64,000 nt of DNA from Erysipelatoclostridium sp. An173 (GTDB taxonomy: Bacteria; Bacillota_I; Bacilli_A; Erysipelotrichales; Coprobacillaceae), in the NCBI RefSeq assembly GCF_002160495.1, contig NZ_NFKR01000015.1, forward strand, positions 1 to 64,000, in the 5' to 3' direction. The notes under the pieces are model-generated. The model did not search any database and was not told where the DNA came from. It saw only the letters and a program-made list of their open reading frames with translations. Position numbers and translations under genes: made by a program. This document shows, in pieces, positions 1 through 64,000 of this stretch (its first letter is position 1; each line of letters starts with the position of its first letter).

Positions 1-33
1 ATCTTCATCTTTTTTAGTAAAATCGTAAAAAAG

Positions 34-66
34 ATGATCAAAGAGATATAATCAGTGATCATTTTT
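34..66 (+). terminator. Terminator of a gene upstream of the window
   Basis: TGATCA at 35-40 pairs with TGATCA at 56-61 and is followed by TTTTT. It probably ends a transcript entering from the left. Nothing else can be assigned in bases 1-121 apart from the ribosome-binding site TAGGAG at 91-96. Confidence 0.45.
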
Positions 67-121
67 ACTGTTTATATATACAAATTGATATAGGAGTGTA
101 TTTGTATCGCTTAACCGATTT

Positions 122-736
122 TTGACACTACCTATAATTGAAGGAGGTAATGGAATATATGTTGATGATACAACTCCACCAGTAGAAAATGTTGTAACTA
201 AAACAAACGGAGTCAATAATAAATTAATTCGTAATATTATTATTGGAGTTGTTATTGTTGCGGTAATTGGTTTTTTTGGATATAAATTTTTATTAGGAGG
301 ATCGTCTTCTTCTTACGAAGCTCCAATTGAAACACTAGTTACCGGAATTGAAGATAAAGATATTGATGCTATTTTTTCAGTTATTCCTGATGAAATATTT
401 GAAAAATATGAAGAAGAATATGGTATTGATATTAAACAATTGACAAGTCTATTATCTAGTAGTTTAGAAGAACAAATGTTTGCTGAATTTGAAGGAATGA
501 CTTTAAGCTATGAGATTGAAAATGTTGAAGATTGTAGTAGTGTACAAGTAGAAGAAATTATTGATGCAAATAAAAGTTATTATGATATAGATTTAGATAT
601 TACAGCAGCTAAAAATTTAGACGTAACTTTAACAGCTACTTCAAATGATGATACAGAAAGTAATTCAGTAACACTTACGGTTATTGAAATTGATGGTAGT
701 TGGTATATTGATCCAACTGCGATGAATATTTTCTAA
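122..736 (+). CDS. Single-pass membrane protein with extracytoplasmic domain, unknown function
   Basis: A cytoplasmic N-terminus (about 35 residues) precedes one membrane helix (about residues 37-58, GVVIVAVIGFFGYKFLL), a Ser-rich hinge and an acidic outer domain of about 140 residues. I do not recognise a named family; the layout resembles lipoprotein-like DUF4878/DUF5105 export proteins, but that is a guess. The N-terminus carries PPVEN, also present near the start of the FHA protein that follows, which suggests a shared docking segment. The start is doubtful: TTG at 122 has no ribosome-binding site, while TAGGAG at 91-96 is well placed for TTG at 102, whose frame stops at 123-125. One extra T in the run at 119-123 would join the two into a longer N-terminus. 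Confidence 0.6.
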   Translation: MTLPIIEGGNGIYVDDTTPPVENVVTKTNGVNNKLIRNIIIGVVIVAVIGFFGYKFLLGGSSSSYEAPIETLVTGIEDKDIDAIFSVIPDEIFEKYEEEYGIDIKQLTSLLSSSLEEQMFAEFEGMTLSYEIENVEDCSSVQVEEIIDANKSYYDIDLDITAAKNLDVTLTATSNDDTESNSVTLTVIEIDGSWYIDPTAMNIF

Positions 737-896
737 TTAATACTAGTAATGATTTTATAAATGATAAACATTGTCTAACTAAAATTCATTTCAAAATATA
801 AAAACTTTTATAGCCAATATAATTACTAGTTTAAAGATAAAAAGAAATGGATTTAATGGACAATGTTTTATTTATTAAAAAATAGGAGGTAATTAA
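737..896 (+). other. Structured intergenic region upstream of the FHA gene
   Basis: No gene. AAACATTGTC (766-775) is complementary to GACAATGTTT (859-868), and 782-792 to 844-854 with one G-U pair, giving a long stem of about 21 pairs ahead of a U-rich stretch. ACTAGTAAT (742-750) lies just 5' of this stem and is a perfect complement of ATTACTAGT (822-830) in its loop, so the two pairings cross. The FHA gene's ribosome-binding site AGGAGGT is at 884-890. Confidence 0.5.
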
Positions 897-1415
897 ATGA
901 GCAAGTGGGTACCAGTTAGTAAAGTAGATATACCACCAGTAGAAAATACTGGATTTAAAGAAAATATAATAATTAGAACACCGGTGGCTCCTGAAATTAT
1001 TGAAGAAAAGCCCAAAACAAGTTTTGAAATGTTAGATGAAATGAATTTTGATTCTGCAGATGATGAAACAGTTATTTTAGGAACTGGTGATGATGAACCA
1101 ACAATGGTATTGAAAAATTCTTATGCGTATGTAAAAAGATTAAAAACAAATGAATTAATTATGATTGATCAAGAGGAATTTATTTTAGGTAAAGGGACTA
1201 AAGCCGATTATATTATTTCAGGTAATTCTGCTATTTCTAGAAATCATGCTCTTATTTATCAAAAAAATGATGAGTATTATCTAAAAGATTTAAATTCATC
1301 TAACCATACTTATATTAATGATCAACTTGTTCAAAGTGACGTTAAATTACAAGACGGGATGGAATTTAAAATGGCAGATGAAATGTTTAAATTCATTTTA
1401 ATTGAAGAGGCTTAA
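897..1415 (+). CDS. FHA-domain phosphopeptide-binding protein
   Basis: A 172-aa cytoplasmic protein. The C-terminal 90 residues form a forkhead-associated domain: the strand with ILGKG, the phosphothreonine-contact segment AISRNHA, then DLNSSNHTYIN in place of the usual D-x-x-S-x-N-G-T-x-x-N. FHA domains bind phosphothreonine peptides, so its likely partner is the kinase encoded 1 bp downstream. The N-terminal 80 residues are acidic and Thr-rich (DDETVILGTGDDEPTMVL), which could be the phosphorylated tail that FHA domains of such pairs recognise. AGGAGGT 7 bp upstream fixes the start. It also shares a PPVEN motif with the preceding membrane protein. Confidence 0.85.
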   Translation: MSKWVPVSKVDIPPVENTGFKENIIIRTPVAPEIIEEKPKTSFEMLDEMNFDSADDETVILGTGDDEPTMVLKNSYAYVKRLKTNELIMIDQEEFILGKGTKADYIISGNSAISRNHALIYQKNDEYYLKDLNSSNHTYINDQLVQSDVKLQDGMEFKMADEMFKFILIEEA

Positions 1416-1416
1416 A

Positions 1417-3384
1417 ATGGATGAGATGGATGCTTTTAACCAGACTTATGAAATAAGAGAAAAAATCGGTGAAGGAAGTGGTGGAATTGTTTATCTAGCT
1501 TATCATAAACGATTACAAAAAATGGTTGTTATTAAGCAGATTAAACGAGTTTCCCATAACTTACAAAGTAATCGACGTGAAGTAGATATTTTAAAAAATT
1601 TACAACATACCTATTTACCACAAGTGTTTGATTTTTTTGCAATTAAAGATAAAGTCTTTACGGTTATTTCATATATTCCTGGTCAATCATTTGCTCAATT
1701 GTGTAAACAAAATTATCATTTTACCAATCAGCAATTGATTCGCTGGGCAATGCAAATATGTTCGGCTTTGGCATATTTACATAGCCAAAATCCGCCTATT
1801 ATCCATAGCGATATTAAGCCGGCTAATATTATGTTAACACCTGAAGGTAATATTTGTTTAATTGATTTTAATATCTCTTTTTTCTTAGATGGAACACCAA
1901 TGCTAGGTTATACTAATGGTTATTCTTCACCAGAACAAAAATCAATAGCCTTAAGTCATGGTAAAACTAAAATTGTTCTTGATGAAAAAAGTGATATTTA
2001 CAGTGTTGGAGCAACATTATATTATTTGGCACTTAAGAAAAAATATGATGATCAAAATCCCGACTTTGTTGCATTAGAAAATCAAACCAGTGAAACTTTT
2101 GCAGCAATAGTAAAAAAAGCATTAAGCTTTTATAAAGAAGAACGTTATCAAAGTGCTTTAGAAATGTTTCAGGCATTGAAGTCAATCCCTAAACACGATC
2201 AACGATATTTACAATTAGTTCGTAATCATCGTTATCAGCAAATTGGTCTTTCTTTGTTATTAGCTGGAAGTATTGCTTTAGGTGGTTTTGGAATTCATAC
2301 AATGAAATTAGAACGAGTGGAAAAATACAATGAGCTTGTTGCTAGTCAAAAAGAATATCGTTTGGATCAAAACTATGATAAACAAACTGAATTGTTTAAA
2401 GAAGCTCGTGATTTATTACCAGGATCTTTAGAAAGTTATTATCAAAATGCATTAGCTTTATATCAACAGCAAGAATATCAAGAATGTATTGATTTTATTG
2501 ATTATGATGTTTTGAATAATGAAAGAATTGATACTGATCAAGAAAGAATCGGGGATTTCTATGGCGTTGGAGCTAATTGTTATTTTGAATTAGAAGATTA
2601 TCAAAATTCAGTTGATTACTTTGAAAAAGCAATTGATTATTTAGGTTATGATGAAGATTATTACCGCGATTATGTGATTGCTCTTGCTTATAATGATGAA
2701 TTAGAAAAAGCAAATAAAAAATTAGATGAAGCAATTGAACATGGTCTAGGTGATGATTCGATGTATTTTGCAAAAGGCGAAATTAATAAATCATTAGGTA
2801 ATGATAGTGTAGCGATAGAAAATTTTGAACAGTGTCTACAATTAACTGATAATGATGAGCTAAAAGAACGTTCTTATATTTTAATGGGTGATATTTATAT
2901 TAATAATGAAGAATTAATTGAAGCACATGATGTTTTATTAGAAGGGGTTGAAACATTACCTACATTACATCAAATGATTGTTTTAGAAAGATTGATTCAA
3001 GTAGATATTGATATTAATACACCAGTTTATCAACAGGAAGCTATTGAAAAATTACAACAAGTAATTGATAATAACTGGGATAGCTATGATACTTATGATA
3101 ACTTAGTAATCTTATATCAAAAACTAAATCAATACGATAAAGTAGAAGAAAATCTTGATTATATGTTAAAAACATTTGGTGAAGATTATAATATTTACAA
3201 ACGTTATGCTTTTTTAGAAATTTCATTGCAGGAAGCAAAAGAAAACAGTCAACGTGATTACCAGCAATTTGAAGAATATTACCAGAAAGCAAAAGATTTA
3301 TATCAAGAAAATTCAACCAATGACCCGGAAATGGCCTTATTAGATAGTGTCTATCAACAAGTTGTATCAGGAGGGTGGTTATAA
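1417..3384 (+). CDS. Membrane Ser/Thr protein kinase with extracytoplasmic TPR repeats
   Basis: 655 aa. Residues about 8-265 are a Hanks-type kinase: glycine loop GEGSGGIVY, VVIKQIK lysine, catalytic loop HSDIKPANIML, DFN in place of DFG, SPEQ in place of APE. A membrane helix at about 274-296 (SLLLAGSIALGGFG) is followed by about 350 residues of TPR-like helical pairs, outside the cell if the usual topology holds. ATG 1417 is preferred over an upstream TTG because GAAGAGG lies 6 bp before it, inside the FHA gene's end; the two genes are separated by one base. A role phosphorylating the neighbouring FHA and zinc-ribbon proteins is inferred from position. The catalytic Asp residues are present, so activity is plausible. 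Confidence 0.88.
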   Translation: MDEMDAFNQTYEIREKIGEGSGGIVYLAYHKRLQKMVVIKQIKRVSHNLQSNRREVDILKNLQHTYLPQVFDFFAIKDKVFTVISYIPGQSFAQLCKQNYHFTNQQLIRWAMQICSALAYLHSQNPPIIHSDIKPANIMLTPEGNICLIDFNISFFLDGTPMLGYTNGYSSPEQKSIALSHGKTKIVLDEKSDIYSVGATLYYLALKKKYDDQNPDFVALENQTSETFAAIVKKALSFYKEERYQSALEMFQALKSIPKHDQRYLQLVRNHRYQQIGLSLLLAGSIALGGFGIHTMKLERVEKYNELVASQKEYRLDQNYDKQTELFKEARDLLPGSLESYYQNALALYQQQEYQECIDFIDYDVLNNERIDTDQERIGDFYGVGANCYFELEDYQNSVDYFEKAIDYLGYDEDYYRDYVIALAYNDELEKANKKLDEAIEHGLGDDSMYFAKGEINKSLGNDSVAIENFEQCLQLTDNDELKERSYILMGDIYINNEELIEAHDVLLEGVETLPTLHQMIVLERLIQVDIDINTPVYQQEAIEKLQQVIDNNWDSYDTYDNLVILYQKLNQYDKVEENLDYMLKTFGEDYNIYKRYAFLEISLQEAKENSQRDYQQFEEYYQKAKDLYQENSTNDPEMALLDSVYQQVVSGGWL

Positions 3385-3518
3385 TGATTTCAACAGGTTT
3401 ATTATTAACGATTGCTGGTGGAATTGGAATTGTTGTTTGTATAATTGCATTGATTGTTAATCATAGAAGTTATAAAAAAAGAATTAAAAATTTATTAGAA
3501 GAAATTGAAAATGAATAA
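3384..3518 (+). CDS. 44-aa single-pass membrane protein
   Basis: A short frame starting with ATG at 3384, whose A is the last base of the kinase stop codon (TAATG coupling). It encodes an N-terminal membrane helix (STGLLLTIAGGIGIVVCIIAL) followed by a basic then acidic helix (KKRIKNLLEEIENE). The ribosome-binding site CAGGAGGG is inside the kinase gene. Coupling and position suggest a small accessory subunit of the membrane kinase. No family recognised. Confidence 0.65.
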   Translation: MISTGLLLTIAGGIGIVVCIIALIVNHRSYKKRIKNLLEEIENE

Positions 3519-3540
3519 AGATATTAGAAAGGAGTTTGCT

Positions 3541-3867
3541 ATGGCAGAAAATAATCAAAATGAGTTTTATGGAGTTGTTATTGGTACTGGTGAATATTAT
3601 TTTGATAAAGCTTATCCATTAGATAAAAAAGTGCCGGTATATTTTAACAGTGAATATAACCAAATAGTGCTTGAAGATTACTCAGGTCAAGAACCACTAG
3701 CTTGTTTATATTATATACCTGAATATCAAGAATACTGTATAGAACCATATCAAACGAAAACAATTTATTTAAAAAGCGGACAGCCTTTAGGTAAACGTGT
3801 TTATTATTTACCAAGAGGAATGTCAATATACATTAATGAAAAAAGCTGTATGTTTAAATTAGGATAG
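3541..3867 (+). CDS. Small beta-rich protein, possibly a degenerate FHA-like fold
   Basis: 108 aa. ATG 3541 is chosen because AAAGGAG sits 6 bp upstream; an in-frame upstream start at 3505 would lie inside the preceding 44-aa gene. The protein is rich in alternating hydrophobic and Tyr residues (ACLYYIPEYQEYCIEPYQ, MSIYINEKSCMFKLG), consistent with a small beta-sandwich. The order of strands vaguely recalls an FHA domain without the Arg-Ser phosphopeptide pocket. That resemblance is my inference, and no family is recognised. It lies in the same operon as the FHA, kinase and zinc-ribbon genes. Confidence 0.6.
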   Translation: MAENNQNEFYGVVIGTGEYYFDKAYPLDKKVPVYFNSEYNQIVLEDYSGQEPLACLYYIPEYQEYCIEPYQTKTIYLKSGQPLGKRVYYLPRGMSIYINEKSCMFKLG

Positions 3868-3882
3868 TTAAGGAGAGTTTAT

Positions 3883-4575
3883 ATGTACGAAGATGATAAA
3901 GTATTAGATGAGTTATATCGTGAATTAGGAAAAGCTTATTATGAAGGAGCTTTTGAAGATCCATTACCACAGTTATTACCTTTATTTGATCAAATTACTG
4001 AACATTTAAATCAAAAAAATGTTGTAGAAGAACAAGAACCAGTAGTTGAAGAAGTTGAAAAACCAGAAGAACCTGTAGAAACTAAAGAAGAAAATAATAA
4101 TACTGGATTAAAATGTCCAGTTTGTGGAGCAGCAATTACTGATAAACAAGCTTTTTGTATCAGCTGCGGTACTAATTTAAAAGAATTAGCAACAGCTAAA
4201 GAAGAACCAGCTATTAAAGTAGAAGAAAAAGTTAGTGAAAGCTGTCCATATTGTGGAGCACCAATTAATCCAAATCAAAAATTCTGTATCCAATGTGGTA
4301 AGAGTTTAGAAAAACCAGTAGAAAGATTTTCTTTTGATGATCCTAAACCAGTACAAGATCCAATTGAACCTGATCCTGTCACTCCAACATGTCCAAATTG
4401 TGGAGCAACAGTAAAAATTGGACAAAAATTCTGTACTAAATGTGGTTCAAGTATTCCACAAAATAACAACAATCAAAACGTGCCACCAGTGATGCCAGCA
4501 CAATGTCCAAAGTGTGGTAAACCATTAGATCCTAATGATCGTTTCTGTACTTCATGTGGTACTAAAATAAGATAA
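3883..4575 (+). CDS. Protein with four C-terminal-type zinc ribbons
   Basis: 230 aa. An acidic helical N-terminal 45 residues and a Glu/Pro/Val-rich linker are followed by four near-identical zinc ribbons, each C-P-x-C-G-x9-F-C-x2-C-G (CPVCGAAI, CPYCGAPI, CPNCGATV, CPKCGKPL), spaced by flexible linkers. Such ribbons bind zinc and serve as protein-protein modules. In an operon with a kinase and FHA protein it is probably a scaffold or effector rather than an enzyme. Ribosome-binding site AAGGAGAG precedes ATG 3883. It is the last gene of the cluster, followed by a terminator. Confidence 0.8.
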   Translation: MYEDDKVLDELYRELGKAYYEGAFEDPLPQLLPLFDQITEHLNQKNVVEEQEPVVEEVEKPEEPVETKEENNNTGLKCPVCGAAITDKQAFCISCGTNLKELATAKEEPAIKVEEKVSESCPYCGAPINPNQKFCIQCGKSLEKPVERFSFDDPKPVQDPIEPDPVTPTCPNCGATVKIGQKFCTKCGSSIPQNNNNQNVPPVMPAQCPKCGKPLDPNDRFCTSCGTKIR

Positions 4576-4583
4576 GTAAAATA

Positions 4584-4637
4584 AAAGCTGTAATAAATGA
4601 GTAGTTTCAAACTACAAATTATTACAGCTATTTTATT
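4584..4637 (+). terminator. Terminator of the FHA/kinase/zinc-ribbon cluster
   Basis: AGCTGTAAT (4586-4594) pairs with ATTACAGCT (4621-4629), followed by ATTTTATTATT. Confidence 0.7.
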
Positions 4638-4657
4638 ATTGATAAGATTTTTATAGA

Positions 4658-4688
4658 AAATAAAAAACCTTGATATAAAATATCAAGG
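4658..4688 (-). terminator. Terminator of tRNA-Trp
   Basis: CCTTGATA (4668-4675) and TATCAAGG (4681-4688) form a hairpin; on the minus strand it is followed by TTTTTTATTTT. Confidence 0.7.
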
Positions 4689-4700
4689 ACATTGACTGCA

Positions 4701-4774
4701 TGGCAGAGGTAGTAGGAGTCGAACCCACATCAACGGTTTTGGAGACCGGTATTCTACCATTGAACTATACCTCT
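4701..4774 (-). tRNA. trnW: tRNA-Trp (CCA anticodon)
   Basis: Read on the minus strand, 74 nt form a full cloverleaf: acceptor AGAGGTA/TACCTCT with discriminator G and encoded CCA, D-arm GTTC/GAAT, anticodon loop CTCCAAA (anticodon CCA), and T-arm GTGGG/CCTAC with loop TTCGACT. The outermost anticodon-stem pair (27-43) is C-U, a mismatch where Bacillus tRNA-Trp has A-U. The gene stands alone with its own terminator. Confidence 0.95.
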
Positions 4775-4860
4775 ATTGCTAACTGCCTTAATATAATAGC
4801 ATATTTTTTTTAAGTTGTAAATAAAAAAATGATATTTGTTTAAAATTGTTGCAAGAACAA

Positions 4861-4888
4861 AAGAAAAGATTCTAAAGAATCTTTTCTG
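4861..4888 (-). terminator. Hairpin after cotJC
   Basis: A perfect 11-bp inverted repeat, AGAAAAGATTC (4862-4872) with GAATCTTTTCT (4877-4887), lies just past the cotJC stop on the minus strand. The T-run is weak, but placement fits a terminator. Confidence 0.5.
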
Positions 4889-4892
4889 CAGT

Positions 4893-5510
4893 TTATTTAT
4901 TTTTATTACACTTACCATTACTAAAAGCTGGATTGAATGCATAAAAGTTATCGCTATTTAAGCGTTTTTTAACTAGTTCTAATGCTTCTCCAAAACGTTG
5001 ATAGTGCACAATTTCTCTTTCACGCAAGAATCGAATTGGTTTTCTAACTTCTTCATCGTCTACTAATGCTAAGATATTATCATAAGTTGTACGAGCTTTT
5101 TGTTCAGCGGCCATGTCCTCTGTTAAATCAGTGATTGGATCACCTTTTGATTGGAAATAAGCACATGTAAATGGCATATCATTAGCACCTTGTGGGAAAA
5201 TACCTAAAGTATGGTCAACAAAGTATTTATCAAAACCTTGTTTTTTTATTTCATCAATAGTGAGATTAGTAGTTAACTGATATAAAATGGCACTGATCAT
5301 TTCAACATGGGCTAATTCTTCAGTACCAATATCAGTTAGTAATGCCTGAATTTCTGGATAAGGCATAGTATAGCGCTGTGATAAATATCTTAAAGCAGCC
5401 CCTAATTCTCCATCTGGTCCACCTAATTGATCAATAATTACAGCAGCAGCTTTAGCGTTAGGTTTTTTTATATTTATTGGGTATTGCAAACGTTTTTCAT
5501 ACAACCACAT
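4893..5510 (-). CDS. cotJC: Spore coat protein CotJC, manganese-catalase family
   Basis: 205 aa. A four-helix, ferritin-like protein with the di-manganese ligand segments of Mn-catalases (DIGTEELAHVEM, and downstream E-x-x-H-Y in REIVHYQRFGE). In spore formers CotJC is a coat component and a catalase homologue. It overlaps the end of cotJB by 37 bp. AGGTGAT 5 bp before ATG 5510 supports the start. The order cotJA-cotJB-cotJC is conserved, and expression in the mother cell late in sporulation is expected from the family. Confidence 0.93.
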   Translation of the reverse strand: MWLYEKRLQYPINIKKPNAKAAAVIIDQLGGPDGELGAALRYLSQRYTMPYPEIQALLTDIGTEELAHVEMISAILYQLTTNLTIDEIKKQGFDKYFVDHTLGIFPQGANDMPFTCAYFQSKGDPITDLTEDMAAEQKARTTYDNILALVDDEEVRKPIRFLREREIVHYQRFGEALELVKKRLNSDNFYAFNPAFSNGKCNKNK

Positions 5511-5755
5511 TTGTTATCACCTACCCATGGCCATGGTGCTGTTAAATAATCGTTTTGATAAGCATCGATTTCTCGATTCACTAAAGCATGACCGCGTCGT
5601 TGATATTCTCTTTTAGCGTTTCTTAGACGAGTAGTTGCTTCATTAAAATAATTTAAAGCTTCTTTATCGTTTTGATGCGTATCTAAAAATAATGCTGAAT
5701 CTTGAACGGCAAAGTCCAACATCATTATTTGCATTAATAAATCATCTGTATTCAT
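5474..5755 (-). CDS. cotJB: Spore coat protein CotJB
   Basis: 93 aa, the usual family length. Helical N-terminal half (LLMQIMMLDFAVQDSALFLDTH) followed by the conserved C-terminal stretch with Y-x-x-x-G-H and the sequence TAPWPWVGDNK. Its ATG overlaps the cotJA stop by one base (TAATG), implying translational coupling. Cys-rich C-terminus (CGCMKNVC). Part of the cotJ operon, needed for coat assembly in Bacillus. Confidence 0.92.
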   Translation of the reverse strand: MNTDDLLMQIMMLDFAVQDSALFLDTHQNDKEALNYFNEATTRLRNAKREYQRRGHALVNREIDAYQNDYLTAPWPWVGDNKCGCMKNVCNTQ

Positions 5756-5886
5756 TAATTTAATTCACCCCAGCGTAAATCTAGTTCTTCAAAGATTGTT
5801 CCTGAATGAAAGGCTTTAATAATTGGATAAATCTTTCTAAACTGTTGAAATTTAATAGATGAAATACCTAATTCTAATTTATTCAT
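5755..5886 (-). CDS. cotJA: Spore coat-associated protein CotJA (short form)
   Basis: 43 aa: ATG at 5886 with GGAGG 7 bp upstream, stop at 5755-5757 overlapping the cotJB start. It contains the family signature KAFHSGTIFEELDLRWGE (compare the CotJA pattern x-G-T-x-F-x-E-L). It is shorter than the Bacillus protein (about 80 aa) and lacks its Pro-rich C-terminal extension. First gene of cotJABC. Confidence 0.8.
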   Translation of the reverse strand: MNKLELGISSIKFQQFRKIYPIIKAFHSGTIFEELDLRWGELN

Positions 5887-5983
5887 TTAATTCCTCCTTC
5901 TACCTTAGATTATGAAAAAACTATATCTTGATATGGGTATTTATCATTAAATATAAATTTATTTTTTGTTTTAGATAATTATG

Positions 5984-6013
5984 TTGATTTAATCAATACT
6001 TTATGACATAATA
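5984..6013 (+). promoter_or_regulatory. Promoter of the ABC-F gene with palindrome at -35
   Basis: TTGATT (5984-5989), 18-bp spacer and CATAAT (6008-6013) resemble a vegetative promoter. The -35 lies in a 13-bp palindrome, TTGATTTAATCAA (5984-5996), which could be an operator. Divergent from cotJ. Confidence 0.4.
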
Positions 6014-6043
6014 GTATAACTTTAATAAAAGGAGTTATATTAA

Positions 6044-7636
6044 ATGATATCAACACAAAATGTATCTTTGCAATATGGCGATAGAGCCTTATTTGAAAAT
6101 GTTAATATTAAATTTACTAGTGGAAATTGTTATGGAGTTATTGGTGCTAATGGCGCTGGTAAAAGTACTTTTTTAAAAATTTTATCTGGTGAAATTGAAC
6201 CTAACAAAGGTGAAGTTATTTTAGAGCCTAATAAGCGTCTATCAATGTTGAAACAAGACCATTTTGCTTATGAAGAAAATGAAGTTTTAGAAACTGTTAT
6301 TATGGGAAATGCTCGTTTATACGAAATAATGCAGGAAAAAGAAAAACTTTATGCTAAAGCTGATTTTAATGATGAAGATGGTATTAAGTTAGCTGAACTT
6401 GAAGGTGAGTTTGCTGAAATGGATGGCTGGAATGCTGAAGTTGATGGTGAAATTTTATTAAATGGTTTAGGTATTAGTGAAGAATATCATCATTTAAAGA
6501 TGAAAGAATTAGAAGCTAACCAAAAAGTAAAAGTGCTATTAGCTCAAGCTTTATTTGGAAATCCTGATGTACTATTATTAGACGAACCGACTAACCACCT
6601 TGATATGCATAGTGTTCGCTGGTTAGAAAATTTCTTAATGAATTTTAAAAATACTGTTATTGTTGTAAGCCATGACCGTTATTTTTTAAATAAAGTTTGT
6701 ACACATATTGTCGATATTGATTATTCGCGTGTACAATTGTATGTTGGTAACTATGATTTCTGGTATGAATATAGCCAATTACAATTAAAACAAGCTAAAG
6801 AAACAAATAAAAAAGCAGAAGCTAAAAAGAAAGAATTAGAAAAATTCATTGCTAGATTTAGTGCTAATGCTTCAAAAGCTAAACAAGCTACATCTAGAAA
6901 AAAATTATTAGATAACTTAGAAATGGTAGATCTTAAACCATCATTACGTCGTTATCCATTTATTAGTTTTAAACCAGGACGTGAAGTTGGAAATATCGTT
7001 TTAAAAGTTGAAGGATTATCAAAGACTGTAGATGGTGTTAAATTATTAAATAATGTTAGCTTTTCAATCAATCCTAAAGAAAAAGTAGCATTTGTAGGTG
7101 ATAGTAAAGCAACAGAAACATTCTTTAAAATTATTACTGGTGAAATTGAACCAGATGAAGGAAGTTATCAATGGGGTGTTACGACAAGTCAGTCATATTT
7201 CCCTAAAGATAATTCAAGTTTCTTTAATGATTGTGATTTAACTTTAGTTGACTGGTTACGTCAGTTTTCAACAAAAGATGAATATGAACAAGATTTACGC
7301 GGTTGGCTTGGAAGAATGTTATTCTCAGGTGAAGAAGCATTGAAAAAAGCTCAAGTGTTATCTGGTGGTGAAAAAGTTCGTTGTATGCTTGCAAAAATGA
7401 TGATGTCAGAAGCTAATGTTTTAATTTTTGATGAACCAACTAACCACTTAGACTTGGAAACAATTCAAGCTTTAAACCAAGGGTTAATTAATTTTAAAGA
7501 AAATATTTTATTTACTAGCCACGATCATCAATTTGTTCAAACAATCGCTAATCGTATTATTGAATTTAATAGCGAAGGAATTATTGATCGTCTATCAACT
7601 TATGATGAGTATTTAGAATATAAAGATAGCTTATAG
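6044..7636 (+). CDS. ABC-F family ATPase (YbiT/YkpA type)
   Basis: 530 aa, two nucleotide-binding domains joined by the charged ABC-F linker (about residues 240-300). No membrane segments: ABC-F proteins act on ribosomes. NBD1 has Walker A GANGAGKST (34-42) and DEPTNHLD but a degenerate signature (LEANQKVKV instead of LSGGQ). NBD2 has a good signature (LSGGEKVR) and DEPTNHLD but a degenerate Walker A (GDSKATETF, no GKS/GKT). Both defects fall on the same composite ATP site, leaving one intact site. The phrase GREVGNIVLKVEGLSKTVDG matches the YbiT/YkpA branch. Ribosome-binding site AAAGGAG precedes ATG 6044. Confidence 0.9.
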   Translation: MISTQNVSLQYGDRALFENVNIKFTSGNCYGVIGANGAGKSTFLKILSGEIEPNKGEVILEPNKRLSMLKQDHFAYEENEVLETVIMGNARLYEIMQEKEKLYAKADFNDEDGIKLAELEGEFAEMDGWNAEVDGEILLNGLGISEEYHHLKMKELEANQKVKVLLAQALFGNPDVLLLDEPTNHLDMHSVRWLENFLMNFKNTVIVVSHDRYFLNKVCTHIVDIDYSRVQLYVGNYDFWYEYSQLQLKQAKETNKKAEAKKKELEKFIARFSANASKAKQATSRKKLLDNLEMVDLKPSLRRYPFISFKPGREVGNIVLKVEGLSKTVDGVKLLNNVSFSINPKEKVAFVGDSKATETFFKIITGEIEPDEGSYQWGVTTSQSYFPKDNSSFFNDCDLTLVDWLRQFSTKDEYEQDLRGWLGRMLFSGEEALKKAQVLSGGEKVRCMLAKMMMSEANVLIFDEPTNHLDLETIQALNQGLINFKENILFTSHDHQFVQTIANRIIEFNSEGIIDRLSTYDEYLEYKDSL

Positions 7637-7682
7637 AATTTTTAAGATATTCATGTTATAGTTAGAATATGAATATTGATGG

Positions 7683-7738
7683 AAAGCAATGTGAAGATTT
7701 GGAAGTAACTTTCCTGATTGTAACATTGCTTTTTTTAT
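7683..7738 (+). terminator. Terminator after the ABC-F gene
   Basis: AAAGCAATGT (7683-7692) pairs with ACATTGCTTT (7723-7732) followed by a T-run. The nitroreductase start is only 11 bp further on, so read-through may supply that gene. Confidence 0.75.
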
Positions 7739-7748
7739 TGGAGGAATT

Positions 7749-8507
7749 ATGAATAATACAATTAAGGAATTATTTGAACGAAAATCAGTGCGTGCTTTTG
7801 AAAATAAACCAGTTGAAAATGATAAAAAACAGTTAATTATTGATGCTGCAATTCAAGCACCGACAGCTGGAAATATGACATTATATTCAATTATCGATGT
7901 TAGAAATCAGGAAATTAAAGATAAGCTGGCTCAAAGCTGTGATAATCAGCCTTTTATTGCTAAAGCGCCAATAGTATTAATTTTTGTTGCGGATTATCAA
8001 AAATGGTATGACGCTTTTAAATATTACCAAAAAGATAATAAAGTTCGTAAGCCTGATACTGGTGATTTTTTACTAGCATATAGTGATGCTTTGATTGCTG
8101 CACAAAATGCTGTTGTTGCTGGTGAAAGTATGGGAATTGGCAGCTGTTTTATTGGCGATATTATTGAACAGTATGAATTCCATCGTGATTTGTTTAATTT
8201 GCCACGTTATACAGTACCGGTAGCAATGTTAGTTATGGGTTATCCCGCTAAAGGTCAGTTAAAACGGAAAAAGCCGGTTCGTTTTGATTCAAAATATGTA
8301 GTAAGTGTTGATCAATATGAACATTTTAATGATGAAAAAATTGCAGCAATGTTTGATGAAAAAGCTAAAAATAGTAATCGTCAAGGTGGCGGACAAGCTA
8401 TTGTAGATGATATTTATAATCGTAAGTGGACTGATCCATTTATCGAAGAGATGAGCCGCTCGGCTAAATTGTGGATTGAAAGATGGCAGGATAATAAAAA
8501 AGAATAG
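7749..8507 (+). CDS. Nitroreductase-family FMN oxidoreductase
   Basis: 252 aa. N-terminal FMN-binding signature RKSVRAFENKPV and the following APTAGN, central helix A-A-Q-N-A-V-V-A-G-E-S-M-G-I-G-S-C, and G-Y-P near residue 170 followed by KRKKPVRFD, as in NfsA/FRP-type NAD(P)H:FMN nitroreductases. These enzymes reduce nitroaromatics, quinones or flavins; the physiological substrate cannot be told. GGAGG 5 bp upstream of ATG 7749. The C-terminal 60-residue extension ends in a Trp-rich helix (SAKLWIERWQDNKK), which in relatives packs over the active site. Confidence 0.88.
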   Translation: MNNTIKELFERKSVRAFENKPVENDKKQLIIDAAIQAPTAGNMTLYSIIDVRNQEIKDKLAQSCDNQPFIAKAPIVLIFVADYQKWYDAFKYYQKDNKVRKPDTGDFLLAYSDALIAAQNAVVAGESMGIGSCFIGDIIEQYEFHRDLFNLPRYTVPVAMLVMGYPAKGQLKRKKPVRFDSKYVVSVDQYEHFNDEKIAAMFDEKAKNSNRQGGGQAIVDDIYNRKWTDPFIEEMSRSAKLWIERWQDNKKE

Positions 8508-8522
8508 CAGCAATGCTATTCT

Positions 8523-8843
8523 TTATGCATGTTTAACTCGATCACGTTCTTCAGCGGCTTTAGCGTCATTAAAGCGATCAAGAGTACCAACTAAATAACC
8601 AGTAATTCGTCTAATTCGTTCAAAGTTTTGAGGATAGAAAACATAGTCTAAATCAACTTCATCACCATCAATTTTAATCGTTAAAGATTTTAAAGTTTCA
8701 TCAGGAAATTTGTTTTCTAAATAACTGATATATGCTTTAATTTCTTCTTCGTCCATTGCCCCATTTTTTACAGTAACAGCAACATTATTAATTTCTTCCA
8801 TTTCCTTTACCCAATATATCCTGTGATATATTTTTCCTTTCAC
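8523..8843 (-). CDS. Stand-alone glycyl-radical-like domain related to the NrdD C-terminus
   Basis: 106 aa from GTG 8843, or 92 aa from ATG 8801. The last 30 residues (RRITGYLVGTLDRFNDAKAA, then EERDRVKH) align with the radical loop of class III ribonucleotide reductase (E. coli NrdD: RRVCGYLG...NAGK...RRVKH), including the Gly that would carry the radical (residue 82 of the long form). The four zinc-binding cysteines that precede this loop in NrdD are absent (YVFYPQNFERI). The N-terminal part is a small alpha/beta region. Small NrdD-annotated proteins of this kind occur in Firmicutes, but I know no established function; the analogy is to YfiD/GrcA. No ribosome-binding site decides the start: AAAGGA is only 2 bp from ATG 8801. 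Confidence 0.65.
   Translation of the reverse strand: MKGKIYHRIYWVKEMEEINNVAVTVKNGAMDEEEIKAYISYLENKFPDETLKSLTIKIDGDEVDLDYVFYPQNFERIRRITGYLVGTLDRFNDAKAAEERDRVKHA
8814..8831 (-). promoter_or_regulatory. Inverted repeat at the start of the NrdD-like gene
   Basis: ATATATC (8814-8820) and GATATAT (8825-8831) form a perfect 7-bp repeat with a 4-base loop, 12 bp upstream of ATG 8801 and inside the longer GTG-initiated form. It could be an operator or an mRNA hairpin. It does not match the NrdR box as I know it. Confidence 0.35.
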
Positions 8844-8932
8844 TAGATTTTAATTACCACTAAATCATTTCCATATTTTTACCTTAATAATATTATAATT
8901 ATTTATAAAAAAATTACATCTGATATGCACCA

Positions 8933-9019
8933 TTAGCACCAATAATAAATAATCATTAAAACAAGTGTAAACAAAAGAATTAATAAAACTCGATTTACTC
9001 GTTTAAACATATATTTCAT
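8933..9019 (-). CDS. Possible 28-aa membrane peptide
   Basis: ATG 9019, with GTGGTGG upstream, opens a 28-codon frame: a basic start (MKYMFKRVNR) followed by one hydrophobic helix (VLLILLFTLVLMIIYYW). The composition is typical of small membrane peptides but could arise by chance in AT-rich DNA. The rest of the 8844-9111 gap shows nothing assignable. Confidence 0.3.
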   Translation of the reverse strand: MKYMFKRVNRVLLILLFTLVLMIIYYWC

Positions 9020-9111
9020 TAAAACCACCACATAATATTATATGAATTAAACTGGTTCATATTTTATAAATTGAAAATAATTGAAGTTGTTGATATATAA
9101 GGCTCTTTTTA

Positions 9112-9140
9112 TTGCAAAACATTAATCAATTTGATAAAAT
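9112..9140 (+). promoter_or_regulatory. Promoter of the diaminopimelate operon
   Basis: TTGCAA (9112-9117), 17-bp spacer, TAAAAT (9135-9140). Transcription would start about 20 bp before dapF, too short a leader for a lysine riboswitch, and none is seen. Confidence 0.6.
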
Positions 9141-9169
9141 CTTGTAAATACATGAAAAGGAGGGGAATT

Positions 9170-10003
9170 ATGCAGTTACATTTCACTAAAATGGAAGGTA
9201 TTGGTAATGACTATATATATTTTGATGGAATCAGTCAGGAAATTCCCATGGATAAAGAATTTATTACAAAAATAAGTGATCGCCATTTTGGAATTGGCAG
9301 TGATGGGATGATTGTTGTTTTACCATCTGATAAATATGATTTTAAAATGCGAATGTTTAATCGTGATGGCAGTGAAGCAATGATGTGTGGTAATGGAATT
9401 CGTTGTTTCGCAAAATTTATATATGATCATCAATTAAGTAATAAACATGTATTAAATATCGAAACCAAAGCTGGACTTAGAGTTGTTGAGTTGCTATTTG
9501 ATGGTAAAGAATGTATTGGTGCCAAAGTAGATATGGGAAAACCGATAATTAATTGTAAAGATATTCCATGTACTTACCCAAAAGAGCAAATGATCAATGA
9601 ACCTGTTGAAATAGGTAATCATGAGTATCATTTAACAAGTATTTCAATGGGTAATCCACATACTGTTACTTTTGTTGATGATTTAGATTCATTAGATTTA
9701 AATAAAATCGGACCAGAATTTGAACATCATCAATTATTTCCAGAATCAGTTAATACTGAATTTGTCAAAGTAGTTAATGATAAATATGTTAAAATGCGAG
9801 TTTGGGAACGTGGATCTGGAGAAACAATGGCTTGTGGTACCGGTGCTTGTGCAGTAATGTATGCTTGTTATTTAAATAAGCATACTGGTAAAAAAGTTAC
9901 TGTTGAATTATTAGGTGGATGTTTGGAAATTGAGTACAATGGTGATACAATTATCATGTCCGGTCCAGCGACTAATGTTTTTACTGGGACAATTGAAATT
10001 TAA
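9170..10003 (+). CDS. dapF: Diaminopimelate epimerase
   Basis: 277 aa. Converts LL- to meso-diaminopimelate for lysine and peptidoglycan. Two catalytic cysteines are in their conserved settings: MMCGNGIRC and [16 protein letters not shown]-terminal MEGIGNDY is the family start motif. ATG 9170 follows AAAAGGAGGGG by 4 bp; an in-frame earlier start at 9131 overlaps the promoter and has no ribosome-binding site. First gene of an operon with dapH, a deacetylase and an aminotransferase. Confidence 0.96.
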
Positions 10004-10023
10004 ATGAAGGAGTAAAGAAAAAA

Positions 10024-10728
10024 ATGTTAAATAGTGCAGAAGAAATTATTAAATATATTGGTGATGCTAAAAAGCAAACACCTGTGAAAGTTTATTTAAA
10101 TGGTAAAGATTTACCAGCTACAACTGAATTTAAAATTTTTGGAACACCAGAAAGTAGAGTTTGTATTGGTGATTTAGATGCAATTAAAAAATATATTGAG
10201 GAAAATAAAGCTAATATTACTGATTCTTATTTAGAACAAGATCGTCGTAATAGTGCTATTCCTTTATTAGATATGACTAATATTAATGCCCGAATTGAAC
10301 CAGGATGTTTCATTCGTGAACATGTAACTATTGGTGATAATGCTGTAATTATGATGGGTGCAGTTATTAATATCGGAGCTAAAATTGGGGAAGGAACAAT
10401 GATCGATATGGGTGCTGTTTTAGGTGGTCGTGTTGAAGTTGGAAAACGCTGCCACGTTGGTGCTGGAACAGTTTTAGCTGGTGTTATTGAACCACCTAGT
10501 GCTACACCAGTTATTTTAGAAGATGATGTTTTAATTGGGGCTAATGCTGTTGTTTTAGAAGGAGTTCGTATTGGTAAAGGTGCTGTTGTTGGTGCCGGAT
10601 CAATTGTTACTGAAGATGTTCCAGCTGGAGCAGTAGTTGTTGGTAATCCAGCTCGAATTGTTAAAGAACAAAAAGATGAAAAAACAGAAAGCAAAACTCA
10701 ATTAATGGATGATTTAAGAAAAATTTAG
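10024..10728 (+). CDS. dapH: Tetrahydrodipicolinate N-acetyltransferase
   Basis: 234 aa. Left-handed beta-helix acyltransferase with hexapeptide repeats from about residue 95 ([20 protein letters not shown], then [17 protein letters not shown]) and the DapH-type N-terminal domain ([21 protein letters not shown]). It acetylates tetrahydrodipicolinate with acetyl-CoA, defining the acetyl branch of lysine synthesis. The ribosome-binding site AAGGAG ends 11 bp upstream. Length matches Bacillus DapH. Confidence 0.95.
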
Positions 10729-10737
10729 GTGATAACA

Positions 10738-11868
10738 GTGGATCTTTTAAAACAGATTACTAAATGGCGCCGTGATTTACATCAAATTCCTGAATTAGGT
10801 TTAGAGGAGTTTAAGACGTCACAATATGTAAAAAAAGAATTAGAAGAAATGGGTTACCAGCCAATTTCAGTGTTAGAAACAGGAATTCTAGTTTATCTTG
10901 ATTGCCATCAAGATAAAACAATTGCTTTTCGTAGCGATATGGATGCTTTAAAAATTACAGAACAGACTAATTGTGAGTTTGCATCTAAGCATCAAGGATA
11001 TATGCATGCTTGTGGTCATGATGGTCATATGGCAGCATTATTAGGGTTTGCTAAAAAATTATCGCAAGTACCGGCTGATTTTGCTTATAATATCTTATTG
11101 ATCTTTCAACCAGCAGAAGAATCACCAGGTGGGGCTAATTTAATCTGCCAGGCTGGAATATTGAAACAGTATAATGTCAAAGCTATCTTTGGTTTACATT
11201 TAATGCCAACTATTGAAGCTGGTAAAATTGCTTGTCGTCCTGGTCCTTTAATGGCTCAAAACGGTGAGCTTGATGTAACCGTTACTGGAAAAAGCGCTCA
11301 TGCTGGATTATATCACTTAGGTGTTGATTCGATTTTGATTGCTAGTCAATTGATTTGTCAGTATCAAAATATTTTAACTCGAGTAATAGCTCCAGTTGAA
11401 AGCTGTGTTATTAATATCGGTGAAATAAAGGGTGGTACTGTTAGAAATATTGTTGCTGATCAAGCGGTATTTAAAGGTACAGTTAGAACATATAGTGAAA
11501 CAGTCTTTAAAAAAATTACAGATACAATGCAGGCAATCAACCATGGGATGGAAGAAGCTTATGGCTGCAAAATTGATTTTAGTTGTCCGCCAATGTATCC
11601 ACCAGTTTTAAATGATTATGATTTATATGCTCAGTTTGTTAAATTGACTGGTGATAATTATGAAGAGTTAAAAGAACCATTAATGTTAGCTGAAGATTTT
11701 GCTTTTTATCAACGGGAGATACCAGGTATATTTTTCTATGTTGGAACTAAAACAGAACGCTATAATAGTGGTTTGCATACAGAAACTTTTAATTTTGATG
11801 AAGAAGTTCTTTTACAGGCAGTTGAGTTATATTATCAAATTGTCTGCAAGATAAAATTGGGGGAATAA
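10738..11868 (+). CDS. N-acetyldiaminopimelate deacetylase (M20 amidohydrolase)
   Basis: 376 aa from GTG 10738, preferred to GTG 10729 because AGGTGA (10727-10732, partly in the dapH stop) is then 5 bp away. M20 family: metal-binding HACGHDGH, catalytic Glu in PAEESPGGA, and late His in GLHTETFNF. Typical HIPE-starting N-terminus (RRDLHQIPELGLEE). Removal of acetate from N-acetyl-LL-diaminopimelate is inferred from its place between dapH and the aminotransferase; related M20 enzymes hydrolyse hippurate or IAA-amino acids. Confidence 0.88.
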   Translation: MDLLKQITKWRRDLHQIPELGLEEFKTSQYVKKELEEMGYQPISVLETGILVYLDCHQDKTIAFRSDMDALKITEQTNCEFASKHQGYMHACGHDGHMAALLGFAKKLSQVPADFAYNILLIFQPAEESPGGANLICQAGILKQYNVKAIFGLHLMPTIEAGKIACRPGPLMAQNGELDVTVTGKSAHAGLYHLGVDSILIASQLICQYQNILTRVIAPVESCVINIGEIKGGTVRNIVADQAVFKGTVRTYSETVFKKITDTMQAINHGMEEAYGCKIDFSCPPMYPPVLNDYDLYAQFVKLTGDNYEELKEPLMLAEDFAFYQREIPGIFFYVGTKTERYNSGLHTETFNFDEEVLLQAVELYYQIVCKIKLGE

Positions 11869-11870
11869 AA

Positions 11871-13058
11871 ATGAATTATTATGATAGAGCAAATAATGCT
11901 TTTATGAATGCTTATGGTCGTTATGATGTTACTTTCGATCATGGTCAAGGGGTATATTTATATGACACTAATGGAAAAGAATATTTAGATTTTTATTCTG
12001 GAATTGGTGTTAATTCATTAGGACATAATCATCCTGTCTATTGTGAAGCTTTAACAAAACAAGTACATCGTTTAATGCATATTTCTAATTATTTTAATAG
12101 TGTTGAAACAATTGAAGCTGCTGAAGCTGTTGTTAAAGCAACAAAATTAAATCAGGTATTCTTTACAAATAGTGGGACTGAAGCAACTGAAGGAGCTTTA
12201 AAATTAGCGAGAAAGTATTACTATGAAAAACATGGTAAAGCGGATAGTGAAATTATTAGTTTAAAACATTCATTCCATGGTCGTTCTACTGGTTCAGTGA
12301 CATTAACAGGTAATCCAAATTATCAAACTGCATTTGGACCATTGATTGCTGGGGTTAAATATGGTGAAATTAATGATTTAGAATCAGTAAAAAAATTAAT
12401 TACGCCAAGAACTGCTGCTATCATTGTTGAACCGGTTCAAGGTGAAGGTGGTGTTTATGTTTGTACTAAAGAATTCTTAACTGGAATCAGAGAATTATGT
12501 GATGAACATGACATTGTTATGATCTTAGATGAAGTTCAATGTGGTATGGGTAGAACGGGAACGATCATGACTTATTTCCAATATGATTTATTACCAGATA
12601 TTGTTTGTTTAGCTAAAGGAATTGGAGCAGGTTTTCCAATGGGAGCTTTTGTAGCTAACAAAAAAGTTGGTTCTGCAATGAAACCAGGTGATCATGGTTC
12701 TACATATGGTGGTAATCCAATGGCTGGACAAGCATGTCGTACTGTTTTTAAAATTATTGAAGAAGAAAAATTATTAGATCATGTTCAAGAAATTAGTAAA
12801 TATCTACATGAACAATTAGACAAATTAGTTGCTAAGTATGATTTTATTAAAGAAAAACGTGGTTTAGGTTTAATGATCGGTTTAGAATTTGATCATCCAG
12901 TAAAACCTTATATTCAAAAAATGCTTGATAAAGGGTTGATCATGGTTACTGCAGGAACTAATGTAATTAGAATGCTGCCACCATTTATTATCAATAAAGA
13001 TGATGTTGATAAAATGATCAATATTTTAACTGAAACAATTGATGAAATTAACGCTTAA
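11871..13058 (+). CDS. Class III aminotransferase, likely N-acetyldiaminopimelate aminotransferase
   Basis: 395 aa, ArgD-like. PLP-enzyme features: NSGTEATEGALKLARKY, HGRSTG, ILDEVQCGMGRTG (PLP-ring Asp), and the Schiff-base lysine in CLAKGIGAGFP. The class usually makes acetylornithine, but with dapF-dapH-deacetylase in one operon the substrate is more likely N-acetyl-2-amino-6-oxopimelate. E. coli ArgD also does the corresponding succinyl reaction. Bacillus uses an unrelated class I enzyme (PatA) for this step. GGGGAATAAAA precedes ATG 11871, two bases after the upstream stop. Confidence 0.88.
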   Translation: MNYYDRANNAFMNAYGRYDVTFDHGQGVYLYDTNGKEYLDFYSGIGVNSLGHNHPVYCEALTKQVHRLMHISNYFNSVETIEAAEAVVKATKLNQVFFTNSGTEATEGALKLARKYYYEKHGKADSEIISLKHSFHGRSTGSVTLTGNPNYQTAFGPLIAGVKYGEINDLESVKKLITPRTAAIIVEPVQGEGGVYVCTKEFLTGIRELCDEHDIVMILDEVQCGMGRTGTIMTYFQYDLLPDIVCLAKGIGAGFPMGAFVANKKVGSAMKPGDHGSTYGGNPMAGQACRTVFKIIEEEKLLDHVQEISKYLHEQLDKLVAKYDFIKEKRGLGLMIGLEFDHPVKPYIQKMLDKGLIMVTAGTNVIRMLPPFIINKDDVDKMINILTETIDEINA

Positions 13059-13061
13059 TGG

Positions 13062-13085
13062 GCATCCTGAAAAGGATGCTTTTTT
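13062..13085 (+). terminator. Terminator of the diaminopimelate operon
   Basis: GCATCC (13062-13067), loop TGAAAA, GGATGC (13074-13079), then TTTTTTT. Confidence 0.9.
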
Positions 13086-13143
13086 GTTTGTTCAATACTT
13101 TAAAAGTCATATAAAAAAACTGAATATTGATGCCTTTAGTTAT

Positions 13144-13227
13144 AAAGTGGTTATTTTTAATTGATTTAATGGGCATAATAAAAAAAACGCCCAGGCAATT
13201 AAATTATCCACTTTATTTTTTATTATA
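13144..13227 (+). promoter_or_regulatory. Large stem-loop in the leader of the SARP-like regulator
   Basis: Bases 13144-13163 pair imperfectly with 13196-13214 (about 18 of 20 positions), with an inner stem TGGGC/GCCCA (13170-13174 with 13189-13193). The 3' side runs into TTTATTTTTTATTATA. It has the form of an intrinsic terminator lying 16 bp before the regulator's ribosome-binding site (GGAGGG, 13243), so it may attenuate the regulator-adhesin transcript. Confidence 0.5.
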
Positions 13228-13254
13228 TAATTAATTATAACTGGAGGGAACATC

Positions 13255-14436
13255 ATGGTTAGTAAGGATATTTTGCAGGTGAAAACTTTGGGAAAATTAT
13301 CAATTACTGATGGACGTGTGGCTTTTCCACAAGAAAAAAGACGGAGCATTCAGGTGGAACTGTTAATCATTTACCTGATATTAAACCGTAATTATACAAT
13401 AAATAATCAGCAGTTAATTGATTTTTTATGGCCTGAGGGTAATTCTGATAAACCGGAGGGGGCTTTACGAAACCTGGTCTATCGAGCTAGAAAAGAATTT
13501 AAAAAACTGTTTAATGGTATGGATGTAATTAAGTCTAAAGGACATAGTTATTTTTGGAATCAAGATGTTTGTTGTATCGTAGATTATGAAGATGTTATCT
13601 TAATTTCTAATCAGATTATTAAAGAGAGTGATGTGTTTCATAAATATAATTTATGCATAGAGATGCTTAATCGTTATCAAGGAGAATTTTTACCAGATTT
13701 TAATTATAATGACTGGATCATTCAAAGTAATAATTCATTAGAAAGAAATTGTTTAGAAAGTTTGTTAGCGACTTTAAAGCAGCTGACAGAAAATAATATC
13801 TACGAAGAAATAATCAGGATTTGTGATCATCCTAATTGTCAAAAAATAATGGATACAAGAATATACGAATATAAGTTATATGCTTATTACAAAACTAAAA
13901 AGATTGATCAGGCAATTCAGTTTTATCGACAAACCGTTGACTATTACTATAGTAAGTTTGGTGTTGAAGTATCTACTAAATTTAAAGAAATATATAAGAT
14001 GATCATTGATTCATCTTCAGTTTCTCAAGTAAATGTCGATCAGTTAGAGAAAACTTTAGTTGTTGATAATAGTAGTGAACAAACATTTTATTGCGATTTT
14101 GATATTTTTAAAAATATTTATCAAATAAATGTTCGTTTTGCAAGAAGAACAATGAAAGCTAGAGTACTAGCGTTGTTAACGATTGTTGATCAAAGTAATA
14201 GCTTAAGTGAAAAAGAATTAATTCAAGAAGCTGATATTTTAAAAAAAGTAATTGCCAATAATTTACGTAAAAATGATGTCTTTTCTAAATTTAATATGAC
14301 CCAGTATTCGCTTATTTTAGCAGTTCCTAATGTTGAAGGAGCCCAGGTGGCAATTGATCGAATTATTAATCGCTTTAATGAAAAGAAAAAACATCATGAG
14401 ATTTTTTTAAATTGTGAATTGAAAAAAATAAGGTAG
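13255..14436 (+). CDS. SARP/BTAD-like transcriptional regulator with degenerate GGDEF-like C-terminus
   Basis: 393 aa. Residues about 5-100 are an OmpR-type winged helix in SARP arrangement (LGKLSITDGRV, then LLIIYLILNRNYTI, LWPEG, ALRNLVYRARKEFK). Residues about 115-260 are TPR-like BTAD helices. The last 110 residues (CDFDIFKNIYQI, LLTIVD, LRKNDVFSKFNMTQYSLIL) resemble a GGDEF/cyclase fold without the GGDEF motif, so it probably senses rather than makes a nucleotide. GGAGGG 6 bp before ATG 13255. The stop is 10 bp before the giant adhesin gene, so the two are cotranscribed and it likely controls that gene. A frameshifted paralogue lies at 29.0-30.2 kb. Confidence 0.85.
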   Translation: MVSKDILQVKTLGKLSITDGRVAFPQEKRRSIQVELLIIYLILNRNYTINNQQLIDFLWPEGNSDKPEGALRNLVYRARKEFKKLFNGMDVIKSKGHSYFWNQDVCCIVDYEDVILISNQIIKESDVFHKYNLCIEMLNRYQGEFLPDFNYNDWIIQSNNSLERNCLESLLATLKQLTENNIYEEIIRICDHPNCQKIMDTRIYEYKLYAYYKTKKIDQAIQFYRQTVDYYYSKFGVEVSTKFKEIYKMIIDSSSVSQVNVDQLEKTLVVDNSSEQTFYCDFDIFKNIYQINVRFARRTMKARVLALLTIVDQSNSLSEKELIQEADILKKVIANNLRKNDVFSKFNMTQYSLILAVPNVEGAQVAIDRIINRFNEKKKHHEIFLNCELKKIR

Positions 14437-14446
14437 GGAGGAGTTT

Positions 14447-17400
14447 ATGATGGATAAATTTAAAAGATTGTTTAATAAAGCTAAATGGCTAAAAAAAGCA
14501 GGCATTTTAACTTTAGTATTGACAATGCTACTTACATTGTTCAACAATGGTGTCTTAATTAAAGCAGATGATAATGTAAATGCCAATATTAATTTTACAT
14601 CACAGATTGTTGAACAAATAAATGGTTCCTATGTTTCAATCAGTGATGTTCAATCTGGAAAATCATTTTTTTTAGCGATTGGTTATACAATTTCAGCTAG
14701 TGGAGAAACTTCAAGATACACTAATTGTACGTTATCGATAACGTTACCATCCTATGTATCTTTTAGTGGTCAAACAAGCGATATTCAAGGAACTGCTTTC
14801 GATGAAATAAATTATAATATTAATTTTGAAGGAACGCCTTATGAAGAGCGAACCTTAACGATTACAGCTGATGAACTAGTTCCTGGACAGACTGGAACAT
14901 TATATCTGCAAATGAGTTTTGATAATTTAAAAACTCCTGATGGTAGTGTAGCTAATTTTACCGGAATGACATTAACAGGTTCAGTTGTAGCTGGCGATTC
15001 TAGTCCTAATTTTAATGAAATATTAGTACCTGAAGCAACAGTTATCGCTACTGCTAGTCAGGATTGGACTGTAAGTAAAGATGTCGCTAAACAAAACAAT
15101 AATGATTATTCGATTGAAACAATCGATGGTAAAAAATACTATAGTGTTGATTATCGGATAACTGCAGCACCAGGAAAGAATATTAGCGATATTGGTAATA
15201 ATTATGGCCGTTTAAATTGTACTTTCGTCGATGAACAAGGAAATAAAGCTGACGGTTTTATGCTGGTAGATACACTACCAGTGGCTCCAGTAGCTAATGG
15301 GGGAGCTTATAATATTGAAGTATATGCCGGTACAACAAAATCGTCTGAAAATATGCTTCAAGAAGGTAAAGATTATGAATTAGTATTAAATGATGATGGT
15401 TCTGTTAAAGCCATTAGGATCAAATATGTAAGTACGTATAGTGATATTAAAAATGACTATACAACTGCTTATGTCCCTGATGATGCTCATGTTTTAACAA
15501 CTTATACAATTAATGCTAATTATGATTATAATGCTTATCGAGTATTACCAGTTGACGAAGATAAAATACCTTATCTATTGGATAATAAAGCAGAAATTAA
15601 ATATTTACCAGTAGGTGAAAGTACTTATAAAACAACTAATGATAATGCTTCAGTTAATGTTGGCTGGGTTGATGAAAATGCCCCAGTTACAAATTTAACG
15701 ATTACTAAGTATTTGACAGTTAAAGGTGGTACTAGTCTTGGTTTAGATGAAAAATTTGTTTTTGACCAGGATAAACAGGATCTATATTATCGTTATAGTG
15801 ATTCTAAAATTGAATTTGGTTTATATAGCGATCAAGAATGTACTATTCCGGCTGTTGATTTTAATGGAAATACTGTTGGTAATAGTGTTGCTTTAAATAA
15901 AGATGGTCAGGTTATTTTTGAAAATATGACCGAAGGAATTTATTATTTAAAAGAAACTACTGGTGATTTACCAATTACTAGTAAAGAAGTATCTAAAATA
16001 GAAATAAAAAATGAAAATAATCAGGCTGTTGTTTATTTTGAAGGTGAAAAAGTAAATGATGGTAAAATTGAAGTCAATAATGAAAATAGTGATAACGGCT
16101 ATGGTTATGTAGCTTTCAATAAAGTTGGAACAAGTGCTACAAGTAGTACTTCAGGACCATTAGAAGGGGTAAAATTTAAATTAACTAATAAAAATGATAC
16201 AAATAAAGTTTATGAAACTTATTCTAATGAAGATGGGTTAGTATTATTTGAAGGAATTCCAGCTGGTGAATATTTAGTAGAAGAAGATTTTACAAGTGGT
16301 GAATATGATCAGCCAGCAACAACAAAGTGGGATGTTAGTGTTAAAGCAAATCAGGTTAATTATCCTGATGGAATGACTAAAGATGATCAAGGAATACCAT
16401 ATGTTGTAAATAGTTCTTCTAAAGGAAAGTTAATTATTTACAAAGTTGATCAAAATGATAATTCTAAAAAATTATCAGGTGCTATCTTTAATGTTTATGG
16501 ACCATTTGCAAGTGAAAAAGAAGCTAATGAAGCCATAAGTAATAATAGTCTAGGTCAAAGTTTTTCATTAGAGGGTAATAGTGAATCTAATGCTTTAGAA
16601 AAAGGTTATTATGTTTATAAAGAAGTCAGTGCTCCTGAAGGTTATAAACTAGATAATAATTTTTATACAGTTCAAGTTAAAACCCAGACTTTGAATAAAG
16701 TAACAATGGAAAATGAACAATTAGGAAAACTAAGACTTCTAAAAAAAGGTGCACTAGTAAATGAAAACGTAAATCTAGAAATTAATTTAGCTGGGGCAAA
16801 ATTTCATATTTATACTAATAAAAACGCAACTGATGATTCTCTTGTAAAAGATGAAAATGGTAATTCAGTTGTTATTGAATCAATCGAAACAATTAATAGT
16901 GAATATAATTCAAATGAAATCAGTTTACCAGCTGGAACATATTATTTAAAAGAATTTGCGGTTCCTGATGGTTATCAGTTAAAACAAGAAGTGATTGAAG
17001 TTGAAGTATTAGCTGGTAAAACAACAACTCAAAAAATTATCAATCAAACTGACCGCTTTGGATATCTACAAGTACAAAAAGTAGATTCTAAAACTAATCA
17101 GCCTATTAGTGGGGTTTCTTTTGATTTATACAATAGTAATAATGAATTAATTGAAACAATTACAACTAATGCTTTAGGTGTTGGTCAAAGTAGTTTTCTA
17201 GTAGCAGGAAGCTATTATTTAGTTGAAAAAGATGGTTCTAGTTTAAAGGATTATGTCGTTAAAACTGAACACATTGATTTTACTTTACAAAATAATCAGA
17301 TAACTGATCTCATAGTTGCCAATGATCACTATGTTAATTATCAATTACAAAAAGTTTCATCATTAAATGAACAAACAAAATTAAATGGGGCTATATTTAC

Positions 17401-20400
17401 TTTATATGATAGTGATGGAACAACAGTCTTGAAAGAAAATATTACCAGTGATGAAAATGGATATATCACGTTTGTACAATTACAACCAGGTAAAACATAT
17501 TATTATCAAGAAACTAAAGCACCTGATGGTTATACTTTAAATAGTGAAAAAGTTAAATTTGTTGCACCTGATGTTAATCGAACTGATGATAATTATAGTT
17601 TTGATGGTGGTAAGATAACGAATGTCCCTCAAGGACAATTTACAATTACTAAAACACAATTTGAACTTGATAGTTCTTCACCGACACCGGCAAGTAGAAA
17701 TTTTGCATATTTTCCAGTTTTAACTACTGATGTTGAAGCAGATAGTAACGTAGCAAAAGCAAATGGGACTTATAATACATTAACAACTAATGAAACAACT
17801 GGAATGGCTACTTCAAAAAAACTTGATGCTGGAAAATACTGGGTAGTAGAATTAGATATCGGTTTACAGTGGGAAGTTGAAGGTGGTAATAATAAACAAA
17901 TCACCGTTGAAGCTGGTAGACTTGCAACAAGTGTTGGAAATAATACTAATATTGATTTTGTCAATAAATTAACTATGGGTAAAGTGGCCATTAAGAAAGT
18001 AAGCTCTATCGATAAAAATATAGCTGTTAAAGCAACATTTAATGTGTATAAAAAAGTATTAGATAATAATCATGATTATCAAAATGATCAAGTTATTACA
18101 ACTCTTACATCAAGTAGTGATGGTAAAGAAGTAGTAAGTGAATATTTACAACCAGGAGATTATGTATTAGTCGAAACTAACGTAACTGGTGATTATGTTT
18201 TAGATAGTACTTATCATGACTTTACAATTACAGCTGGTAAAACTAATCGCGATTTTGTAAATGATCCACTAACCAATGTTCCTCAAAGTACTATTGGTAT
18301 TAAAAAGATTGCAACATGGAAAGACAGTGCTAATGGTGATATTATTGAACCGTTAGCTGGAATTAAGTTTAATATTTATAAAGCAATTGAAGTAAATAAA
18401 GACTTTGAAGGAGCCATAAAACAAGGTGATAAATATTATTATAAAGATGGTTTACCAGTTACAAGTATCGTTAGTGGTGAAGATGTTGTTTATTCTTCTA
18501 AATTAGAGCCGGGTTATTACTATGTTGAAGAAGAATTAACGGACTCACAAAAACAGGATTATCAAACAGATGTACCACAAGTCGTCCATTTACAAGCTGG
18601 TAAAACTGAAAAATTGACATTTAATAATACACCATTAAAAGGTAAGATCAAAGTTACTAAAGTTAGTAATGTTGATAATAAAACTAGATTAAATGGGGCA
18701 GATTTTGATATCTATTATGTTGTTGATAAAGATACGCCAGGAGCAACTTTAGTAAAAGCATTTGATGGCAAAGATTATCGGGACTGTTATGTAGTTGATA
18801 GTGGTTTATCTTCAAACATTGTTTCTGGAAGTGCTATTGTTTATGATGAAAAAGGTAATGGCAGTCAAGAAGAAGGAATTGGTTTTTCGCAATTTATTGA
18901 AGATGGAAAAGAAGTTGTCCTACAAGAAATAAAAGCACCACAATACTATGGCATGGTTCATGAATGGTATTATGTTGGAAAAATTGAAAAACAAAAAATT
19001 AGTGATATTACAATTACTAATTATCCATTAACATATCCTGTAGGGGATAAATATGATGGTGCTGATAAACGAATTGATGGGGCACTAATTGGATTATTTA
19101 GCAGCAATAAAGGCGCAGTTAAATTTAACCAATTATCTACTGATGACCAGAATCAAGTCATTAATGATAAAAATGAGTGGACCAAATATGATTTATTACA
19201 AACAGCTATAAGTACTAAAGAAAGAGGTTTCCAATTTATAGATATTGATGCCACTCAAACATATTATGTCTTAGAGTTAAAAGCACCGGAAAACTATAAT
19301 CGTGATGATACTATTTATAAAGCAACAGTTGAATTAAGTGGGGATGCTTATATTTTAAAAGATGAAAATGGTCAAAAATTAAGTATTCGTAATTATCATT
19401 TTCAACAAATCTGGGTCAAAAAAGTATTAGACTTTGCAGGTGAAAAAACAAATTTAGATGGTATTAACTTTAATGTTTATCCCGCAAATATAGTTGATAA
19501 AGATACCGATGGAGCAATAGAAGTTTATGATAAAACTGATGATGTCTATAGATATGTAACATTAGGTAATAAAGTAGATACTTATACAACTGGAACTATC
19601 TCTCAAGGTAAAGATAACGGTACTTTTATTACAACAACTTTACCAGCAGGATTATATGTTATTGAAGAAGTTACTGATGATTTACCAGAGGGAATTACTG
19701 CTCCAAAAGTTATTAGATATGCTGTTCATTTAGAGACAGATAAAAATAATAAGGATTTATATAGTGATAATGTTAATTCTACAAATAACATTGTTAATAC
19801 GACTACTTATGGAAAATTAGCTTTAAATAAAGTAGCTAGTGATAATAGTAATGATTACATTAAAGCGACATTTAATATTTACCAAAAAGATCAGGATAAT
19901 GATTATAGCGATAATCAGGTAGTTACAACGATTACAACAACAGGAACTAAAGATCCAATCTTATCAGATTTTTTAAAACCTGGTGATTATGTTTTAGTAG
20001 AAACAAGTGTTGAAGATGGTTATGTATTAAATAGTGAACCAATTGAATTTAAAATTGATTCTAATAAAGTAACTGGATTAATTAAAAGTTATGATAGCAT
20101 TGACGATGCTAAAAAAGATCCGTTAATTGTTAAAAATGTTCCTAAAGGAAATATTAATGGATTAGTTAAAAAAGGAACTTATTTAAAAGATGGTCAAAAG
20201 GTTGTTGAAACTTTAAAAGATGTTAATTTTGAAGTATATCATTATCAAATTGAAAACGGAACTTTAAAATTAGATAATCCAATAGCTACAGCTAAATCTA
20301 ATAGTAATGGTGAATTAGTCTTTTATCAAAATGGTACTAATGTTTCTAATAAAAAATGGTTAGAAGCTGGAACTTATGTATTGAAAGAGACAACTGTTGG

Positions 20401-23400
20401 TTTAGATAATGAAAATAATGGTTTTGTATCTAATAGTTATTTAGGTAAGTTTGAAATTGAAGCTGGTAAAACAACTAATGATGTTATTGAAATTGATCAA
20501 AATGGAAAGGAAACTGGTAGTAAAACAGCAATAATTTCTAATGATTCAGTTTATGGTCAAATTTTAATTACTAAAGTGGATCATTATGTTCGAGATCAAA
20601 AATTAGCTGGTGTTTCTTTTGATGTTTTTGATAGCAGTGGTAAAAAAGTAGATACAATAACTACTAATAAAGATGGTAATGCTTTAACAAAACTATTACC
20701 AGAAGGAAAGTACACAGTTAAAGAAGTAAATAGTCTTGATGGATATTTTATAAATGATACTGAATATATTTATGAAGTTAAAGGCTTAAAGGTTACATCA
20801 AAGGATAGTAATGGCAGTGAAGTTATTACCAATACTATGGCTCAAAGTATTCAAATAGATAAAGTTGATAGTGTTACTGGTAAGAAAATTACTAATTTAA
20901 ATGGGGCTGTCTTTAGTCTTTGGGATAGTGTGGTTAATGGTAATAAATTAGCACAAATAACTTGTGATAGTAATAGTCAGGAAATTATTTTTACCGGATT
21001 GTTACCAGATACTAAATATTATCTTCAAGAAGATAATGCTCCTGATGGTTATATTGTTACTAATAGTAACAGAATTGAAATAACGACAACTAATAATGGT
21101 GAAAAAGGTAATCCAGTTAAAGTGGTTTATGAATTAGAAAATGAGCCATTAGGAAGTTTAAAAATTGAAAAAGTATCAAAATGGACGATTTATGATAGTA
21201 ATAATACTCAAAATTATCCATTAGCTAATGCAGAGTTTACATTGTATCAAGATGTAAATAATGATAGTGCAATTGATGGTAATGATATTTTAATTGGTGT
21301 AAAAACTAGTGATGAAAAAGGAATAGTAACATTTGAAGGATTAAAAGCTGGTAAGTATTTGTTCTATGAAAGCAAGGTACCAGATGATTTTAAAGGTGAT
21401 AGTAAAGTCTATGAAGTTACTATTGAAAAAGGAAAAGAAAATAGTGTTTATACTGGTAAACAGGCAATTGTAAATACTGCTAATAAAGGAAGATTTAGTT
21501 TTACTAAGACTGCTCCTGATAAAACTCCACTTGTAGGGGCAACCTTCCAATTACAAAAAGAAGAAAATGGTTCTTATAATAATTATTTACCAGAATTTAC
21601 AGTAACTAATGTAAATGGTGAATTTTTATCAGATATATTAGATCCTGGTAATTATCGATTGGTAGAAACTAAAGCACCACAGAACTTTGAAATAATGACA
21701 CCTATTGATTTTGTAATTGAAGCTGGCGAAGTTACATTTGTAACTAGTGCAGGTAAAGATAGTGTTGTAAATCAGGCTTTAGGAACAATTAGTGTTACAA
21801 AATATGATGATCATAGTTTATATATTGGTGATGAAAATGCTGTTTTAGCTGGAGTCGAATTTGGTTTATACAGTGTAGATGGTAAGTTGATTGCAAGCAA
21901 ATTAACAGATAGCAATGGAAAAATTACTTGGCAGGATGTAGCTGCTGGTGATTATTATGTTCAGGAAATAACACCTCTACCTGGTTATAAGCTTGATACA
22001 ACCAAATATAATGTAACTGTTAAAGCTAACCAAAGTGAAGTTATTGATTATTTAGTAGAAGGTACTGATGGTAAAAAAGGAACTATTATTAATACTTCAA
22101 CAATGGGAAGATTAGTCATTAAAAAAGTTGATGATGATACTAATAAAGGTCTTGAAGGGGCTGTATTTAAGATTAGTAAAGTTAATGATGGTACTTTTGT
22201 GCCAATTGAATTAACTACTAATAAACAAGGTATAGCAGTAAGTGACTTATTACCAGCTAGTAAAGATGGTAGTGAGTATTTGATTACTGAAATTAAAGCT
22301 CCTGATGGTTACAGTCTTGATGAAAAATATCATCAAATTGAAAAGACTGTTAAAGTATATCCAATTCAAGATGAAGAATTAATCAATTCTAAAGATAATA
22401 CAGAAAATATTAATCTGGTAACTTTTAAAAATTATGCTAAGACAAATATTATGGATATTAATCCTAAAATTGAAAAATACATCATTGATAATCAACAATT
22501 AATAAGTGATAAAAGTGTAGATACACCTTTACTAGATAGCAGTGATCAAGAAAGCTTTGCGATAAGAAATTTTGCTCAAGGTGAAAATGATGTACCTGTT
22601 TCAACGGTTGAAGTTGAAGATAGTAAGATGTCTTTATATTATGTTGATGAAAATAATGATTATGTGGTAACCAATCCTAATGATCCTTATACGATTGATT
22701 CAGTGATGATTTATCATGCAAATGATAAGGATGAAAATAATATTAAAGCTCAAGTTTATTATATGATGGCTGATTCATCAAAGTGGCAAACTAATGATAG
22801 TTTAATTGTTAATGTTCCAGGAAAAGATCAAAGTATTAAAATACCATTGGATAATGTAAAAGCTACTAAAGTTAAAGTGGTATATTTTGTTGAAAATGGT
22901 TTGATTAGTGAAGGATTTACTAGTGATGGTATTGATCTAGATGTTACTATTAATAAACGTCAATCTGATGCAACCGCTAATGAAATTCGTCGCGTTTCAA
23001 ATCAGGCAAAAGTTATCTATAACTATACTTATAAAGACGAAAGTGGTATCAGTCAAAATGGTATCGTTGAAAAAGCTAGTGATTTAGTTAATGTTTATTA
23101 TCCATTAAATGAAACTGGTTTACCACAAGTTTCTTTAGGAATAGTTGCTGGTCAAGAAAATAAAATATATCAGCCAGGTGATTCTATTGAAAGTACGATC
23201 ACAGTAGTTAATAAAAGTGATAGTAGTGATAATGATCCTGATAAAACAATTATTCAGCCAATTATTAGTTTTGATTTACCACTAGCAATGACATTAAACA
23301 CTGACACTTATCCAATTGATGATTTTAGTGGTGAAATGACTAATTTCCAAGTAGTTGTTTATAATAGTGAAGATGCTAGTGATGGAATGGTTTTAACTCC

Positions 23401-26400
23401 GGAACAATATAGTGTTGTTTATAGCGTAGTTGAAGCACGTATTTTCCAAAATGGTCAATTAGAAGGTACTGGTAAAGAAACAAGAAAAGTAACTATTTTA
23501 TTAGATGATGAATTTGAATTTAAACCTGGTATGAAAATAACTGTTAAATATACCGGAACAACATCGATTAATGATACAAGCACGTCATTATATGCTCCAG
23601 CCTATTTTACAAGTGGAAAAATAACTGCTTTATCAATAGAAAATCCTTATGGAAATGCTTTTACTGTTGAAAGCAGTACCGGAAGTAATTATAACGCTTT
23701 AGTTAACGATAAAACATTAGACACAATTACTGGTCGTGATGAAATTGATAATACTGGAGAAGGTTTAAAATATCCAAATAGTGTCGGTATCATTACTATT
23801 AATGAAACTAACTATTTATCAATTCATAAACAAGTTAAAGGAATTTATAACGATGAATATTTAAATTACAACCAAATTGCTTCTACTGCACCTGGTGAAG
23901 ATTTAGATTATCAGATTACTTTTAAAAACGGTGGTGATGATGAACAATCAGATCGAGCAATAAGTAAAGCAAGAGTAGTAGATATTTTACCATTTAATGG
24001 TGATTCACTAGTAAACCGTACTGATGACAATTATACAGCTCGTTCAACAACTTTAGAAAAAGCACCATTATTAAATTACGTTGATGTCTTAAATGAAAAT
24101 GTTCAATACACTTTATATTATTGTGTTGGTGATGATATTGATAGTAAATTTGATGAATGGAAAGAAGAAGCTAGAACTAAATATAGCGCTAAAGAAGAAT
24201 TACCAATTGTTTATAATAACAAATGGTCTGATAGTGATTGGAGCAGCGGTAGTCATCAATGGATAAAAGCCAGTGAGTATCATGGTGATTTGAGTTTAGT
24301 TAGTGCTTTTGCAATTGAATTTGATTTTTCACAAGATTTATTAGAACCGGGTGAAACAATTACTATTCATGTCAAAATGACTGCTCCTGAATATGGAACT
24401 GATCAAATCGATGAAATAAGCAATAAATTAATGGCTAATTCAGCTTTGATAGCTGTTTTAAGAAATGGTAGTGAAGAAGTCTTATCAACTGATATTACTG
24501 AAAACCGTGAAGTAAAAGCTCAATTATCGTTACCAAAAGGTACGATTGGTGATTTTGCCTGGTATGATATTAATCGTAATGGACTTCAAGATCAAAGTGA
24601 TGTTCCGGTTCAAGGTTTAAAAGTAACTTTACACAAATATGTAACAACATATGATAAAGATGGTAAGTTACAACGTCAGGAAATCTTTGATGATGATAAC
24701 TTTACGACAATTACTGATAGTTCTGGTCGTTATGAGTTTACAAATCAAGATTGTAATGTTTTAAAGAGTGGCAAAACCGATAATACATCAACTGATCCAA
24801 ATGATTATGTTGGTGATCGTTATTTTGAATATCGAGTAGAGTTTGCGATTCCAGAAGACGAATCATCTTATACCTATGTACCAACATTGCCATATGTAAA
24901 AGATCAAAATGGTAATTTACAACCAGAAATAGATTCTAATATTGGTGCTGATAGTACTAAAGATGATTATTGTTTCACTGAATATTTTGCTCTTAATGCT
25001 ACTAAATTAGGTGATGCCAGTCTAGCTGGTGATACTGATTTAAGTTTAGATGCTGGTTTTGTTGCCAATGGTTCATTAGGTGATTATGTCTGGTTTGATG
25101 CTAATAAAAATGGTATCCAGGATCCAGATGAAAGTGGTGTTGCTGGTGTAACAGTTAGATTATATCAAGCTAATGAAAATGGTGAGATTATTAATAGTCA
25201 GGCATTAAAAACAACAAAAACCGATTATTTAGGTTATTATCTATTTGAAGATCTAACAGCTGGTTATTATATTATTGAATTTGATATTGATGGTGTTGTT
25301 CCATCATATGGAAGTGGTTATTTAGATCGTTATTATTTTACTGGCAATAATCTTAGTGATGATGAAAACTTTGATTCTAATCCGATAATTACGATTGATA
25401 ATCAAGATACGCTGGTCGCTAAAACAGGATTAATTGAATTAGAATATCATGATAGTGATATGTCTATTGATGCTGGATTAACAGTATATAGTGCTATTTC
25501 AGGTAGTGTTTTTGAAGACCGGGATTACTCAGATACTAAAAATTATCTTAATGAAAATGGAGATCCAGTAGACCAGATATTAAAAGAAGGAACAATTGTT
25601 CAATTATATCAAGTAGATGAAGAATTTGATATTATCAATGAATTACCGCTTGAAAATCAATTGATTAGTGAAGTAGTTGTTGGTAGTGATGGTAAATATC
25701 ATTTTGAACAATTAGATGCTGGTTACTATGTTGTGAAATTTATCTTCCCTAACGGTTATAGTTTAGTATCTGGTGATGTAGGTACTAATGATACGATTGA
25801 TAGTGATGTCGTAAATCAAATTGTAACTGAAAATGATCAGGTTAGTGGTTATAGCGATGTTATTCAAGTAGGATTAAATGAACATGTTACAAATATTGAC
25901 GGTGGTACTAGATTATATAGTTCATTAGGTGATTATATCTTTATGGATAATAATGCTAATGGTATTCAAGATCAAGGTGATACCCCAGTTTCTAAAATAA
26001 ATGTCTACTTGTTTAGACGTGAAAACGAAAATGCTCAATGGCAATATTATCGTCAAAGCGTTAGTGATGAAAATGGTTTATACTTATTTGAAAATTTGGA
26101 AAGTTCAACCTATACAGGCATCCAGTATCGAGTAATTTTCGATTTAGGAATTACAACTAAAGTAACTATTCCATATGCTAGTGATGATCAAGGTGAAGAT
26201 TCTAACGCATTAAGTCAATATATTCCTGGCTTTGGTTATCCTAGTGATCCAATTGATTTAAAATACAACACGATTGATTTATCATGGGATGCTGGTATCG
26301 TTCAGTCAACTGGTGCTATTGGAGATTATGTTTTCTATGATAGTAATGTCAATGGTATTCAGGATGAAGAAAATACGGGAATTAGTAATATTAAAGTGGT

Positions 26401-26854
26401 TTTAGAAGCTAATAATGATGATATTACTAATGAAAATAATTGGCAGGAAGTAGCTACAACTTATACTAATAGCCAAGGATATTATATCTTTAATAACTTA
26501 AAAGAAGGTTATTATCGAGTAAAATTTGAAGTATTGGATAACTATAATGTAACATTATCAACTCAAGGTGAAGATAGTGCTATAGATAGTGATGGAATTT
26601 ATGCAAATGATGATATCTGGTATTATACTCGTTCATTCTATCTTGATCAGGATGGTTATGATATGACATGGGACTTAGGTGTCTATGATCCAGATGTTAC
26701 TACTACAACTATTACTCAGTATAATGGCAGTCAGCCTACTGGTGATAATATTAACCTTTCAAAATATTTTGTTTTAGCTCTAGGATCAATAGCGGTGTTA
26801 GTAACAACCTATTTTGGTAGAAATAAGAAAAAAAGAATAGTTGAAAGTAAGTAA
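14447..26854 (+). CDS. Giant cell-wall adhesin with about 20 SpaA-type and 5 SdrB-type domains
   Basis: 4135 aa. Signal peptide at residues about 14-42 (LTLVLTMLLTLFNNGVLIKAD); an N-terminal adhesin-like region to about 415; about 20 SpaA/Cna-B-like domains to about 2660, each starting x-V-x-K-V and ending Y-x-x-x-E with AP-x-GY variants, which commonly form Lys-Asn/Asp isopeptide bonds; a non-repeated region with a DUF11-like domain (about 3120-3345); five SdrD-B-like domains from about 3365 (GDYVWFDANKNGIQD, GDYVFYDSNVNGIQD); membrane helix about 4103-4124 and a KKKR tail. The anchor motif is QPTGDN rather than LPxTG. GGAGG 5 bp before ATG 14447. The repeats are diverged, not recent copies. 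Function: adhesion to host or dietary matrix, inferred. Confidence 0.93.
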   Translation: MMDKFKRLFNKAKWLKKAGILTLVLTMLLTLFNNGVLIKADDNVNANINFTSQIVEQINGSYVSISDVQSGKSFFLAIGYTISASGETSRYTNCTLSITLPSYVSFSGQTSDIQGTAFDEINYNINFEGTPYEERTLTITADELVPGQTGTLYLQMSFDNLKTPDGSVANFTGMTLTGSVVAGDSSPNFNEILVPEATVIATASQDWTVSKDVAKQNNNDYSIETIDGKKYYSVDYRITAAPGKNISDIGNNYGRLNCTFVDEQGNKADGFMLVDTLPVAPVANGGAYNIEVYAGTTKSSENMLQEGKDYELVLNDDGSVKAIRIKYVSTYSDIKNDYTTAYVPDDAHVLTTYTINANYDYNAYRVLPVDEDKIPYLLDNKAEIKYLPVGESTYKTTNDNASVNVGWVDENAPVTNLTITKYLTVKGGTSLGLDEKFVFDQDKQDLYYRYSDSKIEFGLYSDQECTIPAVDFNGNTVGNSVALNKDGQVIFENMTEGIYYLKETTGDLPITSKEVSKIEIKNENNQAVVYFEGEKVNDGKIEVNNENSDNGYGYVAFNKVGTSATSSTSGPLEGVKFKLTNKNDTNKVYETYSNEDGLVLFEGIPAGEYLVEEDFTSGEYDQPATTKWDVSVKANQVNYPDGMTKDDQGIPYVVNSSSKGKLIIYKVDQNDNSKKLSGAIFNVYGPFASEKEANEAISNNSLGQSFSLEGNSESNALEKGYYVYKEVSAPEGYKLDNNFYTVQVKTQTLNKVTMENEQLGKLRLLKKGALVNENVNLEINLAGAKFHIYTNKNATDDSLVKDENGNSVVIESIETINSEYNSNEISLPAGTYYLKEFAVPDGYQLKQEVIEVEVLAGKTTTQKIINQTDRFGYLQVQKVDSKTNQPISGVSFDLYNSNNELIETITTNALGVGQSSFLVAGSYYLVEKDGSSLKDYVVKTEHIDFTLQNNQITDLIVANDHYVNYQLQKVSSLNEQTKLNGAIFTLYDSDGTTVLKENITSDENGYITFVQLQPGKTYYYQETKAPDGYTLNSEKVKFVAPDVNRTDDNYSFDGGKITNVPQGQFTITKTQFELDSSSPTPASRNFAYFPVLTTDVEADSNVAKANGTYNTLTTNETTGMATSKKLDAGKYWVVELDIGLQWEVEGGNNKQITVEAGRLATSVGNNTNIDFVNKLTMGKVAIKKVSSIDKNIAVKATFNVYKKVLDNNHDYQNDQVITTLTSSSDGKEVVSEYLQPGDYVLVETNVTGDYVLDSTYHDFTITAGKTNRDFVNDPLTNVPQSTIGIKKIATWKDSANGDIIEPLAGIKFNIYKAIEVNKDFEGAIKQGDKYYYKDGLPVTSIVSGEDVVYSSKLEPGYYYVEEELTDSQKQDYQTDVPQVVHLQAGKTEKLTFNNTPLKGKIKVTKVSNVDNKTRLNGADFDIYYVVDKDTPGATLVKAFDGKDYRDCYVVDSGLSSNIVSGSAIVYDEKGNGSQEEGIGFSQFIEDGKEVVLQEIKAPQYYGMVHEWYYVGKIEKQKISDITITNYPLTYPVGDKYDGADKRIDGALIGLFSSNKGAVKFNQLSTDDQNQVINDKNEWTKYDLLQTAISTKERGFQFIDIDATQTYYVLELKAPENYNRDDTIYKATVELSGDAYILKDENGQKLSIRNYHFQQIWVKKVLDFAGEKTNLDGINFNVYPANIVDKDTDGAIEVYDKTDDVYRYVTLGNKVDTYTTGTISQGKDNGTFITTTLPAGLYVIEEVTDDLPEGITAPKVIRYAVHLETDKNNKDLYSDNVNSTNNIVNTTTYGKLALNKVASDNSNDYIKATFNIYQKDQDNDYSDNQVVTTITTTGTKDPILSDFLKPGDYVLVETSVEDGYVLNSEPIEFKIDSNKVTGLIKSYDSIDDAKKDPLIVKNVPKGNINGLVKKGTYLKDGQKVVETLKDVNFEVYHYQIENGTLKLDNPIATAKSNSNGELVFYQNGTNVSNKKWLEAGTYVLKETTVGLDNENNGFVSNSYLGKFEIEAGKTTNDVIEIDQNGKETGSKTAIISNDSVYGQILITKVDHYVRDQKLAGVSFDVFDSSGKKVDTITTNKDGNALTKLLPEGKYTVKEVNSLDGYFINDTEYIYEVKGLKVTSKDSNGSEVITNTMAQSIQIDKVDSVTGKKITNLNGAVFSLWDSVVNGNKLAQITCDSNSQEIIFTGLLPDTKYYLQEDNAPDGYIVTNSNRIEITTTNNGEKGNPVKVVYELENEPLGSLKIEKVSKWTIYDSNNTQNYPLANAEFTLYQDVNNDSAIDGNDILIGVKTSDEKGIVTFEGLKAGKYLFYESKVPDDFKGDSKVYEVTIEKGKENSVYTGKQAIVNTANKGRFSFTKTAPDKTPLVGATFQLQKEENGSYNNYLPEFTVTNVNGEFLSDILDPGNYRLVETKAPQNFEIMTPIDFVIEAGEVTFVTSAGKDSVVNQALGTISVTKYDDHSLYIGDENAVLAGVEFGLYSVDGKLIASKLTDSNGKITWQDVAAGDYYVQEITPLPGYKLDTTKYNVTVKANQSEVIDYLVEGTDGKKGTIINTSTMGRLVIKKVDDDTNKGLEGAVFKISKVNDGTFVPIELTTNKQGIAVSDLLPASKDGSEYLITEIKAPDGYSLDEKYHQIEKTVKVYPIQDEELINSKDNTENINLVTFKNYAKTNIMDINPKIEKYIIDNQQLISDKSVDTPLLDSSDQESFAIRNFAQGENDVPVSTVEVEDSKMSLYYVDENNDYVVTNPNDPYTIDSVMIYHANDKDENNIKAQVYYMMADSSKWQTNDSLIVNVPGKDQSIKIPLDNVKATKVKVVYFVENGLISEGFTSDGIDLDVTINKRQSDATANEIRRVSNQAKVIYNYTYKDESGISQNGIVEKASDLVNVYYPLNETGLPQVSLGIVAGQENKIYQPGDSIESTITVVNKSDSSDNDPDKTIIQPIISFDLPLAMTLNTDTYPIDDFSGEMTNFQVVVYNSEDASDGMVLTPEQYSVVYSVVEARIFQNGQLEGTGKETRKVTILLDDEFEFKPGMKITVKYTGTTSINDTSTSLYAPAYFTSGKITALSIENPYGNAFTVESSTGSNYNALVNDKTLDTITGRDEIDNTGEGLKYPNSVGIITINETNYLSIHKQVKGIYNDEYLNYNQIASTAPGEDLDYQITFKNGGDDEQSDRAISKARVVDILPFNGDSLVNRTDDNYTARSTTLEKAPLLNYVDVLNENVQYTLYYCVGDDIDSKFDEWKEEARTKYSAKEELPIVYNNKWSDSDWSSGSHQWIKASEYHGDLSLVSAFAIEFDFSQDLLEPGETITIHVKMTAPEYGTDQIDEISNKLMANSALIAVLRNGSEEVLSTDITENREVKAQLSLPKGTIGDFAWYDINRNGLQDQSDVPVQGLKVTLHKYVTTYDKDGKLQRQEIFDDDNFTTITDSSGRYEFTNQDCNVLKSGKTDNTSTDPNDYVGDRYFEYRVEFAIPEDESSYTYVPTLPYVKDQNGNLQPEIDSNIGADSTKDDYCFTEYFALNATKLGDASLAGDTDLSLDAGFVANGSLGDYVWFDANKNGIQDPDESGVAGVTVRLYQANENGEIINSQALKTTKTDYLGYYLFEDLTAGYYIIEFDIDGVVPSYGSGYLDRYYFTGNNLSDDENFDSNPIITIDNQDTLVAKTGLIELEYHDSDMSIDAGLTVYSAISGSVFEDRDYSDTKNYLNENGDPVDQILKEGTIVQLYQVDEEFDIINELPLENQLISEVVVGSDGKYHFEQLDAGYYVVKFIFPNGYSLVSGDVGTNDTIDSDVVNQIVTENDQVSGYSDVIQVGLNEHVTNIDGGTRLYSSLGDYIFMDNNANGIQDQGDTPVSKINVYLFRRENENAQWQYYRQSVSDENGLYLFENLESSTYTGIQYRVIFDLGITTKVTIPYASDDQGEDSNALSQYIPGFGYPSDPIDLKYNTIDLSWDAGIVQSTGAIGDYVFYDSNVNGIQDEENTGISNIKVVLEANNDDITNENNWQEVATTYTNSQGYYIFNNLKEGYYRVKFEVLDNYNVTLSTQGEDSAIDSDGIYANDDIWYYTRSFYLDQDGYDMTWDLGVYDPDVTTTTITQYNGSQPTGDNINLSKYFVLALGSIAVLVTTYFGRNKKKRIVESK

Positions 26855-26856
26855 TT

Positions 26857-26890
26857 TTAAGAGGCGAGTAAAAACATCGCCTCTTTTAAA
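26857..26890 (+). terminator. Terminator of the adhesin gene
   Basis: AAGAGGCGA (26859-26867) pairs with TCGCCTCTT (26877-26885), followed by TT and an A/T-rich stretch. Confidence 0.85.
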
Positions 26891-26982
26891 AATTTTTTAA
26901 TTACCATGTATCAAAACGTGTTATATGTGATATTAATGTGACGAGTTTGTGATATGATGGTATAAACAAGGAGGAATGGTTG

Positions 26983-28866
26983 ATGAAAAGAAAAGTATTT
27001 AGATTATTACTTATTTTAGCTTTGATAGTTGTACCAATAGCTGGTATTACGATTGATGTTGATGCCGCTTCGGATTTAACACTAGGAACATTGATTTCTG
27101 ATAGTCCTAATGACCGTTTATTTACTGTTAAAAACAATAGTGGTAATAGTGTGCGATATGTCTATCAAACGAGTACGCAAAATAATGTGGTTGAAAAGAC
27201 TATTGCAGCCTATGATAGTGATACAATTAGAGTAGCGGCTAATAGTAGTGGGCAAGCAACTTTGACAGTAAAACAAATTGATGATCCTAATGCTGTTTCG
27301 CAAATAATTAATAGTTTAAATCAATATTATGTCACTATTAATTTTGTTGATTCAAATGGAATGAAAATTGCTGATTCAAGACAAGCTGTTGCTACATATA
27401 ATAGCGGATGCAGTTATACTGCTTCATCATCGCTTAGTTATAACGGTGATGTTTATGATCTTACCGGTAATAACTATGTAGCAATCCCTTATGGAAATAC
27501 CTCATATACTTTTACGTATTCAAAAAGAGCCCAACCTAATTTTACTAGTAAAGTTATTTTAGTGGATCAGGATGGTACTACTCATAAAACAATTGAGTAT
27601 ACTGTAAATGAGGATACAGGTGGTTCGGTTACAGTTCCAGAAACTTTTGTTTCAACAATTAATGGTAGAACATATAAAATAATGAGTGGTTATAGTACTA
27701 AAATTACGCAAAGTTATAGTCAGGGCGTAATGCAAACTGTAGTCCGTTATCAAGTTCAAGAAGATGAAACAAGTAAGCCATACAATATTTTTATTCAATA
27801 CATTGATAAAGAAACTAATAATGTATTATTGACAAAAACATTATTAGTACAAAAAAATAAAACAGTTGAACATAATCCATCTTCTTCTTTTATGAAAAAT
27901 GGTTTGCAGTATCAATTGGTTGATGGAAATAAAATTACTCATAGCTTTGGAGATAGTCAAAGAAATTATCAAGTATATTATAAGCAGTTAGTAAGTGATG
28001 AAACAACACCACAGCCACTTCAAGTAAATTACGTTGATTTAGCGACTGGCAATATTTTAGAGATTCATGAATACACAGTTGAACCGGGTAAAAATAAAAC
28101 AATAACATTAGATAGCAGTTTTGATTATGATGGAACTACTTATATTTTAAATAGCACACAACAAGATTATGTTGAAGGTAACAAAATTACTCATAAATTC
28201 GGGCATAATATAACAGAATATAATGTTTATTATACCGAAAAAGGGGTAGAAATTAATAGCTATGAAGTTTCTATTACCTATATGGATGTTTCACATACCA
28301 ATGTTGGTGAAAAAACTTTATATACTACTAAAGTAACAGCTAATGTAAATGAAGCTTTATCAATTGATGTTGAACAACAGTTCCAGGCTAATGGAACAAC
28401 TTATGTGTTGCTTCCAGGACAGGAAAGTCATTATGATCATGATTTTTATTCGACAAGAAGAAATTATGTCATGGTATATCGTGATATTAATGATACTAAT
28501 AATGATATTGTTTTAAATCCAATTGTCGCTAATAATACAAGTGAGATGGCAGTTACTTTACAAGGAACCAATGCTAATGGTACAGCAATTACAATTGAAG
28601 GGACAACAGGTAATCCAATTATGAATAATCCTGATGGTAGTATTACTACAGTTGATCCTGATGGAAACATTGTGCCATATCAAGAAGAAGAAACAGAAAT
28701 AATTGAAGAAGAACAAACACCATTAGTTAATGGTAAAGAAAATCAGGTAAATAATAGTAATGAGACTCTTTTTATAGCTGGTGGCATTGTATTAGTTATT
28801 ATAATTGCCGGGCTTATTTATGGAATAAAAACTAAAAAGTTAATAAAATTTAAAAATCATTCCTAA
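26983..28866 (+). CDS. MucBP-repeat membrane-anchored surface protein
   Basis: 627 aa. Signal peptide (FRLLLILALIVVPIAGITIDVDA), a beta-rich N-domain of about 80 residues, then five MucBP-like repeats of about 75-80 residues (each with V-x-Y-V/I-D-x-x-x-G or similar, e.g. LQVNYVDLATGNILE, IFIQYIDKETNNVLL, and ending N-Y-x-V-Y-Y). An acidic linker (EEEETEIIEEEQ) precedes a C-terminal membrane helix (LFIAGGIVLVIIIAGLIYGI) and a basic tail. No LPxTG or TGD motif, so it appears membrane-held rather than sortase-linked. MucBP domains bind mucin-like glycoproteins or act as spacers. ATG 26983 lies 8 bp after AAGGAGG; TTG 26980 is less likely. Own promoter region with TATAAA near 26961. Confidence 0.85.
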   Translation: MKRKVFRLLLILALIVVPIAGITIDVDAASDLTLGTLISDSPNDRLFTVKNNSGNSVRYVYQTSTQNNVVEKTIAAYDSDTIRVAANSSGQATLTVKQIDDPNAVSQIINSLNQYYVTINFVDSNGMKIADSRQAVATYNSGCSYTASSSLSYNGDVYDLTGNNYVAIPYGNTSYTFTYSKRAQPNFTSKVILVDQDGTTHKTIEYTVNEDTGGSVTVPETFVSTINGRTYKIMSGYSTKITQSYSQGVMQTVVRYQVQEDETSKPYNIFIQYIDKETNNVLLTKTLLVQKNKTVEHNPSSSFMKNGLQYQLVDGNKITHSFGDSQRNYQVYYKQLVSDETTPQPLQVNYVDLATGNILEIHEYTVEPGKNKTITLDSSFDYDGTTYILNSTQQDYVEGNKITHKFGHNITEYNVYYTEKGVEINSYEVSITYMDVSHTNVGEKTLYTTKVTANVNEALSIDVEQQFQANGTTYVLLPGQESHYDHDFYSTRRNYVMVYRDINDTNNDIVLNPIVANNTSEMAVTLQGTNANGTAITIEGTTGNPIMNNPDGSITTVDPDGNIVPYQEEETEIIEEEQTPLVNGKENQVNNSNETLFIAGGIVLVIIIAGLIYGIKTKKLIKFKNHS

Positions 28867-28870
28867 TCTT

Positions 28871-28905
28871 AAAAACAAAACAGTTCTTAGTGAACTGTTT
28901 TTGTT
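28871..28905 (+). terminator. Terminator of the MucBP gene
   Basis: AACAGTTC (28879-28886) pairs with GAACTGTT (28892-28899), followed by TTTTG. Confidence 0.85.
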
Positions 28906-29018
28906 ATTTAATTGTGATTTTTAATCGAAAAATGCTTTTAAATAGTTAATAAGATTTGTTAAATGAGGTATTATAATAAAGTAGGTTGTTAACAAGAAGA
29001 AAAATAATGGGAGAACAT

Positions 29019-30187
29019 ATGAAACTAATAGTAAAATTTTTAAATACTTATACAATTACAACTGAAGATAATCGCTGCCTTAGTTTCAACAAAATTAATT
29101 CATCAAAATTAGCGGTATTACTGGCTTATATTATATATCATCATCGTCATAAATTAAGTTCTTTAGATTTACAAGAATTGATGTTTGTAAATAATAGTTC
29201 AACTAATCCGGCTAATGCTTTGAAAGCTTTGATTTTTCGATTAAGGGGACTATTAAATAAAAATCTTGGTGAGTATGATTATATATTATCATCACAAGGA
29301 ACATATTATTGGAATCCGGAAATTGAATTAGTATTTGATGTTGATAATTTTATTAATTATTATCGTTTAGGGCGTAATGAACTTAATAATGATAAGAAAG
29401 TTAAACTTTATCAAAAAGCATTGTTGCTTTATGATGGAGATTTTTTAAAGATGATAAATAATAATGATAAATTATTAAGTATTCGGCATTATTTAAATTC
29501 TCATTTTTTAAATGTAACTACATTTTAATCGATTATTATTTAAAAATGAATGAATATAGTGTTGTTGAAGAAATTTGTTTAAAAGTAATAGCTACCAATC
29601 CAAGTGATGATAATGTAAATTGTGCTTTAGTTTATGCTTTGGTTAAACAAGGAAAATTGGCTTTGGCTAAAAAGCGTTATTATAAAATAAAAGATAGCTT
29701 GAGTAGTACGGCACTAAGAAAAATTAGTCATTATTTAAATATGGATCAATATAATAATTATGAAATTGATTTTGATGTTATTTATTCAGATTTAAAAGAA
29801 AATCATGTTAATGGAGCTTTTGTGTGTGATTATGATTTGTTTAAAAATATCTATCAATTGTCATTAAGAAGTTCTTTGCGTAGTGGTTCTAAAAAATCAA
29901 TGGTTTTATTAACGCTCCATCCAAAAGACTATATTACTAAAAATCCAGAGATTAATAATCTAGTATTAGAAGAAACATCTAATACTTTGCAACAGATTTT
30001 AATTAAAAGTTTTCGGCTTGGAGATGTAGTATGTCGTTATAGTATAAAACAATATTTATTGATTCTTGATTGTAATTATCAAGGGGCTAAAAAAGCTATT
30101 ATGCGTGTTAAAAAGAAATTTTATCTGCAAGAAAAATATGAACGTGTTGTAATTGAAGAAGCTATTCAGGAATTAAAAGAAAATTAA
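29019..30187 (+). pseudogene. SARP-like regulator broken by a frameshift
   Basis: Two adjacent frames together match the regulator at 13.3 kb. The first (29019-29528, 169 aa, ribosome-binding site GGGAG before ATG 29019) holds the winged helix and the first BTAD helices. The second (213 aa, from ATG 29546, no ribosome-binding site) holds the remaining BTAD helices and the GGDEF-like end (CDYDLFKNIYQL, RLGDVVCRYSIKQYLLIL). The break is at TTTT 29523-29526: one extra T would read on through TTFLIDYYLKMNEYS. Either a real inactivation or a sequencing error. If two proteins are made, the first could bind DNA alone. Upstream of the C39 exporter. Confidence 0.75.
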
Positions 30188-30206
30188 AATTGAAAAAGTA
30201 ATTTAG

Positions 30207-30242
30207 CCTTCTACAGATGTAAATAAAAGTAGGAGGTTTTTT
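30207..30242 (+). terminator. Terminator-like hairpin containing the exporter's ribosome-binding site
   Basis: CCTTCTAC (30207-30214) pairs with GTAGGAGG (30229-30236; one G-U), followed by TTTTTT (30237-30242) and ATG at 30245. The 3' arm is itself the Shine-Dalgarno sequence of the C39/ABC gene, so the hairpin would both end upstream transcription and hide that site. Confidence 0.65.
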
Positions 30243-30244
30243 AT

Positions 30245-32284
30245 ATGTTACGATATCCAATATTTAAACAAGATAATGAATACAGTTGTGGTGCTTACTG
30301 TATCAAGATGATTTTAAAATATTATCATCTTGATATTTCAATTAAAGAAATTAAACAGCTAAGCAAAATCACTAGTGCTGGCATTAGTGTTTATGGAATG
30401 GTTAAATGTTTAGCTGCTTATCATATTGATGCTAAGGCTTATCAGTGTGATTATGATACTTTAATTAAAGAGGCTAAGCTTCCTTGTATTATCCATGTAC
30501 TTAATGATGAGATGACCCACTATTGTGTTTTATATAAAGTTAGTAAAAAATATGTTTTATTAGGGGATCCGGCTAAAGGACTGGTAAAATTAAATCATGA
30601 GCAGTTAAAAGCAATCTTTACTGGAATATGTATCTGTAATGAACATGTAGGACGTTATGCTAAAAAAGAAAATAAAGAAGTTAATTTTAAAGAATTTATA
30701 TTATTACATCTTAAAGATAATTATCAGTTTGTTTTAAAATTAGTTAGTCGCAGTATGCTTATTTCGATTTGCAGTATTTTAAGTTCGAGTTATTTTCAAA
30801 GTTTAATTGATCAAATTGAAATGATGGAGTATTGGTATATAGTATGTTTTACATTATTTTTTGCGTTAGTTAGCTTAATTAAAATAGTTGTTGATTATAG
30901 CCGGAAAAAATTAGAAATTGATATTCAACGTTATTTAAATCAAATTTATGTTAATAAAACAGTAATTAACATGCTTAATTTACCATTAAATTATTTTCAA
31001 AATAGCCAGGATGGTATCTTGATGAGCAAGGTCCAGAATCTGTTTCAATTTAGTGAGTTTTTTATTCATTTATATAGCGCTATGTTTATAGATTTGATTT
31101 TACTCATTGGTTTGTTTATCGCTTTAACGATTTATTCGGTTTCTATTGCTTTAATAACATCATGTTTTTTTATTGTTATTGCATTTTTGTTGTTTAGATA
31201 TTTAAAACAGATTAATTCGATGAATAAAAAGATTATCTCTAGTCAGGAAATAATGAATCAGGGGCATTTGGAATATTTGCGAAATATTTATAATAGTCAT
31301 CAGTTTTTTGTAAAGAGTTTTGCCCGTAATAAAATTAATTTTTTATTTGAAGATTATAATTATTTTTTGTATCGTCGTAATAATGCTTTAAATCGTATTA
31401 ATGGAATTAGTGAATTATTAATTGGTATGCTATTATATAGTGTCGTTTTAATAGCGTGTTTTTATTATAAACAAGCGAGGTTGAGTGTTGGTGAAATTGT
31501 TTTTTTCTATTTGTTAATATCATATATGATTGAACCATTATTTAATATAATTAGTTTTGTTTTAGAAAAAGATGAAGTGTTGATTTTATTTGAACGTTAT
31601 CGAGAACTGCTGCCAGAGAAAAAGACAAAGAAGATGTATTTTAAAGGGCCAATAAAACAGATTAAATTTGATCACATTAGTTATAGTTATGGTTATAGTA
31701 AACCAATTATTGAACATTTAGATTTAACAATTACAAAATCTATCTGGTTAAAAGGGGATACAGGAGCTGGTAAATCAACGTTATTGAAATTGTTGATGAA
31801 TTATGATCAGTTATTAAAAGGAAAAATATTAATTAATGGAATTGATTTACAAAAAATTGATGTTAATAGCTTGTATCAAAAGATGATATATTTAGATAAA
31901 GAGCCGATTTTTTATCGAGAATCGTTACGTTTTAATCTTTTATTAAATCGTCATAATGAAAAGATGATGAATTTTTTATTAAAAGAGTTTAAGATGGAAG
32001 AATTTATAAATAAGTTAGATATGATCATTAGTGATGATGGTCATCCATTATCATCTGGTCAGGCTCAAATTATGATGTTGATTCGTTCGTTATTGAAAAG
32101 ACCACAGGTTTTAATTCTTGATGAAGCTTTATGCAATGTCGACGAAACGCGGTTAATGTTAATTATGGACTATTTAAAACGTTTAGCTGGAAAATTAATT
32201 GTAATAATTGTTGCCCATCAAACAAAATTGATGAATGAATTATTTGACTGTGTTATAATTGAACATGGAAAAATAAGAAAATAG
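30245..32284 (+). CDS. C39 peptidase-containing ABC exporter (bacteriocin/peptide type)
   Basis: 679 aa. An N-terminal C39 cysteine protease with Cys15 (EYSCGAYC), His92 (THYCV) and Asp108 (LLGDPAKG) cleaves double-glycine leaders while exporting the peptide. Membrane domain with about five to six helices (about 165-440). ATPase: Walker A KGDTGAGKST (about 503), signature LSSGQ (for LSGGQ), Walker B VLILDEAL. Slightly short for the family (about 700-730). No double-glycine precursor peptide is found nearby, so its cargo is encoded elsewhere or it is orphaned. Directly behind the broken SARP regulator and a hairpin that covers its ribosome-binding site. Confidence 0.9.
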   Translation: MLRYPIFKQDNEYSCGAYCIKMILKYYHLDISIKEIKQLSKITSAGISVYGMVKCLAAYHIDAKAYQCDYDTLIKEAKLPCIIHVLNDEMTHYCVLYKVSKKYVLLGDPAKGLVKLNHEQLKAIFTGICICNEHVGRYAKKENKEVNFKEFILLHLKDNYQFVLKLVSRSMLISICSILSSSYFQSLIDQIEMMEYWYIVCFTLFFALVSLIKIVVDYSRKKLEIDIQRYLNQIYVNKTVINMLNLPLNYFQNSQDGILMSKVQNLFQFSEFFIHLYSAMFIDLILLIGLFIALTIYSVSIALITSCFFIVIAFLLFRYLKQINSMNKKIISSQEIMNQGHLEYLRNIYNSHQFFVKSFARNKINFLFEDYNYFLYRRNNALNRINGISELLIGMLLYSVVLIACFYYKQARLSVGEIVFFYLLISYMIEPLFNIISFVLEKDEVLILFERYRELLPEKKTKKMYFKGPIKQIKFDHISYSYGYSKPIIEHLDLTITKSIWLKGDTGAGKSTLLKLLMNYDQLLKGKILINGIDLQKIDVNSLYQKMIYLDKEPIFYRESLRFNLLLNRHNEKMMNFLLKEFKMEEFINKLDMIISDDGHPLSSGQAQIMMLIRSLLKRPQVLILDEALCNVDETRLMLIMDYLKRLAGKLIVIIVAHQTKLMNELFDCVIIEHGKIRK

Positions 32285-32304
32285 TGCCGTTAGTTATAAT
32301 TTAG

Positions 32305-32342
32305 AAAGGAGGAAATCGAGTAGGATACTCGGTAATTTTAAA
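32305..32342 (+). promoter_or_regulatory. Ribosome-binding site of ybeY separated from the start by a hairpin
   Basis: AAAGGAGG (32305-32312) is about 30 bases before the ybeY ATG (32343). Between them is a perfect hairpin, CGAGTA-GGA-TACTCG (32317-32331). Folding out the hairpin brings the site to about 15 bases from the start. TATAAT at 32295-32300 is a possible -10 element. Confidence 0.45.
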
Positions 32343-32816
32343 ATGGAAATAGATTTTGCGTTAATAAATGAAGTAGCTGATTTTAAAGAGGATTATAATG
32401 AAATATATCAAGAAATAATTAAAGAAACAGCTAAACAATTAGAAATTGAAAGTGATTTAGAATTATCATGTATATTTGTTGATGATAATAAGATTCATGA
32501 AATTAATAAACAATATCGTAATATTGATCGCTCAACAGATGTTATCAGCTTTGCTCTTGAAGATAGTGAACAATTTTATGTTGAAGGAATGCCAAGAAGT
32601 TTAGGTGATATTTTTATAAGTGTTGATCATGCTAAGATGCAAGCTAAAGAATATGGTCATAGTATGAAAAGAGAAATGTGCTTTTTATTTACTCATGGAT
32701 TGTTGCATTTATTAGGATTTGATCATATGAATCCTGAAGATGAAGCAAAAATGATTAAAAAACAAAAAGATATTTTAAATGCTTTAAAGATTGAAAGGGA
32801 TAATTATGGAAATTAA
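32343..32816 (+). CDS. ybeY: Endoribonuclease YbeY (rRNA maturation)
   Basis: 157 aa, UPF0054 family. The zinc motif H-G-x-L-H-x-x-G-x-D-H is present (HGLLHLLGFDHMNPED), along with STDVISFALED and LGDIFIS. Acts in 16S rRNA 3'-end processing and 70S quality control. First gene of ybeY-cdd-era-recO, an arrangement common in Firmicutes. The next gene overlaps by 11 bp. Confidence 0.96.
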   Translation: MEIDFALINEVADFKEDYNEIYQEIIKETAKQLEIESDLELSCIFVDDNKIHEINKQYRNIDRSTDVISFALEDSEQFYVEGMPRSLGDIFISVDHAKMQAKEYGHSMKREMCFLFTHGLLHLLGFDHMNPEDEAKMIKKQKDILNALKIERDNYGN

Positions 32817-33222
32817 AGAAATTATTGCTAAAGCTTTTAAAGCAACTGATAATTCTTATAGTCCCTATTCTAATTTTAAGGTTGGAGCATGTATTGAGAT
32901 GAAAGATAATAATTATTTTTTAGGGACTAATATTGAAAATGCTGCTTATGGTTCAAGTATGTGTGCTGAACGTAATGCGATTTATAGTGCTTATTGTAAT
33001 GGTTATCATAAAGAAGATATTAAACAAATAGCAATTGTATCATTTGGTAATAAATTAGTTTCACCATGTGGTAGCTGTCGCCAGGTAATGGTTGAATTAT
33101 TGGCTAAAGATTGTCGCGTTATTTTAGCTAATCAAAACGAATATCAAATAACAACAGTAGAAGAATTAATGCCACTGGCATTTAAAGGAGATAGTTTAGA
33201 ATGTTCAAATCAGGATTTGTAA
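32806..33222 (+). CDS. cdd: Cytidine deaminase
   Basis: 138 aa. Zinc-binding C-A-E (GSSMCAERNAIYSA) and P-C-x-x-C (SPCGSCRQV), with the N-terminal YSPYSNFKVGA substrate segment. Deaminates cytidine and deoxycytidine in pyrimidine salvage. ATG 32806 follows AAAGGGA; an upstream TTG at 32791 lacks a site. Overlaps ybeY by 11 bp and era by 22 bp, so the run is translated as one coupled operon. Confidence 0.96.
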   Translation: MEIKEIIAKAFKATDNSYSPYSNFKVGACIEMKDNNYFLGTNIENAAYGSSMCAERNAIYSAYCNGYHKEDIKQIAIVSFGNKLVSPCGSCRQVMVELLAKDCRVILANQNEYQITTVEELMPLAFKGDSLECSNQDL

Positions 33223-34091
33223 GTATTGTTGGTCGTCCTAATGTCGGGAAATCAACGTTACTAAATAGTATATTAAAAACAAAATTAGCAATTATGTCAG
33301 ATGTTGCGCAAACAACAAGAAATACTATTCAAGGTATTTATACTGATGATCAGGCCCAGATTATTTTTATGGATACGCCTGGAATCCATCGCCCTCAAGA
33401 TCGTCTAGGTAATTTTATGAATACAACAGCGCTTAATAGTATTTATGGGGTTGATATTGTCTTATTTTTAGCTCCAGCAAATGAGATTATTGGTAAGGGT
33501 GACCAATTTATCATTAATCGATTAAAAGAGGCTGATGGGCCAGTATTTTTGGTTTTAAGCAAGATTGATACAGTAAGTAAAGAAGCTTTAGCTAAGAAGT
33601 TACAAAAGTGGCAGGAGTTATTTGAATTTAAGGAAATAATTCCAATCAGTGCTTTAAATAATGATAATGTTGATCTTTTAGTGGAAACTATAAAAAAATA
33701 TTTACCTGAAGGTAATATGTATTATCCTAAAGAACATATTACTGATCATCCAGAGCGATTTGTTATGGCTGAATTCATTCGTGAAAAGATTTTATATTTT
33801 ACCCGAGAAGAAGTTCCTCATAGTGTGGCTATTGTAATTGAAAGAATGATTGAAGATGAAGATGGCGTAGAAGTAATGGCGACTATTGTTTGTGATCGTA
33901 ATAGTCAAAAGGGAATTATTGTTGGTAAACAGGGTTCGATGATCAAAAAAATTAGAACTAATGCCCAACGAGAAATGAAACGCTTTTTACAAGTACCAGT
34001 TCATTTAGAATTATTTGTTAAAGTAGAACGAAATTGGCGTAATAAACAAAAATATTTAAAGGAATTCGGTTATAACGAAGATGACTATTAA
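33201..34091 (+). CDS. era: GTPase Era
   Basis: 296 aa. G1 GRPNVGKST, G2 with TTRNTIQG, G3 DTPGIH, G4 LSKID (normally NKxD, here S in place of N, as in many Firmicute Era), G5 SALN; C-terminal KH domain with GIIVGKQGSMIKKI. Binds the 3' end of 16S rRNA for 30S assembly. Starts within cdd and overlaps recO by 11 bp. Confidence 0.97.
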   Translation: MFKSGFVSIVGRPNVGKSTLLNSILKTKLAIMSDVAQTTRNTIQGIYTDDQAQIIFMDTPGIHRPQDRLGNFMNTTALNSIYGVDIVLFLAPANEIIGKGDQFIINRLKEADGPVFLVLSKIDTVSKEALAKKLQKWQELFEFKEIIPISALNNDNVDLLVETIKKYLPEGNMYYPKEHITDHPERFVMAEFIREKILYFTREEVPHSVAIVIERMIEDEDGVEVMATIVCDRNSQKGIIVGKQGSMIKKIRTNAQREMKRFLQVPVHLELFVKVERNWRNKQKYLKEFGYNEDDY

Positions 34092-34827
34092 AAACGAAGA
34101 AACTTTTAAGGGGCTTGTTTTAAAAAACAAGCCCTATAAAGAAAATGATATGTTAGTTTGGATTTATAGTCGTGAATATGGCAAATTAACCTTGCTTGCA
34201 AAAGGAGTAAAAAAGATGACTAGTAAAAATGCTCCTTCTTGTCAAAGCATTACTTTATCGGAATTTACTTTAATTCCTAAAACTGGATTATCTAGATTGA
34301 TCAAAGGTAGTGCAGTTGACTATTTTCGTCATATTAAAGAAGATATTGAATTAGAAGCCTATGCAACTTATTGTTTAGAATTTGTCGATAAATACACAAA
34401 AGAAAATGATCCTGATGCTAGTATCTATGATGCCTCATTATTGGCGTTAAAATATTTAAATGATGGCTATGAACCAAAATTAGTTTATTTATTGTTCAAT
34501 GCTTTTATTTTAAATGTTACAGGTTCGTCGTTGGAAGTTGATCAATGTGTAAGTTGTGGTCGTCAAGATCTAATCGCTGGTATTTCAATTTTAAATGGGG
34601 GATTTGTCTGTCAAAACTGTCTTGGTAAGTATGATCGTCGTTTGGATGTAGAAGTATTAAAAGGGTTTCGTTATATTAATAAGATTCCGTTGGAAAAAAT
34701 TGATTTATTACATTTATCAACACCAGTTATCAATAAATTAGTTGAAATTATGGAAGCTTTTGTTGATGAATATACTGGAATCAATTTTAAAAGTCGAAAG
34801 TTTATTAAACAATTAAAGATGTTATAA
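34081..34827 (+). CDS. recO: DNA repair protein RecO
   Basis: 248 aa. N-terminal OB fold (FKGLVLKNKPYKENDMLVWIYS without interruption in the family pattern), helical middle, and a C4 zinc site (CVSCGRQD then CQNC). Loads RecA on SSB-coated DNA with RecR. Last gene of ybeY-cdd-era-recO. Confidence 0.95.
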   Translation: MTIKNEETFKGLVLKNKPYKENDMLVWIYSREYGKLTLLAKGVKKMTSKNAPSCQSITLSEFTLIPKTGLSRLIKGSAVDYFRHIKEDIELEAYATYCLEFVDKYTKENDPDASIYDASLLALKYLNDGYEPKLVYLLFNAFILNVTGSSLEVDQCVSCGRQDLIAGISILNGGFVCQNCLGKYDRRLDVEVLKGFRYINKIPLEKIDLLHLSTPVINKLVEIMEAFVDEYTGINFKSRKFIKQLKML

Positions 34828-34828
34828 A

Positions 34829-34866
34829 ACCCCGTTAGTCAAAAATAACTTACGGGATTTGTTTTT
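34829..34866 (+). terminator. Terminator after recO
   Basis: CCCGTTAGT and AACTTACGGG (34831-34856) form a hairpin followed by ATTTGTTTTT. Confidence 0.75.
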
Positions 34867-34882
34867 AGCGAACACTTAAAAA

Positions 34883-35443
34883 TTATTTAATTTTATTACC
34901 ATCTTTAAAAGCATTACCTACTTTTGCTCCAAGTTTAAGATAAGCATTGTTGACTGGATCAAAAGTAATTGGTTCTAATTTTTCAGGATCAATTTTTCCT
35001 TGATCATCTAAAACTTTTTCATCAACGCTAACATTGACGATTTCACCTAACAATAATTCTGATTCTTCATCATAACTAATTAATTTACATTCTAAAGTCA
35101 TTGCTAGTTCATCAATGATTGGCGCATCAACAAATTCACTTTTAGTAGTATGCCAATTAGCTCTTTCTAATTTATCAGGAACATTATTTCCTGATACTAT
35201 TCCTACATAATCAGCAGCAACTACATTATTAGCATCAGCCATACTAACAGTAAATGCTTTTTTATGAAGGATGTTTTTAACTGTTTTATGACTACTAGCT
35301 AAATATAAAGCGATTTTTTTATAATCAGCAATACTTCCCCAGGCAGCATTCATTGCATCAGGATTATTGTTTTTGTCATATGAAGCAATGATTAATACTG
35401 GACAAGGATATAAAAATGGTTTTGCACCAAAGTTTTTTCTCAT
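34883..35443 (-). CDS. Flavin reductase-like FMN-binding protein
   Basis: 186 aa from ATG 35443 (GGAGG 8 bp upstream; TTG 35446 is less likely). Split-barrel FMN fold: the N-terminal NFGAKPFLYPCPVLIIAS, NAAWGSIADYKKIALYLA, and KAFTVSMADANNVVAADYVG segments are typical of clostridial flavin-reductase-like proteins that bind FMN and reduce flavins or unknown acceptors. Transcribed alone from a MerR-type promoter, which suggests induction by a metal, redox or small-molecule signal. Confidence 0.88.
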   Translation of the reverse strand: MRKNFGAKPFLYPCPVLIIASYDKNNNPDAMNAAWGSIADYKKIALYLASSHKTVKNILHKKAFTVSMADANNVVAADYVGIVSGNNVPDKLERANWHTTKSEFVDAPIIDELAMTLECKLISYDEESELLLGEIVNVSVDEKVLDDQGKIDPEKLEPITFDPVNNAYLKLGAKVGNAFKDGNKIK

Positions 35444-35477
35444 CAATAATTCCTCCTAATTCTATTTGACTATTTAT

Positions 35478-35508
35478 AGTCTAATCCTAAAGTTAACTTT
35501 AATGTCAA
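35478..35508 (-). promoter_or_regulatory. MerR-type promoter with overlong 19-bp spacer
   Basis: On the minus strand TTGACA (35503-35508), 19-bp spacer and TAGACT (35478-35483). The spacer contains the perfect 14-bp palindrome TAAAGTTAACTTTA (35488-35501), the pattern bound by MerR-family activators, which need a 19-20-bp spacer. No MerR gene is in the window. Confidence 0.65.
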
Positions 35509-35533
35509 GTATATCTAATAATTTTAATAAAAA

Positions 35534-35552
35534 AAGGTCGAAATTTCGACCT
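35534..35552 (-). terminator. Terminator of the corA-like gene
   Basis: AGGTCGAAATTTCGACCT is a perfect palindrome followed on the minus strand by TTTTTTTATT; it begins at the stop codon. Confidence 0.8.
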
Positions 35553-36492
35553 AATGAAACATATCTTTTTTAATAAAGATGATTGTAGCAATTACACAAG
35601 CAATTATAGCTAATAAAGTTGGAAACCACCACACAGGTACTGGTAATCCAGTAACATTCATACCATAAAAACTAAAAATGATATTTGGGATGGACATCAC
35701 AATTGTAATTACTGTCAATATCTTCATTACAATATTTAAGTTATTAGAAATAACAGAAGCAAAGGCATCCATTGTACCTGATAAAATATTAGAATAAATA
35801 TTACACATTTCAATAGCCTGATGAATTTCAATCATAACGTCATCTAATAATTCTTGATCTTCATCATATAATTTAATTGGTTTGCCACGCATAATTTTAT
35901 TTAAAGTAATTTCATCAGTTTTTAATGAAGTTGAAAAGTAAACTAACGATTTTTCTAAACCTAACATCTGAATTAATTCTTTGTTTTGCATTGATTTATG
36001 CAGACGATGTTCAGTTCTTGAAGATAAACGATCAATTTGTCGTAAATAAATCAAATAACGTTGTGAGATTCTAAGTAACAATAATAATAAAAATCTTGTT
36101 TTTAAATTAGTATCAATTCCTCTAACTTTACCTTTAGCCATATCATCAATATTGTAGTTTTCATACAATGAAATTGTAACAATATATCCTTTCATAATAA
36201 CGATCCCTAATGGCAAAGTAGTATACTGTAATGTATCGAAACCATCAGCTTTGTCTTCAGCACTTGGATAATCGACGATAACTAATGTTTGATTATTATC
36301 TTCATCATAGTCTAAGTGAGAACTTTCTTCTTCATCTAATGATGATTTTACAAATTCAGGAACTATACCCATTTCTTCAATCAAGAAATTTTTTTCTTCT
36401 TCAGTAGGACTAACAGCATTGATCCAGCAACCATATTCTGGCTGATCGATTTTTACGGTTTTGTTTTCAAAAGTTTTGTAGAATTCTAACAT
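35551..36492 (-). CDS. CorA-family divalent cation transporter
   Basis: 313 aa from ATG 36492 (AAGGAGG 5 bp upstream). Large cytoplasmic domain, a long helix, and two C-terminal membrane segments; the first ends in the signature YGMNV, which forms the selectivity filter for hydrated Mg2+ in CorA. The C-terminus is basic (KKDMFH). An in-frame ATG at 36519, also with a perfect GGAGG, would add nine residues. The family moves Mg2+, Co2+ or Ni2+; the leader peptide upstream argues for Mg2+ control. Confidence 0.92.
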   Translation of the reverse strand: MLEFYKTFENKTVKIDQPEYGCWINAVSPTEEEKNFLIEEMGIVPEFVKSSLDEEESSHLDYDEDNNQTLVIVDYPSAEDKADGFDTLQYTTLPLGIVIMKGYIVTISLYENYNIDDMAKGKVRGIDTNLKTRFLLLLLLRISQRYLIYLRQIDRLSSRTEHRLHKSMQNKELIQMLGLEKSLVYFSTSLKTDEITLNKIMRGKPIKLYDEDQELLDDVMIEIHQAIEMCNIYSNILSGTMDAFASVISNNLNIVMKILTVITIVMSIPNIIFSFYGMNVTGLPVPVWWFPTLLAIIACVIATIIFIKKDMFH

Positions 36493-36502
36493 AGTAACCT
36501 CC

Positions 36503-36532
36503 TTATTACAGGAGGTCATAATATGCCTCCTG
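36503..36532 (-). promoter_or_regulatory. Three-element Shine-Dalgarno switch in the corA leader
   Basis: In mRNA order: CAGGAGG (36532-36526), CCTCCTG (36515-36509) and the corA site GGAGG (about 36502-36498). The first two form a perfect 7-bp stem with a 10-base loop. The middle element also pairs with the third (ACCTCC with GGAGGT). The pairings exclude each other: the first frees the corA site and the second hides it. Confidence 0.6.
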
Positions 36533-36589
36533 CATTTTATTTATATTCAATTGTTGCATTTTTTCGAACGACTCGGGCTCGGGAGACAT
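36506..36589 (-). CDS. 27-aa leader peptide upstream of corA, MgtL-like start
   Basis: ATG 36589 with AAGGTG 6 bp upstream opens a 27-codon frame beginning M-S-P-E-P-E-S-F and ending in tandem stops (TAATAA) directly before the corA ribosome-binding site. The CCC and GAG codons are uncommon in this AT-rich window. The alternating Pro/acidic start resembles Salmonella MgtL (MEPDPTP), whose nascent chain destabilises ribosomes at low Mg2+. The frame runs through the hairpin elements described here and through the alternative corA start. Coding status is inferred from start, spacing and context. Confidence 0.55.
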   Translation of the reverse strand: MSPEPESFEKMQQLNINKMQEAYYDLL

Positions 36590-36606
36590 AATAACACCTT
36601 CTTTCG

Positions 36607-36622
36607 GTGAGTAATTATAACA
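36607..36622 (-). promoter_or_regulatory. Extended -10 promoter of the corA leader
   Basis: TG-T-TATAAT on the minus strand (TATAAT about 36613-36618) with no good -35. Transcription would begin about 17-20 bases before the leader-peptide ATG. Confidence 0.45.
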
Positions 36623-36708
36623 TAGATTGTTGAATTTTTCCTACTATTTGATGTAATAATATTGGAAAATTTTTAAATTTTTTAGTTAATAGCTATTTTA
36701 ATAATAAT

Positions 36709-36737
36709 TTGACGTAATTAAAGCTTAAGTATATACT
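36709..36737 (+). promoter_or_regulatory. Promoter of the PTS gene
   Basis: TTGACG (36709-36714), 17-bp spacer, TATACT (36732-36737). A near-consensus vegetative promoter with a leader of about 45 bases. Confidence 0.7.
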
Positions 36738-36790
36738 ATTGATGTTTGCAATATATAAAATAACTAATAATAAATAGTGAGGATAAATAC

Positions 36791-38665
36791 ATGAATATTA
36801 CAGATTTATTGACTATAACTAGTATTGATTTAGATGCTAAAGTTTCATCAAAAGAAGAAGCAATCGATCATTTAGTCGATTTAATGATGACAACTGGTAA
36901 AATAAATAATCGCGAGTTATATCGAAAAGATATTTTTTCTCGTGAAAGTCAAGGATCAACAGGAGTAGGAGAGGGAATTGCAATTCCCCATGCTCAAAGT
37001 GAAGCCGTTGATGATTTTGCATTAGCAGCGATGGTTGTTAAAGATGGTGTTGATTTTGATGCTCTTGATAATCAAAAAGCAAAATTATTCTTTATGATTG
37101 CTGCAAGCAATGATGGTGGTAATGATCATTTAAAAGCATTAGCACGATTATCAAAGATGCTGATGGATCAAGATTTTAAAGAAAGTTTAATTATGGCATC
37201 TGATACTGCTGTTTTTTTAGATTTAATCGCTAAAAAAGAAAAGACATTAGATAAACCTGATTTAGAAAATAATGGTACTTATGATGTTTTAGCGGTGACT
37301 GCATGTCCAACAGGAATTGCTCATACGTACATGGCAGCAAAAAGTTTAGAAGAAAAAGCCCAGGAACTTGGTATAAAAATAAAAGTAGAAACTAATGGAG
37401 CTTCTGGTGTTGATAATCCATTAACTCATCAAGAAATTGCTGTGGCAAAATGTATTATAGTTGCTGTTGATAAACAGGTAGAAATGAGTCGATTTGATGG
37501 TAAACCGGTAATTATTACCCGCGTGGCTGATGGTATTAATAAACCAGAGGAACTGTTATTAAAAGCTACTAATGAAAATGTAGAAATTTATCATGACGGT
37601 GATGATTCAAAACGATTTAAACAATCACGTTTAAGAATTTTATATATGCAACTATGTGAGGCTCTTAATCGAATATTACCAATCTTAATTGGAGCTGGAG
37701 CTTTACTTTCAATACCTATTTTTATTCAGGAATATAATTTATTTAATATTAATACTATTTATGATAACCTTTTATTAACAAATAGTTATTTAGCGGGTCA
37801 TTTAATTCAAACAATTGTACCGATAATTTTTGCTGGCTATATCGGTCAGGCAGTCGCTAAACAGCCAGGATTCGCTGTTTCTTTAGCTGGTGGAATTGGT
37901 ATGATGATAACTGGCTTATATTATGATGGTACTAATGGCGCTGGTTTACTTGGTGGTATTATTGCTGGTTTTTTAGGTGGTTATATTGTATTAGGATTAC
38001 AAAAACTGTGGCAAAAGTTACCTGAAAGCTATCAGGGCTTATCAACAACTGTAATATATCCGATTTTTGGAGTTATTATTGCATTTATAATATCTTTAGT
38101 TATTAGTCCTTATATTGGGGCATTAAATCAAATTATTGCCGTATCACTTGATAGTATGAATTTAGTTGGAAAACTAATTGCAGGAATTATTTTAGGGGCT
38201 ATGATGGCAGTTGATATGGGTGGTCCAATTAATAAAATTGCCTATATATTTGCAATTAGTCAAATATTAGAAGGTAACTATTCATTGATGGCTGCGGTGA
38301 TGGCTGCAGGGATGGTACCGCCATTAGTTATTGCTTTAGCGACAACGTTTTTTAAAAATAAATTTACTGAAAATCAACATAAATTAGGTAGAAGTAATTA
38401 TTTAAAAGGATTAATGTTTATTTCGGAAGGGACACTTCCTTTTGTAAAAGAAGATCGTCGTTTGGTAACGGCTGTTTGTATGATTGCCTCAGCTTTAACT
38501 GGTGCTTTTTCGATGGTTTATAATTGTGGGATCAGTTTACCTCATGGTGGTATTTTTGTTTTACCATTAGTTATTCATCCATTAAGATATGTGGTAGCAA
38601 TACTAATTGGTAGTCTTTGTGGGGCAATGATTTATGGTATATTTAAAGAAAAGGATGATATGTGA
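36791..38665 (+). CDS. Fructose-family PTS transporter, EIIABC fusion
   Basis: 624 aa in order IIA-IIB-IIC. IIA (1-150) has the phosphorylated His in GIAIPHAQSEAV; IIB (about 163-260) has the Cys in VTACPTGIAHTYMAA; IIC (about 285-620) has eight to ten membrane helices with GGPINKIAY and SEGTLPF motifs. Takes up and phosphorylates fructose, mannitol-like or related sugars from PEP. Unlike typical fruA operons there is no fruK (1-phosphofructokinase) beside it; instead a HAD phosphatase overlaps its end, so the sugar phosphate may be dephosphorylated. Confidence 0.93.
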   Translation: MNITDLLTITSIDLDAKVSSKEEAIDHLVDLMMTTGKINNRELYRKDIFSRESQGSTGVGEGIAIPHAQSEAVDDFALAAMVVKDGVDFDALDNQKAKLFFMIAASNDGGNDHLKALARLSKMLMDQDFKESLIMASDTAVFLDLIAKKEKTLDKPDLENNGTYDVLAVTACPTGIAHTYMAAKSLEEKAQELGIKIKVETNGASGVDNPLTHQEIAVAKCIIVAVDKQVEMSRFDGKPVIITRVADGINKPEELLLKATNENVEIYHDGDDSKRFKQSRLRILYMQLCEALNRILPILIGAGALLSIPIFIQEYNLFNINTIYDNLLLTNSYLAGHLIQTIVPIIFAGYIGQAVAKQPGFAVSLAGGIGMMITGLYYDGTNGAGLLGGIIAGFLGGYIVLGLQKLWQKLPESYQGLSTTVIYPIFGVIIAFIISLVISPYIGALNQIIAVSLDSMNLVGKLIAGIILGAMMAVDMGGPINKIAYIFAISQILEGNYSLMAAVMAAGMVPPLVIALATTFFKNKFTENQHKLGRSNYLKGLMFISEGTLPFVKEDRRLVTAVCMIASALTGAFSMVYNCGISLPHGGIFVLPLVIHPLRYVVAILIGSLCGAMIYGIFKEKDDM

Positions 38666-39435
38666 TGAAATATATATTTTTTGATATTGATGGAACTTTG
38701 ACTGATAATAAAACACATCAGATTGTTCCTAGTGCTCAAAAGGCATTAGAAAAATTACAGGCAAATGGTAATTTTGTTGCTATTGCTACTGGTCGGGCCT
38801 ATTATAAAGCTAAAAGTTTTATGGAAGAAGTAGGGTTAACTAATATGGTATGTAATGGTGGTAATGGTATTGTTTTAAATAATCGTTTGATTAAAAATGC
38901 ACCATTAGATCGAAGTAAAGCCTTAATGATAATTAATGAAGCAGAAAGATTAGGCTATGGAATATTAGTTGCTCCATTTGATAGTATTGATGTTTATAGT
39001 AAAAATACTTTATTTTTAAAACAGGCTGGTTATCGAAAAGAACCTACTCGTTATACAATTGATAATCAATTAGATTATCGTGATTTAGAAAATATTTATA
39101 AATTATATATTTCAATTCCTGAAGAAAAGGAATCTGAATTAACATTAAAAGATACTTTAGGTCACTTACGGTTTGAATCAGAATATTTAATGTTTCAACC
39201 AGATGATAAGAAAAAAGGAATTATTGATTTAATGACTTTGATTGATGGTAATATTGATGATGTAGTTGTTTTTGGTGATGATTATAATGATTTAGATATG
39301 TTTGATGAACGTTTTTATCGAATTGCCATGGGAAATGCTTGTGATGCTTTAAAAGCTAAAGCGGACTATATTACTGATCGTAATACTAATGATGGTATTT
39401 ATAATGCTTGTCGTGTTCATGGCTGGATAAAATAA
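38665..39435 (+). CDS. Cof-type HAD phosphatase
   Basis: 256 aa. Motif I FFDIDGTLTD, motif II with ATGRA, motif IV VVFGDDYNDLDMF; C2-type cap between. Starts MKYIFF at ATG 38665, whose A is shared with the PTS stop (TGATG), with AAAGGAT upstream. Translational coupling to the PTS gene suggests action on the imported sugar phosphate; substrate otherwise unknown. Confidence 0.9.
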   Translation: MKYIFFDIDGTLTDNKTHQIVPSAQKALEKLQANGNFVAIATGRAYYKAKSFMEEVGLTNMVCNGGNGIVLNNRLIKNAPLDRSKALMIINEAERLGYGILVAPFDSIDVYSKNTLFLKQAGYRKEPTRYTIDNQLDYRDLENIYKLYISIPEEKESELTLKDTLGHLRFESEYLMFQPDDKKKGIIDLMTLIDGNIDDVVVFGDDYNDLDMFDERFYRIAMGNACDALKAKADYITDRNTNDGIYNACRVHGWIK

Positions 39436-39489
39436 TTTAAATTTTAATGGGAGTTCACATTTAATTCATACACCAGTGTTAGGATAATA

Positions 39490-39628
39490 ATGTCGAAAGA
39501 CAAACCATAATATGTAAAATATATTAATCCCCTCATATATGTTTTACAACCCAATGATGGATGATTCCCTCTCCCAAAAAAAACAACATCCATCATTAAA
39601 AAGGAGTCTCCCCTGGCTCCTTTTTTTC
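39490..39628 (+). ncRNA. Candidate small RNA with C-rich hairpin loops
   Basis: Four successive hairpins and no reading frame: TGTC-GAAA-GACA (39491-39502, GNRA loop); TGTAAAA-TATAT/ATATA-TTTTACA (39513-39548) with loop TAATCCCCTC; AATGATGGATG/CATCCATCATT (39553-39597) with loop start ATTCCCTCTCCC; and a terminator AAAGGAG/CTCCTTT (39600-39623) with loop TCTCCCCTGG and seven T. All three larger loops are C-rich and complementary to Shine-Dalgarno sequences, as in Gram-positive UCCC-loop sRNAs. A weak -10 (GATAAT, 39483) lies just upstream. It could instead be the 3' UTR of the HAD gene. Confidence 0.5.
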
Positions 39629-39696
39629 ATGTTATAATATTACTGTACATTTTAAAAATAGTGACATATAATCATAAAAAAGAAAGGGGGATGACT

Positions 39697-40485
39697 ATGA
39701 TAGATGGTCATATGCATTTAGAATACGGGGATTTAAGTAAAGAATATGTTTTAGAGTTTGTTGAGGCGGCAGTAAAAAAGGGGTTAAGTAAAATTCAAAT
39801 TTTAGATCATACACATCGATTTAAAGAGTTTGAACCAATATATTTAGAATTAAAAGAAATACCACAACAAAAAAAGTGGTTAGAAAATAAAAAAATGAAA
39901 TTTAAAGATAGTTTAGATGATTATGATCGTTTGATTAAAGAAGTAAAAGCATTGGATTTACCAATTGAAGTTACCTTTGGTTTAGAAGTATGTTATGTAC
40001 CTAAATATGAAGAATATATTCGTAAAGTTTTAAGTGAACATGATTATGATTTTGTTGTTGGAGCGATTCATTCAATTAATGGTAAATTATATGATATGAA
40101 TTTTTCTAAAGAAATTTTATGGGATAAATATGATGTGAATGATATTTATCGTGATTATTATGATTTGGTGTTTAAATTAGTTAAGTCTGATTTGTTTACG
40201 CAATTAGCTCATCCAGATACGATTAAAATGTTTAATTATTATCCTGATTATGATTTGGTACCAACTTATCATAAACTAGCTAAGTTATTAAATGAACATC
40301 ATGTTAAAGCTGAAAATAATACTGGTTGTTATTATCGCTATCATCATAAAGATATTGGTCTTAGTGATGAACTGTTAAATATTTTTAAAGAACATGGGGT
40401 GAAAATGATTACGGCAAGTGATGCTCATCAGCCAAGTCATGTTGGAATGAATATTGTAGATATTTATGAAAAGACAATGAAATAA
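39697..40485 (+). CDS. PHP-domain histidinol phosphatase-like protein
   Basis: 262 aa. Metal-binding H-x-H at the N-terminus (DGHMHLEYG), LDHTH, FGLEVCY, GAIHS, LAHPD and ASDAHQ are the PHP clusters of HisK-type phosphatases. ATG 39697 is 6 bp after AAAGGGGG. No histidine operon is adjacent, so it may serve histidine synthesis from a distance or act on another phosphate ester. Confidence 0.82.
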   Translation: MIDGHMHLEYGDLSKEYVLEFVEAAVKKGLSKIQILDHTHRFKEFEPIYLELKEIPQQKKWLENKKMKFKDSLDDYDRLIKEVKALDLPIEVTFGLEVCYVPKYEEYIRKVLSEHDYDFVVGAIHSINGKLYDMNFSKEILWDKYDVNDIYRDYYDLVFKLVKSDLFTQLAHPDTIKMFNYYPDYDLVPTYHKLAKLLNEHHVKAENNTGCYYRYHHKDIGLSDELLNIFKEHGVKMITASDAHQPSHVGMNIVDIYEKTMK

Positions 40486-40486
40486 A

Positions 40487-40518
40487 AAATGGTGATTTTT
40501 GATAATCACCATTTTTTA
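40487..40518 (+). terminator. Terminator between the PHP gene and the LysR remnant
   Basis: AATGGTGAT and ATCACCATT flank TTTTTGATA; T-runs on both strands allow bidirectional use. Confidence 0.85.
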
Positions 40519-41058
40519 TTTTATTAAACTATTGATTAATTCTTGATGCGACTTTTTATATAATAAAACAATATTACTAAAAACCGGTTGTTTTAATGAT
40601 TTATAAATTAAATTAGGATGATTAAAAACTAATAAACTTTTTTTCATTAATAAGCTAATTCCTTGATTAGATTGCAATGACCCAATTAATGATTCTATGC
40701 GAGCATTCATCATTATTTTTGGTTGAAAATGATATTTTAAACATAGTTCATTAAATAGCTGATAAATATAAGTATGTTTTGGCATGCATAAGAAACTTTC
40801 ATTTTGAAGATCATTAAAATCAATTTCTTTATTATTAGCTAAATGATGATTTTTAGACATTACTACTACTAATTCGTCGTGAGCAATTACTTTACTGCAA
40901 TAGTTTTTATAATCAATAGAGTTTTCTCTAACGATCGCTAAATCGCAATTTTTTTGGTTGATTTCATCTTGAATTTGAAATTCTTCACATTCATTAATAA
41001 CTAATTGATATTTATCTTGTAATTGATTGATTAAAGGGGTTAGACATCTTGATGCATT
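40516..41058 (-). pseudogene. LysR-family regulator remnant (effector domain only)
   Basis: The frame continues without stop from 40516 back to about 41058 and encodes a LysR substrate-binding domain: SRCLTPLINQLQDKYQL, CDLAIVRENS, HDELVVMSKNHHLA, LIGSLQSNQGISLLMKK. About 180 residues remain of the usual 290-300; the N-terminal helix-turn-helix and linker are missing. The break coincides with the start of the truncated ubiD gene on the other strand. The internal ATG at 40860 is not a credible start. It cannot bind DNA as it stands. Confidence 0.8.
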
Positions 41059-41956
41059 TAGGAAAAAGGCAGAAGCTGATAATCAGCCACTCCAAATTTC
41101 TATTTCAATAGGAGTTGATCCGGCGATTGAAATAGCGTCTTGTTTTGAATCACCAACAACGCCACTTGGTTATAATGAATTGCAAATTGCTGGCGGTTTA
41201 AGAGATCAAGCCGTAGAACTAGTAAAATGTAAAACAGTAGATGAATATTGTATTGCAAATGCTGAATATGTTATTGAAGGTGAACTGTTACCTCGACTAA
41301 GAGTTCGTGAAGATTTAAATTCTAACACGGGAAAAGCGATGCCGGAGTTTCCGGGGTACACGGGACCAGCTAATCCGAGTTTACCGATAATAAAAGTTAA
41401 AGCAATTACTCATCGAAAAAATCCGATTATGCAAACTGTGATTGGACCAAGTGAAGAACATGTTTCTTTGGCAGGAATTCCAACTGAAGCAAGTATCTTA
41501 AGGATGATTGAACAGGCAATGCCAGGTAAGGTTTTGAATGTATATTGTCCTAGTTTTGGTGGTGGTAAGTTTGTAGCTATTATACAGTTTAAAAAAGAAT
41601 TACCTTCTGATGAAGGACGCCAACGTCAGGCAGCATTACTAGCATTTAGTGCCTTTAGTGAGTTAAAACATGTTTACATAGTTGATGAAGATGTTGATAT
41701 TTTTGATATCAATGATGTTATGTGGGCAATGACAACTAGATTTCAAGGTGATGTTGATGTTATTACAATTCCAGGAGTACGAACTCATCCCTTAGATCCT
41801 TCTAATGATCCTGATTACTCTAGTTCGATATATGATCATGGGATTGCTTGTAAGACGATTTTTGATGGCACTGTACCATATCATTTAAAAGATTGTTTCA
41901 AGCGTGCTGATTTTATGGATGTTGATCTTAGTAAGTGGCAGGTGGAAAAATATTAA
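41027..41956 (+). pseudogene. UbiD-family decarboxylase lacking its N-terminus
   Basis: About 305 residues match the C-terminal two thirds of UbiD-type prenyl-FMN decarboxylases, close to the gallate/phenolic acid (LpdC-like) branch: HLDAFRKKAEADNQPL, SIGVDPAIEIAS, EYVIEGELLPRLRVRED, VIGPSEEHVSLAGIP, MWAMTTRFQGDVDVI. Family length is 450-490, so 150-180 N-terminal residues are absent, including the segment carrying the metal/cofactor Asn and Arg (N168 and R173 in the Aspergillus enzyme). The only start is TTG 41027 without a good ribosome-binding site. It reads divergently from the LysR remnant. Confidence 0.82.
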
Positions 41957-42522
41957 TGAAAAGAATTGTTGTTGCTATAACAGGGGCTAGTGGAATCCCA
42001 CTAGCGATAACCTGTTTAGAAGAATTGCGTAAAACTGATTGTGAAATACATTTGATAATATCTAAAAGTGCTAAACTAACTTTACAGTTAGAAACGAATT
42101 ATCAAATAGAAGATATATATTCTTTAGTGGATGTGGTTCATGAAAACGAGGCTATTGGTGATAATATTGCTAGTGGAACATATTTAGTATCAGGGGTAAT
42201 CGTGATCCCATGTAGTATGAAAACTCTAGGTGGAATTAGAAATGGTTATAGTGATAATCTGATTAATCGAGTTGTTGATGTTAATATTAAGGAACAACGT
42301 AAAGTTATTCTGGTAACTCGTGAAGCGCCTTTATCATCAATTCATTTAGATAATTTAGCATATTTAGCACGAATTCCTAATCTTTTTATTATTCCACCAG
42401 TATTAACATATTATCAGCATCCTAAAACAATTAAAGATATGGAAATACATATAGTAGGTAAGATATTAGAAAAATTTGATATTGATATTTCTGATTATAA
42501 ACGGTGGGATTATAAAAAATAA
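41956..42522 (+). CDS. UbiX/Pad1-type flavin prenyltransferase
   Basis: 188 aa. Makes prenylated FMN, the cofactor of UbiD enzymes. FMN-binding G-A-S-G at the N-terminus (VVAITGASGIPLA), IPCSMKTLGGIRNGYSDNL with the conserved S-x-x-T/K-x-x-x-I, and LVTREAPLSSIHLDNL. Its ATG overlaps the ubiD stop by one base (TAATG), and AGGTGG is 10 bp upstream. It looks intact while its partner is truncated, so it may supply another UbiD or be decaying. Confidence 0.9.
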   Translation: MKRIVVAITGASGIPLAITCLEELRKTDCEIHLIISKSAKLTLQLETNYQIEDIYSLVDVVHENEAIGDNIASGTYLVSGVIVIPCSMKTLGGIRNGYSDNLINRVVDVNIKEQRKVILVTREAPLSSIHLDNLAYLARIPNLFIIPPVLTYYQHPKTIKDMEIHIVGKILEKFDIDISDYKRWDYKK

Positions 42523-42549
42523 CAGGCAGTAATTTTACTGCCTGTTATT
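42518..42549. terminator. Bidirectional terminator between ubiX and vanW genes
   Basis: A near-perfect 15-bp inverted repeat (AATAACAGGCAGTAA and its complement) spans the two convergent stops. Confidence 0.8.
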
Positions 42550-44200
42550 GAGCTGGTGTTTGTGGCTGGGTTGGCTGATTACCTTCGGTTGTGTTGTTAT
42601 CAGCCGGTGGTGTAGCTGGAGTGGCTTGATCGCTAGCGGGTGCTGTAGGGGTTGCTGGTGCTTTCATAGTACCGCGTAAAATTATTTCCTCGTGACCTTT
42701 ATAAACACTATAAGCTTCTTTTTTAGAAGAAATTAAATTACCGTTAGCATCGTAAACATTTCGCCATGATTGAGCTTTACTACCGTTAGTTCCTTTTTGT
42801 TTAACAGCTGTTTGTCCTTCTAATAAAGTTGGATCATCTTCGTATTTAGTGGTATATGGTGTTGAAGATAGTTGTTTACTAGTAATTTTTACATAAGTAT
42901 TATCAACATTAGTACCATATATTTGAGCGGTTATTTTGTTATTGGCATAAGACATTACTATTTTAATAGGGTATTCTTTATCATTTTTGAATTTAAAATC
43001 CGGACCACCCCATGAAACAGTTGCATCACGACCAATTGGGACATAACCAGAAACATAAGTATGATTAGTTCGTTCAGTTACTTCTAAGTTAGATAATAAT
43101 ACAGCGTTATATAAAGTTGAAGAAGTTTGACAAATTCCACCACCTACTTCTTGAACGGTTTCACCGTTTAAATAAGCTGCTGCTTCGCCAAAACCATTTT
43201 CTTTTGTTCTTTTTCCGACAGTATTATTGTATGAAAATTCTTCACCTGGCAATAATATGATATTGTTGCATTTTTCACCAGATAAACGAACATTCTTTTT
43301 TCTAACCGCAGTACCACTAACATTAGTAGTATAGCTGCCTAGGACATCTTTAAATAAGTTTTGTTCAAGTGTTTCTTTACTAATTTTAGGTTGAATAATT
43401 TTTGCATCAACACTAAATTGTTTTCCTTCTGGAGTTTGATTGTAAAGTTTAGTAGCTTTTTTTAAATCAAATGAAGCACCTACTTGACCATCTACAATAG
43501 CATAGTTGTTATTTTTGTCCAATGTTGCATTACTTGCACGATTAGCTAATTCTTTATGAAGAGTTTCCATTTCTTTGTCTTTTGTTAAATCGTGATCAAC
43601 CGGTTTGTATTCGATTTTATTTTTAAAATCATAATCATTTAACGCATCTTTGATTGTTTTGATAACTGATTTTAATTCAGCTGTTTTCCCTGATTTACCT
43701 TTGGTAAATACTACTTCATTATCTTTTATTTCATATTCTGTTTTTGTTGCAGTGTTATAAGTTAGAATATTACTATTAGAAATTTGGTTTGATAAAATAT
43801 CGTCATTAGTAATTTCAACTCCGATAGTATGGTCATGATTAAAAAGATAATTATAACCTCTAGTAAAGAAATTATCGGATTGCTTAGCGATCTTTTCTAC
43901 TTTATTACTAATATCAAATTGTAAATTATCTTGTAGATTAATTTGATATTCTTGTTTATCGATTGTTAAAGTAAGATTTGGATTTTTAATATCTTTATTA
44001 AATTGGTCTTGTAAAGCAGTGGTTGCTTCCTGACTAGTCATTTTCCCAACATCAATATTATTGATAGTGGTATTGCTAATGAAATCATTACCACTTGCAA
44101 TAAAACATAGTCCAATATAAATTATGAAAATTAAAACAATTATTCCTGCAGTTAAAATGAATGCGCGTTTATTCATTTTTAATTTAGACATATTTATCAT
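42545..44200 (-). CDS. VanW-family cell-wall protein, membrane-anchored
   Basis: 551 aa from ATG 44200 (GGGGTG 5 bp upstream; ATG 44215 is possible). N-terminal membrane helix (AFILTAGIIVLIFIIYIGLCFIA), two peptidoglycan-binding-4-like domains (about 45-290), then the VanW/YoaR domain (about 300-430: NIILLPGEEFSYNNTVG, EVGGGICQTSSTLYNAVLLS, RTNHTYVSGYVP). A Pro/Ala/Thr-rich tail (about 510-551) resembles a wall-spanning or glycosylated stalk. Function unknown; VanW genes travel with glycopeptide resistance in enterococci, but relatives without vancomycin links are common in Firmicutes. Confidence 0.88.
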   Translation of the reverse strand: MINMSKLKMNKRAFILTAGIIVLIFIIYIGLCFIASGNDFISNTTINNIDVGKMTSQEATTALQDQFNKDIKNPNLTLTIDKQEYQINLQDNLQFDISNKVEKIAKQSDNFFTRGYNYLFNHDHTIGVEITNDDILSNQISNSNILTYNTATKTEYEIKDNEVVFTKGKSGKTAELKSVIKTIKDALNDYDFKNKIEYKPVDHDLTKDKEMETLHKELANRASNATLDKNNNYAIVDGQVGASFDLKKATKLYNQTPEGKQFSVDAKIIQPKISKETLEQNLFKDVLGSYTTNVSGTAVRKKNVRLSGEKCNNIILLPGEEFSYNNTVGKRTKENGFGEAAAYLNGETVQEVGGGICQTSSTLYNAVLLSNLEVTERTNHTYVSGYVPIGRDATVSWGGPDFKFKNDKEYPIKIVMSYANNKITAQIYGTNVDNTYVKITSKQLSSTPYTTKYEDDPTLLEGQTAVKQKGTNGSKAQSWRNVYDANGNLISSKKEAYSVYKGHEEIILRGTMKAPATPTAPASDQATPATPPADNNTTEGNQPTQPQTPAQ

Positions 44201-44330
44201 ACTTTCACCCCACATTTTTTTATCCCCTCTATCATATACTAGAACTAGTCATAATTCAATTTATTTTCGGTCGAATGGGAAAAAATAAGTTTTCTTAAGA
44301 AATTATTAATTAAAACAAAAAAATGTGTTG

Positions 44331-44385
44331 TTGTATACAATTATTCAATTTTTTACTTTACAAATCATATTGTATACAATATAAT
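44331..44385 (+). promoter_or_regulatory. serC promoter with two TTGTATACAA operators
   Basis: TTTACA (44357-44362), 17-bp spacer, TATAAT (44380-44385). The 10-bp palindrome TTGTATACAA occurs at 44331-44340 and again at 44370-44379, filling the spacer up to the -10. The copies are 39 bp apart, close to four helical turns. Repression by a dimeric regulator is inferred. Confidence 0.65.
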
Positions 44386-44411
44386 GAGGTTTAAATACAA
44401 GAAAGGAAGGT

Positions 44412-45503
44412 ATGAATATGACTGAAAAAAGAGTGTTTAATTTTTCTGCAGGTCCTTCAATGTTACCTGTGCCGGTATTAGAAAAAGCGGCTAAACAAAT
44501 GTTGAACTATGAAAACAGCGGAATGAGCGTAATGGAGATGAGTCATAGATCCTCTTCCTATTTGGATATCTTTAATAAGACTAAAGACTTATTAAAAAAA
44601 GTAATGAATATTCCAGATGGTTATGAAATTGTGTTTATACAAGGGGGAGCAACACAACAGTTTTCAATGGTACCATTAAACTTATTAAAAAATGGTAAAG
44701 CTGATTATATTATCACTGGTTCATTTAGTAAAAAGGCAGCTACAGAAGCTAAAAAATATGGGGAAATTAATATTGCCTATGATGGAAGTGATAATGATTT
44801 TAAACATATTCCAACACAAGATGAATTAAAATTGGATCCTGAGGCATCATATGTTCATTTATGTGCTAATAACACTATTTATGGTACAGAATGGAAATAT
44901 GTTCCTGAAACTAATGGGGTACCAATTATTGCTGATATGTCATCAAATATTTTATCAAAACCAATTGATGTATCTAAGTATGGCATGATTTATGCTGGGG
45001 CTCAAAAAAATATGGGGATTGCTGGTCTTGGTGTAGCGATTATTAAAAAAGATTTATTGCAAAAAGTTAGTGCAACAACACCAGTATTATTAGATTATAC
45101 TTTGATGATTGAAAATGATTCAATGTATAATACACCACCAGCTTATGCAATTTATGTTTTAGGCTTAGTTCTAGAATGGATTGATGAAATGGGTGGTTTA
45201 GAAGTGATGGAAAAAAGAAATATTGAAAAAGCTAAACTACTTTATGATTATCTTGATAGCAGTGATTTTTATAAAGCTCATAGTGATAAGGATAATCGTT
45301 CATTAATGAATGTTACTTTTACAACTCCATCTAAAGAATTAGATGCTAAGTTTGTAAAAGAAAGCATCGAAGCAGGAATGACTAATTTAAAAGGACACCG
45401 CTCTGTTGGGGGAATTAGAGCTTCTATTTACAATGCGATGCCATTAGAAGGGGTAGAAAAATTAGTTGCTTTCATGAAAGAATTTGAAGCAGCAAATAAA
45501 TAG
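44412..45503 (+). CDS. serC: Phosphoserine aminotransferase
   Basis: 363 aa, class V aminotransferase. FNFSAGPSMLPVPV is the SerC N-terminal motif, and the PLP lysine is in YAGAQKNMGIAGLG. Converts 3-phosphohydroxypyruvate and glutamate to phosphoserine. AAAGGAAGG precedes; ATG 44412 and 44418 are both possible. Forms an operon with serA (12 bp gap) behind a promoter with paired palindromes. Confidence 0.97.
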   Translation: MNMTEKRVFNFSAGPSMLPVPVLEKAAKQMLNYENSGMSVMEMSHRSSSYLDIFNKTKDLLKKVMNIPDGYEIVFIQGGATQQFSMVPLNLLKNGKADYIITGSFSKKAATEAKKYGEINIAYDGSDNDFKHIPTQDELKLDPEASYVHLCANNTIYGTEWKYVPETNGVPIIADMSSNILSKPIDVSKYGMIYAGAQKNMGIAGLGVAIIKKDLLQKVSATTPVLLDYTLMIENDSMYNTPPAYAIYVLGLVLEWIDEMGGLEVMEKRNIEKAKLLYDYLDSSDFYKAHSDKDNRSLMNVTFTTPSKELDAKFVKESIEAGMTNLKGHRSVGGIRASIYNAMPLEGVEKLVAFMKEFEAANK

Positions 45504-45515
45504 GGGTGATTAATT

Positions 45516-46679
45516 ATGTACGATATAAAATTATTAAATAAGATTTCTCAAGTTGGATTAGATGAGTTTGATACAAACTATTCATATGGAGAAGATGTCG
45601 AAAATGAAGATGCAATTTTAGTTAGATCAGCGTCTTTACATGATTATGATTTTAATTCAAATCTAAAAGCGATTGCTCGTGCTGGTGCTGGGGTGAATAA
45701 TATTCCAATTGAAAAATGCAGTGAAAATGGAATAGTTGTCTTTAATACACCTGGGGCTAATGCTAATGCGGTTAAAGAATTAGTAATTTGTAGTTTGTTT
45801 CTAGCTTCTAGAAAGATCGTTGAAAGTATTAAATGGGTAGAGGGATTAAAAGATGATCTAGATGTAGCTAAAACAGCTGAAAAAGGTAAAAGTAATTTTG
45901 TTGGGCCAGAAATTGAAGGAAAAACATTGGGGATTATTGGTTTAGGTGCAATTGGGGTTAATGTTGCTAATGCTGCAATTAAATTAAATATGAAAGTAAA
46001 AGGATATGATCCATATATTCGAGTTGATGCTGCCTGGGCTTTATCAAAACATGCTCGTCAAGCAGCAAGTTTAGAAGAAATTTATAAAGAATGTGATTAT
46101 ATTTCAATTCATGTTCCTAGTACTAAAGAAACTCGTGGCTTTTTAAATAAAGAAGCTTTTGCGATGATGAAAGATGGCGTAAAATTATTGAATTTTGCTC
46201 GTGGTGATTTAGTTAATAACGAAGATTTACTAGAAGCAGTAGCTAGTGGTAAAGTTGGAAAATATATTAGTGATTTTGCCTCACCAGAGTTACTTGGAAA
46301 AGATAATATTATTATCTTGCCACATCTTGGAGCTAGTACACCGGAATCTGAAGATAATTGTGCTAAAATGGCGGTATCAGAAATTAGAGAATATTTAGAA
46401 AATGGAAATATTGTAAATTCTGTTAATTTTCCAGGGGTAAAACAAGCTCGTGAATCTAAAACGAGAATTTGTGTAATCAATAAAAATGTACCAAATATTT
46501 TAGCGAGAATTTCTAATTTATTCGCAGATCATAATTTGAATATTGAAAATATGGTCAATCGTTCACGTGGAGAATATGCTTATACATTAATTGATACTGA
46601 TGATGAAGTTCGTCAGGATATTATTGATCGAATTGAAGCAGCTAAAGGTGTAATTAATGTTCGTGTTATTGTAGACTAA
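45516..46679 (+). CDS. serA: D-3-phosphoglycerate dehydrogenase
   Basis: 387 aa. Rossmann motif GLGAIGVNVANAA, active-site Arg in RAGAGVNNI, Glu/His pair region (FASPELLG, LPHLGASTPESEDN), and a C-terminal ACT domain (about 320-387) expected to bind serine for feedback control. Short form without the intervening domain. First step of serine synthesis, cotranscribed with serC in an order opposite to the pathway. Confidence 0.97.
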   Translation: MYDIKLLNKISQVGLDEFDTNYSYGEDVENEDAILVRSASLHDYDFNSNLKAIARAGAGVNNIPIEKCSENGIVVFNTPGANANAVKELVICSLFLASRKIVESIKWVEGLKDDLDVAKTAEKGKSNFVGPEIEGKTLGIIGLGAIGVNVANAAIKLNMKVKGYDPYIRVDAAWALSKHARQAASLEEIYKECDYISIHVPSTKETRGFLNKEAFAMMKDGVKLLNFARGDLVNNEDLLEAVASGKVGKYISDFASPELLGKDNIIILPHLGASTPESEDNCAKMAVSEIREYLENGNIVNSVNFPGVKQARESKTRICVINKNVPNILARISNLFADHNLNIENMVNRSRGEYAYTLIDTDDEVRQDIIDRIEAAKGVINVRVIVD

Positions 46680-46710
46680 TATAAATGGTTTTATTAAAAG
46701 ATACTAAAAA

Positions 46711-46741
46711 AAAGCACACTTTGAAAAAAGTGTGCTTTTTA
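46711..46741 (+). terminator. Terminator of serC-serA
   Basis: AAAGCACACTTT (46711-46722), loop GAAA, AAAGTGTGCTTT, then TTT. Confidence 0.92.
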
Positions 46742-46849
46742 TCATAAATAAATTAATAAAATTTACTAAATAATTATATGTGATAATAGCTACTTTTATT
46801 AAAATATAAATATTTTCAGTAATTTTTGTTGGTTTAAATTATGATTATT

Positions 46850-46921
46850 AATATATTTTACTAATTTTTATAGTAAAATTTAGTAAAATATATTGTGGTG
46901 CATTTTACCGAGTGCTATAAT
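46850..46921 (+). promoter_or_regulatory. Promoter and large inverted repeat upstream of the glycosidase genes
   Basis: A perfect 15-bp inverted repeat, AATATATTTTACTAA (46850-46864) and TTAGTAAAATATATT (46880-46894), with a third TAGTAAAAT in direct orientation between the arms (46871-46879). The right arm overlaps the -35 TTGTGG (46893-46898); a 17-bp spacer leads to TATAAT (46916-46921). The layout is that of an operator with several half-sites. Confidence 0.6.
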
Positions 46922-46978
46922 GATAGTGCATATTTATGTTACGGGAATAGAATGCAAATAAATGAAAGGATTGGAAAA

Positions 46979-48946
46979 ATGAAGAAGAAAGGATTGAAAA
47001 TTTTATTGGCTTCATTATTGGCAGTTCCATTAATTGCAGGATTAAATAATTCTGATAAGGTTGAAGCTAATAATGTTGCCCATGAACATGACCTGATTAA
47101 ATTAGAACGTCCAGGTAGTGGTGGTGAAGCGGTAACTGGTGGTGATTTTTCAAGCAGCAGTGCCTGGCAATGGAAAAACGCTGACATTCAAGCTGTAGAT
47201 GGAAAAAACACAGGGCATTTAAAAGCTGGTGTTAATGATGCATCTTTTGGTCAGGTGTTATCGTTGAAAAGGGATACTGATTATACAGTTACTTACAAAG
47301 CTAAATTATCAGAAAATGGTAATGGGGTAAACTGTGATATTCGAATTCCTAATGCTGGGATTTTAGATGGTACTTGGCAAGGTATTTCTGGAAGCGAATG
47401 GAAAGAATATACTTTTAAATTCAATTCTGGTGACCATGAAAGTTTAAGAATCGAATTTGTTAAATGGGGCGATGCTAGTGATATTGTTGCTAGTGAAGCT
47501 TGGATCAGTGATGTAAGTGTAACTGACGGTGGAGAAGGTGTTGAAGATGATACAACATACGACTTTATTTGGGCTGATGATTTTAATGAAGGTAAATTAA
47601 ATGAAGATAATTGGGATTATGAGTTAGGATGTATTCGTGGTATTGAACAACAACACTATGTTAAAAGCGAAGAAAATGTTTATATTGACACTGATGAAAC
47701 AGCAACTGATGGTAAATTAGTTTTAAAAGCTACTGATCGTGCTAAAGAAGATCAATATGATAATCCTCGCGATAACAGTCGACGAGTAATTTACAATTCT
47801 GGAAGTGTTCGTAGCCATGGTAAACAAGAATTTTTATATGGAAGAATTGAAATGAAAGCAAAATTGCCTAAAGGACAAGGTGTATTCCCGGCATTTTGGA
47901 CATTAGGTGCAGATTTTTCTTTAGATGGTGATATTGCAGCTGACCAAGGATATGGCTGGCCACGCTGTGGAGAGGTTGATATCATGGAATTAACTGGTGA
48001 TAGCGTTGATGGCAGCTATAATAACCGTACAGTATATCAGACATTGCATTATGGTACTGATGATAATGATAGTGGTAAATATGCTGGAAATGGAACAGCA
48101 GCTAGTTTAAATTCTGGAAACTTTAATGATGAATACCATGTATTTGGAATTAACTGGTCAAAAGGAAAAATTGAATGGTATGTTGATAATCAAATTGTTA
48201 GAACTGTTGATTATAGTGATGATCAAGCAGCCGTAAATGCTTTGGATAAACCACAATACATTCAATTCAATTTAGCTATGGGTGGAGCTTGGCCTGGTCC
48301 AGTTGGAACTGATTTGGCAGGAACTACTTATGATATTGACTATGTTTATTATGCTCGAAGCCCACAACAACAAGCAGATGCTGAAGCTTATTATGCAAAT
48401 GTGCCAGAAATAAATGGTGCTAGTGATATTACAATGCAAAAAGGAACAACAGTGAATTTATTAGAAAATGTAACAACTGATGCTGATCATTATTTAGATT
48501 TTTCAATTAATGATGCACCAATGTTTGTAAATAACGGTGGAAAAACTGAAGTTTCTTTAGTTTGTAAAGGTAAAGATGATTTAGAAAGCTTAAAAAACTT
48601 ACCAGCTGGTACATATGATTTACATATTACGGCAATTCCTAAATCAGCTAAACCGGATCCAAAAGATCCAAATCAATTAGACCGAACACAAGCTTACGTT
48701 TTAAATCGTAAAACGGTTAAATTGACAATAGTTGAAAGTGATAAGAACATTTTACAAGAAAAAATAGCTGAAGCAGAAGCATTATTGCTTAAAACAGATG
48801 TTTATACTGAAAAAACGCTTGATTATTTAAATAAAAGTGTTAACTGGGCTAAAGAAATAAATGATGATGTTAGTGCAAATCAAGAATATATTGATAGTGC
48901 AATTGCGTTATTAGATGATAGTATGGCTCGTTTAAAAGAAAAGTAG
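46979..48946 (+). CDS. Secreted GH16 beta-glucanase with N-terminal carbohydrate-binding module
   Basis: 655 aa from ATG 46979 (AAAGGA 8 bp upstream). Signal peptide (KILLASLLAVPLIAGLNNSDKVEA); a CBM-like beta-sandwich (about 40-180); the GH16 domain (about 190-465) with catalytic E332-V-D-I-M-E337 and WTLGADF, HVFGINWSKGKIEWYVDNQ; an Ig-like stretch; and a C-terminal FIVAR-type helical module (about 595-655). The E-x-D-x-x-E form with the extra residue marks laminarinase/beta-1,3-glucanase-like GH16 rather than kappa-carrageenases. No anchor motif, so it is released or held through FIVAR. 27 bp ahead of the fucosidase, probably one operon. Confidence 0.92.
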   Translation: MKKKGLKILLASLLAVPLIAGLNNSDKVEANNVAHEHDLIKLERPGSGGEAVTGGDFSSSSAWQWKNADIQAVDGKNTGHLKAGVNDASFGQVLSLKRDTDYTVTYKAKLSENGNGVNCDIRIPNAGILDGTWQGISGSEWKEYTFKFNSGDHESLRIEFVKWGDASDIVASEAWISDVSVTDGGEGVEDDTTYDFIWADDFNEGKLNEDNWDYELGCIRGIEQQHYVKSEENVYIDTDETATDGKLVLKATDRAKEDQYDNPRDNSRRVIYNSGSVRSHGKQEFLYGRIEMKAKLPKGQGVFPAFWTLGADFSLDGDIAADQGYGWPRCGEVDIMELTGDSVDGSYNNRTVYQTLHYGTDDNDSGKYAGNGTAASLNSGNFNDEYHVFGINWSKGKIEWYVDNQIVRTVDYSDDQAAVNALDKPQYIQFNLAMGGAWPGPVGTDLAGTTYDIDYVYYARSPQQQADAEAYYANVPEINGASDITMQKGTTVNLLENVTTDADHYLDFSINDAPMFVNNGGKTEVSLVCKGKDDLESLKNLPAGTYDLHITAIPKSAKPDPKDPNQLDRTQAYVLNRKTVKLTIVESDKNILQEKIAEAEALLLKTDVYTEKTLDYLNKSVNWAKEINDDVSANQEYIDSAIALLDDSMARLKEK

Positions 48947-48973
48947 AAATAAAATTAAGAAAGGGAAAAGAGT

Positions 48974-51900
48974 ATGAAGAATAAAAAAATGATGCGGAAA
49001 ATCGCAGCTGCAGCAATGGCTGGTGCTTTGGTTCTTCCAGCAACAGTATCTTCAAGCAAGGCTCAAACATTAGATGGCTGGGTTGATGATAGTCAGCTAA
49101 ATAATAGTGAAGTTGCTGCTCCTGAAGCATATGGTCCAACACCAGATGCTTTGCAATATGAATATCAAAAACAAGAACTAGCTGCATTTTGTCATTTTGG
49201 TCCTAATACATTCAATGAAATTGAATGGGGTGAAAACTATGGAAACACACCTCCAGCTGAAATTTTTACATTAGGTCCAAATGATGATTTTGATGCTGAA
49301 ACTTTAGTGGAAACATTAAAAAATGCCGGATTTAAACGCTTAATTGTTACAGCAAAACATCATGATGGTTTCTGTATCTGGGCTAGTGAATATACTAAAT
49401 ATGATGTTGCTAGTACTAATTATAAAAATGGTGAAGGTGACATCTTAGCTGAAATTTCTAAAGCATGTAGTGATTATGATATGGATATGGGACTTTACTT
49501 ATCACCATGGGATATTCATGATCAAAGCTATGGTTATTTTGATAAAGATGGTAATGCTTTAGTTGGATCAGATGGACAGCCATTAAATGGAATGAGCTGG
49601 GAAGAAGTAGAAGAAAAAGATGTTTATGATTACAATGAATATTATCGTAATCAACTAGAAGAAATATTAGGTAACGATAAATATGGTAATAAGGGTGAAT
49701 TCGTAGAAATCTGGATGGATGGAGCTAAAGGTTCAGGTTATAAAACACAAAATTATAATTTTGATGACTGGTTTGCAACTATCCAAAAATACGAAGGAAA
49801 AGAAGCGGGTAGAGAAGCTGATTGTTTGTTGTTTGGTTCTGGTGCTAAAACAACAGTTAGATGGATTGGAAATGAGTTAGGATTTGCTCCAGATACTAAC
49901 TGGGCTCAAGCAAAACTTATTTACAAAGATGGAAAAGCAACTGATATTGATACTGGTTGGGATGAAAGCACTGGTTATGCAGCTGGATATCCTGATGGAG
50001 ATGTTTGGACAGTTCCTGAATGTGATGCCAGAATTACTTCTGGATGGTTCTGGGGAAATACTAAAAAGACTCCAAAATCAATGGAAGAACTTTCAGAAAT
50101 GTATTTTAGATCAGTTGGTCATAATGGAACATTGTTATTAAATGTACCACCAAATGACGAAGGAAAATTAGATAAAGCGATTCAAGAAAGAATTGTTGAA
50201 TTTGGTAATGCCGTAAAAAATACTTTTAAAACTAATAAAGCAGAAGATAAAGCTGCTTATGCTGATACTGTATTAGGTAATTCTAAAGCTTATTCAGCTT
50301 CAAATGTTTTAGATGGTGATCAAGATACATACTGGACTCCAGAAGCTGGAAATAGTATGGGAAGTGTTTTAATTGATTTAGGAGAAACAACTAATTTTGA
50401 TGTTGTTTCAATTGAAGAAGCAATTCAATTAGGACAAAGAATTACTAATTATAAAGTTGAATATAGTAATGATTTACAAAGCTGGGAAACAATGGATGAA
50501 GGAACTACTGTTGGATCTAAACGATTAAGCAGAACTTCACCAGTTAAAGCTAGATATGTAAAAGTAACAGTATCTACAAATGAAGATACTTCACCATTAA
50601 TTAGTGAAATCGGTGTTTATAAAGCAACAGGTGGATTAGAATTAAATTCATCTGTACCTGAAGGATTAACAGTAGTTGATAATACTGATAAAGACACTAG
50701 TGATGGATTTGGATTTACATATAATAATAGTTGGGTCCAAGAAAAAGGTAAAGATTTTATCAATGGTACAAGTATGTACGCAAATGAGGGTAGTGAATTA
50801 ACATTAAATTTCCATGGTACAAAAGCTTACTTGATGGGAACATTAGATCCAAATCATGGTAAAGCAATGATTAGTGTTGATAATGGTCCAGAAGTTGAAA
50901 TCGATACTAAAGCTAGTAAGCGTAGTGTTGGAAATGTTCTTTATGCATCAGATGATCTTGAAGATGGTGATCATACACTAACTTTAAGAGTAGTAAGTGA
51001 TGCTATTGGAATTGAAGCGGCAGCAGTAATTGATAATCAAGGTAAAGGTATGTTCGAATTTGAACATAATGCTTATCGTGTTTTAGAAGCCGAAGATGAA
51101 AGTGCTACTTTAGAACATAAATTAACAGTTAAACGTGTTGGTGGAACTAACGGTGAAGCTGTTGTACAAGTTGAAAACAATCCAGGTACAGCAATGCAAA
51201 GTAACTATGATGCTAACTTAAGTGGTGGAACTTTAACATTTGCTCCTGGAGAAACTGAAAAACAAGTTAGTTTATATACAAAATACGATAGTCGTATTCA
51301 AGGTGATACATCATTTACAATGAATTTAGTTAATGCAACAAATGATGTAATCATTGGATTTAATAAAGTTGCAACAATCACAATTGAAGATCGTGATGTT
51401 AAAACTAAAGAACAATTAGCTGAGTTAATAGCTCAAGGTGAAATATTAAATACTCAAGAATACTTATATGTTTCTGGATGGGATGCTTTCCAAGATGCTT
51501 TCAAAGCTGCTAAAGAAACATTAGCAGATAGTGATGCTACTATTATTCAATATGGTAATGCTTATCGTAATTTAACTGTAGCAATTAATGGATTAGTAGT
51601 TCGTGATAATTATAGTGAAGAAGATCCATTTATTATGCCAGTTAAAAAAGATGAAACAAAAGTTCTTGAAGCTGAATTAGCTACATTAAAAAATACTGGT
51701 GAAAACGAAGAATATGTTTTAGCTGTTGAAGAACGTGATTGGGCAAGTAATAAAAAGATTATTAACTGCTTCAATGCCGGTGATCAAATTGAAGTACCAT
51801 ATAACGCTTCTAGAGCAGGTAAATATAAAGTAGTTTTAACATATCGCAGTGGTAGCGAAGAAAATAGTTTTGATGTTAGTGAAGTAGATGGAAAAATTAA

Positions 51901-53632
51901 AAACGTATCAGTTGTAGCTGGAAATGATGATGCAACTGTTACAAAAACAAAAGAATTTGAAATTGAAGTTGTTGAAGCTGGTGCTGGAACACTTGTTCTA
52001 ACTGCTAGTACTAAAAATGGACCACAATTAGATAAATTAGATATTACAGCAAGTGATTTAAATTGGAAAGAATTTACAATTAAAGCAACTGCTGGAACTG
52101 GTGGTACAATTACTCCTTCAGGAGATAACGTTTATACAGAACTTTCTGATGTGACATATACAATAACACCAGATAATGGTTATGAAATTGAAGATGTAAA
52201 AGTAAATGGTGAATCTCAAGGAGCTATTACTTCTTATACATTTACTGAACTTTCAAAAGATAGTACTATTGAAGCAACATTCAAATTTAAATACTACAAT
52301 GAAAGTACACCATTTGAATTCCCTGAAAAAATTGGTTCTGAAAATAAAGTTACTTTAGAAGCTGAAAAAACTGAACTAATCAATACTGGTGATGCAAATG
52401 AACAATGGAAATTAGGAATTGAATCTGGCACTTGGGCTAGTGGTGGTCAATTTGTCAATTGCTTAAATAGTGGCGATCAATTAGTTATCCATTATAATGC
52501 TCCTAATGCAGGAATTTATCAATTCACAGCTACATATCGTAGTGGTTCTGATACTAATAAATTAGTATGGTCTGGTGATAAAGTAATTGATGGTGAAGTT
52601 GCAGCAGGTAACAGTGATGCTTCTGTTGTTAAAACTGTTGATTTCTTAGTTGAAATAACTGAAGCTGGTAAAGGTAAAATTGTATTTACTGCACCAAGTA
52701 CTAATTCACCTCAATTAGATAAATTTGATATTGTTTATTTCAGTGATAAAGAATCTATGGCTAGAGCTGACTTAAAAGCTTTAATTGAAGATGCAAAAGC
52801 TATTTTAGAAAATGCATCTGATTATCAAACTGCAACAATTGAAAATTTAAAAACAGTATTAGCAAAAGTTGAAGATGTTTATGAAAATGATGAAGCATCA
52901 GTTGAACAACTTGAGCAAGCAAAAGCTGATTTACAAACAGCAATTGATGGTTTATTAGAAGTTGTTGATAAAACTGAATTAACTCAATATATTGCAAAAG
53001 TTCAAGAAATTGTTGATAATATTGATGATTATTCTAAATATAGTGTTTATGGATTAGAAGAAAATTTAGCTAAAGCTAAAGAAGTATATAATAATGAAAA
53101 TGCAACTGAAAATGAAGTAGCAGCTATGGTTAGAACATTAAAATATGGTGTTGAAAACGCTCGTAAAAAAGCATTTATTGAAGATTTAGAAAAATTAGTT
53201 GCTCAAGCAAAAGCAATTGATTTAGAAGGATATACACCTGCAAGTGTTGATGTCTTTGAATTAGTATTATCTGATGCACAAACATTATTAGATTCAGATT
53301 TAAGTTTTGAAAATCAAGATAGTGTTGATAAAATGTATGATCGCTTATCTAAAGCAATTAATTTATTAACAAAAATTTCTGATTTAGAAGAAGATCCAGG
53401 TCAAACACCTGACAAACCAGGAGATAAACCAGGTTCTGGAGATTCTGGTGATAATAATAACAACGGATCTCAAAATCCTTCTAACGGAAATAATGATAGT
53501 AGTAATCCTGGAAATGGTAATGCAAGTAAAACAGGTGATGATATCAATATGGCACCATTTATGGTTTTAATGGCTTTAAGTTGTTTAGGTGCATGGGAAG
53601 TTTTAAAAAGAACAAAAGAAATTGATTATTAA
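48974..53632 (+). CDS. Cell-wall-anchored multimodular GH29 alpha-L-fucosidase
   Basis: 1552 aa. Signal peptide; GH29 barrel (about 53-420) with HHDGFCIWAS and probable nucleophile D249 in EIWMDGAKG; F5/8C (CBM32-like) domain (about 426-550); a beta domain (555-690); Calx-beta (692-808); FIVAR (809-876); CBM35-like modules (893-1030 and 1122-1256) flanking an InlB-B-like repeat (1031-1109); three more FIVAR-type helical modules (1256-1470); a Gly/Asn/Ser linker; and an SKTGDD anchor with membrane helix and basic tail. Releases fucose from mucin, milk or plant glycans outside the cell. The anchor lacks the Pro of LPxTG. AAAGGGAAAAG precedes ATG 48974. Confidence 0.93.
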   Translation: MKNKKMMRKIAAAAMAGALVLPATVSSSKAQTLDGWVDDSQLNNSEVAAPEAYGPTPDALQYEYQKQELAAFCHFGPNTFNEIEWGENYGNTPPAEIFTLGPNDDFDAETLVETLKNAGFKRLIVTAKHHDGFCIWASEYTKYDVASTNYKNGEGDILAEISKACSDYDMDMGLYLSPWDIHDQSYGYFDKDGNALVGSDGQPLNGMSWEEVEEKDVYDYNEYYRNQLEEILGNDKYGNKGEFVEIWMDGAKGSGYKTQNYNFDDWFATIQKYEGKEAGREADCLLFGSGAKTTVRWIGNELGFAPDTNWAQAKLIYKDGKATDIDTGWDESTGYAAGYPDGDVWTVPECDARITSGWFWGNTKKTPKSMEELSEMYFRSVGHNGTLLLNVPPNDEGKLDKAIQERIVEFGNAVKNTFKTNKAEDKAAYADTVLGNSKAYSASNVLDGDQDTYWTPEAGNSMGSVLIDLGETTNFDVVSIEEAIQLGQRITNYKVEYSNDLQSWETMDEGTTVGSKRLSRTSPVKARYVKVTVSTNEDTSPLISEIGVYKATGGLELNSSVPEGLTVVDNTDKDTSDGFGFTYNNSWVQEKGKDFINGTSMYANEGSELTLNFHGTKAYLMGTLDPNHGKAMISVDNGPEVEIDTKASKRSVGNVLYASDDLEDGDHTLTLRVVSDAIGIEAAAVIDNQGKGMFEFEHNAYRVLEAEDESATLEHKLTVKRVGGTNGEAVVQVENNPGTAMQSNYDANLSGGTLTFAPGETEKQVSLYTKYDSRIQGDTSFTMNLVNATNDVIIGFNKVATITIEDRDVKTKEQLAELIAQGEILNTQEYLYVSGWDAFQDAFKAAKETLADSDATIIQYGNAYRNLTVAINGLVVRDNYSEEDPFIMPVKKDETKVLEAELATLKNTGENEEYVLAVEERDWASNKKIINCFNAGDQIEVPYNASRAGKYKVVLTYRSGSEENSFDVSEVDGKIKNVSVVAGNDDATVTKTKEFEIEVVEAGAGTLVLTASTKNGPQLDKLDITASDLNWKEFTIKATAGTGGTITPSGDNVYTELSDVTYTITPDNGYEIEDVKVNGESQGAITSYTFTELSKDSTIEATFKFKYYNESTPFEFPEKIGSENKVTLEAEKTELINTGDANEQWKLGIESGTWASGGQFVNCLNSGDQLVIHYNAPNAGIYQFTATYRSGSDTNKLVWSGDKVIDGEVAAGNSDASVVKTVDFLVEITEAGKGKIVFTAPSTNSPQLDKFDIVYFSDKESMARADLKALIEDAKAILENASDYQTATIENLKTVLAKVEDVYENDEASVEQLEQAKADLQTAIDGLLEVVDKTELTQYIAKVQEIVDNIDDYSKYSVYGLEENLAKAKEVYNNENATENEVAAMVRTLKYGVENARKKAFIEDLEKLVAQAKAIDLEGYTPASVDVFELVLSDAQTLLDSDLSFENQDSVDKMYDRLSKAINLLTKISDLEEDPGQTPDKPGDKPGSGDSGDNNNNGSQNPSNGNNDSSNPGNGNASKTGDDINMAPFMVLMALSCLGAWEVLKRTKEIDY

Positions 53633-53680
53633 GATTTATAATAAGACATTCCTTAAAAAATGATTCTATGATTAAAGAAG

Positions 53681-53726
53681 ACGGAAGTGTAGCTATTATT
53701 TAGCTGACACTTCTGTTTTTGTTTTA
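53681..53726 (+). terminator. Terminator of the GH16-GH29 genes
   Basis: A long imperfect stem: 53681-53695 (ACGGAAGTGTAGCTA) with 53700-53716 (TTAGCTGACACTTCTGT), followed by TTTTTG and TTTT. Confidence 0.85.
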
Positions 53727-53821
53727 TAATATAAAAAGACAATAGATTTTAAAATTATATGGTATTTTATTGTCAAAAATGGGAAATTATCTTATACTAA
53801 GGGAGATGTTGAAAGGGAAAA

Positions 53822-55243
53822 ATGATGATGAAAAAGATGACTTTAAGAGGGAAAATTACAATATTAACAATTGGACTAGTAATAGTTGTTGGAGTGATAG
53901 CTGGTTATTTTTTATTAAGAGATCCACTTGTTTTTAAAGAAAAAGAAGTAGAAGTGGAAATCAACGAAAACTTCGATGCTTTAAAAAATATTGAAGAAGT
54001 TCGTGATGGTGATATTAAAGATGTCAAAGTTGATGATTCTAATGTTAACTATGATAAATTAGGTGAGTATCAGCTAGTTTATCAATACCATGATGAAGAA
54101 TACTCAATTACTATTAATGTTGTTGATACTACAAAACCAAAATTTGATATAGTTGATTTAGATCTTGATTTAGGGATGAAGATAGATCCAGCCAGTATGG
54201 CAACAAATATCAAAGACGCAACTAAAACTAAGGTGCAATTTAAAGAAGAATATGATTTTAGCCAGGAAGGGGTTATTGATGTAGTTGTTCAAGTAATTGA
54301 TGAAGGTGGGAATATTACTGAAAAGAAAGGAAAAGTTAATCTTGTAAAAGATGACCAGGCACCTAAAATAAGTGAATTACCAGTAATTACAATTGTCAAG
54401 GGCAATACAATTGATTATAATCAGGGTGTTACTATTAGTGATAATCGTGATCCTAATCCAACTTTAAATATCGACTCAAGTCAGGTCGATATAAATAAAG
54501 TAGGTACATATATTGCAGTTTATACAGTTAGTGACCGTTCAGGAAATAAAATAGAAAAAAAGCGTAAAATAAAAGTAGTTGAAAATACAACAATTGGACA
54601 CAATGAACAAAATGGTGAAAAAATAGTTAATTTAACATTTGATGACGGTCCATCAGCTAATACGCAAAAAATCTTAGAGATTTTAGATCGTTATAATGTC
54701 AAAGCAACATTTTTCGTTACTGGAAATAATCAGGCATATAATCATTTAATTAAAGCGGCCCATGACAAAGGGCACACAATTGCTTTACATACATATTGTC
54801 ATGATTATCCTAAAATATATGCTTCAACTAGTGCTTATTTTGATGACTTAACAAAAGTAGGAAATATGGTTAAAGATTTAATTGGACATGTTTCTAAATA
54901 TGTTCGTTTTCCTGGTGGGGCTTCAAATACAGTTTCACGTAAATACTGTCCAGGAATAATGAGTGTTTTATCAAAAGAACTGATTGCTCGTGGTTATCAG
55001 TATTATGATTGGAATGTAGATTCAACAGATGCTTCTGGTAATAATGTACCGGTTAGTAAAATCGTAGCTAATGCAACAAATAGCAATGCTAATAACATTA
55101 ATATTTTATTTCATGATACAGCAGCTAAGTCAACTACAGTTCAAGCGTTACCAGCGATAATTGAAAATTATTTATCAAGAGGTTATCGCTTTGAAGCAAT
55201 TAATGATAGTTCATTTGTGCCACATCAAAAAGTAAATAATTAG
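53822..55243 (+). CDS. Membrane-anchored polysaccharide deacetylase with Ig-like domains
   Basis: 473 aa. N-terminal membrane helix (ITILTIGLVIVVGVIAGYFLL); two or three Ig-like DUF5011-type domains (about 45-255: QLVYQYHDEEYSITINVVDTTKP, YIAVYTVSDRSGNKIEKK); NodB deacetylase domain (about 265-465) with LTFDDGPSANT, the metal-binding HTYCHDY (H-x-x-x-H), VRFPGGASN and ILFHDT. Removes N-acetyl groups from peptidoglycan or another wall glycan, which protects against lysozyme in relatives (PgdA). Own promoter region and terminators. Confidence 0.9.
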   Translation: MMMKKMTLRGKITILTIGLVIVVGVIAGYFLLRDPLVFKEKEVEVEINENFDALKNIEEVRDGDIKDVKVDDSNVNYDKLGEYQLVYQYHDEEYSITINVVDTTKPKFDIVDLDLDLGMKIDPASMATNIKDATKTKVQFKEEYDFSQEGVIDVVVQVIDEGGNITEKKGKVNLVKDDQAPKISELPVITIVKGNTIDYNQGVTISDNRDPNPTLNIDSSQVDINKVGTYIAVYTVSDRSGNKIEKKRKIKVVENTTIGHNEQNGEKIVNLTFDDGPSANTQKILEILDRYNVKATFFVTGNNQAYNHLIKAAHDKGHTIALHTYCHDYPKIYASTSAYFDDLTKVGNMVKDLIGHVSKYVRFPGGASNTVSRKYCPGIMSVLSKELIARGYQYYDWNVDSTDASGNNVPVSKIVANATNSNANNINILFHDTAAKSTTVQALPAIIENYLSRGYRFEAINDSSFVPHQKVNN

Positions 55244-55249
55244 TATTTT

Positions 55250-55280
55250 AAGGCTTAACTTTTACAAGTTAAGTCTTTTT
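55250..55280 (+). terminator. Terminator of the polysaccharide deacetylase
   Basis: AAGGCTTAACTT and AAGTTAAGTCTTT form a hairpin followed by TTT. Confidence 0.8.
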
Positions 55281-55296
55281 GTAAATAAAAATATCT

Positions 55297-55338
55297 AAAG
55301 CCAAAGAATAGCAAGTAGTATTATTACTTTGGCTTTTT
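55297..55338. terminator. Second hairpin, possibly serving the minus-strand small gene
   Basis: AAAGCCAAAG (55297-55306) pairs with CTTTGGCTTT (55327-55336), followed by TT. On the minus strand it lies just after the 59-aa gene. Confidence 0.6.
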
Positions 55339-55346
55339 CATTAATA

Positions 55347-55526
55347 TTATATTAAATCTAATGTTGAACTTAAGATACCTAAAATTAATACTATAAATAT
55401 ATATAATATAAAACTTGATATGTATAAATATTTTTTATAATTACCATTTTCTTTAAGAACTATAATTGTTCTATCGAAAAAATATATAAATAATGTAAAT
55501 AAGATTGTAAGAAGCCAAAAAACCAT
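55347..55526 (-). CDS. 59-aa two-helix membrane protein
   Basis: ATG 55526 with AAGGAG 7 bp upstream opens a 59-codon frame with two hydrophobic helices (WLLTILFTLFIYFF and YISSFILYIFIVLILGIL) joined by a basic loop (DRTIIVLKENGNYKKY). Good ribosome-binding site and following hairpin support a real gene. No family recognised. It lies 73 bp downstream of the 215-aa protein and may be its partner. Confidence 0.6.
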   Translation of the reverse strand: MVFWLLTILFTLFIYFFDRTIIVLKENGNYKKYLYISSFILYIFIVLILGILSSTLDLI

Positions 55527-55599
55527 GATAACACTCCTTTTTATTAAAATTGTTTATATATACATATTATTCTATTTTTATTATTATTTATTTTTTACT

Positions 55600-56247
55600 T
55601 TAATCTTCAAGATATCTTTCCTCATAATTATGGTACATCTCAAGCTGCTTAGAATAGATGCCAATATTTTCATCTATATCTGTTAGAATATAATATCTTT
55701 CATTTGAAAAAATATGACTAATTTCTTGATCGATTTCTTTCAATTCTTCATAACTAACCTTTTTCGTATTAACCTCTATAGTTGGATAAAATAAATCCAT
55801 ATTTGATTGGACAAAATTTTTTGTAGCAGGTTGTTCACTATATTGTCTATATGAAGGAAATGTCATTGTCCTTACTGCTATTTTACCATTATTAATATTT
55901 TCATTATATATTTCAATGGCATAAAGAATATATTGAAGTTCATTTTTTGCATCATCATAATTGCTTATTATATTATAGCGGTCAGTCGTAAGATAGAATC
56001 GAATAGATGAATGTGTTTTATGAATATATTCTGCTTCAAAATATTTATTGAATGCAGCATAGCCCCTTCCATTAGTTGGACCATTATACAATCCAAAACT
56101 AGTCATTTCATAATCTTCATAATCATCAATATTTTCAATCAAATATTCATTAAATAACTGTTGCATCTTTTCATTGCTATATGAAACGTTAAAATACATA
56201 ATTATAATTACGAAAACAATAATTATTGTAAAAATTATTTTTTTCAC
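55600..56247 (-). CDS. Membrane-anchored or secreted protein of unknown function
   Basis: 215 aa from GTG 56247, chosen because GGGAGGG is 6 bp upstream; ATG 56307 lacks a site. N-terminal signal or anchor (KKIIFTIIIVFVIIIMYFNV) then a Tyr/Asn/Glu-rich outer domain with no motif I recognise. No Cys after the hydrophobic segment, so not a lipoprotein. AT content is above the neighbouring genes, which suggests a transferred or lineage-specific gene. Confidence 0.65.
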   Translation of the reverse strand: MKKIIFTIIIVFVIIIMYFNVSYSNEKMQQLFNEYLIENIDDYEDYEMTSFGLYNGPTNGRGYAAFNKYFEAEYIHKTHSSIRFYLTTDRYNIISNYDDAKNELQYILYAIEIYNENINNGKIAVRTMTFPSYRQYSEQPATKNFVQSNMDLFYPTIEVNTKKVSYEELKEIDQEISHIFSNERYYILTDIDENIGIYSKQLEMYHNYEERYLED

Positions 56248-56307
56248 ATTTATCCCTCCCGTTAAAATAGTAGTATAAAAAATTATTAGAATTTCACAAA
56301 TATCCAC

Positions 56308-56691
56308 TTATCTTTGTATTCTGTTTTGTGTTTTATTTGCTTTAGATAACGAACACAAAGTTGAATGTACCCGTGGTGAAAATGACATTATAATTATTTG
56401 TATCTTGATAATATAATGTAATCACAATATATAATTAAAATAGTGTTAAGATATCTAAATTAGAAAAATCTATTAAATAGAATTATATTATCCATTGAAT
56501 TATGATAAGTAAAATTATTATATTTTTTTTATTTTTTATCCTCTATTTTATCAAAATTATACGAAATCCCTTTCTTTATTTTAATGATATCATAATATAT
56601 TTATAAATCAAGTATACGTAGATAATCTAGCTATTGTTATTTATAAAGTATAATGTATAATTAAATTAGCTTAATATTGAGGATGATATAA
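56308..56691. other. Gene-free AT-rich region before padR
   Basis: No supported gene. A possible padR promoter with TATAAT near 56649-56654 and overlapping TATAATG/TATAATT repeats lies in the last 50 bp. Long A/T runs (for example at 56521-56545) otherwise. Confidence 0.5.
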
Positions 56692-57006
56692 ATGGCTAAT
56701 AAAAATAATTTATTTAAATTAGAAATGCTATTATTAGGTGTTTTAAGAAAACAGGATTGTTACGGATATGAAATAACTAAATTAATAAAAAAGTATTCTA
56801 ATAACTTGATTATTATCAAAGATGGTACAATGTACCCTATATTATATAAATTATTAGATGATGGGTTTATTTCAAGTTATGACAAAGTTGTATCTAGGAA
56901 AGTAAGAGTTTATTATCATATTGAATCTTCGGGTATAGAAAAATTTAATTCAATGGTTAATGATTATGAGAATATGGTAAAAGGTATTAATAATATAATA
57001 AGATAA
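56692..57006 (+). CDS. PadR-family transcriptional regulator
   Basis: 104 aa. Winged helix with the family pattern L-E-x-x-x-L-x-x-L-x-x-x-x-x-Y-G-Y-E-I (LEMLLLGVLRKQDCYGYEI), then DGTMYPILYKLLDDGFIS and RKVRVYYHIESSGIEKF. Usually an autorepressor. Pairs with the following DUF6120-like gene (18 bp gap, GGGGGAG site), a combination found repeatedly in Firmicutes. GAGGATG precedes ATG 56692. Confidence 0.9.
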   Translation: MANKNNLFKLEMLLLGVLRKQDCYGYEITKLIKKYSNNLIIIKDGTMYPILYKLLDDGFISSYDKVVSRKVRVYYHIESSGIEKFNSMVNDYENMVKGINNIIR

Positions 57007-57024
57007 TTAATTGGGGGAGCAGTA

Positions 57025-57411
57025 ATGGGAGATACTAATGCAAAAAATAAATATTTTAAGGATATTAAAACATTATTACCTATTAAAAGTTCGCAAGAGA
57101 AAGATTATTTAGTTAAACTCAAGAAGAATTTAGATGAATATAGTTATGATAATCCAAATAGTACATATGATGATTATGCAGAAAAATTTGGGACTGCTAA
57201 AGATATAGTTGTTGCATATTTAGATAATTGTAATGAAGATTATTTAATATCAAAATTGAGAATAAGAAATATTTTTGTAAAAGCAATCACTATTATTACT
57301 ATACTATCTGTCCTAGTAAGCATGTATTTTTTATGCATACTACAAGAGAACTATAACATAGCAAAACAAGAACATATTAGTGATTCTGAAACAACTATTA
57401 TAGAAGAATAA
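57025..57411 (+). CDS. DUF6120-like membrane protein paired with PadR
   Basis: 128 aa. N-terminal helical domain (KNKYFKDIKTLLP, SSQEKDYLVKLKKNLDEY, YAEKFGTAKDIVVAYLD) with the DUF1700/DUF6120-type F-G-x-x-x-x-I motif, then a membrane helix (VKAITIITILSVLVSMYFLCIL) and an acidic tail. Such proteins accompany PadR regulators; role unknown. Confidence 0.8.
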   Translation: MGDTNAKNKYFKDIKTLLPIKSSQEKDYLVKLKKNLDEYSYDNPNSTYDDYAEKFGTAKDIVVAYLDNCNEDYLISKLRIRNIFVKAITIITILSVLVSMYFLCILQENYNIAKQEHISDSETTIIEE

Positions 57412-57863
57412 AAAATACTTTAATATTTATATGTAGCATATCACTGAAATATTATAGGTAAAAAAGATATTTTAAAAGTAACCCATAATATTTGTGATAT
57501 CAATTAATAACTAGAAATAGGTAATTTCTAGTTATTTTAATTTACAAGTTACAAAATAAAAACCACCTGCATAGCAACAAGTAGTTATACAAAGATGCAC
57601 CTTCTAAACATATACTAAAGTATCGTATACGAAAGAGAAGGTAATAAAGTATTGTTCAATAAAGCGAATTATCTAACACATAAAAAGTGAATGTGCAAAT
57701 ATCATATCACCTTCATACTTAAGCATAGACTAAAAGCAATATGTAATCAACTAAGAAATAATATAGATAAAATATTATCACTATAGTTGATTAAAATAGT
57801 TGTTTAATTGTTTTTGATATTATTCATTTATTTGAATGTTGTAGAATACTTTATCTTTAGATA
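57412..57863. other. Gene-free region with several hairpins
   Basis: A terminator (57507-57540: AATAACTAGAAAT/ATTTCTAGTTATT then TTTAATTT) ends the padR operon. A second inverted repeat at about 57598-57643 (ACCTTCT ... AGAAGGT) encloses GTATCGTATAC. AACCAC/GTAGTT near 57561-57586 may be a minus-strand hairpin. No reading frame is convincing. Possibly the eroded remains of a mobile element or a small RNA. Confidence 0.5.
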
Positions 57864-58643
57864 TTATTGACAGATCCATTTAAAGTAAATAAATGGCATA
57901 TTAGCAAACATTGAATATCGTGGTAATAAATATTGATTATCTTTTCTTGTCATATTACGATTTTGGTTGTAACCAAAAGCTAGCGATACATTTTGTTGTT
58001 TTAAAACACTAAAGGACTCTTCACTAGCAACACCGTAAGGAAAAGCAAAATATTTACTGCTGACAATATTTTTATTTTGATTAAAATCATCATTTATTTG
58101 TTCTTTTGATAATGTTTCAATCATTTTTAACGCTTTTTGACAATGATGAAAATTGTATGAATGCGAATAATATTGAACATTTTCATCATTGATTAAGTCT
58201 TCTTTTTTCAAATATTTAGGATTATCAATAGTTGTTTTATATCCGATAACAAAACAGGTTGCTTGAAAATTATATTTTTGTAAAACTTTTTTTACAATAG
58301 TATTGAAACTTTTATATCCATCGTCAAAAGTTAAAGCGACTGCTTTTTTAGGTAATTGATAACTGCCATTATAATAAGCTTCGATTTCTTGCATAGTTAA
58401 TGTATGATAATTATTTTCATATAAATACTGCATTTGTTTTTCAAATTTACTAATGCTCATATGATAAATATCATGTTTATAGTTTTTCTCTTTATCTTCA
58501 TCACTTACAATATCGTGGTAACCTAAAACAGGTAGACCATCAACATTTAAGTAATGGATTATTGCAATTTTTGCAGCCCAAATTAATCCAATTGCTAGAT
58601 AAGCACACAGCAAAAAGCAAATAACTTTTTTTATTGTTTTCAT
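57864..58643 (-). CDS. Polysaccharide deacetylase (membrane-anchored)
   Basis: 259 aa from ATG 58643 (GGTGGG 4 bp upstream). Signal anchor (VICFLLCAYLAIGLIWAA), then GLPVLGYHDIV and the NodB core: ALTFDDGYKSF, the metal-site H-x-x-x-H region here as YYSHSYNFHHC, FAFPYG. The pattern is that of the PgaB/IcaB-like Pdase branch with an N-terminal YHD segment. Shorter than the 473-aa deacetylase at 54 kb and without Ig domains, so probably a different glycan substrate. Confidence 0.85.
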   Translation of the reverse strand: MKTIKKVICFLLCAYLAIGLIWAAKIAIIHYLNVDGLPVLGYHDIVSDEDKEKNYKHDIYHMSISKFEKQMQYLYENNYHTLTMQEIEAYYNGSYQLPKKAVALTFDDGYKSFNTIVKKVLQKYNFQATCFVIGYKTTIDNPKYLKKEDLINDENVQYYSHSYNFHHCQKALKMIETLSKEQINDDFNQNKNIVSSKYFAFPYGVASEESFSVLKQQNVSLAFGYNQNRNMTRKDNQYLLPRYSMFANMPFIYFKWICQ

Positions 58644-58720
58644 TATACCCACCGACGACATTATAGCAATTATGCTACTATTTATCAAATTAATTTAGTT
58701 TATTTAAGGTTTATTAAGAC

Positions 58721-58757
58721 AAAAAAATTAGGCGAATTAAATCGCCTAATTTTTTTA
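58721..58757. terminator. Bidirectional terminator before the exosporium-like gene's end
   Basis: AAAAAATTAGGCGA and TCGCCTAATTTTTT (58725-58754) with a short loop; T-runs on both strands. It abuts the stop at 58755. Confidence 0.85.
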
Positions 58758-59057
58758 ACGACAGTGATGATTCATTTTTTTGCATCTGATTTCATTTAAT
58801 TGATCAATAGCAGCAACAGCTTTATCTTTTAAAGTTTCTTCAATAGCTGCAATTGCTTGAAGACTATTAGTAACAGCTTCATTGACTTCTAATAATTCTT
58901 GTGAAGAATTAGCACAGCTTACAACTTTTTGTAATTTTTCGCCTTCAGCATTTAAAATATGAGCTAATCCAGCTTCTTGTAATGCAATAGATTGCAATAT
59001 AGCTGTTAATGCGCAACCTTCATCAACTGGTGTACATTCAATGATTGGCATTCCCAT
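58755..59057 (-). CDS. Small helical protein of the spore-surface (exosporium-like) type
   Basis: 100 aa from ATG 59057 (AGGAGG 8 bp upstream). The stretch LTAILQSIALQEAGLAHILN followed by AEGEKLQK matches the pattern A-L-x-E-x-x-L-A-H-I-L-N-A-E-G-E-K-L-Q seen at the C-termini of clostridial collagen-like and other spore-surface proteins. The rest is a helical hairpin, with Cys/His at both ends (CTPVDEGC, CKKMNHHC) that might bind metal or cross-link. Expression in the mother cell is inferred. Confidence 0.6.
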   Translation of the reverse strand: MGMPIIECTPVDEGCALTAILQSIALQEAGLAHILNAEGEKLQKVVSCANSSQELLEVNEAVTNSLQAIAAIEETLKDKAVAAIDQLNEIRCKKMNHHCR

Positions 59058-59195
59058 TTTTATCACCTCCTATATTATAGGTTATGTAAGGTTTTTAAAG
59101 TTCTAAAGGCAAAATGGTAAAAACTAAAAAAGTATTTATAATTTTATAAGTTAACTAGTTATGTTAAAATGGAGACAATTTAGGAGGAAAAGGAA

Positions 59196-59684
59196 ATGTA
59201 TTGTCAAGTTTGTGGTCATCAGTTAATAAAAAAGAAATGTGGTATTGATGGTGAAGTACCATATTGTCCTAATTGTAAAGAGTTTAGGTTTGAACGTTTT
59301 AATAGTGCGATTTATGCAATTGTTTTAAATCCTAGTAAAGATAAGATCTTGTTGATTCAACAATACAGACGAACTGATAATATTTTAATTGCTGGATATA
59401 TCAATAAAGGTGAAAATGCTAAAGAAACATTAATTCGAGAAATAAAAGAAGAAACTGGATTAAATGTCAAAGAATATCTGTATAATGATAATTCATATTT
59501 TAAACCATCAGAAACATTGATTCATAATTATGTTGCTGTTGTTGATAGTGAAAATTATCAATTAACTAATGAAGTTGATCAGGCTAAGTGGTTTTTAATT
59601 AATGAAGCCGTTATGGCAATTAAGCCAGAATCGTTAGCTAAATCATTTTTATTAGAAGCGATTAATAAATTTAATTTAAAATAG
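59196..59684 (+). CDS. Nudix hydrolase with N-terminal zinc ribbon
   Basis: 162 aa. Zinc ribbon C-x2-C-x16-C-x2-C (CQVCGHQL ... CPNCKEF) followed by a Nudix domain with a complete box: GYINKGENAKETLIREIKEE then TGL fits G-x5-E-x7-R-E-U-x-E-E-x-G-U. Layout resembles the C-terminal half of NudC NADH pyrophosphatase/decapping enzymes, without the N-terminal domain. Substrate uncertain. GGAGGAAA precedes ATG 59196. Confidence 0.9.
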   Translation: MYCQVCGHQLIKKKCGIDGEVPYCPNCKEFRFERFNSAIYAIVLNPSKDKILLIQQYRRTDNILIAGYINKGENAKETLIREIKEETGLNVKEYLYNDNSYFKPSETLIHNYVAVVDSENYQLTNEVDQAKWFLINEAVMAIKPESLAKSFLLEAINKFNLK

Positions 59685-59710
59685 CGAACTTTACTAGTTC
59701 GCTATTTTGC
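59679..59710. terminator. Bidirectional terminator between nudix and bioY genes
   Basis: AAAATAGCGAAC (59679-59690) and GTTCGCTATTTT (59698-59709) form a perfect 12-bp stem between convergent genes. Confidence 0.9.
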
Positions 59711-60218
59711 TGTTCAATCGATTTGCTAAAATAATGGAAATTATAATTTTTAAAGTGTCTCCTGGTAAAAATGGAATTACACACATTGTTAAAGCTGGAA
59801 TTAAAGAGGTATTAGTTACATAAATAAACCATAACGTACCAATCAAATAACAAACAGCAGTTCCGATAATTAATGCTATTATTTTAAAAGATAGTTTTTC
59901 ATTTCTTTTTACAATTAAAGCAATAACTAAAGCCATGATTGGAAAACTGAAAATATAACCACCACTAGGCCCTAGTAAGCTAGCTAATCCCCCGCTAAAA
60001 CCACCAAAAACTGGTAAGCCAATAGCACCCATAAAAACATAAACCAGTGTACTGATAAAAGCTAATTTTGGTTTTAATAATAAGCTAACTAAATATACCC
60101 CTAAAGTCTGTAAAGTAATTGGTACTAAAGTAGGTAAGGCAATTTGAATTTGTGCCAGGATAGCAATTAAACAAGCAAACAAGGCACAATATAACATATT
60201 TTTAACTTTTGTATTCAA
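59694..60218 (-). CDS. bioY: BioY biotin-transport substrate-binding membrane protein
   Basis: 174 aa, about six membrane helices. BioY signature: the N-terminal IQIALPTLVPITLQTLGVYL, YVFMGAIGLPVFGGFSGG, GPSGGYIFSFPIMAL, and FLPGDTLKIIISIILA. S component of an ECF transporter; the energising EcfAAT genes are not nearby. AGGAGGA precedes ATG 60218. No biotin-synthesis gene is in the window, consistent with a biotin scavenger. Confidence 0.95.
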   Translation of the reverse strand: MNTKVKNMLYCALFACLIAILAQIQIALPTLVPITLQTLGVYLVSLLLKPKLAFISTLVYVFMGAIGLPVFGGFSGGLASLLGPSGGYIFSFPIMALVIALIVKRNEKLSFKIIALIIGTAVCYLIGTLWFIYVTNTSLIPALTMCVIPFLPGDTLKIIISIILANRLNSKIAN

Positions 60219-60318
60219 AATTTAATCCTCCTGAACGATTTTAGCAAACATTTTTATTCTAAACAAGAATTATTTATCTATTAAAAAAATTGTTTTATAA
60301 TGGTATATAGCAGGTGAT

Positions 60319-61111
60319 ATGATGAGTTTATTAGAAAAATTAAAAGATAATCAATTGTTTACTAAAGCCCAATTACCCGTAGTAACATATATAAATGAAC
60401 ATAGTGAAGAAATTTCTAAAATTACAATTGGACAAAAAGACCTATTCTTCAAATGCTACAATTATTAGAATTTGTCAAAAACTGGGTTATCCTGGGTTTC
60501 GAGAATTTAAATATCAGTTATTAAAAGAATTGGAATCAAATAAGTTTGTTAAACAGTCAGTAGATTTTACGAAACCTTTTTATTTATCAGAATCGGATTT
60601 TGAAATCATTAATAATTTATCATCATTATATAAAGAAACAATTGATATTATTAATGCTAATTTAGATTTAAAACAATTAGAGACAATTGTTCGAGTTATT
60701 TATCAGGCTAAAAGAGTTTTTATTTACTCAGTAGGTGATACTAGTTTAACAGTAAAAAATTTTATGAATAAGTTAATAAAAATAAATATCTATGCAATTT
60801 TAGCTACTGAATATCATGAAGAGTTATTTACTAGTAAAAATGTAACAAGTGATGATTGTGCTATTTTTGTTACATATCGAGGACAGAAAGATTTGTTTTT
60901 AAAATGTATGCAGGAAGTAAAAAAATCAGGCGCTAAAATTATTCTCATTACTGCAAATAGAGATAGTGTTTTAACAAGATTGTCCAATAATCAAATTATT
61001 TTACCAAATAAAGAGCATGATGATCGAATTGCAACTTTTTATTCTCAGCTTGCTTTTAACTATATTTTAACGGTTATTTATGCTTTGCTTCATAAAAAAG
61101 TTGAACTTTAA
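60319..61111 (+). pseudogene. RpiR/MurR-family regulator broken by a small deletion
   Basis: The start (ATG 60319/60322 after AGGTGAT) encodes the RpiR N-terminus in one frame (LFTKAQLPVVTYINEHSEEI, SKITIGQ) and stops at 60467. The rest is in another frame: KKTYSSNATIIRICQKLGY, then an SIS domain (VFIYSVGDTSLTVKNFMNK, CAIFVTYRGQKDLFLKCM). The frames meet at ACAATTGGACAAAAAG (60424-60439). Inserting a second copy of the 8-mer CAATTGGA restores one frame and the exact family spacing, ITIGQLDKKTYSS. The locus precedes UPF0303 and two Gfo/Idh/MocA genes, which it probably once controlled. Confidence 0.8.
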
Positions 61112-61223
61112 GTACAATTTTTTAAACAGAGTAATGATAAAAAACGGATTTTATTTCCTAAAGTAAGTCGTTTACTTTGCAAATAAAAATTACTATGCAA
61201 CAATGGTTATGGCAGGTGATAAA

Positions 61224-61634
61224 ATGAATGAAGAATTAATTACATTTTCAACTTTTAATCATAGCGATGCTTTAGATTTTGGCTTACGAGTAATTGAAAT
61301 AGCTAAAAAAGAAAAATTAAAGCCATTGCGTATTCGCGTATCAATTGACGGAGATATTGTTTTTCAATATTTAATGGATGGGAAAACAAGTGATTTATGG
61401 TTAAATCGTAAGGAAAATACCGTATTAAAAACTAAACAATCATCAATGAATGTTTTTAATAATCAAGATTTTTATAAAAATATAGTTGATGATGAAAATT
61501 ATGCTATTTGTGGTGGCGGTTATCCTTTGATTGTAGCTAATGAATTTAAAGGGGTATTTTGTATATCAGGATTAGAGCACTATGAAGATCATGCATTAAT
61601 TGTTCGGGTTTTAAAAGAAATGAAAAATAGATAG
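61224..61634 (+). CDS. UPF0303 / GlcG-HbpS-like protein
   Basis: 136 aa from ATG 61224 (AGGTGAT 3 bp upstream; ATG 61203 has no site). UPF0303 pattern: FNHSDALDFGLRVIEIAKKE, RIRVSIDGDIVFQYLMDG, WLNRKENTV, CGGGYPLIV and FCISGLEHYEDHALIV. Members bind small ligands or haem; the function in sugar clusters is unknown. 10 bp before the first Gfo/Idh/MocA gene, in one operon. Confidence 0.88.
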   Translation: MNEELITFSTFNHSDALDFGLRVIEIAKKEKLKPLRIRVSIDGDIVFQYLMDGKTSDLWLNRKENTVLKTKQSSMNVFNNQDFYKNIVDDENYAICGGGYPLIVANEFKGVFCISGLEHYEDHALIVRVLKEMKNR

Positions 61635-61644
61635 GAGACAAATT

Positions 61645-62625
61645 ATGAAGCTAGGAATATTAGGTACAGGAATGATCGTTAAAGATCTTTTGACAACATA
61701 TGATTTATTGGGAATTGAATATACAGCAGTTCTAGCGACTAAAGCTACTGAAGATGAAGCAAGTGCTTTAGTTGATAAATATCATTTAGATAAATATTTT
61801 CTTGACTTTGATGAGCTTTTAAAAGATGATATTGATACAGTTTATGTAGCGCTTCCAAATCATCTTCATTATAGCTTCGCTAAAAAGGCTTTGGAACATG
61901 GTAAACATGTAATTGTTGAAAAACCAATTACTGCTAATGTTCAAGAATTAAAGGAATTAATAGAAATTGCTAAAGAAAAGCAATTATTTATTTTTGAAGC
62001 GATGAATATCCATTATTTACCAGCATATCAGGCTTTAAAACAATGTTTAACAAAAATTGGACAGCCTAAAATTGTTAGTTTAAATTATAGTCAGTATTCA
62101 TCACGCTATAATGCTTTTAAAGCAGGTAATATTTTACCAGCATTTGACTTTCATAAAGCTGGAGGAGCTTTAATGGATTTAAATGTTTATAATATTCATG
62201 GTTTAACTGGTTTGTTTGGTGAACCTAAGCGGGTTAATTATCTTGCCAATATTGAAAATAATATTGATACTAGTGGAATTTTAACGCTTGATTATGACAA
62301 TTTTAAAGCTGTAAGTATTAGTGCTAAAGATTGTAAAGCACCAGTGATGTTAACTTTCCAAGGTGATGGTGGTGTGATTAAAATTGATACCCCAATCAAT
62401 CAATTAACTAAATTTGAGTATATAAATAATAATAATGAAGTAGAAACTGTAGATTTAAATGAAGGTAAACATCGTTTGTATTATGAATTTAAAGAGTTTA
62501 TTCGTATGATTGAACAGAATGATGTTACTAAAGCAGCAAAAATGATGGAAGTAAGCTTAACTGTAAGTAAAATAATGAATGAAGCAAGAAATCAAGAAGG
62601 GATCGTGTTTGATAATGACAGATAA
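61645..62625 (+). CDS. Gfo/Idh/MocA-family NAD(P)-dependent oxidoreductase (first copy)
   Basis: 326 aa. Rossmann GILGTGMIV at the N-terminus, then the EKP motif (HVIVEKPITANVQEL) with the catalytic Lys. C-terminal beta-sheet domain with GGALMDLNVYNIHG. Acts on sugars, inositols or their derivatives; substrate unknown. GGAGA 6 bp upstream. Overlaps the second copy by 11 bp. Confidence 0.93.
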   Translation: MKLGILGTGMIVKDLLTTYDLLGIEYTAVLATKATEDEASALVDKYHLDKYFLDFDELLKDDIDTVYVALPNHLHYSFAKKALEHGKHVIVEKPITANVQELKELIEIAKEKQLFIFEAMNIHYLPAYQALKQCLTKIGQPKIVSLNYSQYSSRYNAFKAGNILPAFDFHKAGGALMDLNVYNIHGLTGLFGEPKRVNYLANIENNIDTSGILTLDYDNFKAVSISAKDCKAPVMLTFQGDGGVIKIDTPINQLTKFEYINNNNEVETVDLNEGKHRLYYEFKEFIRMIEQNDVTKAAKMMEVSLTVSKIMNEARNQEGIVFDNDR

Positions 62626-63649
62626 GTTAGTAGTGGGATTTATTGGAAATGGTAAAAGTGCTAATCGTTATCATATTCCATTCATTTTAACAAGAAAAGA
62701 TAAAATTGAAATTAAAAAAATTTATACAATAGATCAAAAGAAAGATAGCTGGGCTAAAATTCCAGGAGTAATTTATACTGAGGATTTAGATGATTTATTA
62801 AATGATCAAGATATTGATGTCATTGTAATTAGTACACCATCTAATGTTCATTATGAATATGCTAAGATTGTTTTAAATGCTGGAAAGAACTGTATTGTTG
62901 AAAAGCCATTTGCTAATACTTATGAAGAAGCTAAAGAAATTTTTGATCTAGCTAAGGAAAAAGGGTTAATGGTACAATGTTATCAAAACCGTCGCTTTGA
63001 CAGTGATTTTTTAACTGTTCAAAAAGTAATTGAATCTGGTAAATTAGGGGATTTGTTAGAGTTAGAAATGCATTTTGATTATTATCGTCCTTATATACCA
63101 GAAAGTGTTCATGAATTTAGCAGCATTAATTCATATTTGTATGGTCATGGTTGCCATACTCTTGACCAGGTAATTAGTTATTTTGGAAAACCTGATCATG
63201 TTCATTACGATGTTCGTCAGTTATTAGGTTCTGGCAGAATGAATGATTACTTTGATTTGGATTTATATTATGGAACATTGAAGGTATCAGTAAAATCAAG
63301 TTATTTCCGTGTTAAAGAACGACCAAGTTTTGTAGTTTATGGTAAAAAAGGAATGTTTATTAAAGAAAAGAAAGATAAACAGGAAGAACATTTGAAATTA
63401 TTCTATTTACCAGGTCCTGGTCATGAAGATTTTGGTGTTGATTTACCAAGTGAATATGGAACATTAATTTACTATGATGATCAAGGGAATTATCATGAAG
63501 AAAAGGTTCCATCAGTAAAAGGTGATTATGGTTATTATTATGATGCTTTATATGATACATTGAAAAATAATCAGGAAGTACTTGTAAAACCAGAACAAAC
63601 ATTATTACAAATTAAAATATTAGAAGATGGAATTAAAGGTCTAAAATAA
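62615..63649 (+). CDS. Gfo/Idh/MocA-family NAD(P)-dependent oxidoreductase (second copy)
   Basis: 344 aa from ATG 62615, inside the end of the first copy. VGFIGNGKSANRYHIPF (Rossmann, the YdgJ/YvaA-like start with N-R-Y-H), EKPFANTYEEAKE, YGHGCHTLDQVISYFGKPD. This branch includes scyllo-inositol dehydrogenases. About 30% similar to the first copy by eye, so an old duplication or independent recruitment. An in-frame start at 62579 is possible. Confidence 0.92.
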   Translation: MTDKLVVGFIGNGKSANRYHIPFILTRKDKIEIKKIYTIDQKKDSWAKIPGVIYTEDLDDLLNDQDIDVIVISTPSNVHYEYAKIVLNAGKNCIVEKPFANTYEEAKEIFDLAKEKGLMVQCYQNRRFDSDFLTVQKVIESGKLGDLLELEMHFDYYRPYIPESVHEFSSINSYLYGHGCHTLDQVISYFGKPDHVHYDVRQLLGSGRMNDYFDLDLYYGTLKVSVKSSYFRVKERPSFVVYGKKGMFIKEKKDKQEEHLKLFYLPGPGHEDFGVDLPSEYGTLIYYDDQGNYHEEKVPSVKGDYGYYYDALYDTLKNNQEVLVKPEQTLLQIKILEDGIKGLK

Positions 63650-63675
63650 AATGTCGCACTAGCGACATTTTATTT
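63646..63675. terminator. Bidirectional terminator after the Gfo/Idh/MocA operon
   Basis: AAAATGTCGC (63649-63658) pairs with GCGACATTTT (63663-63672), separated by ACTA, with T and A runs outside. Confidence 0.85.
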
Positions 63676-63999
63676 TGTTTCAATAGTAAAAAGAAATAGA
63701 GCAATTAAATATTCCTTTAAAAATATATTGCTAATTAAACCAGGTTCAATTGGTTCATTGATTTTTAGTGCATGATAAAAAGCACAAATAGCATCTTTAC
63801 TGCTTAATGTTTTAATAGTTGCCAATAATTCTTTAATAGTAATATCTTTAAAACGATTTTTTAATAGTTTATAACGTTGTTGGTATTCTTTTTTAAAAAC
63901 ATCATTTATTTCTTTACATACTTGATCTAAATCGTATAAAAGATCATTTTGATAATTATATTCTGTCATTGTTAATTCTAATGATCGAATGAAATAATC
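63670..63999 (-). CDS. Partial helical protein, 5' end outside the window
   Basis: The frame is open to the window edge (codons run upstream of ATG 63969 as DYFIRSLELT, with no stop), and ATG 63969 has no ribosome-binding site, so the true start is beyond 64000. The visible part is alpha-helical and charged (LLYDLDQVCKEINDVFKKEY, RYKLLKNRFKDITIKELLAT), ending in FLKEYLIALFLFTIETK. Not recognised. Convergent with the Gfo/Idh/MocA operon; a CGACATTTTA/TAAAATGTCG hairpin (63648-63673) lies between. Confidence 0.6.
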   Translation of the reverse strand, partial: DYFIRSLELTMTEYNYQNDLLYDLDQVCKEINDVFKKEYQQRYKLLKNRFKDITIKELLATIKTLSSKDAICAFYHALKINEPIEPGLISNIFLKEYLIALFLFTIETK

Positions 64000-64000
64000 T

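Follow-up and report, generated by a model that had tools for sequence, protein, structure and literature searches.

A probable leader-peptide attenuator with an early Pro-acidic-Pro motif upstream of corA in Bacillota

In ermC-type translational attenuators, the signal is an antibiotic-stalled ribosome and the gene controlled encodes a methyltransferase. In Bacillota, Mg2+ transporters are regulated by the M-box (ykoK, RF00380), which binds Mg2+ directly via a conserved aptamer. Mg2+ leaders comparable to the one described here have been found in enterobacteria, and an M-box uORF has also been reported from mycobacteria (PMC12810186). MgtL, the mgtA leader peptide of E. coli and Salmonella (MEPDP...), undergoes ribosome drop-off at EPDP in low Mg2+, with a toeprint or stall that has Pro3 in the P site (PMC11282234). 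Impaired elongation of this leader turns the transporter on, and MgtL acts via Rho-dependent transcription termination (PMC11282234, PMC11552253). In the same two organisms, the corA leader corL is a uORF whose translation is inversely related to corA; it works through Rho and has a conserved N-terminus with a single proline (PMC11552253). At Salmonella mgtB, mgtQ combines acidic codons with a scheme in which the pairings 1:2 and 3:4 alternate with 2:3 (PMC8092293). The gammaproteobacterial corA motif has been reported in Gammaproteobacteria only (PMC6429828).

The locus described here lies on the minus strand of a 64,000-nucleotide stretch of DNA from Erysipelatoclostridium sp. An173, the window (Table 1). 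An earlier note on this DNA had proposed a 27-codon leader frame directly before the gene for a CorA-type transporter, and both claims were confirmed. Direct reading of the minus strand placed the leader Shine-Dalgarno sequence AAGGTG at 36600-36595, the leader ATG at 36589, the end of a first TAA at 36506 with a second TAA adjoining it, then AAGGAGG at 36504-36498 and the corA ATG at 36492. The corA product matches the PF01544 profile with its GMN motif intact (YGMN), is related to solved CorA proteins and scores under the TIGR00383 equivalog cutoff. The window's genome contains a second CorA-family gene (L002), which is without a Pro-acidic-Pro leader. Inspection of the minus strand for a promoter revealed an extended -10 element with no good -35, from which the mRNA would start about 15-18 nt 5' of the leader ATG; a TATAAT-like box is found at comparable spacing upstream of most homologous leaders as well. 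A divergent PTS fructose-type transporter gene (window 36791-38665, plus strand) begins some 170 bases away from the promoter of the leader, so that a short intergenic region is common to this gene and to the leader-corA unit.

Table 1. Features of the corA leader locus, in window coordinates.
Feature	Positions	Strand	Sequence or description	Basis
Extended -10 promoter element	36614..36622	-	TGTTATAAT	sequence reading
Leader ribosome-binding site	36595..36605	-	GAAAGAAGGTG	nearly invariant in leader alignment
Leader peptide	36506..36589	-	MSPEPESFEKMQQLNINKMQEAYYDLL; starts MSPEPESF, 27 codons + TAA	frame and conserved residues 2-5
corA	35551..36492	-	CorA-type transporter, 313 aa, YGMN motif	PF01544, 165 bits
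Element A (1)	36582..36593	-	TATTATGTCTCC; leader start region, pairs with B	fold; swap z -7.4
Element B (2)	36519..36532	-	CAGGAGGCATATTA; partner of A or C	fold, covariation, RNAalifold
Element C (3)	36509..36518	-	TGACCTCCTG; anti-Shine-Dalgarno, partner of B or D	RNAalifold; swap z -7.3 (B:C), -6.2 (C:D)
Element D (4)	36495..36504	-	AAGGAGGTTA; corA ribosome-binding site, hidden in C:D	folds and accessibility model

The genome collection yielded 46 corA homologues, 29 of them with a leader; these 29, together with the window and the genus members L005 and L009, formed a set of 32 leaders. Residues 2-5 of the encoded peptides are Ser/Ala/Thr-Pro-Glu/Asp-Pro and are kept with synonymous codon changes, the proline codons showing all four third bases and the Glu and Asp codons both of theirs. 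Pro3 and Pro5 each occur in 30/32 leaders, an acidic residue 4 in 29/32, and PEP or PDP at residues 3-5 in 27/32, with Pro3-Glu4-Pro5 in the window. Beyond about residue 8, the peptide is unconserved, its length ranges from 12 to 31 residues, and the position of the stop codon drifts. This codon pattern shows that residues 3-5 of the leader frame (Pro-Glu/Asp-Pro) are under selection. The earlier note had staked its reading on a frame conserved in relatives, with a Pro/acidic start kept through synonymous changes, and the 32 homologous leaders display both. The window's leader has acidic codons near the start of a short ORF, as does mgtQ, and an early Pro/acidic motif at residues 2-5, as does MgtL. 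Leaders without the full motif also exist (SLDADGH, SPVPER, SPLPED, MSADGNG). Upstream of corA, L026 (MSLDADGH) and L032 (MSLDSDGH) have Asp-x-Asp in place of Pro-Glu-Pro, a change reminiscent of the D/E-x-D/E motif that has been reported for targets of EttA (PMC11282234).

Comparison of the homologous sequences shows that the mRNA has two alternative folds, either A:B with C:D, in which the corA site is hidden, or B:C, in which it is free. The A core ATGTCTCC, at the leader start codon (36589-36582), pairs with the B core GGAGGCAT (36530-36523), and the C core TGACCTCCT pairs with the D core AGGAGGTTA, which is the corA site; the alternative helix B:C (CAGGAGG/CCTCCTG) frees D. The earlier note had described a switch of three elements, CAGGAGG (36532-36526), CCTCCTG (36515-36509) and GGAGG (36502-36498). 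All three are present, and the pair of hairpins at the corA site, each excluding the other, stands, but the elements are four, the leader start region (A) having been missed. In the window's free RNA, A:B with C:D is the minimum-energy fold (energy z-score -3.0 versus shuffles), and the same holds for nearly all of the 32 leaders, with L026 as the clear exception. The covariation to which the earlier note had looked for support was found in all three helices. In swap tests on 22 representatives, which treat the sequences without regard to the tree, own and swapped partners gave -19.1 and -14.3 kcal/mol for A:B (z -7.4), -15.4 and -11.8 kcal/mol for B:C (z -7.3), and -12.8 and -10.4 kcal/mol for C:D (z -6.2), with 0/5000 shuffles in each case. 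RNAalifold recovered B:C independently, with two-sided changes at 5 of its 7 pairs. Noncoding bases 5' of the start codon covary with bases after B (fixed-register pairs, z -3.9), a covariation for which coding constraint is no explanation. The arrangement is that of mgtQ, where 1:2 with 3:4 excludes 2:3 and 3:4 hides the ribosome site of the transporter gene. No intrinsic terminator was found on the minus strand; the single terminator-like site is the palindromic B:C hairpin in its opposite reading, on the plus strand.

The effect of a ribosome on these folds was modelled in the 32 leaders. On average, the corA site was unpaired with a probability of 0.05 in free RNA; a ribosome placed on codons 1-9 raised this value to 0.40, masking of B brought it back to 0.04, and accessibility was highest with the early ribosome in 32/32 leaders. 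Spacer-shuffled controls gave a rise of 0.09 compared with 0.35 for the real leaders. A terminating ribosome reaches B in 32/32 leaders, although the stop codons are spread over 42 nt with respect to B. Taken together, the modelled accessibilities and the reach of the terminating ribosome indicate that the anatomy favours an ON state for early trouble and an OFF state for no translation or full translation. In the window's own RNA, the probability of an open site with a ribosome on codons 1-9 is 0.01 and the equilibrium fold is still C:D, so that its ON state would need a co-transcriptional folding order in which B:C forms before D is made; L030, L033 and L039 also remain closed with an early ribosome at equilibrium.

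The modelling supports the view that early ribosome trouble on the leader exposes the corA site, the sign of the regulation being that of the model. The proposal of the earlier note, that early drop-off exposes this site, agrees with the modelled direction, but drop-off alone suits the anatomy less well: the start codon sits in A:B, and complete drop-off without reloading would let the OFF fold return. A ribosome that pauses, or loads again and again, near codons 1-6 is the better match. In the mechanism that we propose, C:D would form and corA would be off both when no ribosome is on the leader and when ribosomes finish it and cover B. Ribosomes pausing or repeatedly aborting at codons 3-6 would cover A and not B, allowing B:C to form and corA to be translated. 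The cue may be low intracellular Mg2+, which would weaken ribosomes that carry the early Pro-acidic-Pro nascent chain, as for MgtL. On the sequence and modelling evidence, we regard a leader-peptide translational attenuator for corA, switched on by early ribosome trouble and presumably cued by low Mg2+, as the probable reading of this locus.

In many members, the window included, the stop codon falls within C:D or just ahead of it, where terminating ribosomes could melt this helix or reinitiate. This would suit plain translational coupling, in which C:D never melts unless the leader is translated, and good translation turns corA on with no specific sensor. We consider this explanation unlikely. 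Coupling requires neither B nor A:B, yet both covary; the leaders of L005 and L022 stop 43-46 nt before corA, ahead of B; and selection on Pro-acidic-Pro would be left unexplained.

The leader search pattern gave 35 matches in 316 genomes of the window's order and the reversed pattern gave none; of 30 matches examined in this order, 29 precede corA of the window's type. Within the window's family, the leader was found in 16/16 genomes with a close corA, and no model match was obtained in the three genomes that have only distant CorA proteins. The leader was absent from 17 of the 46 corA loci, namely those of Acholeplasmatales, Anaeroplasmataceae, Collinsella/Enorma, Limicola, Catenibacillus/Scybalocola, L055 and a few others. 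Upstream of corA in L050 (Acholeplasmatales), a possible leader, MDTYICNKNN, is without a Pro-acidic start, and its start region resembles the complement of a segment further on (GUGGUGCAUU / AAUGUGCCAC). A pattern match in L108 was rejected as a leader because of its unrelated location, and covariance-model matches in L075 and L076, before a small zinc-ribbon-like protein gene and at an alanine-racemase-like gene, were weak and chance-like.

One leader-bearing member of the 46-homologue set, L047, is Candidatus Pararuminococcus, of the class Clostridia. A similar CorA occurs in 88 of 295 genomes of its order, and 62 of the 69 corA upstream regions read there contain an M-x-[PAG]-[DE]-P type leader. 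More broadly, these leaders follow M-x-[PAGST]-[DE]-[PGA] or deviate slightly from it (MVPER, MDPYS), and they often continue x-[SG]-[RK], as in MSPDPGSRRQ, MKADPCGHSC and MNPDPLSRLN. An automatic count by motif only gave 54/69 corA upstreams, compared with 0.45 in shuffles and 0/406 natural control windows. These leaders were picked by motif, so that frequencies at residues 3-5 are conditional, and the acidic residue 4 in 50/53 of them arises partly through that selection; S/G at residue 7 and R at residue 8 were not part of it. The clostridial RNA sequences are wholly different from those of the window's group, yet the helices recur, with z -10.2 for start region with spacer and z -7.5 for spacer with corA site. 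Modelled corA-site accessibility rose from 0.22 to 0.43 with an early ribosome and showed no rise in shuffles. L192 is a clear four-element case (CGCCGUG / ACGGCGGA / UCCGCCGU / GGCGGA). These data bear on the reading that the RNA is a metal-binding riboswitch, or a set of chance hairpins, and the frame incidental. Strong RNA structure is indeed present, but third codon positions vary while Pro, Glu and Asp are kept, clostridial leaders have the same peptide start on RNAs of unrelated sequence, and no Rfam match was obtained; we judge this reading extremely improbable.

Two further kinds of corA leader were seen. In L256, L257, L258 and L260 (family f13, genus g55, same class), another conserved leader, MEDSIPIRTIK..., has acidic positions 2-3, and in L258 and L260 its start region pairs with the spacer; it is perhaps an independent version of the device. 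Upstream of corA in L238, a leader MPEDICRYYNKN... leads into a region with a hairpin and a T run; this may be a version that works by transcription attenuation.

Among 13 clostridial pattern matches, 11 were discarded for their unrelated locations, and two were genuine, the corA leader of L047 itself and one mgtE leader. The latter, MSPDPDSKPKG in genome G1098, has its own A:B and C:D helices and precedes the gene for a Mg2+ transporter unrelated to CorA; two of the closest orthologues of this mgtE (72-73% identity) carry an M-box. Other mgtE upstream regions (L219, L221, L222, L225, L228) contain leaders MVDPGPLPSLC or MALDSSPVPEW/MVLDSGPVPGQ, strikingly similar to the Pro/acidic start of MgtL, and in L219 the leader directly follows an M-box, placing both in series before mgtE. 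Neither an M-box nor any other known riboswitch was detected in the homologous leaders, in the window or in the genome to which it belongs; the RF00380 gathering score was not reached.

The analogy with known systems suggests Mg2+ as the cue, because CorA lies downstream, mgtE takes its place in G1098 with M-box-bearing orthologues, the residues match MgtL and the scheme matches mgtQ. Co2+ and Ni2+ are further possible substrates of CorA proteins. An attenuator answering another CorA substrate (Co2+, Ni2+, Zn2+) or general ribosome stress would accord with the score of the corA product under the TIGR00383 cutoff, but the mgtE case beside M-box-bearing orthologues and the MgtL precedent indicate Mg2+, and we hold such an alternative to be very improbable. 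The attenuator could instead sense translation capacity, through EF-P, an ABC-F factor such as YfmR, or charged tRNA-Pro. Asp-Pro stalls B. subtilis ribosomes lacking EF-P, which YfmR overexpression relieves (PMC11381351), and EttA acts on the EPDP of MgtL (PMC11282234). This explanation nevertheless appears improbable. What follows the leader is corA in nearly every case and mgtE in one; proline gives way to other residues in the ADP, GDP and DAD variants and in MSADGNG, whereas the acidic residue at position 4 is one of the most constant. tRNA-Pro starvation was for this reason judged an unlikely cue.

The working principle of the Mg2+-cued attenuator that we favour is mgtQ/ermC-like and its sensor motif MgtL-like; the gene, the phylum and the scale are new. 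With mgtQ, it shares a short ORF with an acidic start, a 3:4 helix hiding the ribosome site of a Mg2+ transporter gene and translational control, and with ermC-type attenuators the alternation of 1:2 and 3:4 with 2:3 and the exposure of the site by a ribosome held early on the leader. It differs from mgtQ, which encodes 8 aa (Asp2, Glu5; the Pro codon dispensable) within an operon, before a P-type ATPase gene, in a Gram-negative host, in the length of its peptide (12-31 aa), its 5'-leading position, its Pro-acidic-Pro motif and its location ahead of corA in Bacillota, and no sequence relation between the two was seen. Pro3-acidic4-Pro5 stands at identical residue positions in MgtL, which also has a Mg2+ transporter downstream and is likewise ON when leader elongation is impaired; corL resembles our leader in its position before corA and in the inverse relation of uORF translation to corA. 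In contrast to the Rho dependence of both, the modelling points to output through a hidden ribosome site instead of Rho termination. The leader is very short for homology, and convergence with enterobacterial MgtL is likelier than common descent. The M-box, which binds the ion itself, is found on close orthologues of the leader-bearing mgtE.

Neither the leader RNA nor the peptide matched an Rfam, Pfam or NCBIfam family, and no Bacillota corA leader was found in the literature searched, subscription journals and preprints lying outside the search. This literature describes Mg2+ sensing through destabilisation of the ribosome by its nascent chain only from enterobacteria. We lean slightly towards the view that Pro-acidic-Pro Mg2+ sensing is a general strategy by which Bacillota control Mg2+ transporters, one that probably evolved repeatedly; many Erysipelotrichia and Clostridia corA genes and some mgtE genes would then have M-x-[PA]-[DE]-P leaders and a four-element switch, in places replacing the role of the M-box. 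The leaders of gut Bacillota are a widespread, compact and testable case with over 80 natural variants, and they allow one to ask whether the ribosome serves as a Mg2+ gauge outside Proteobacteria.
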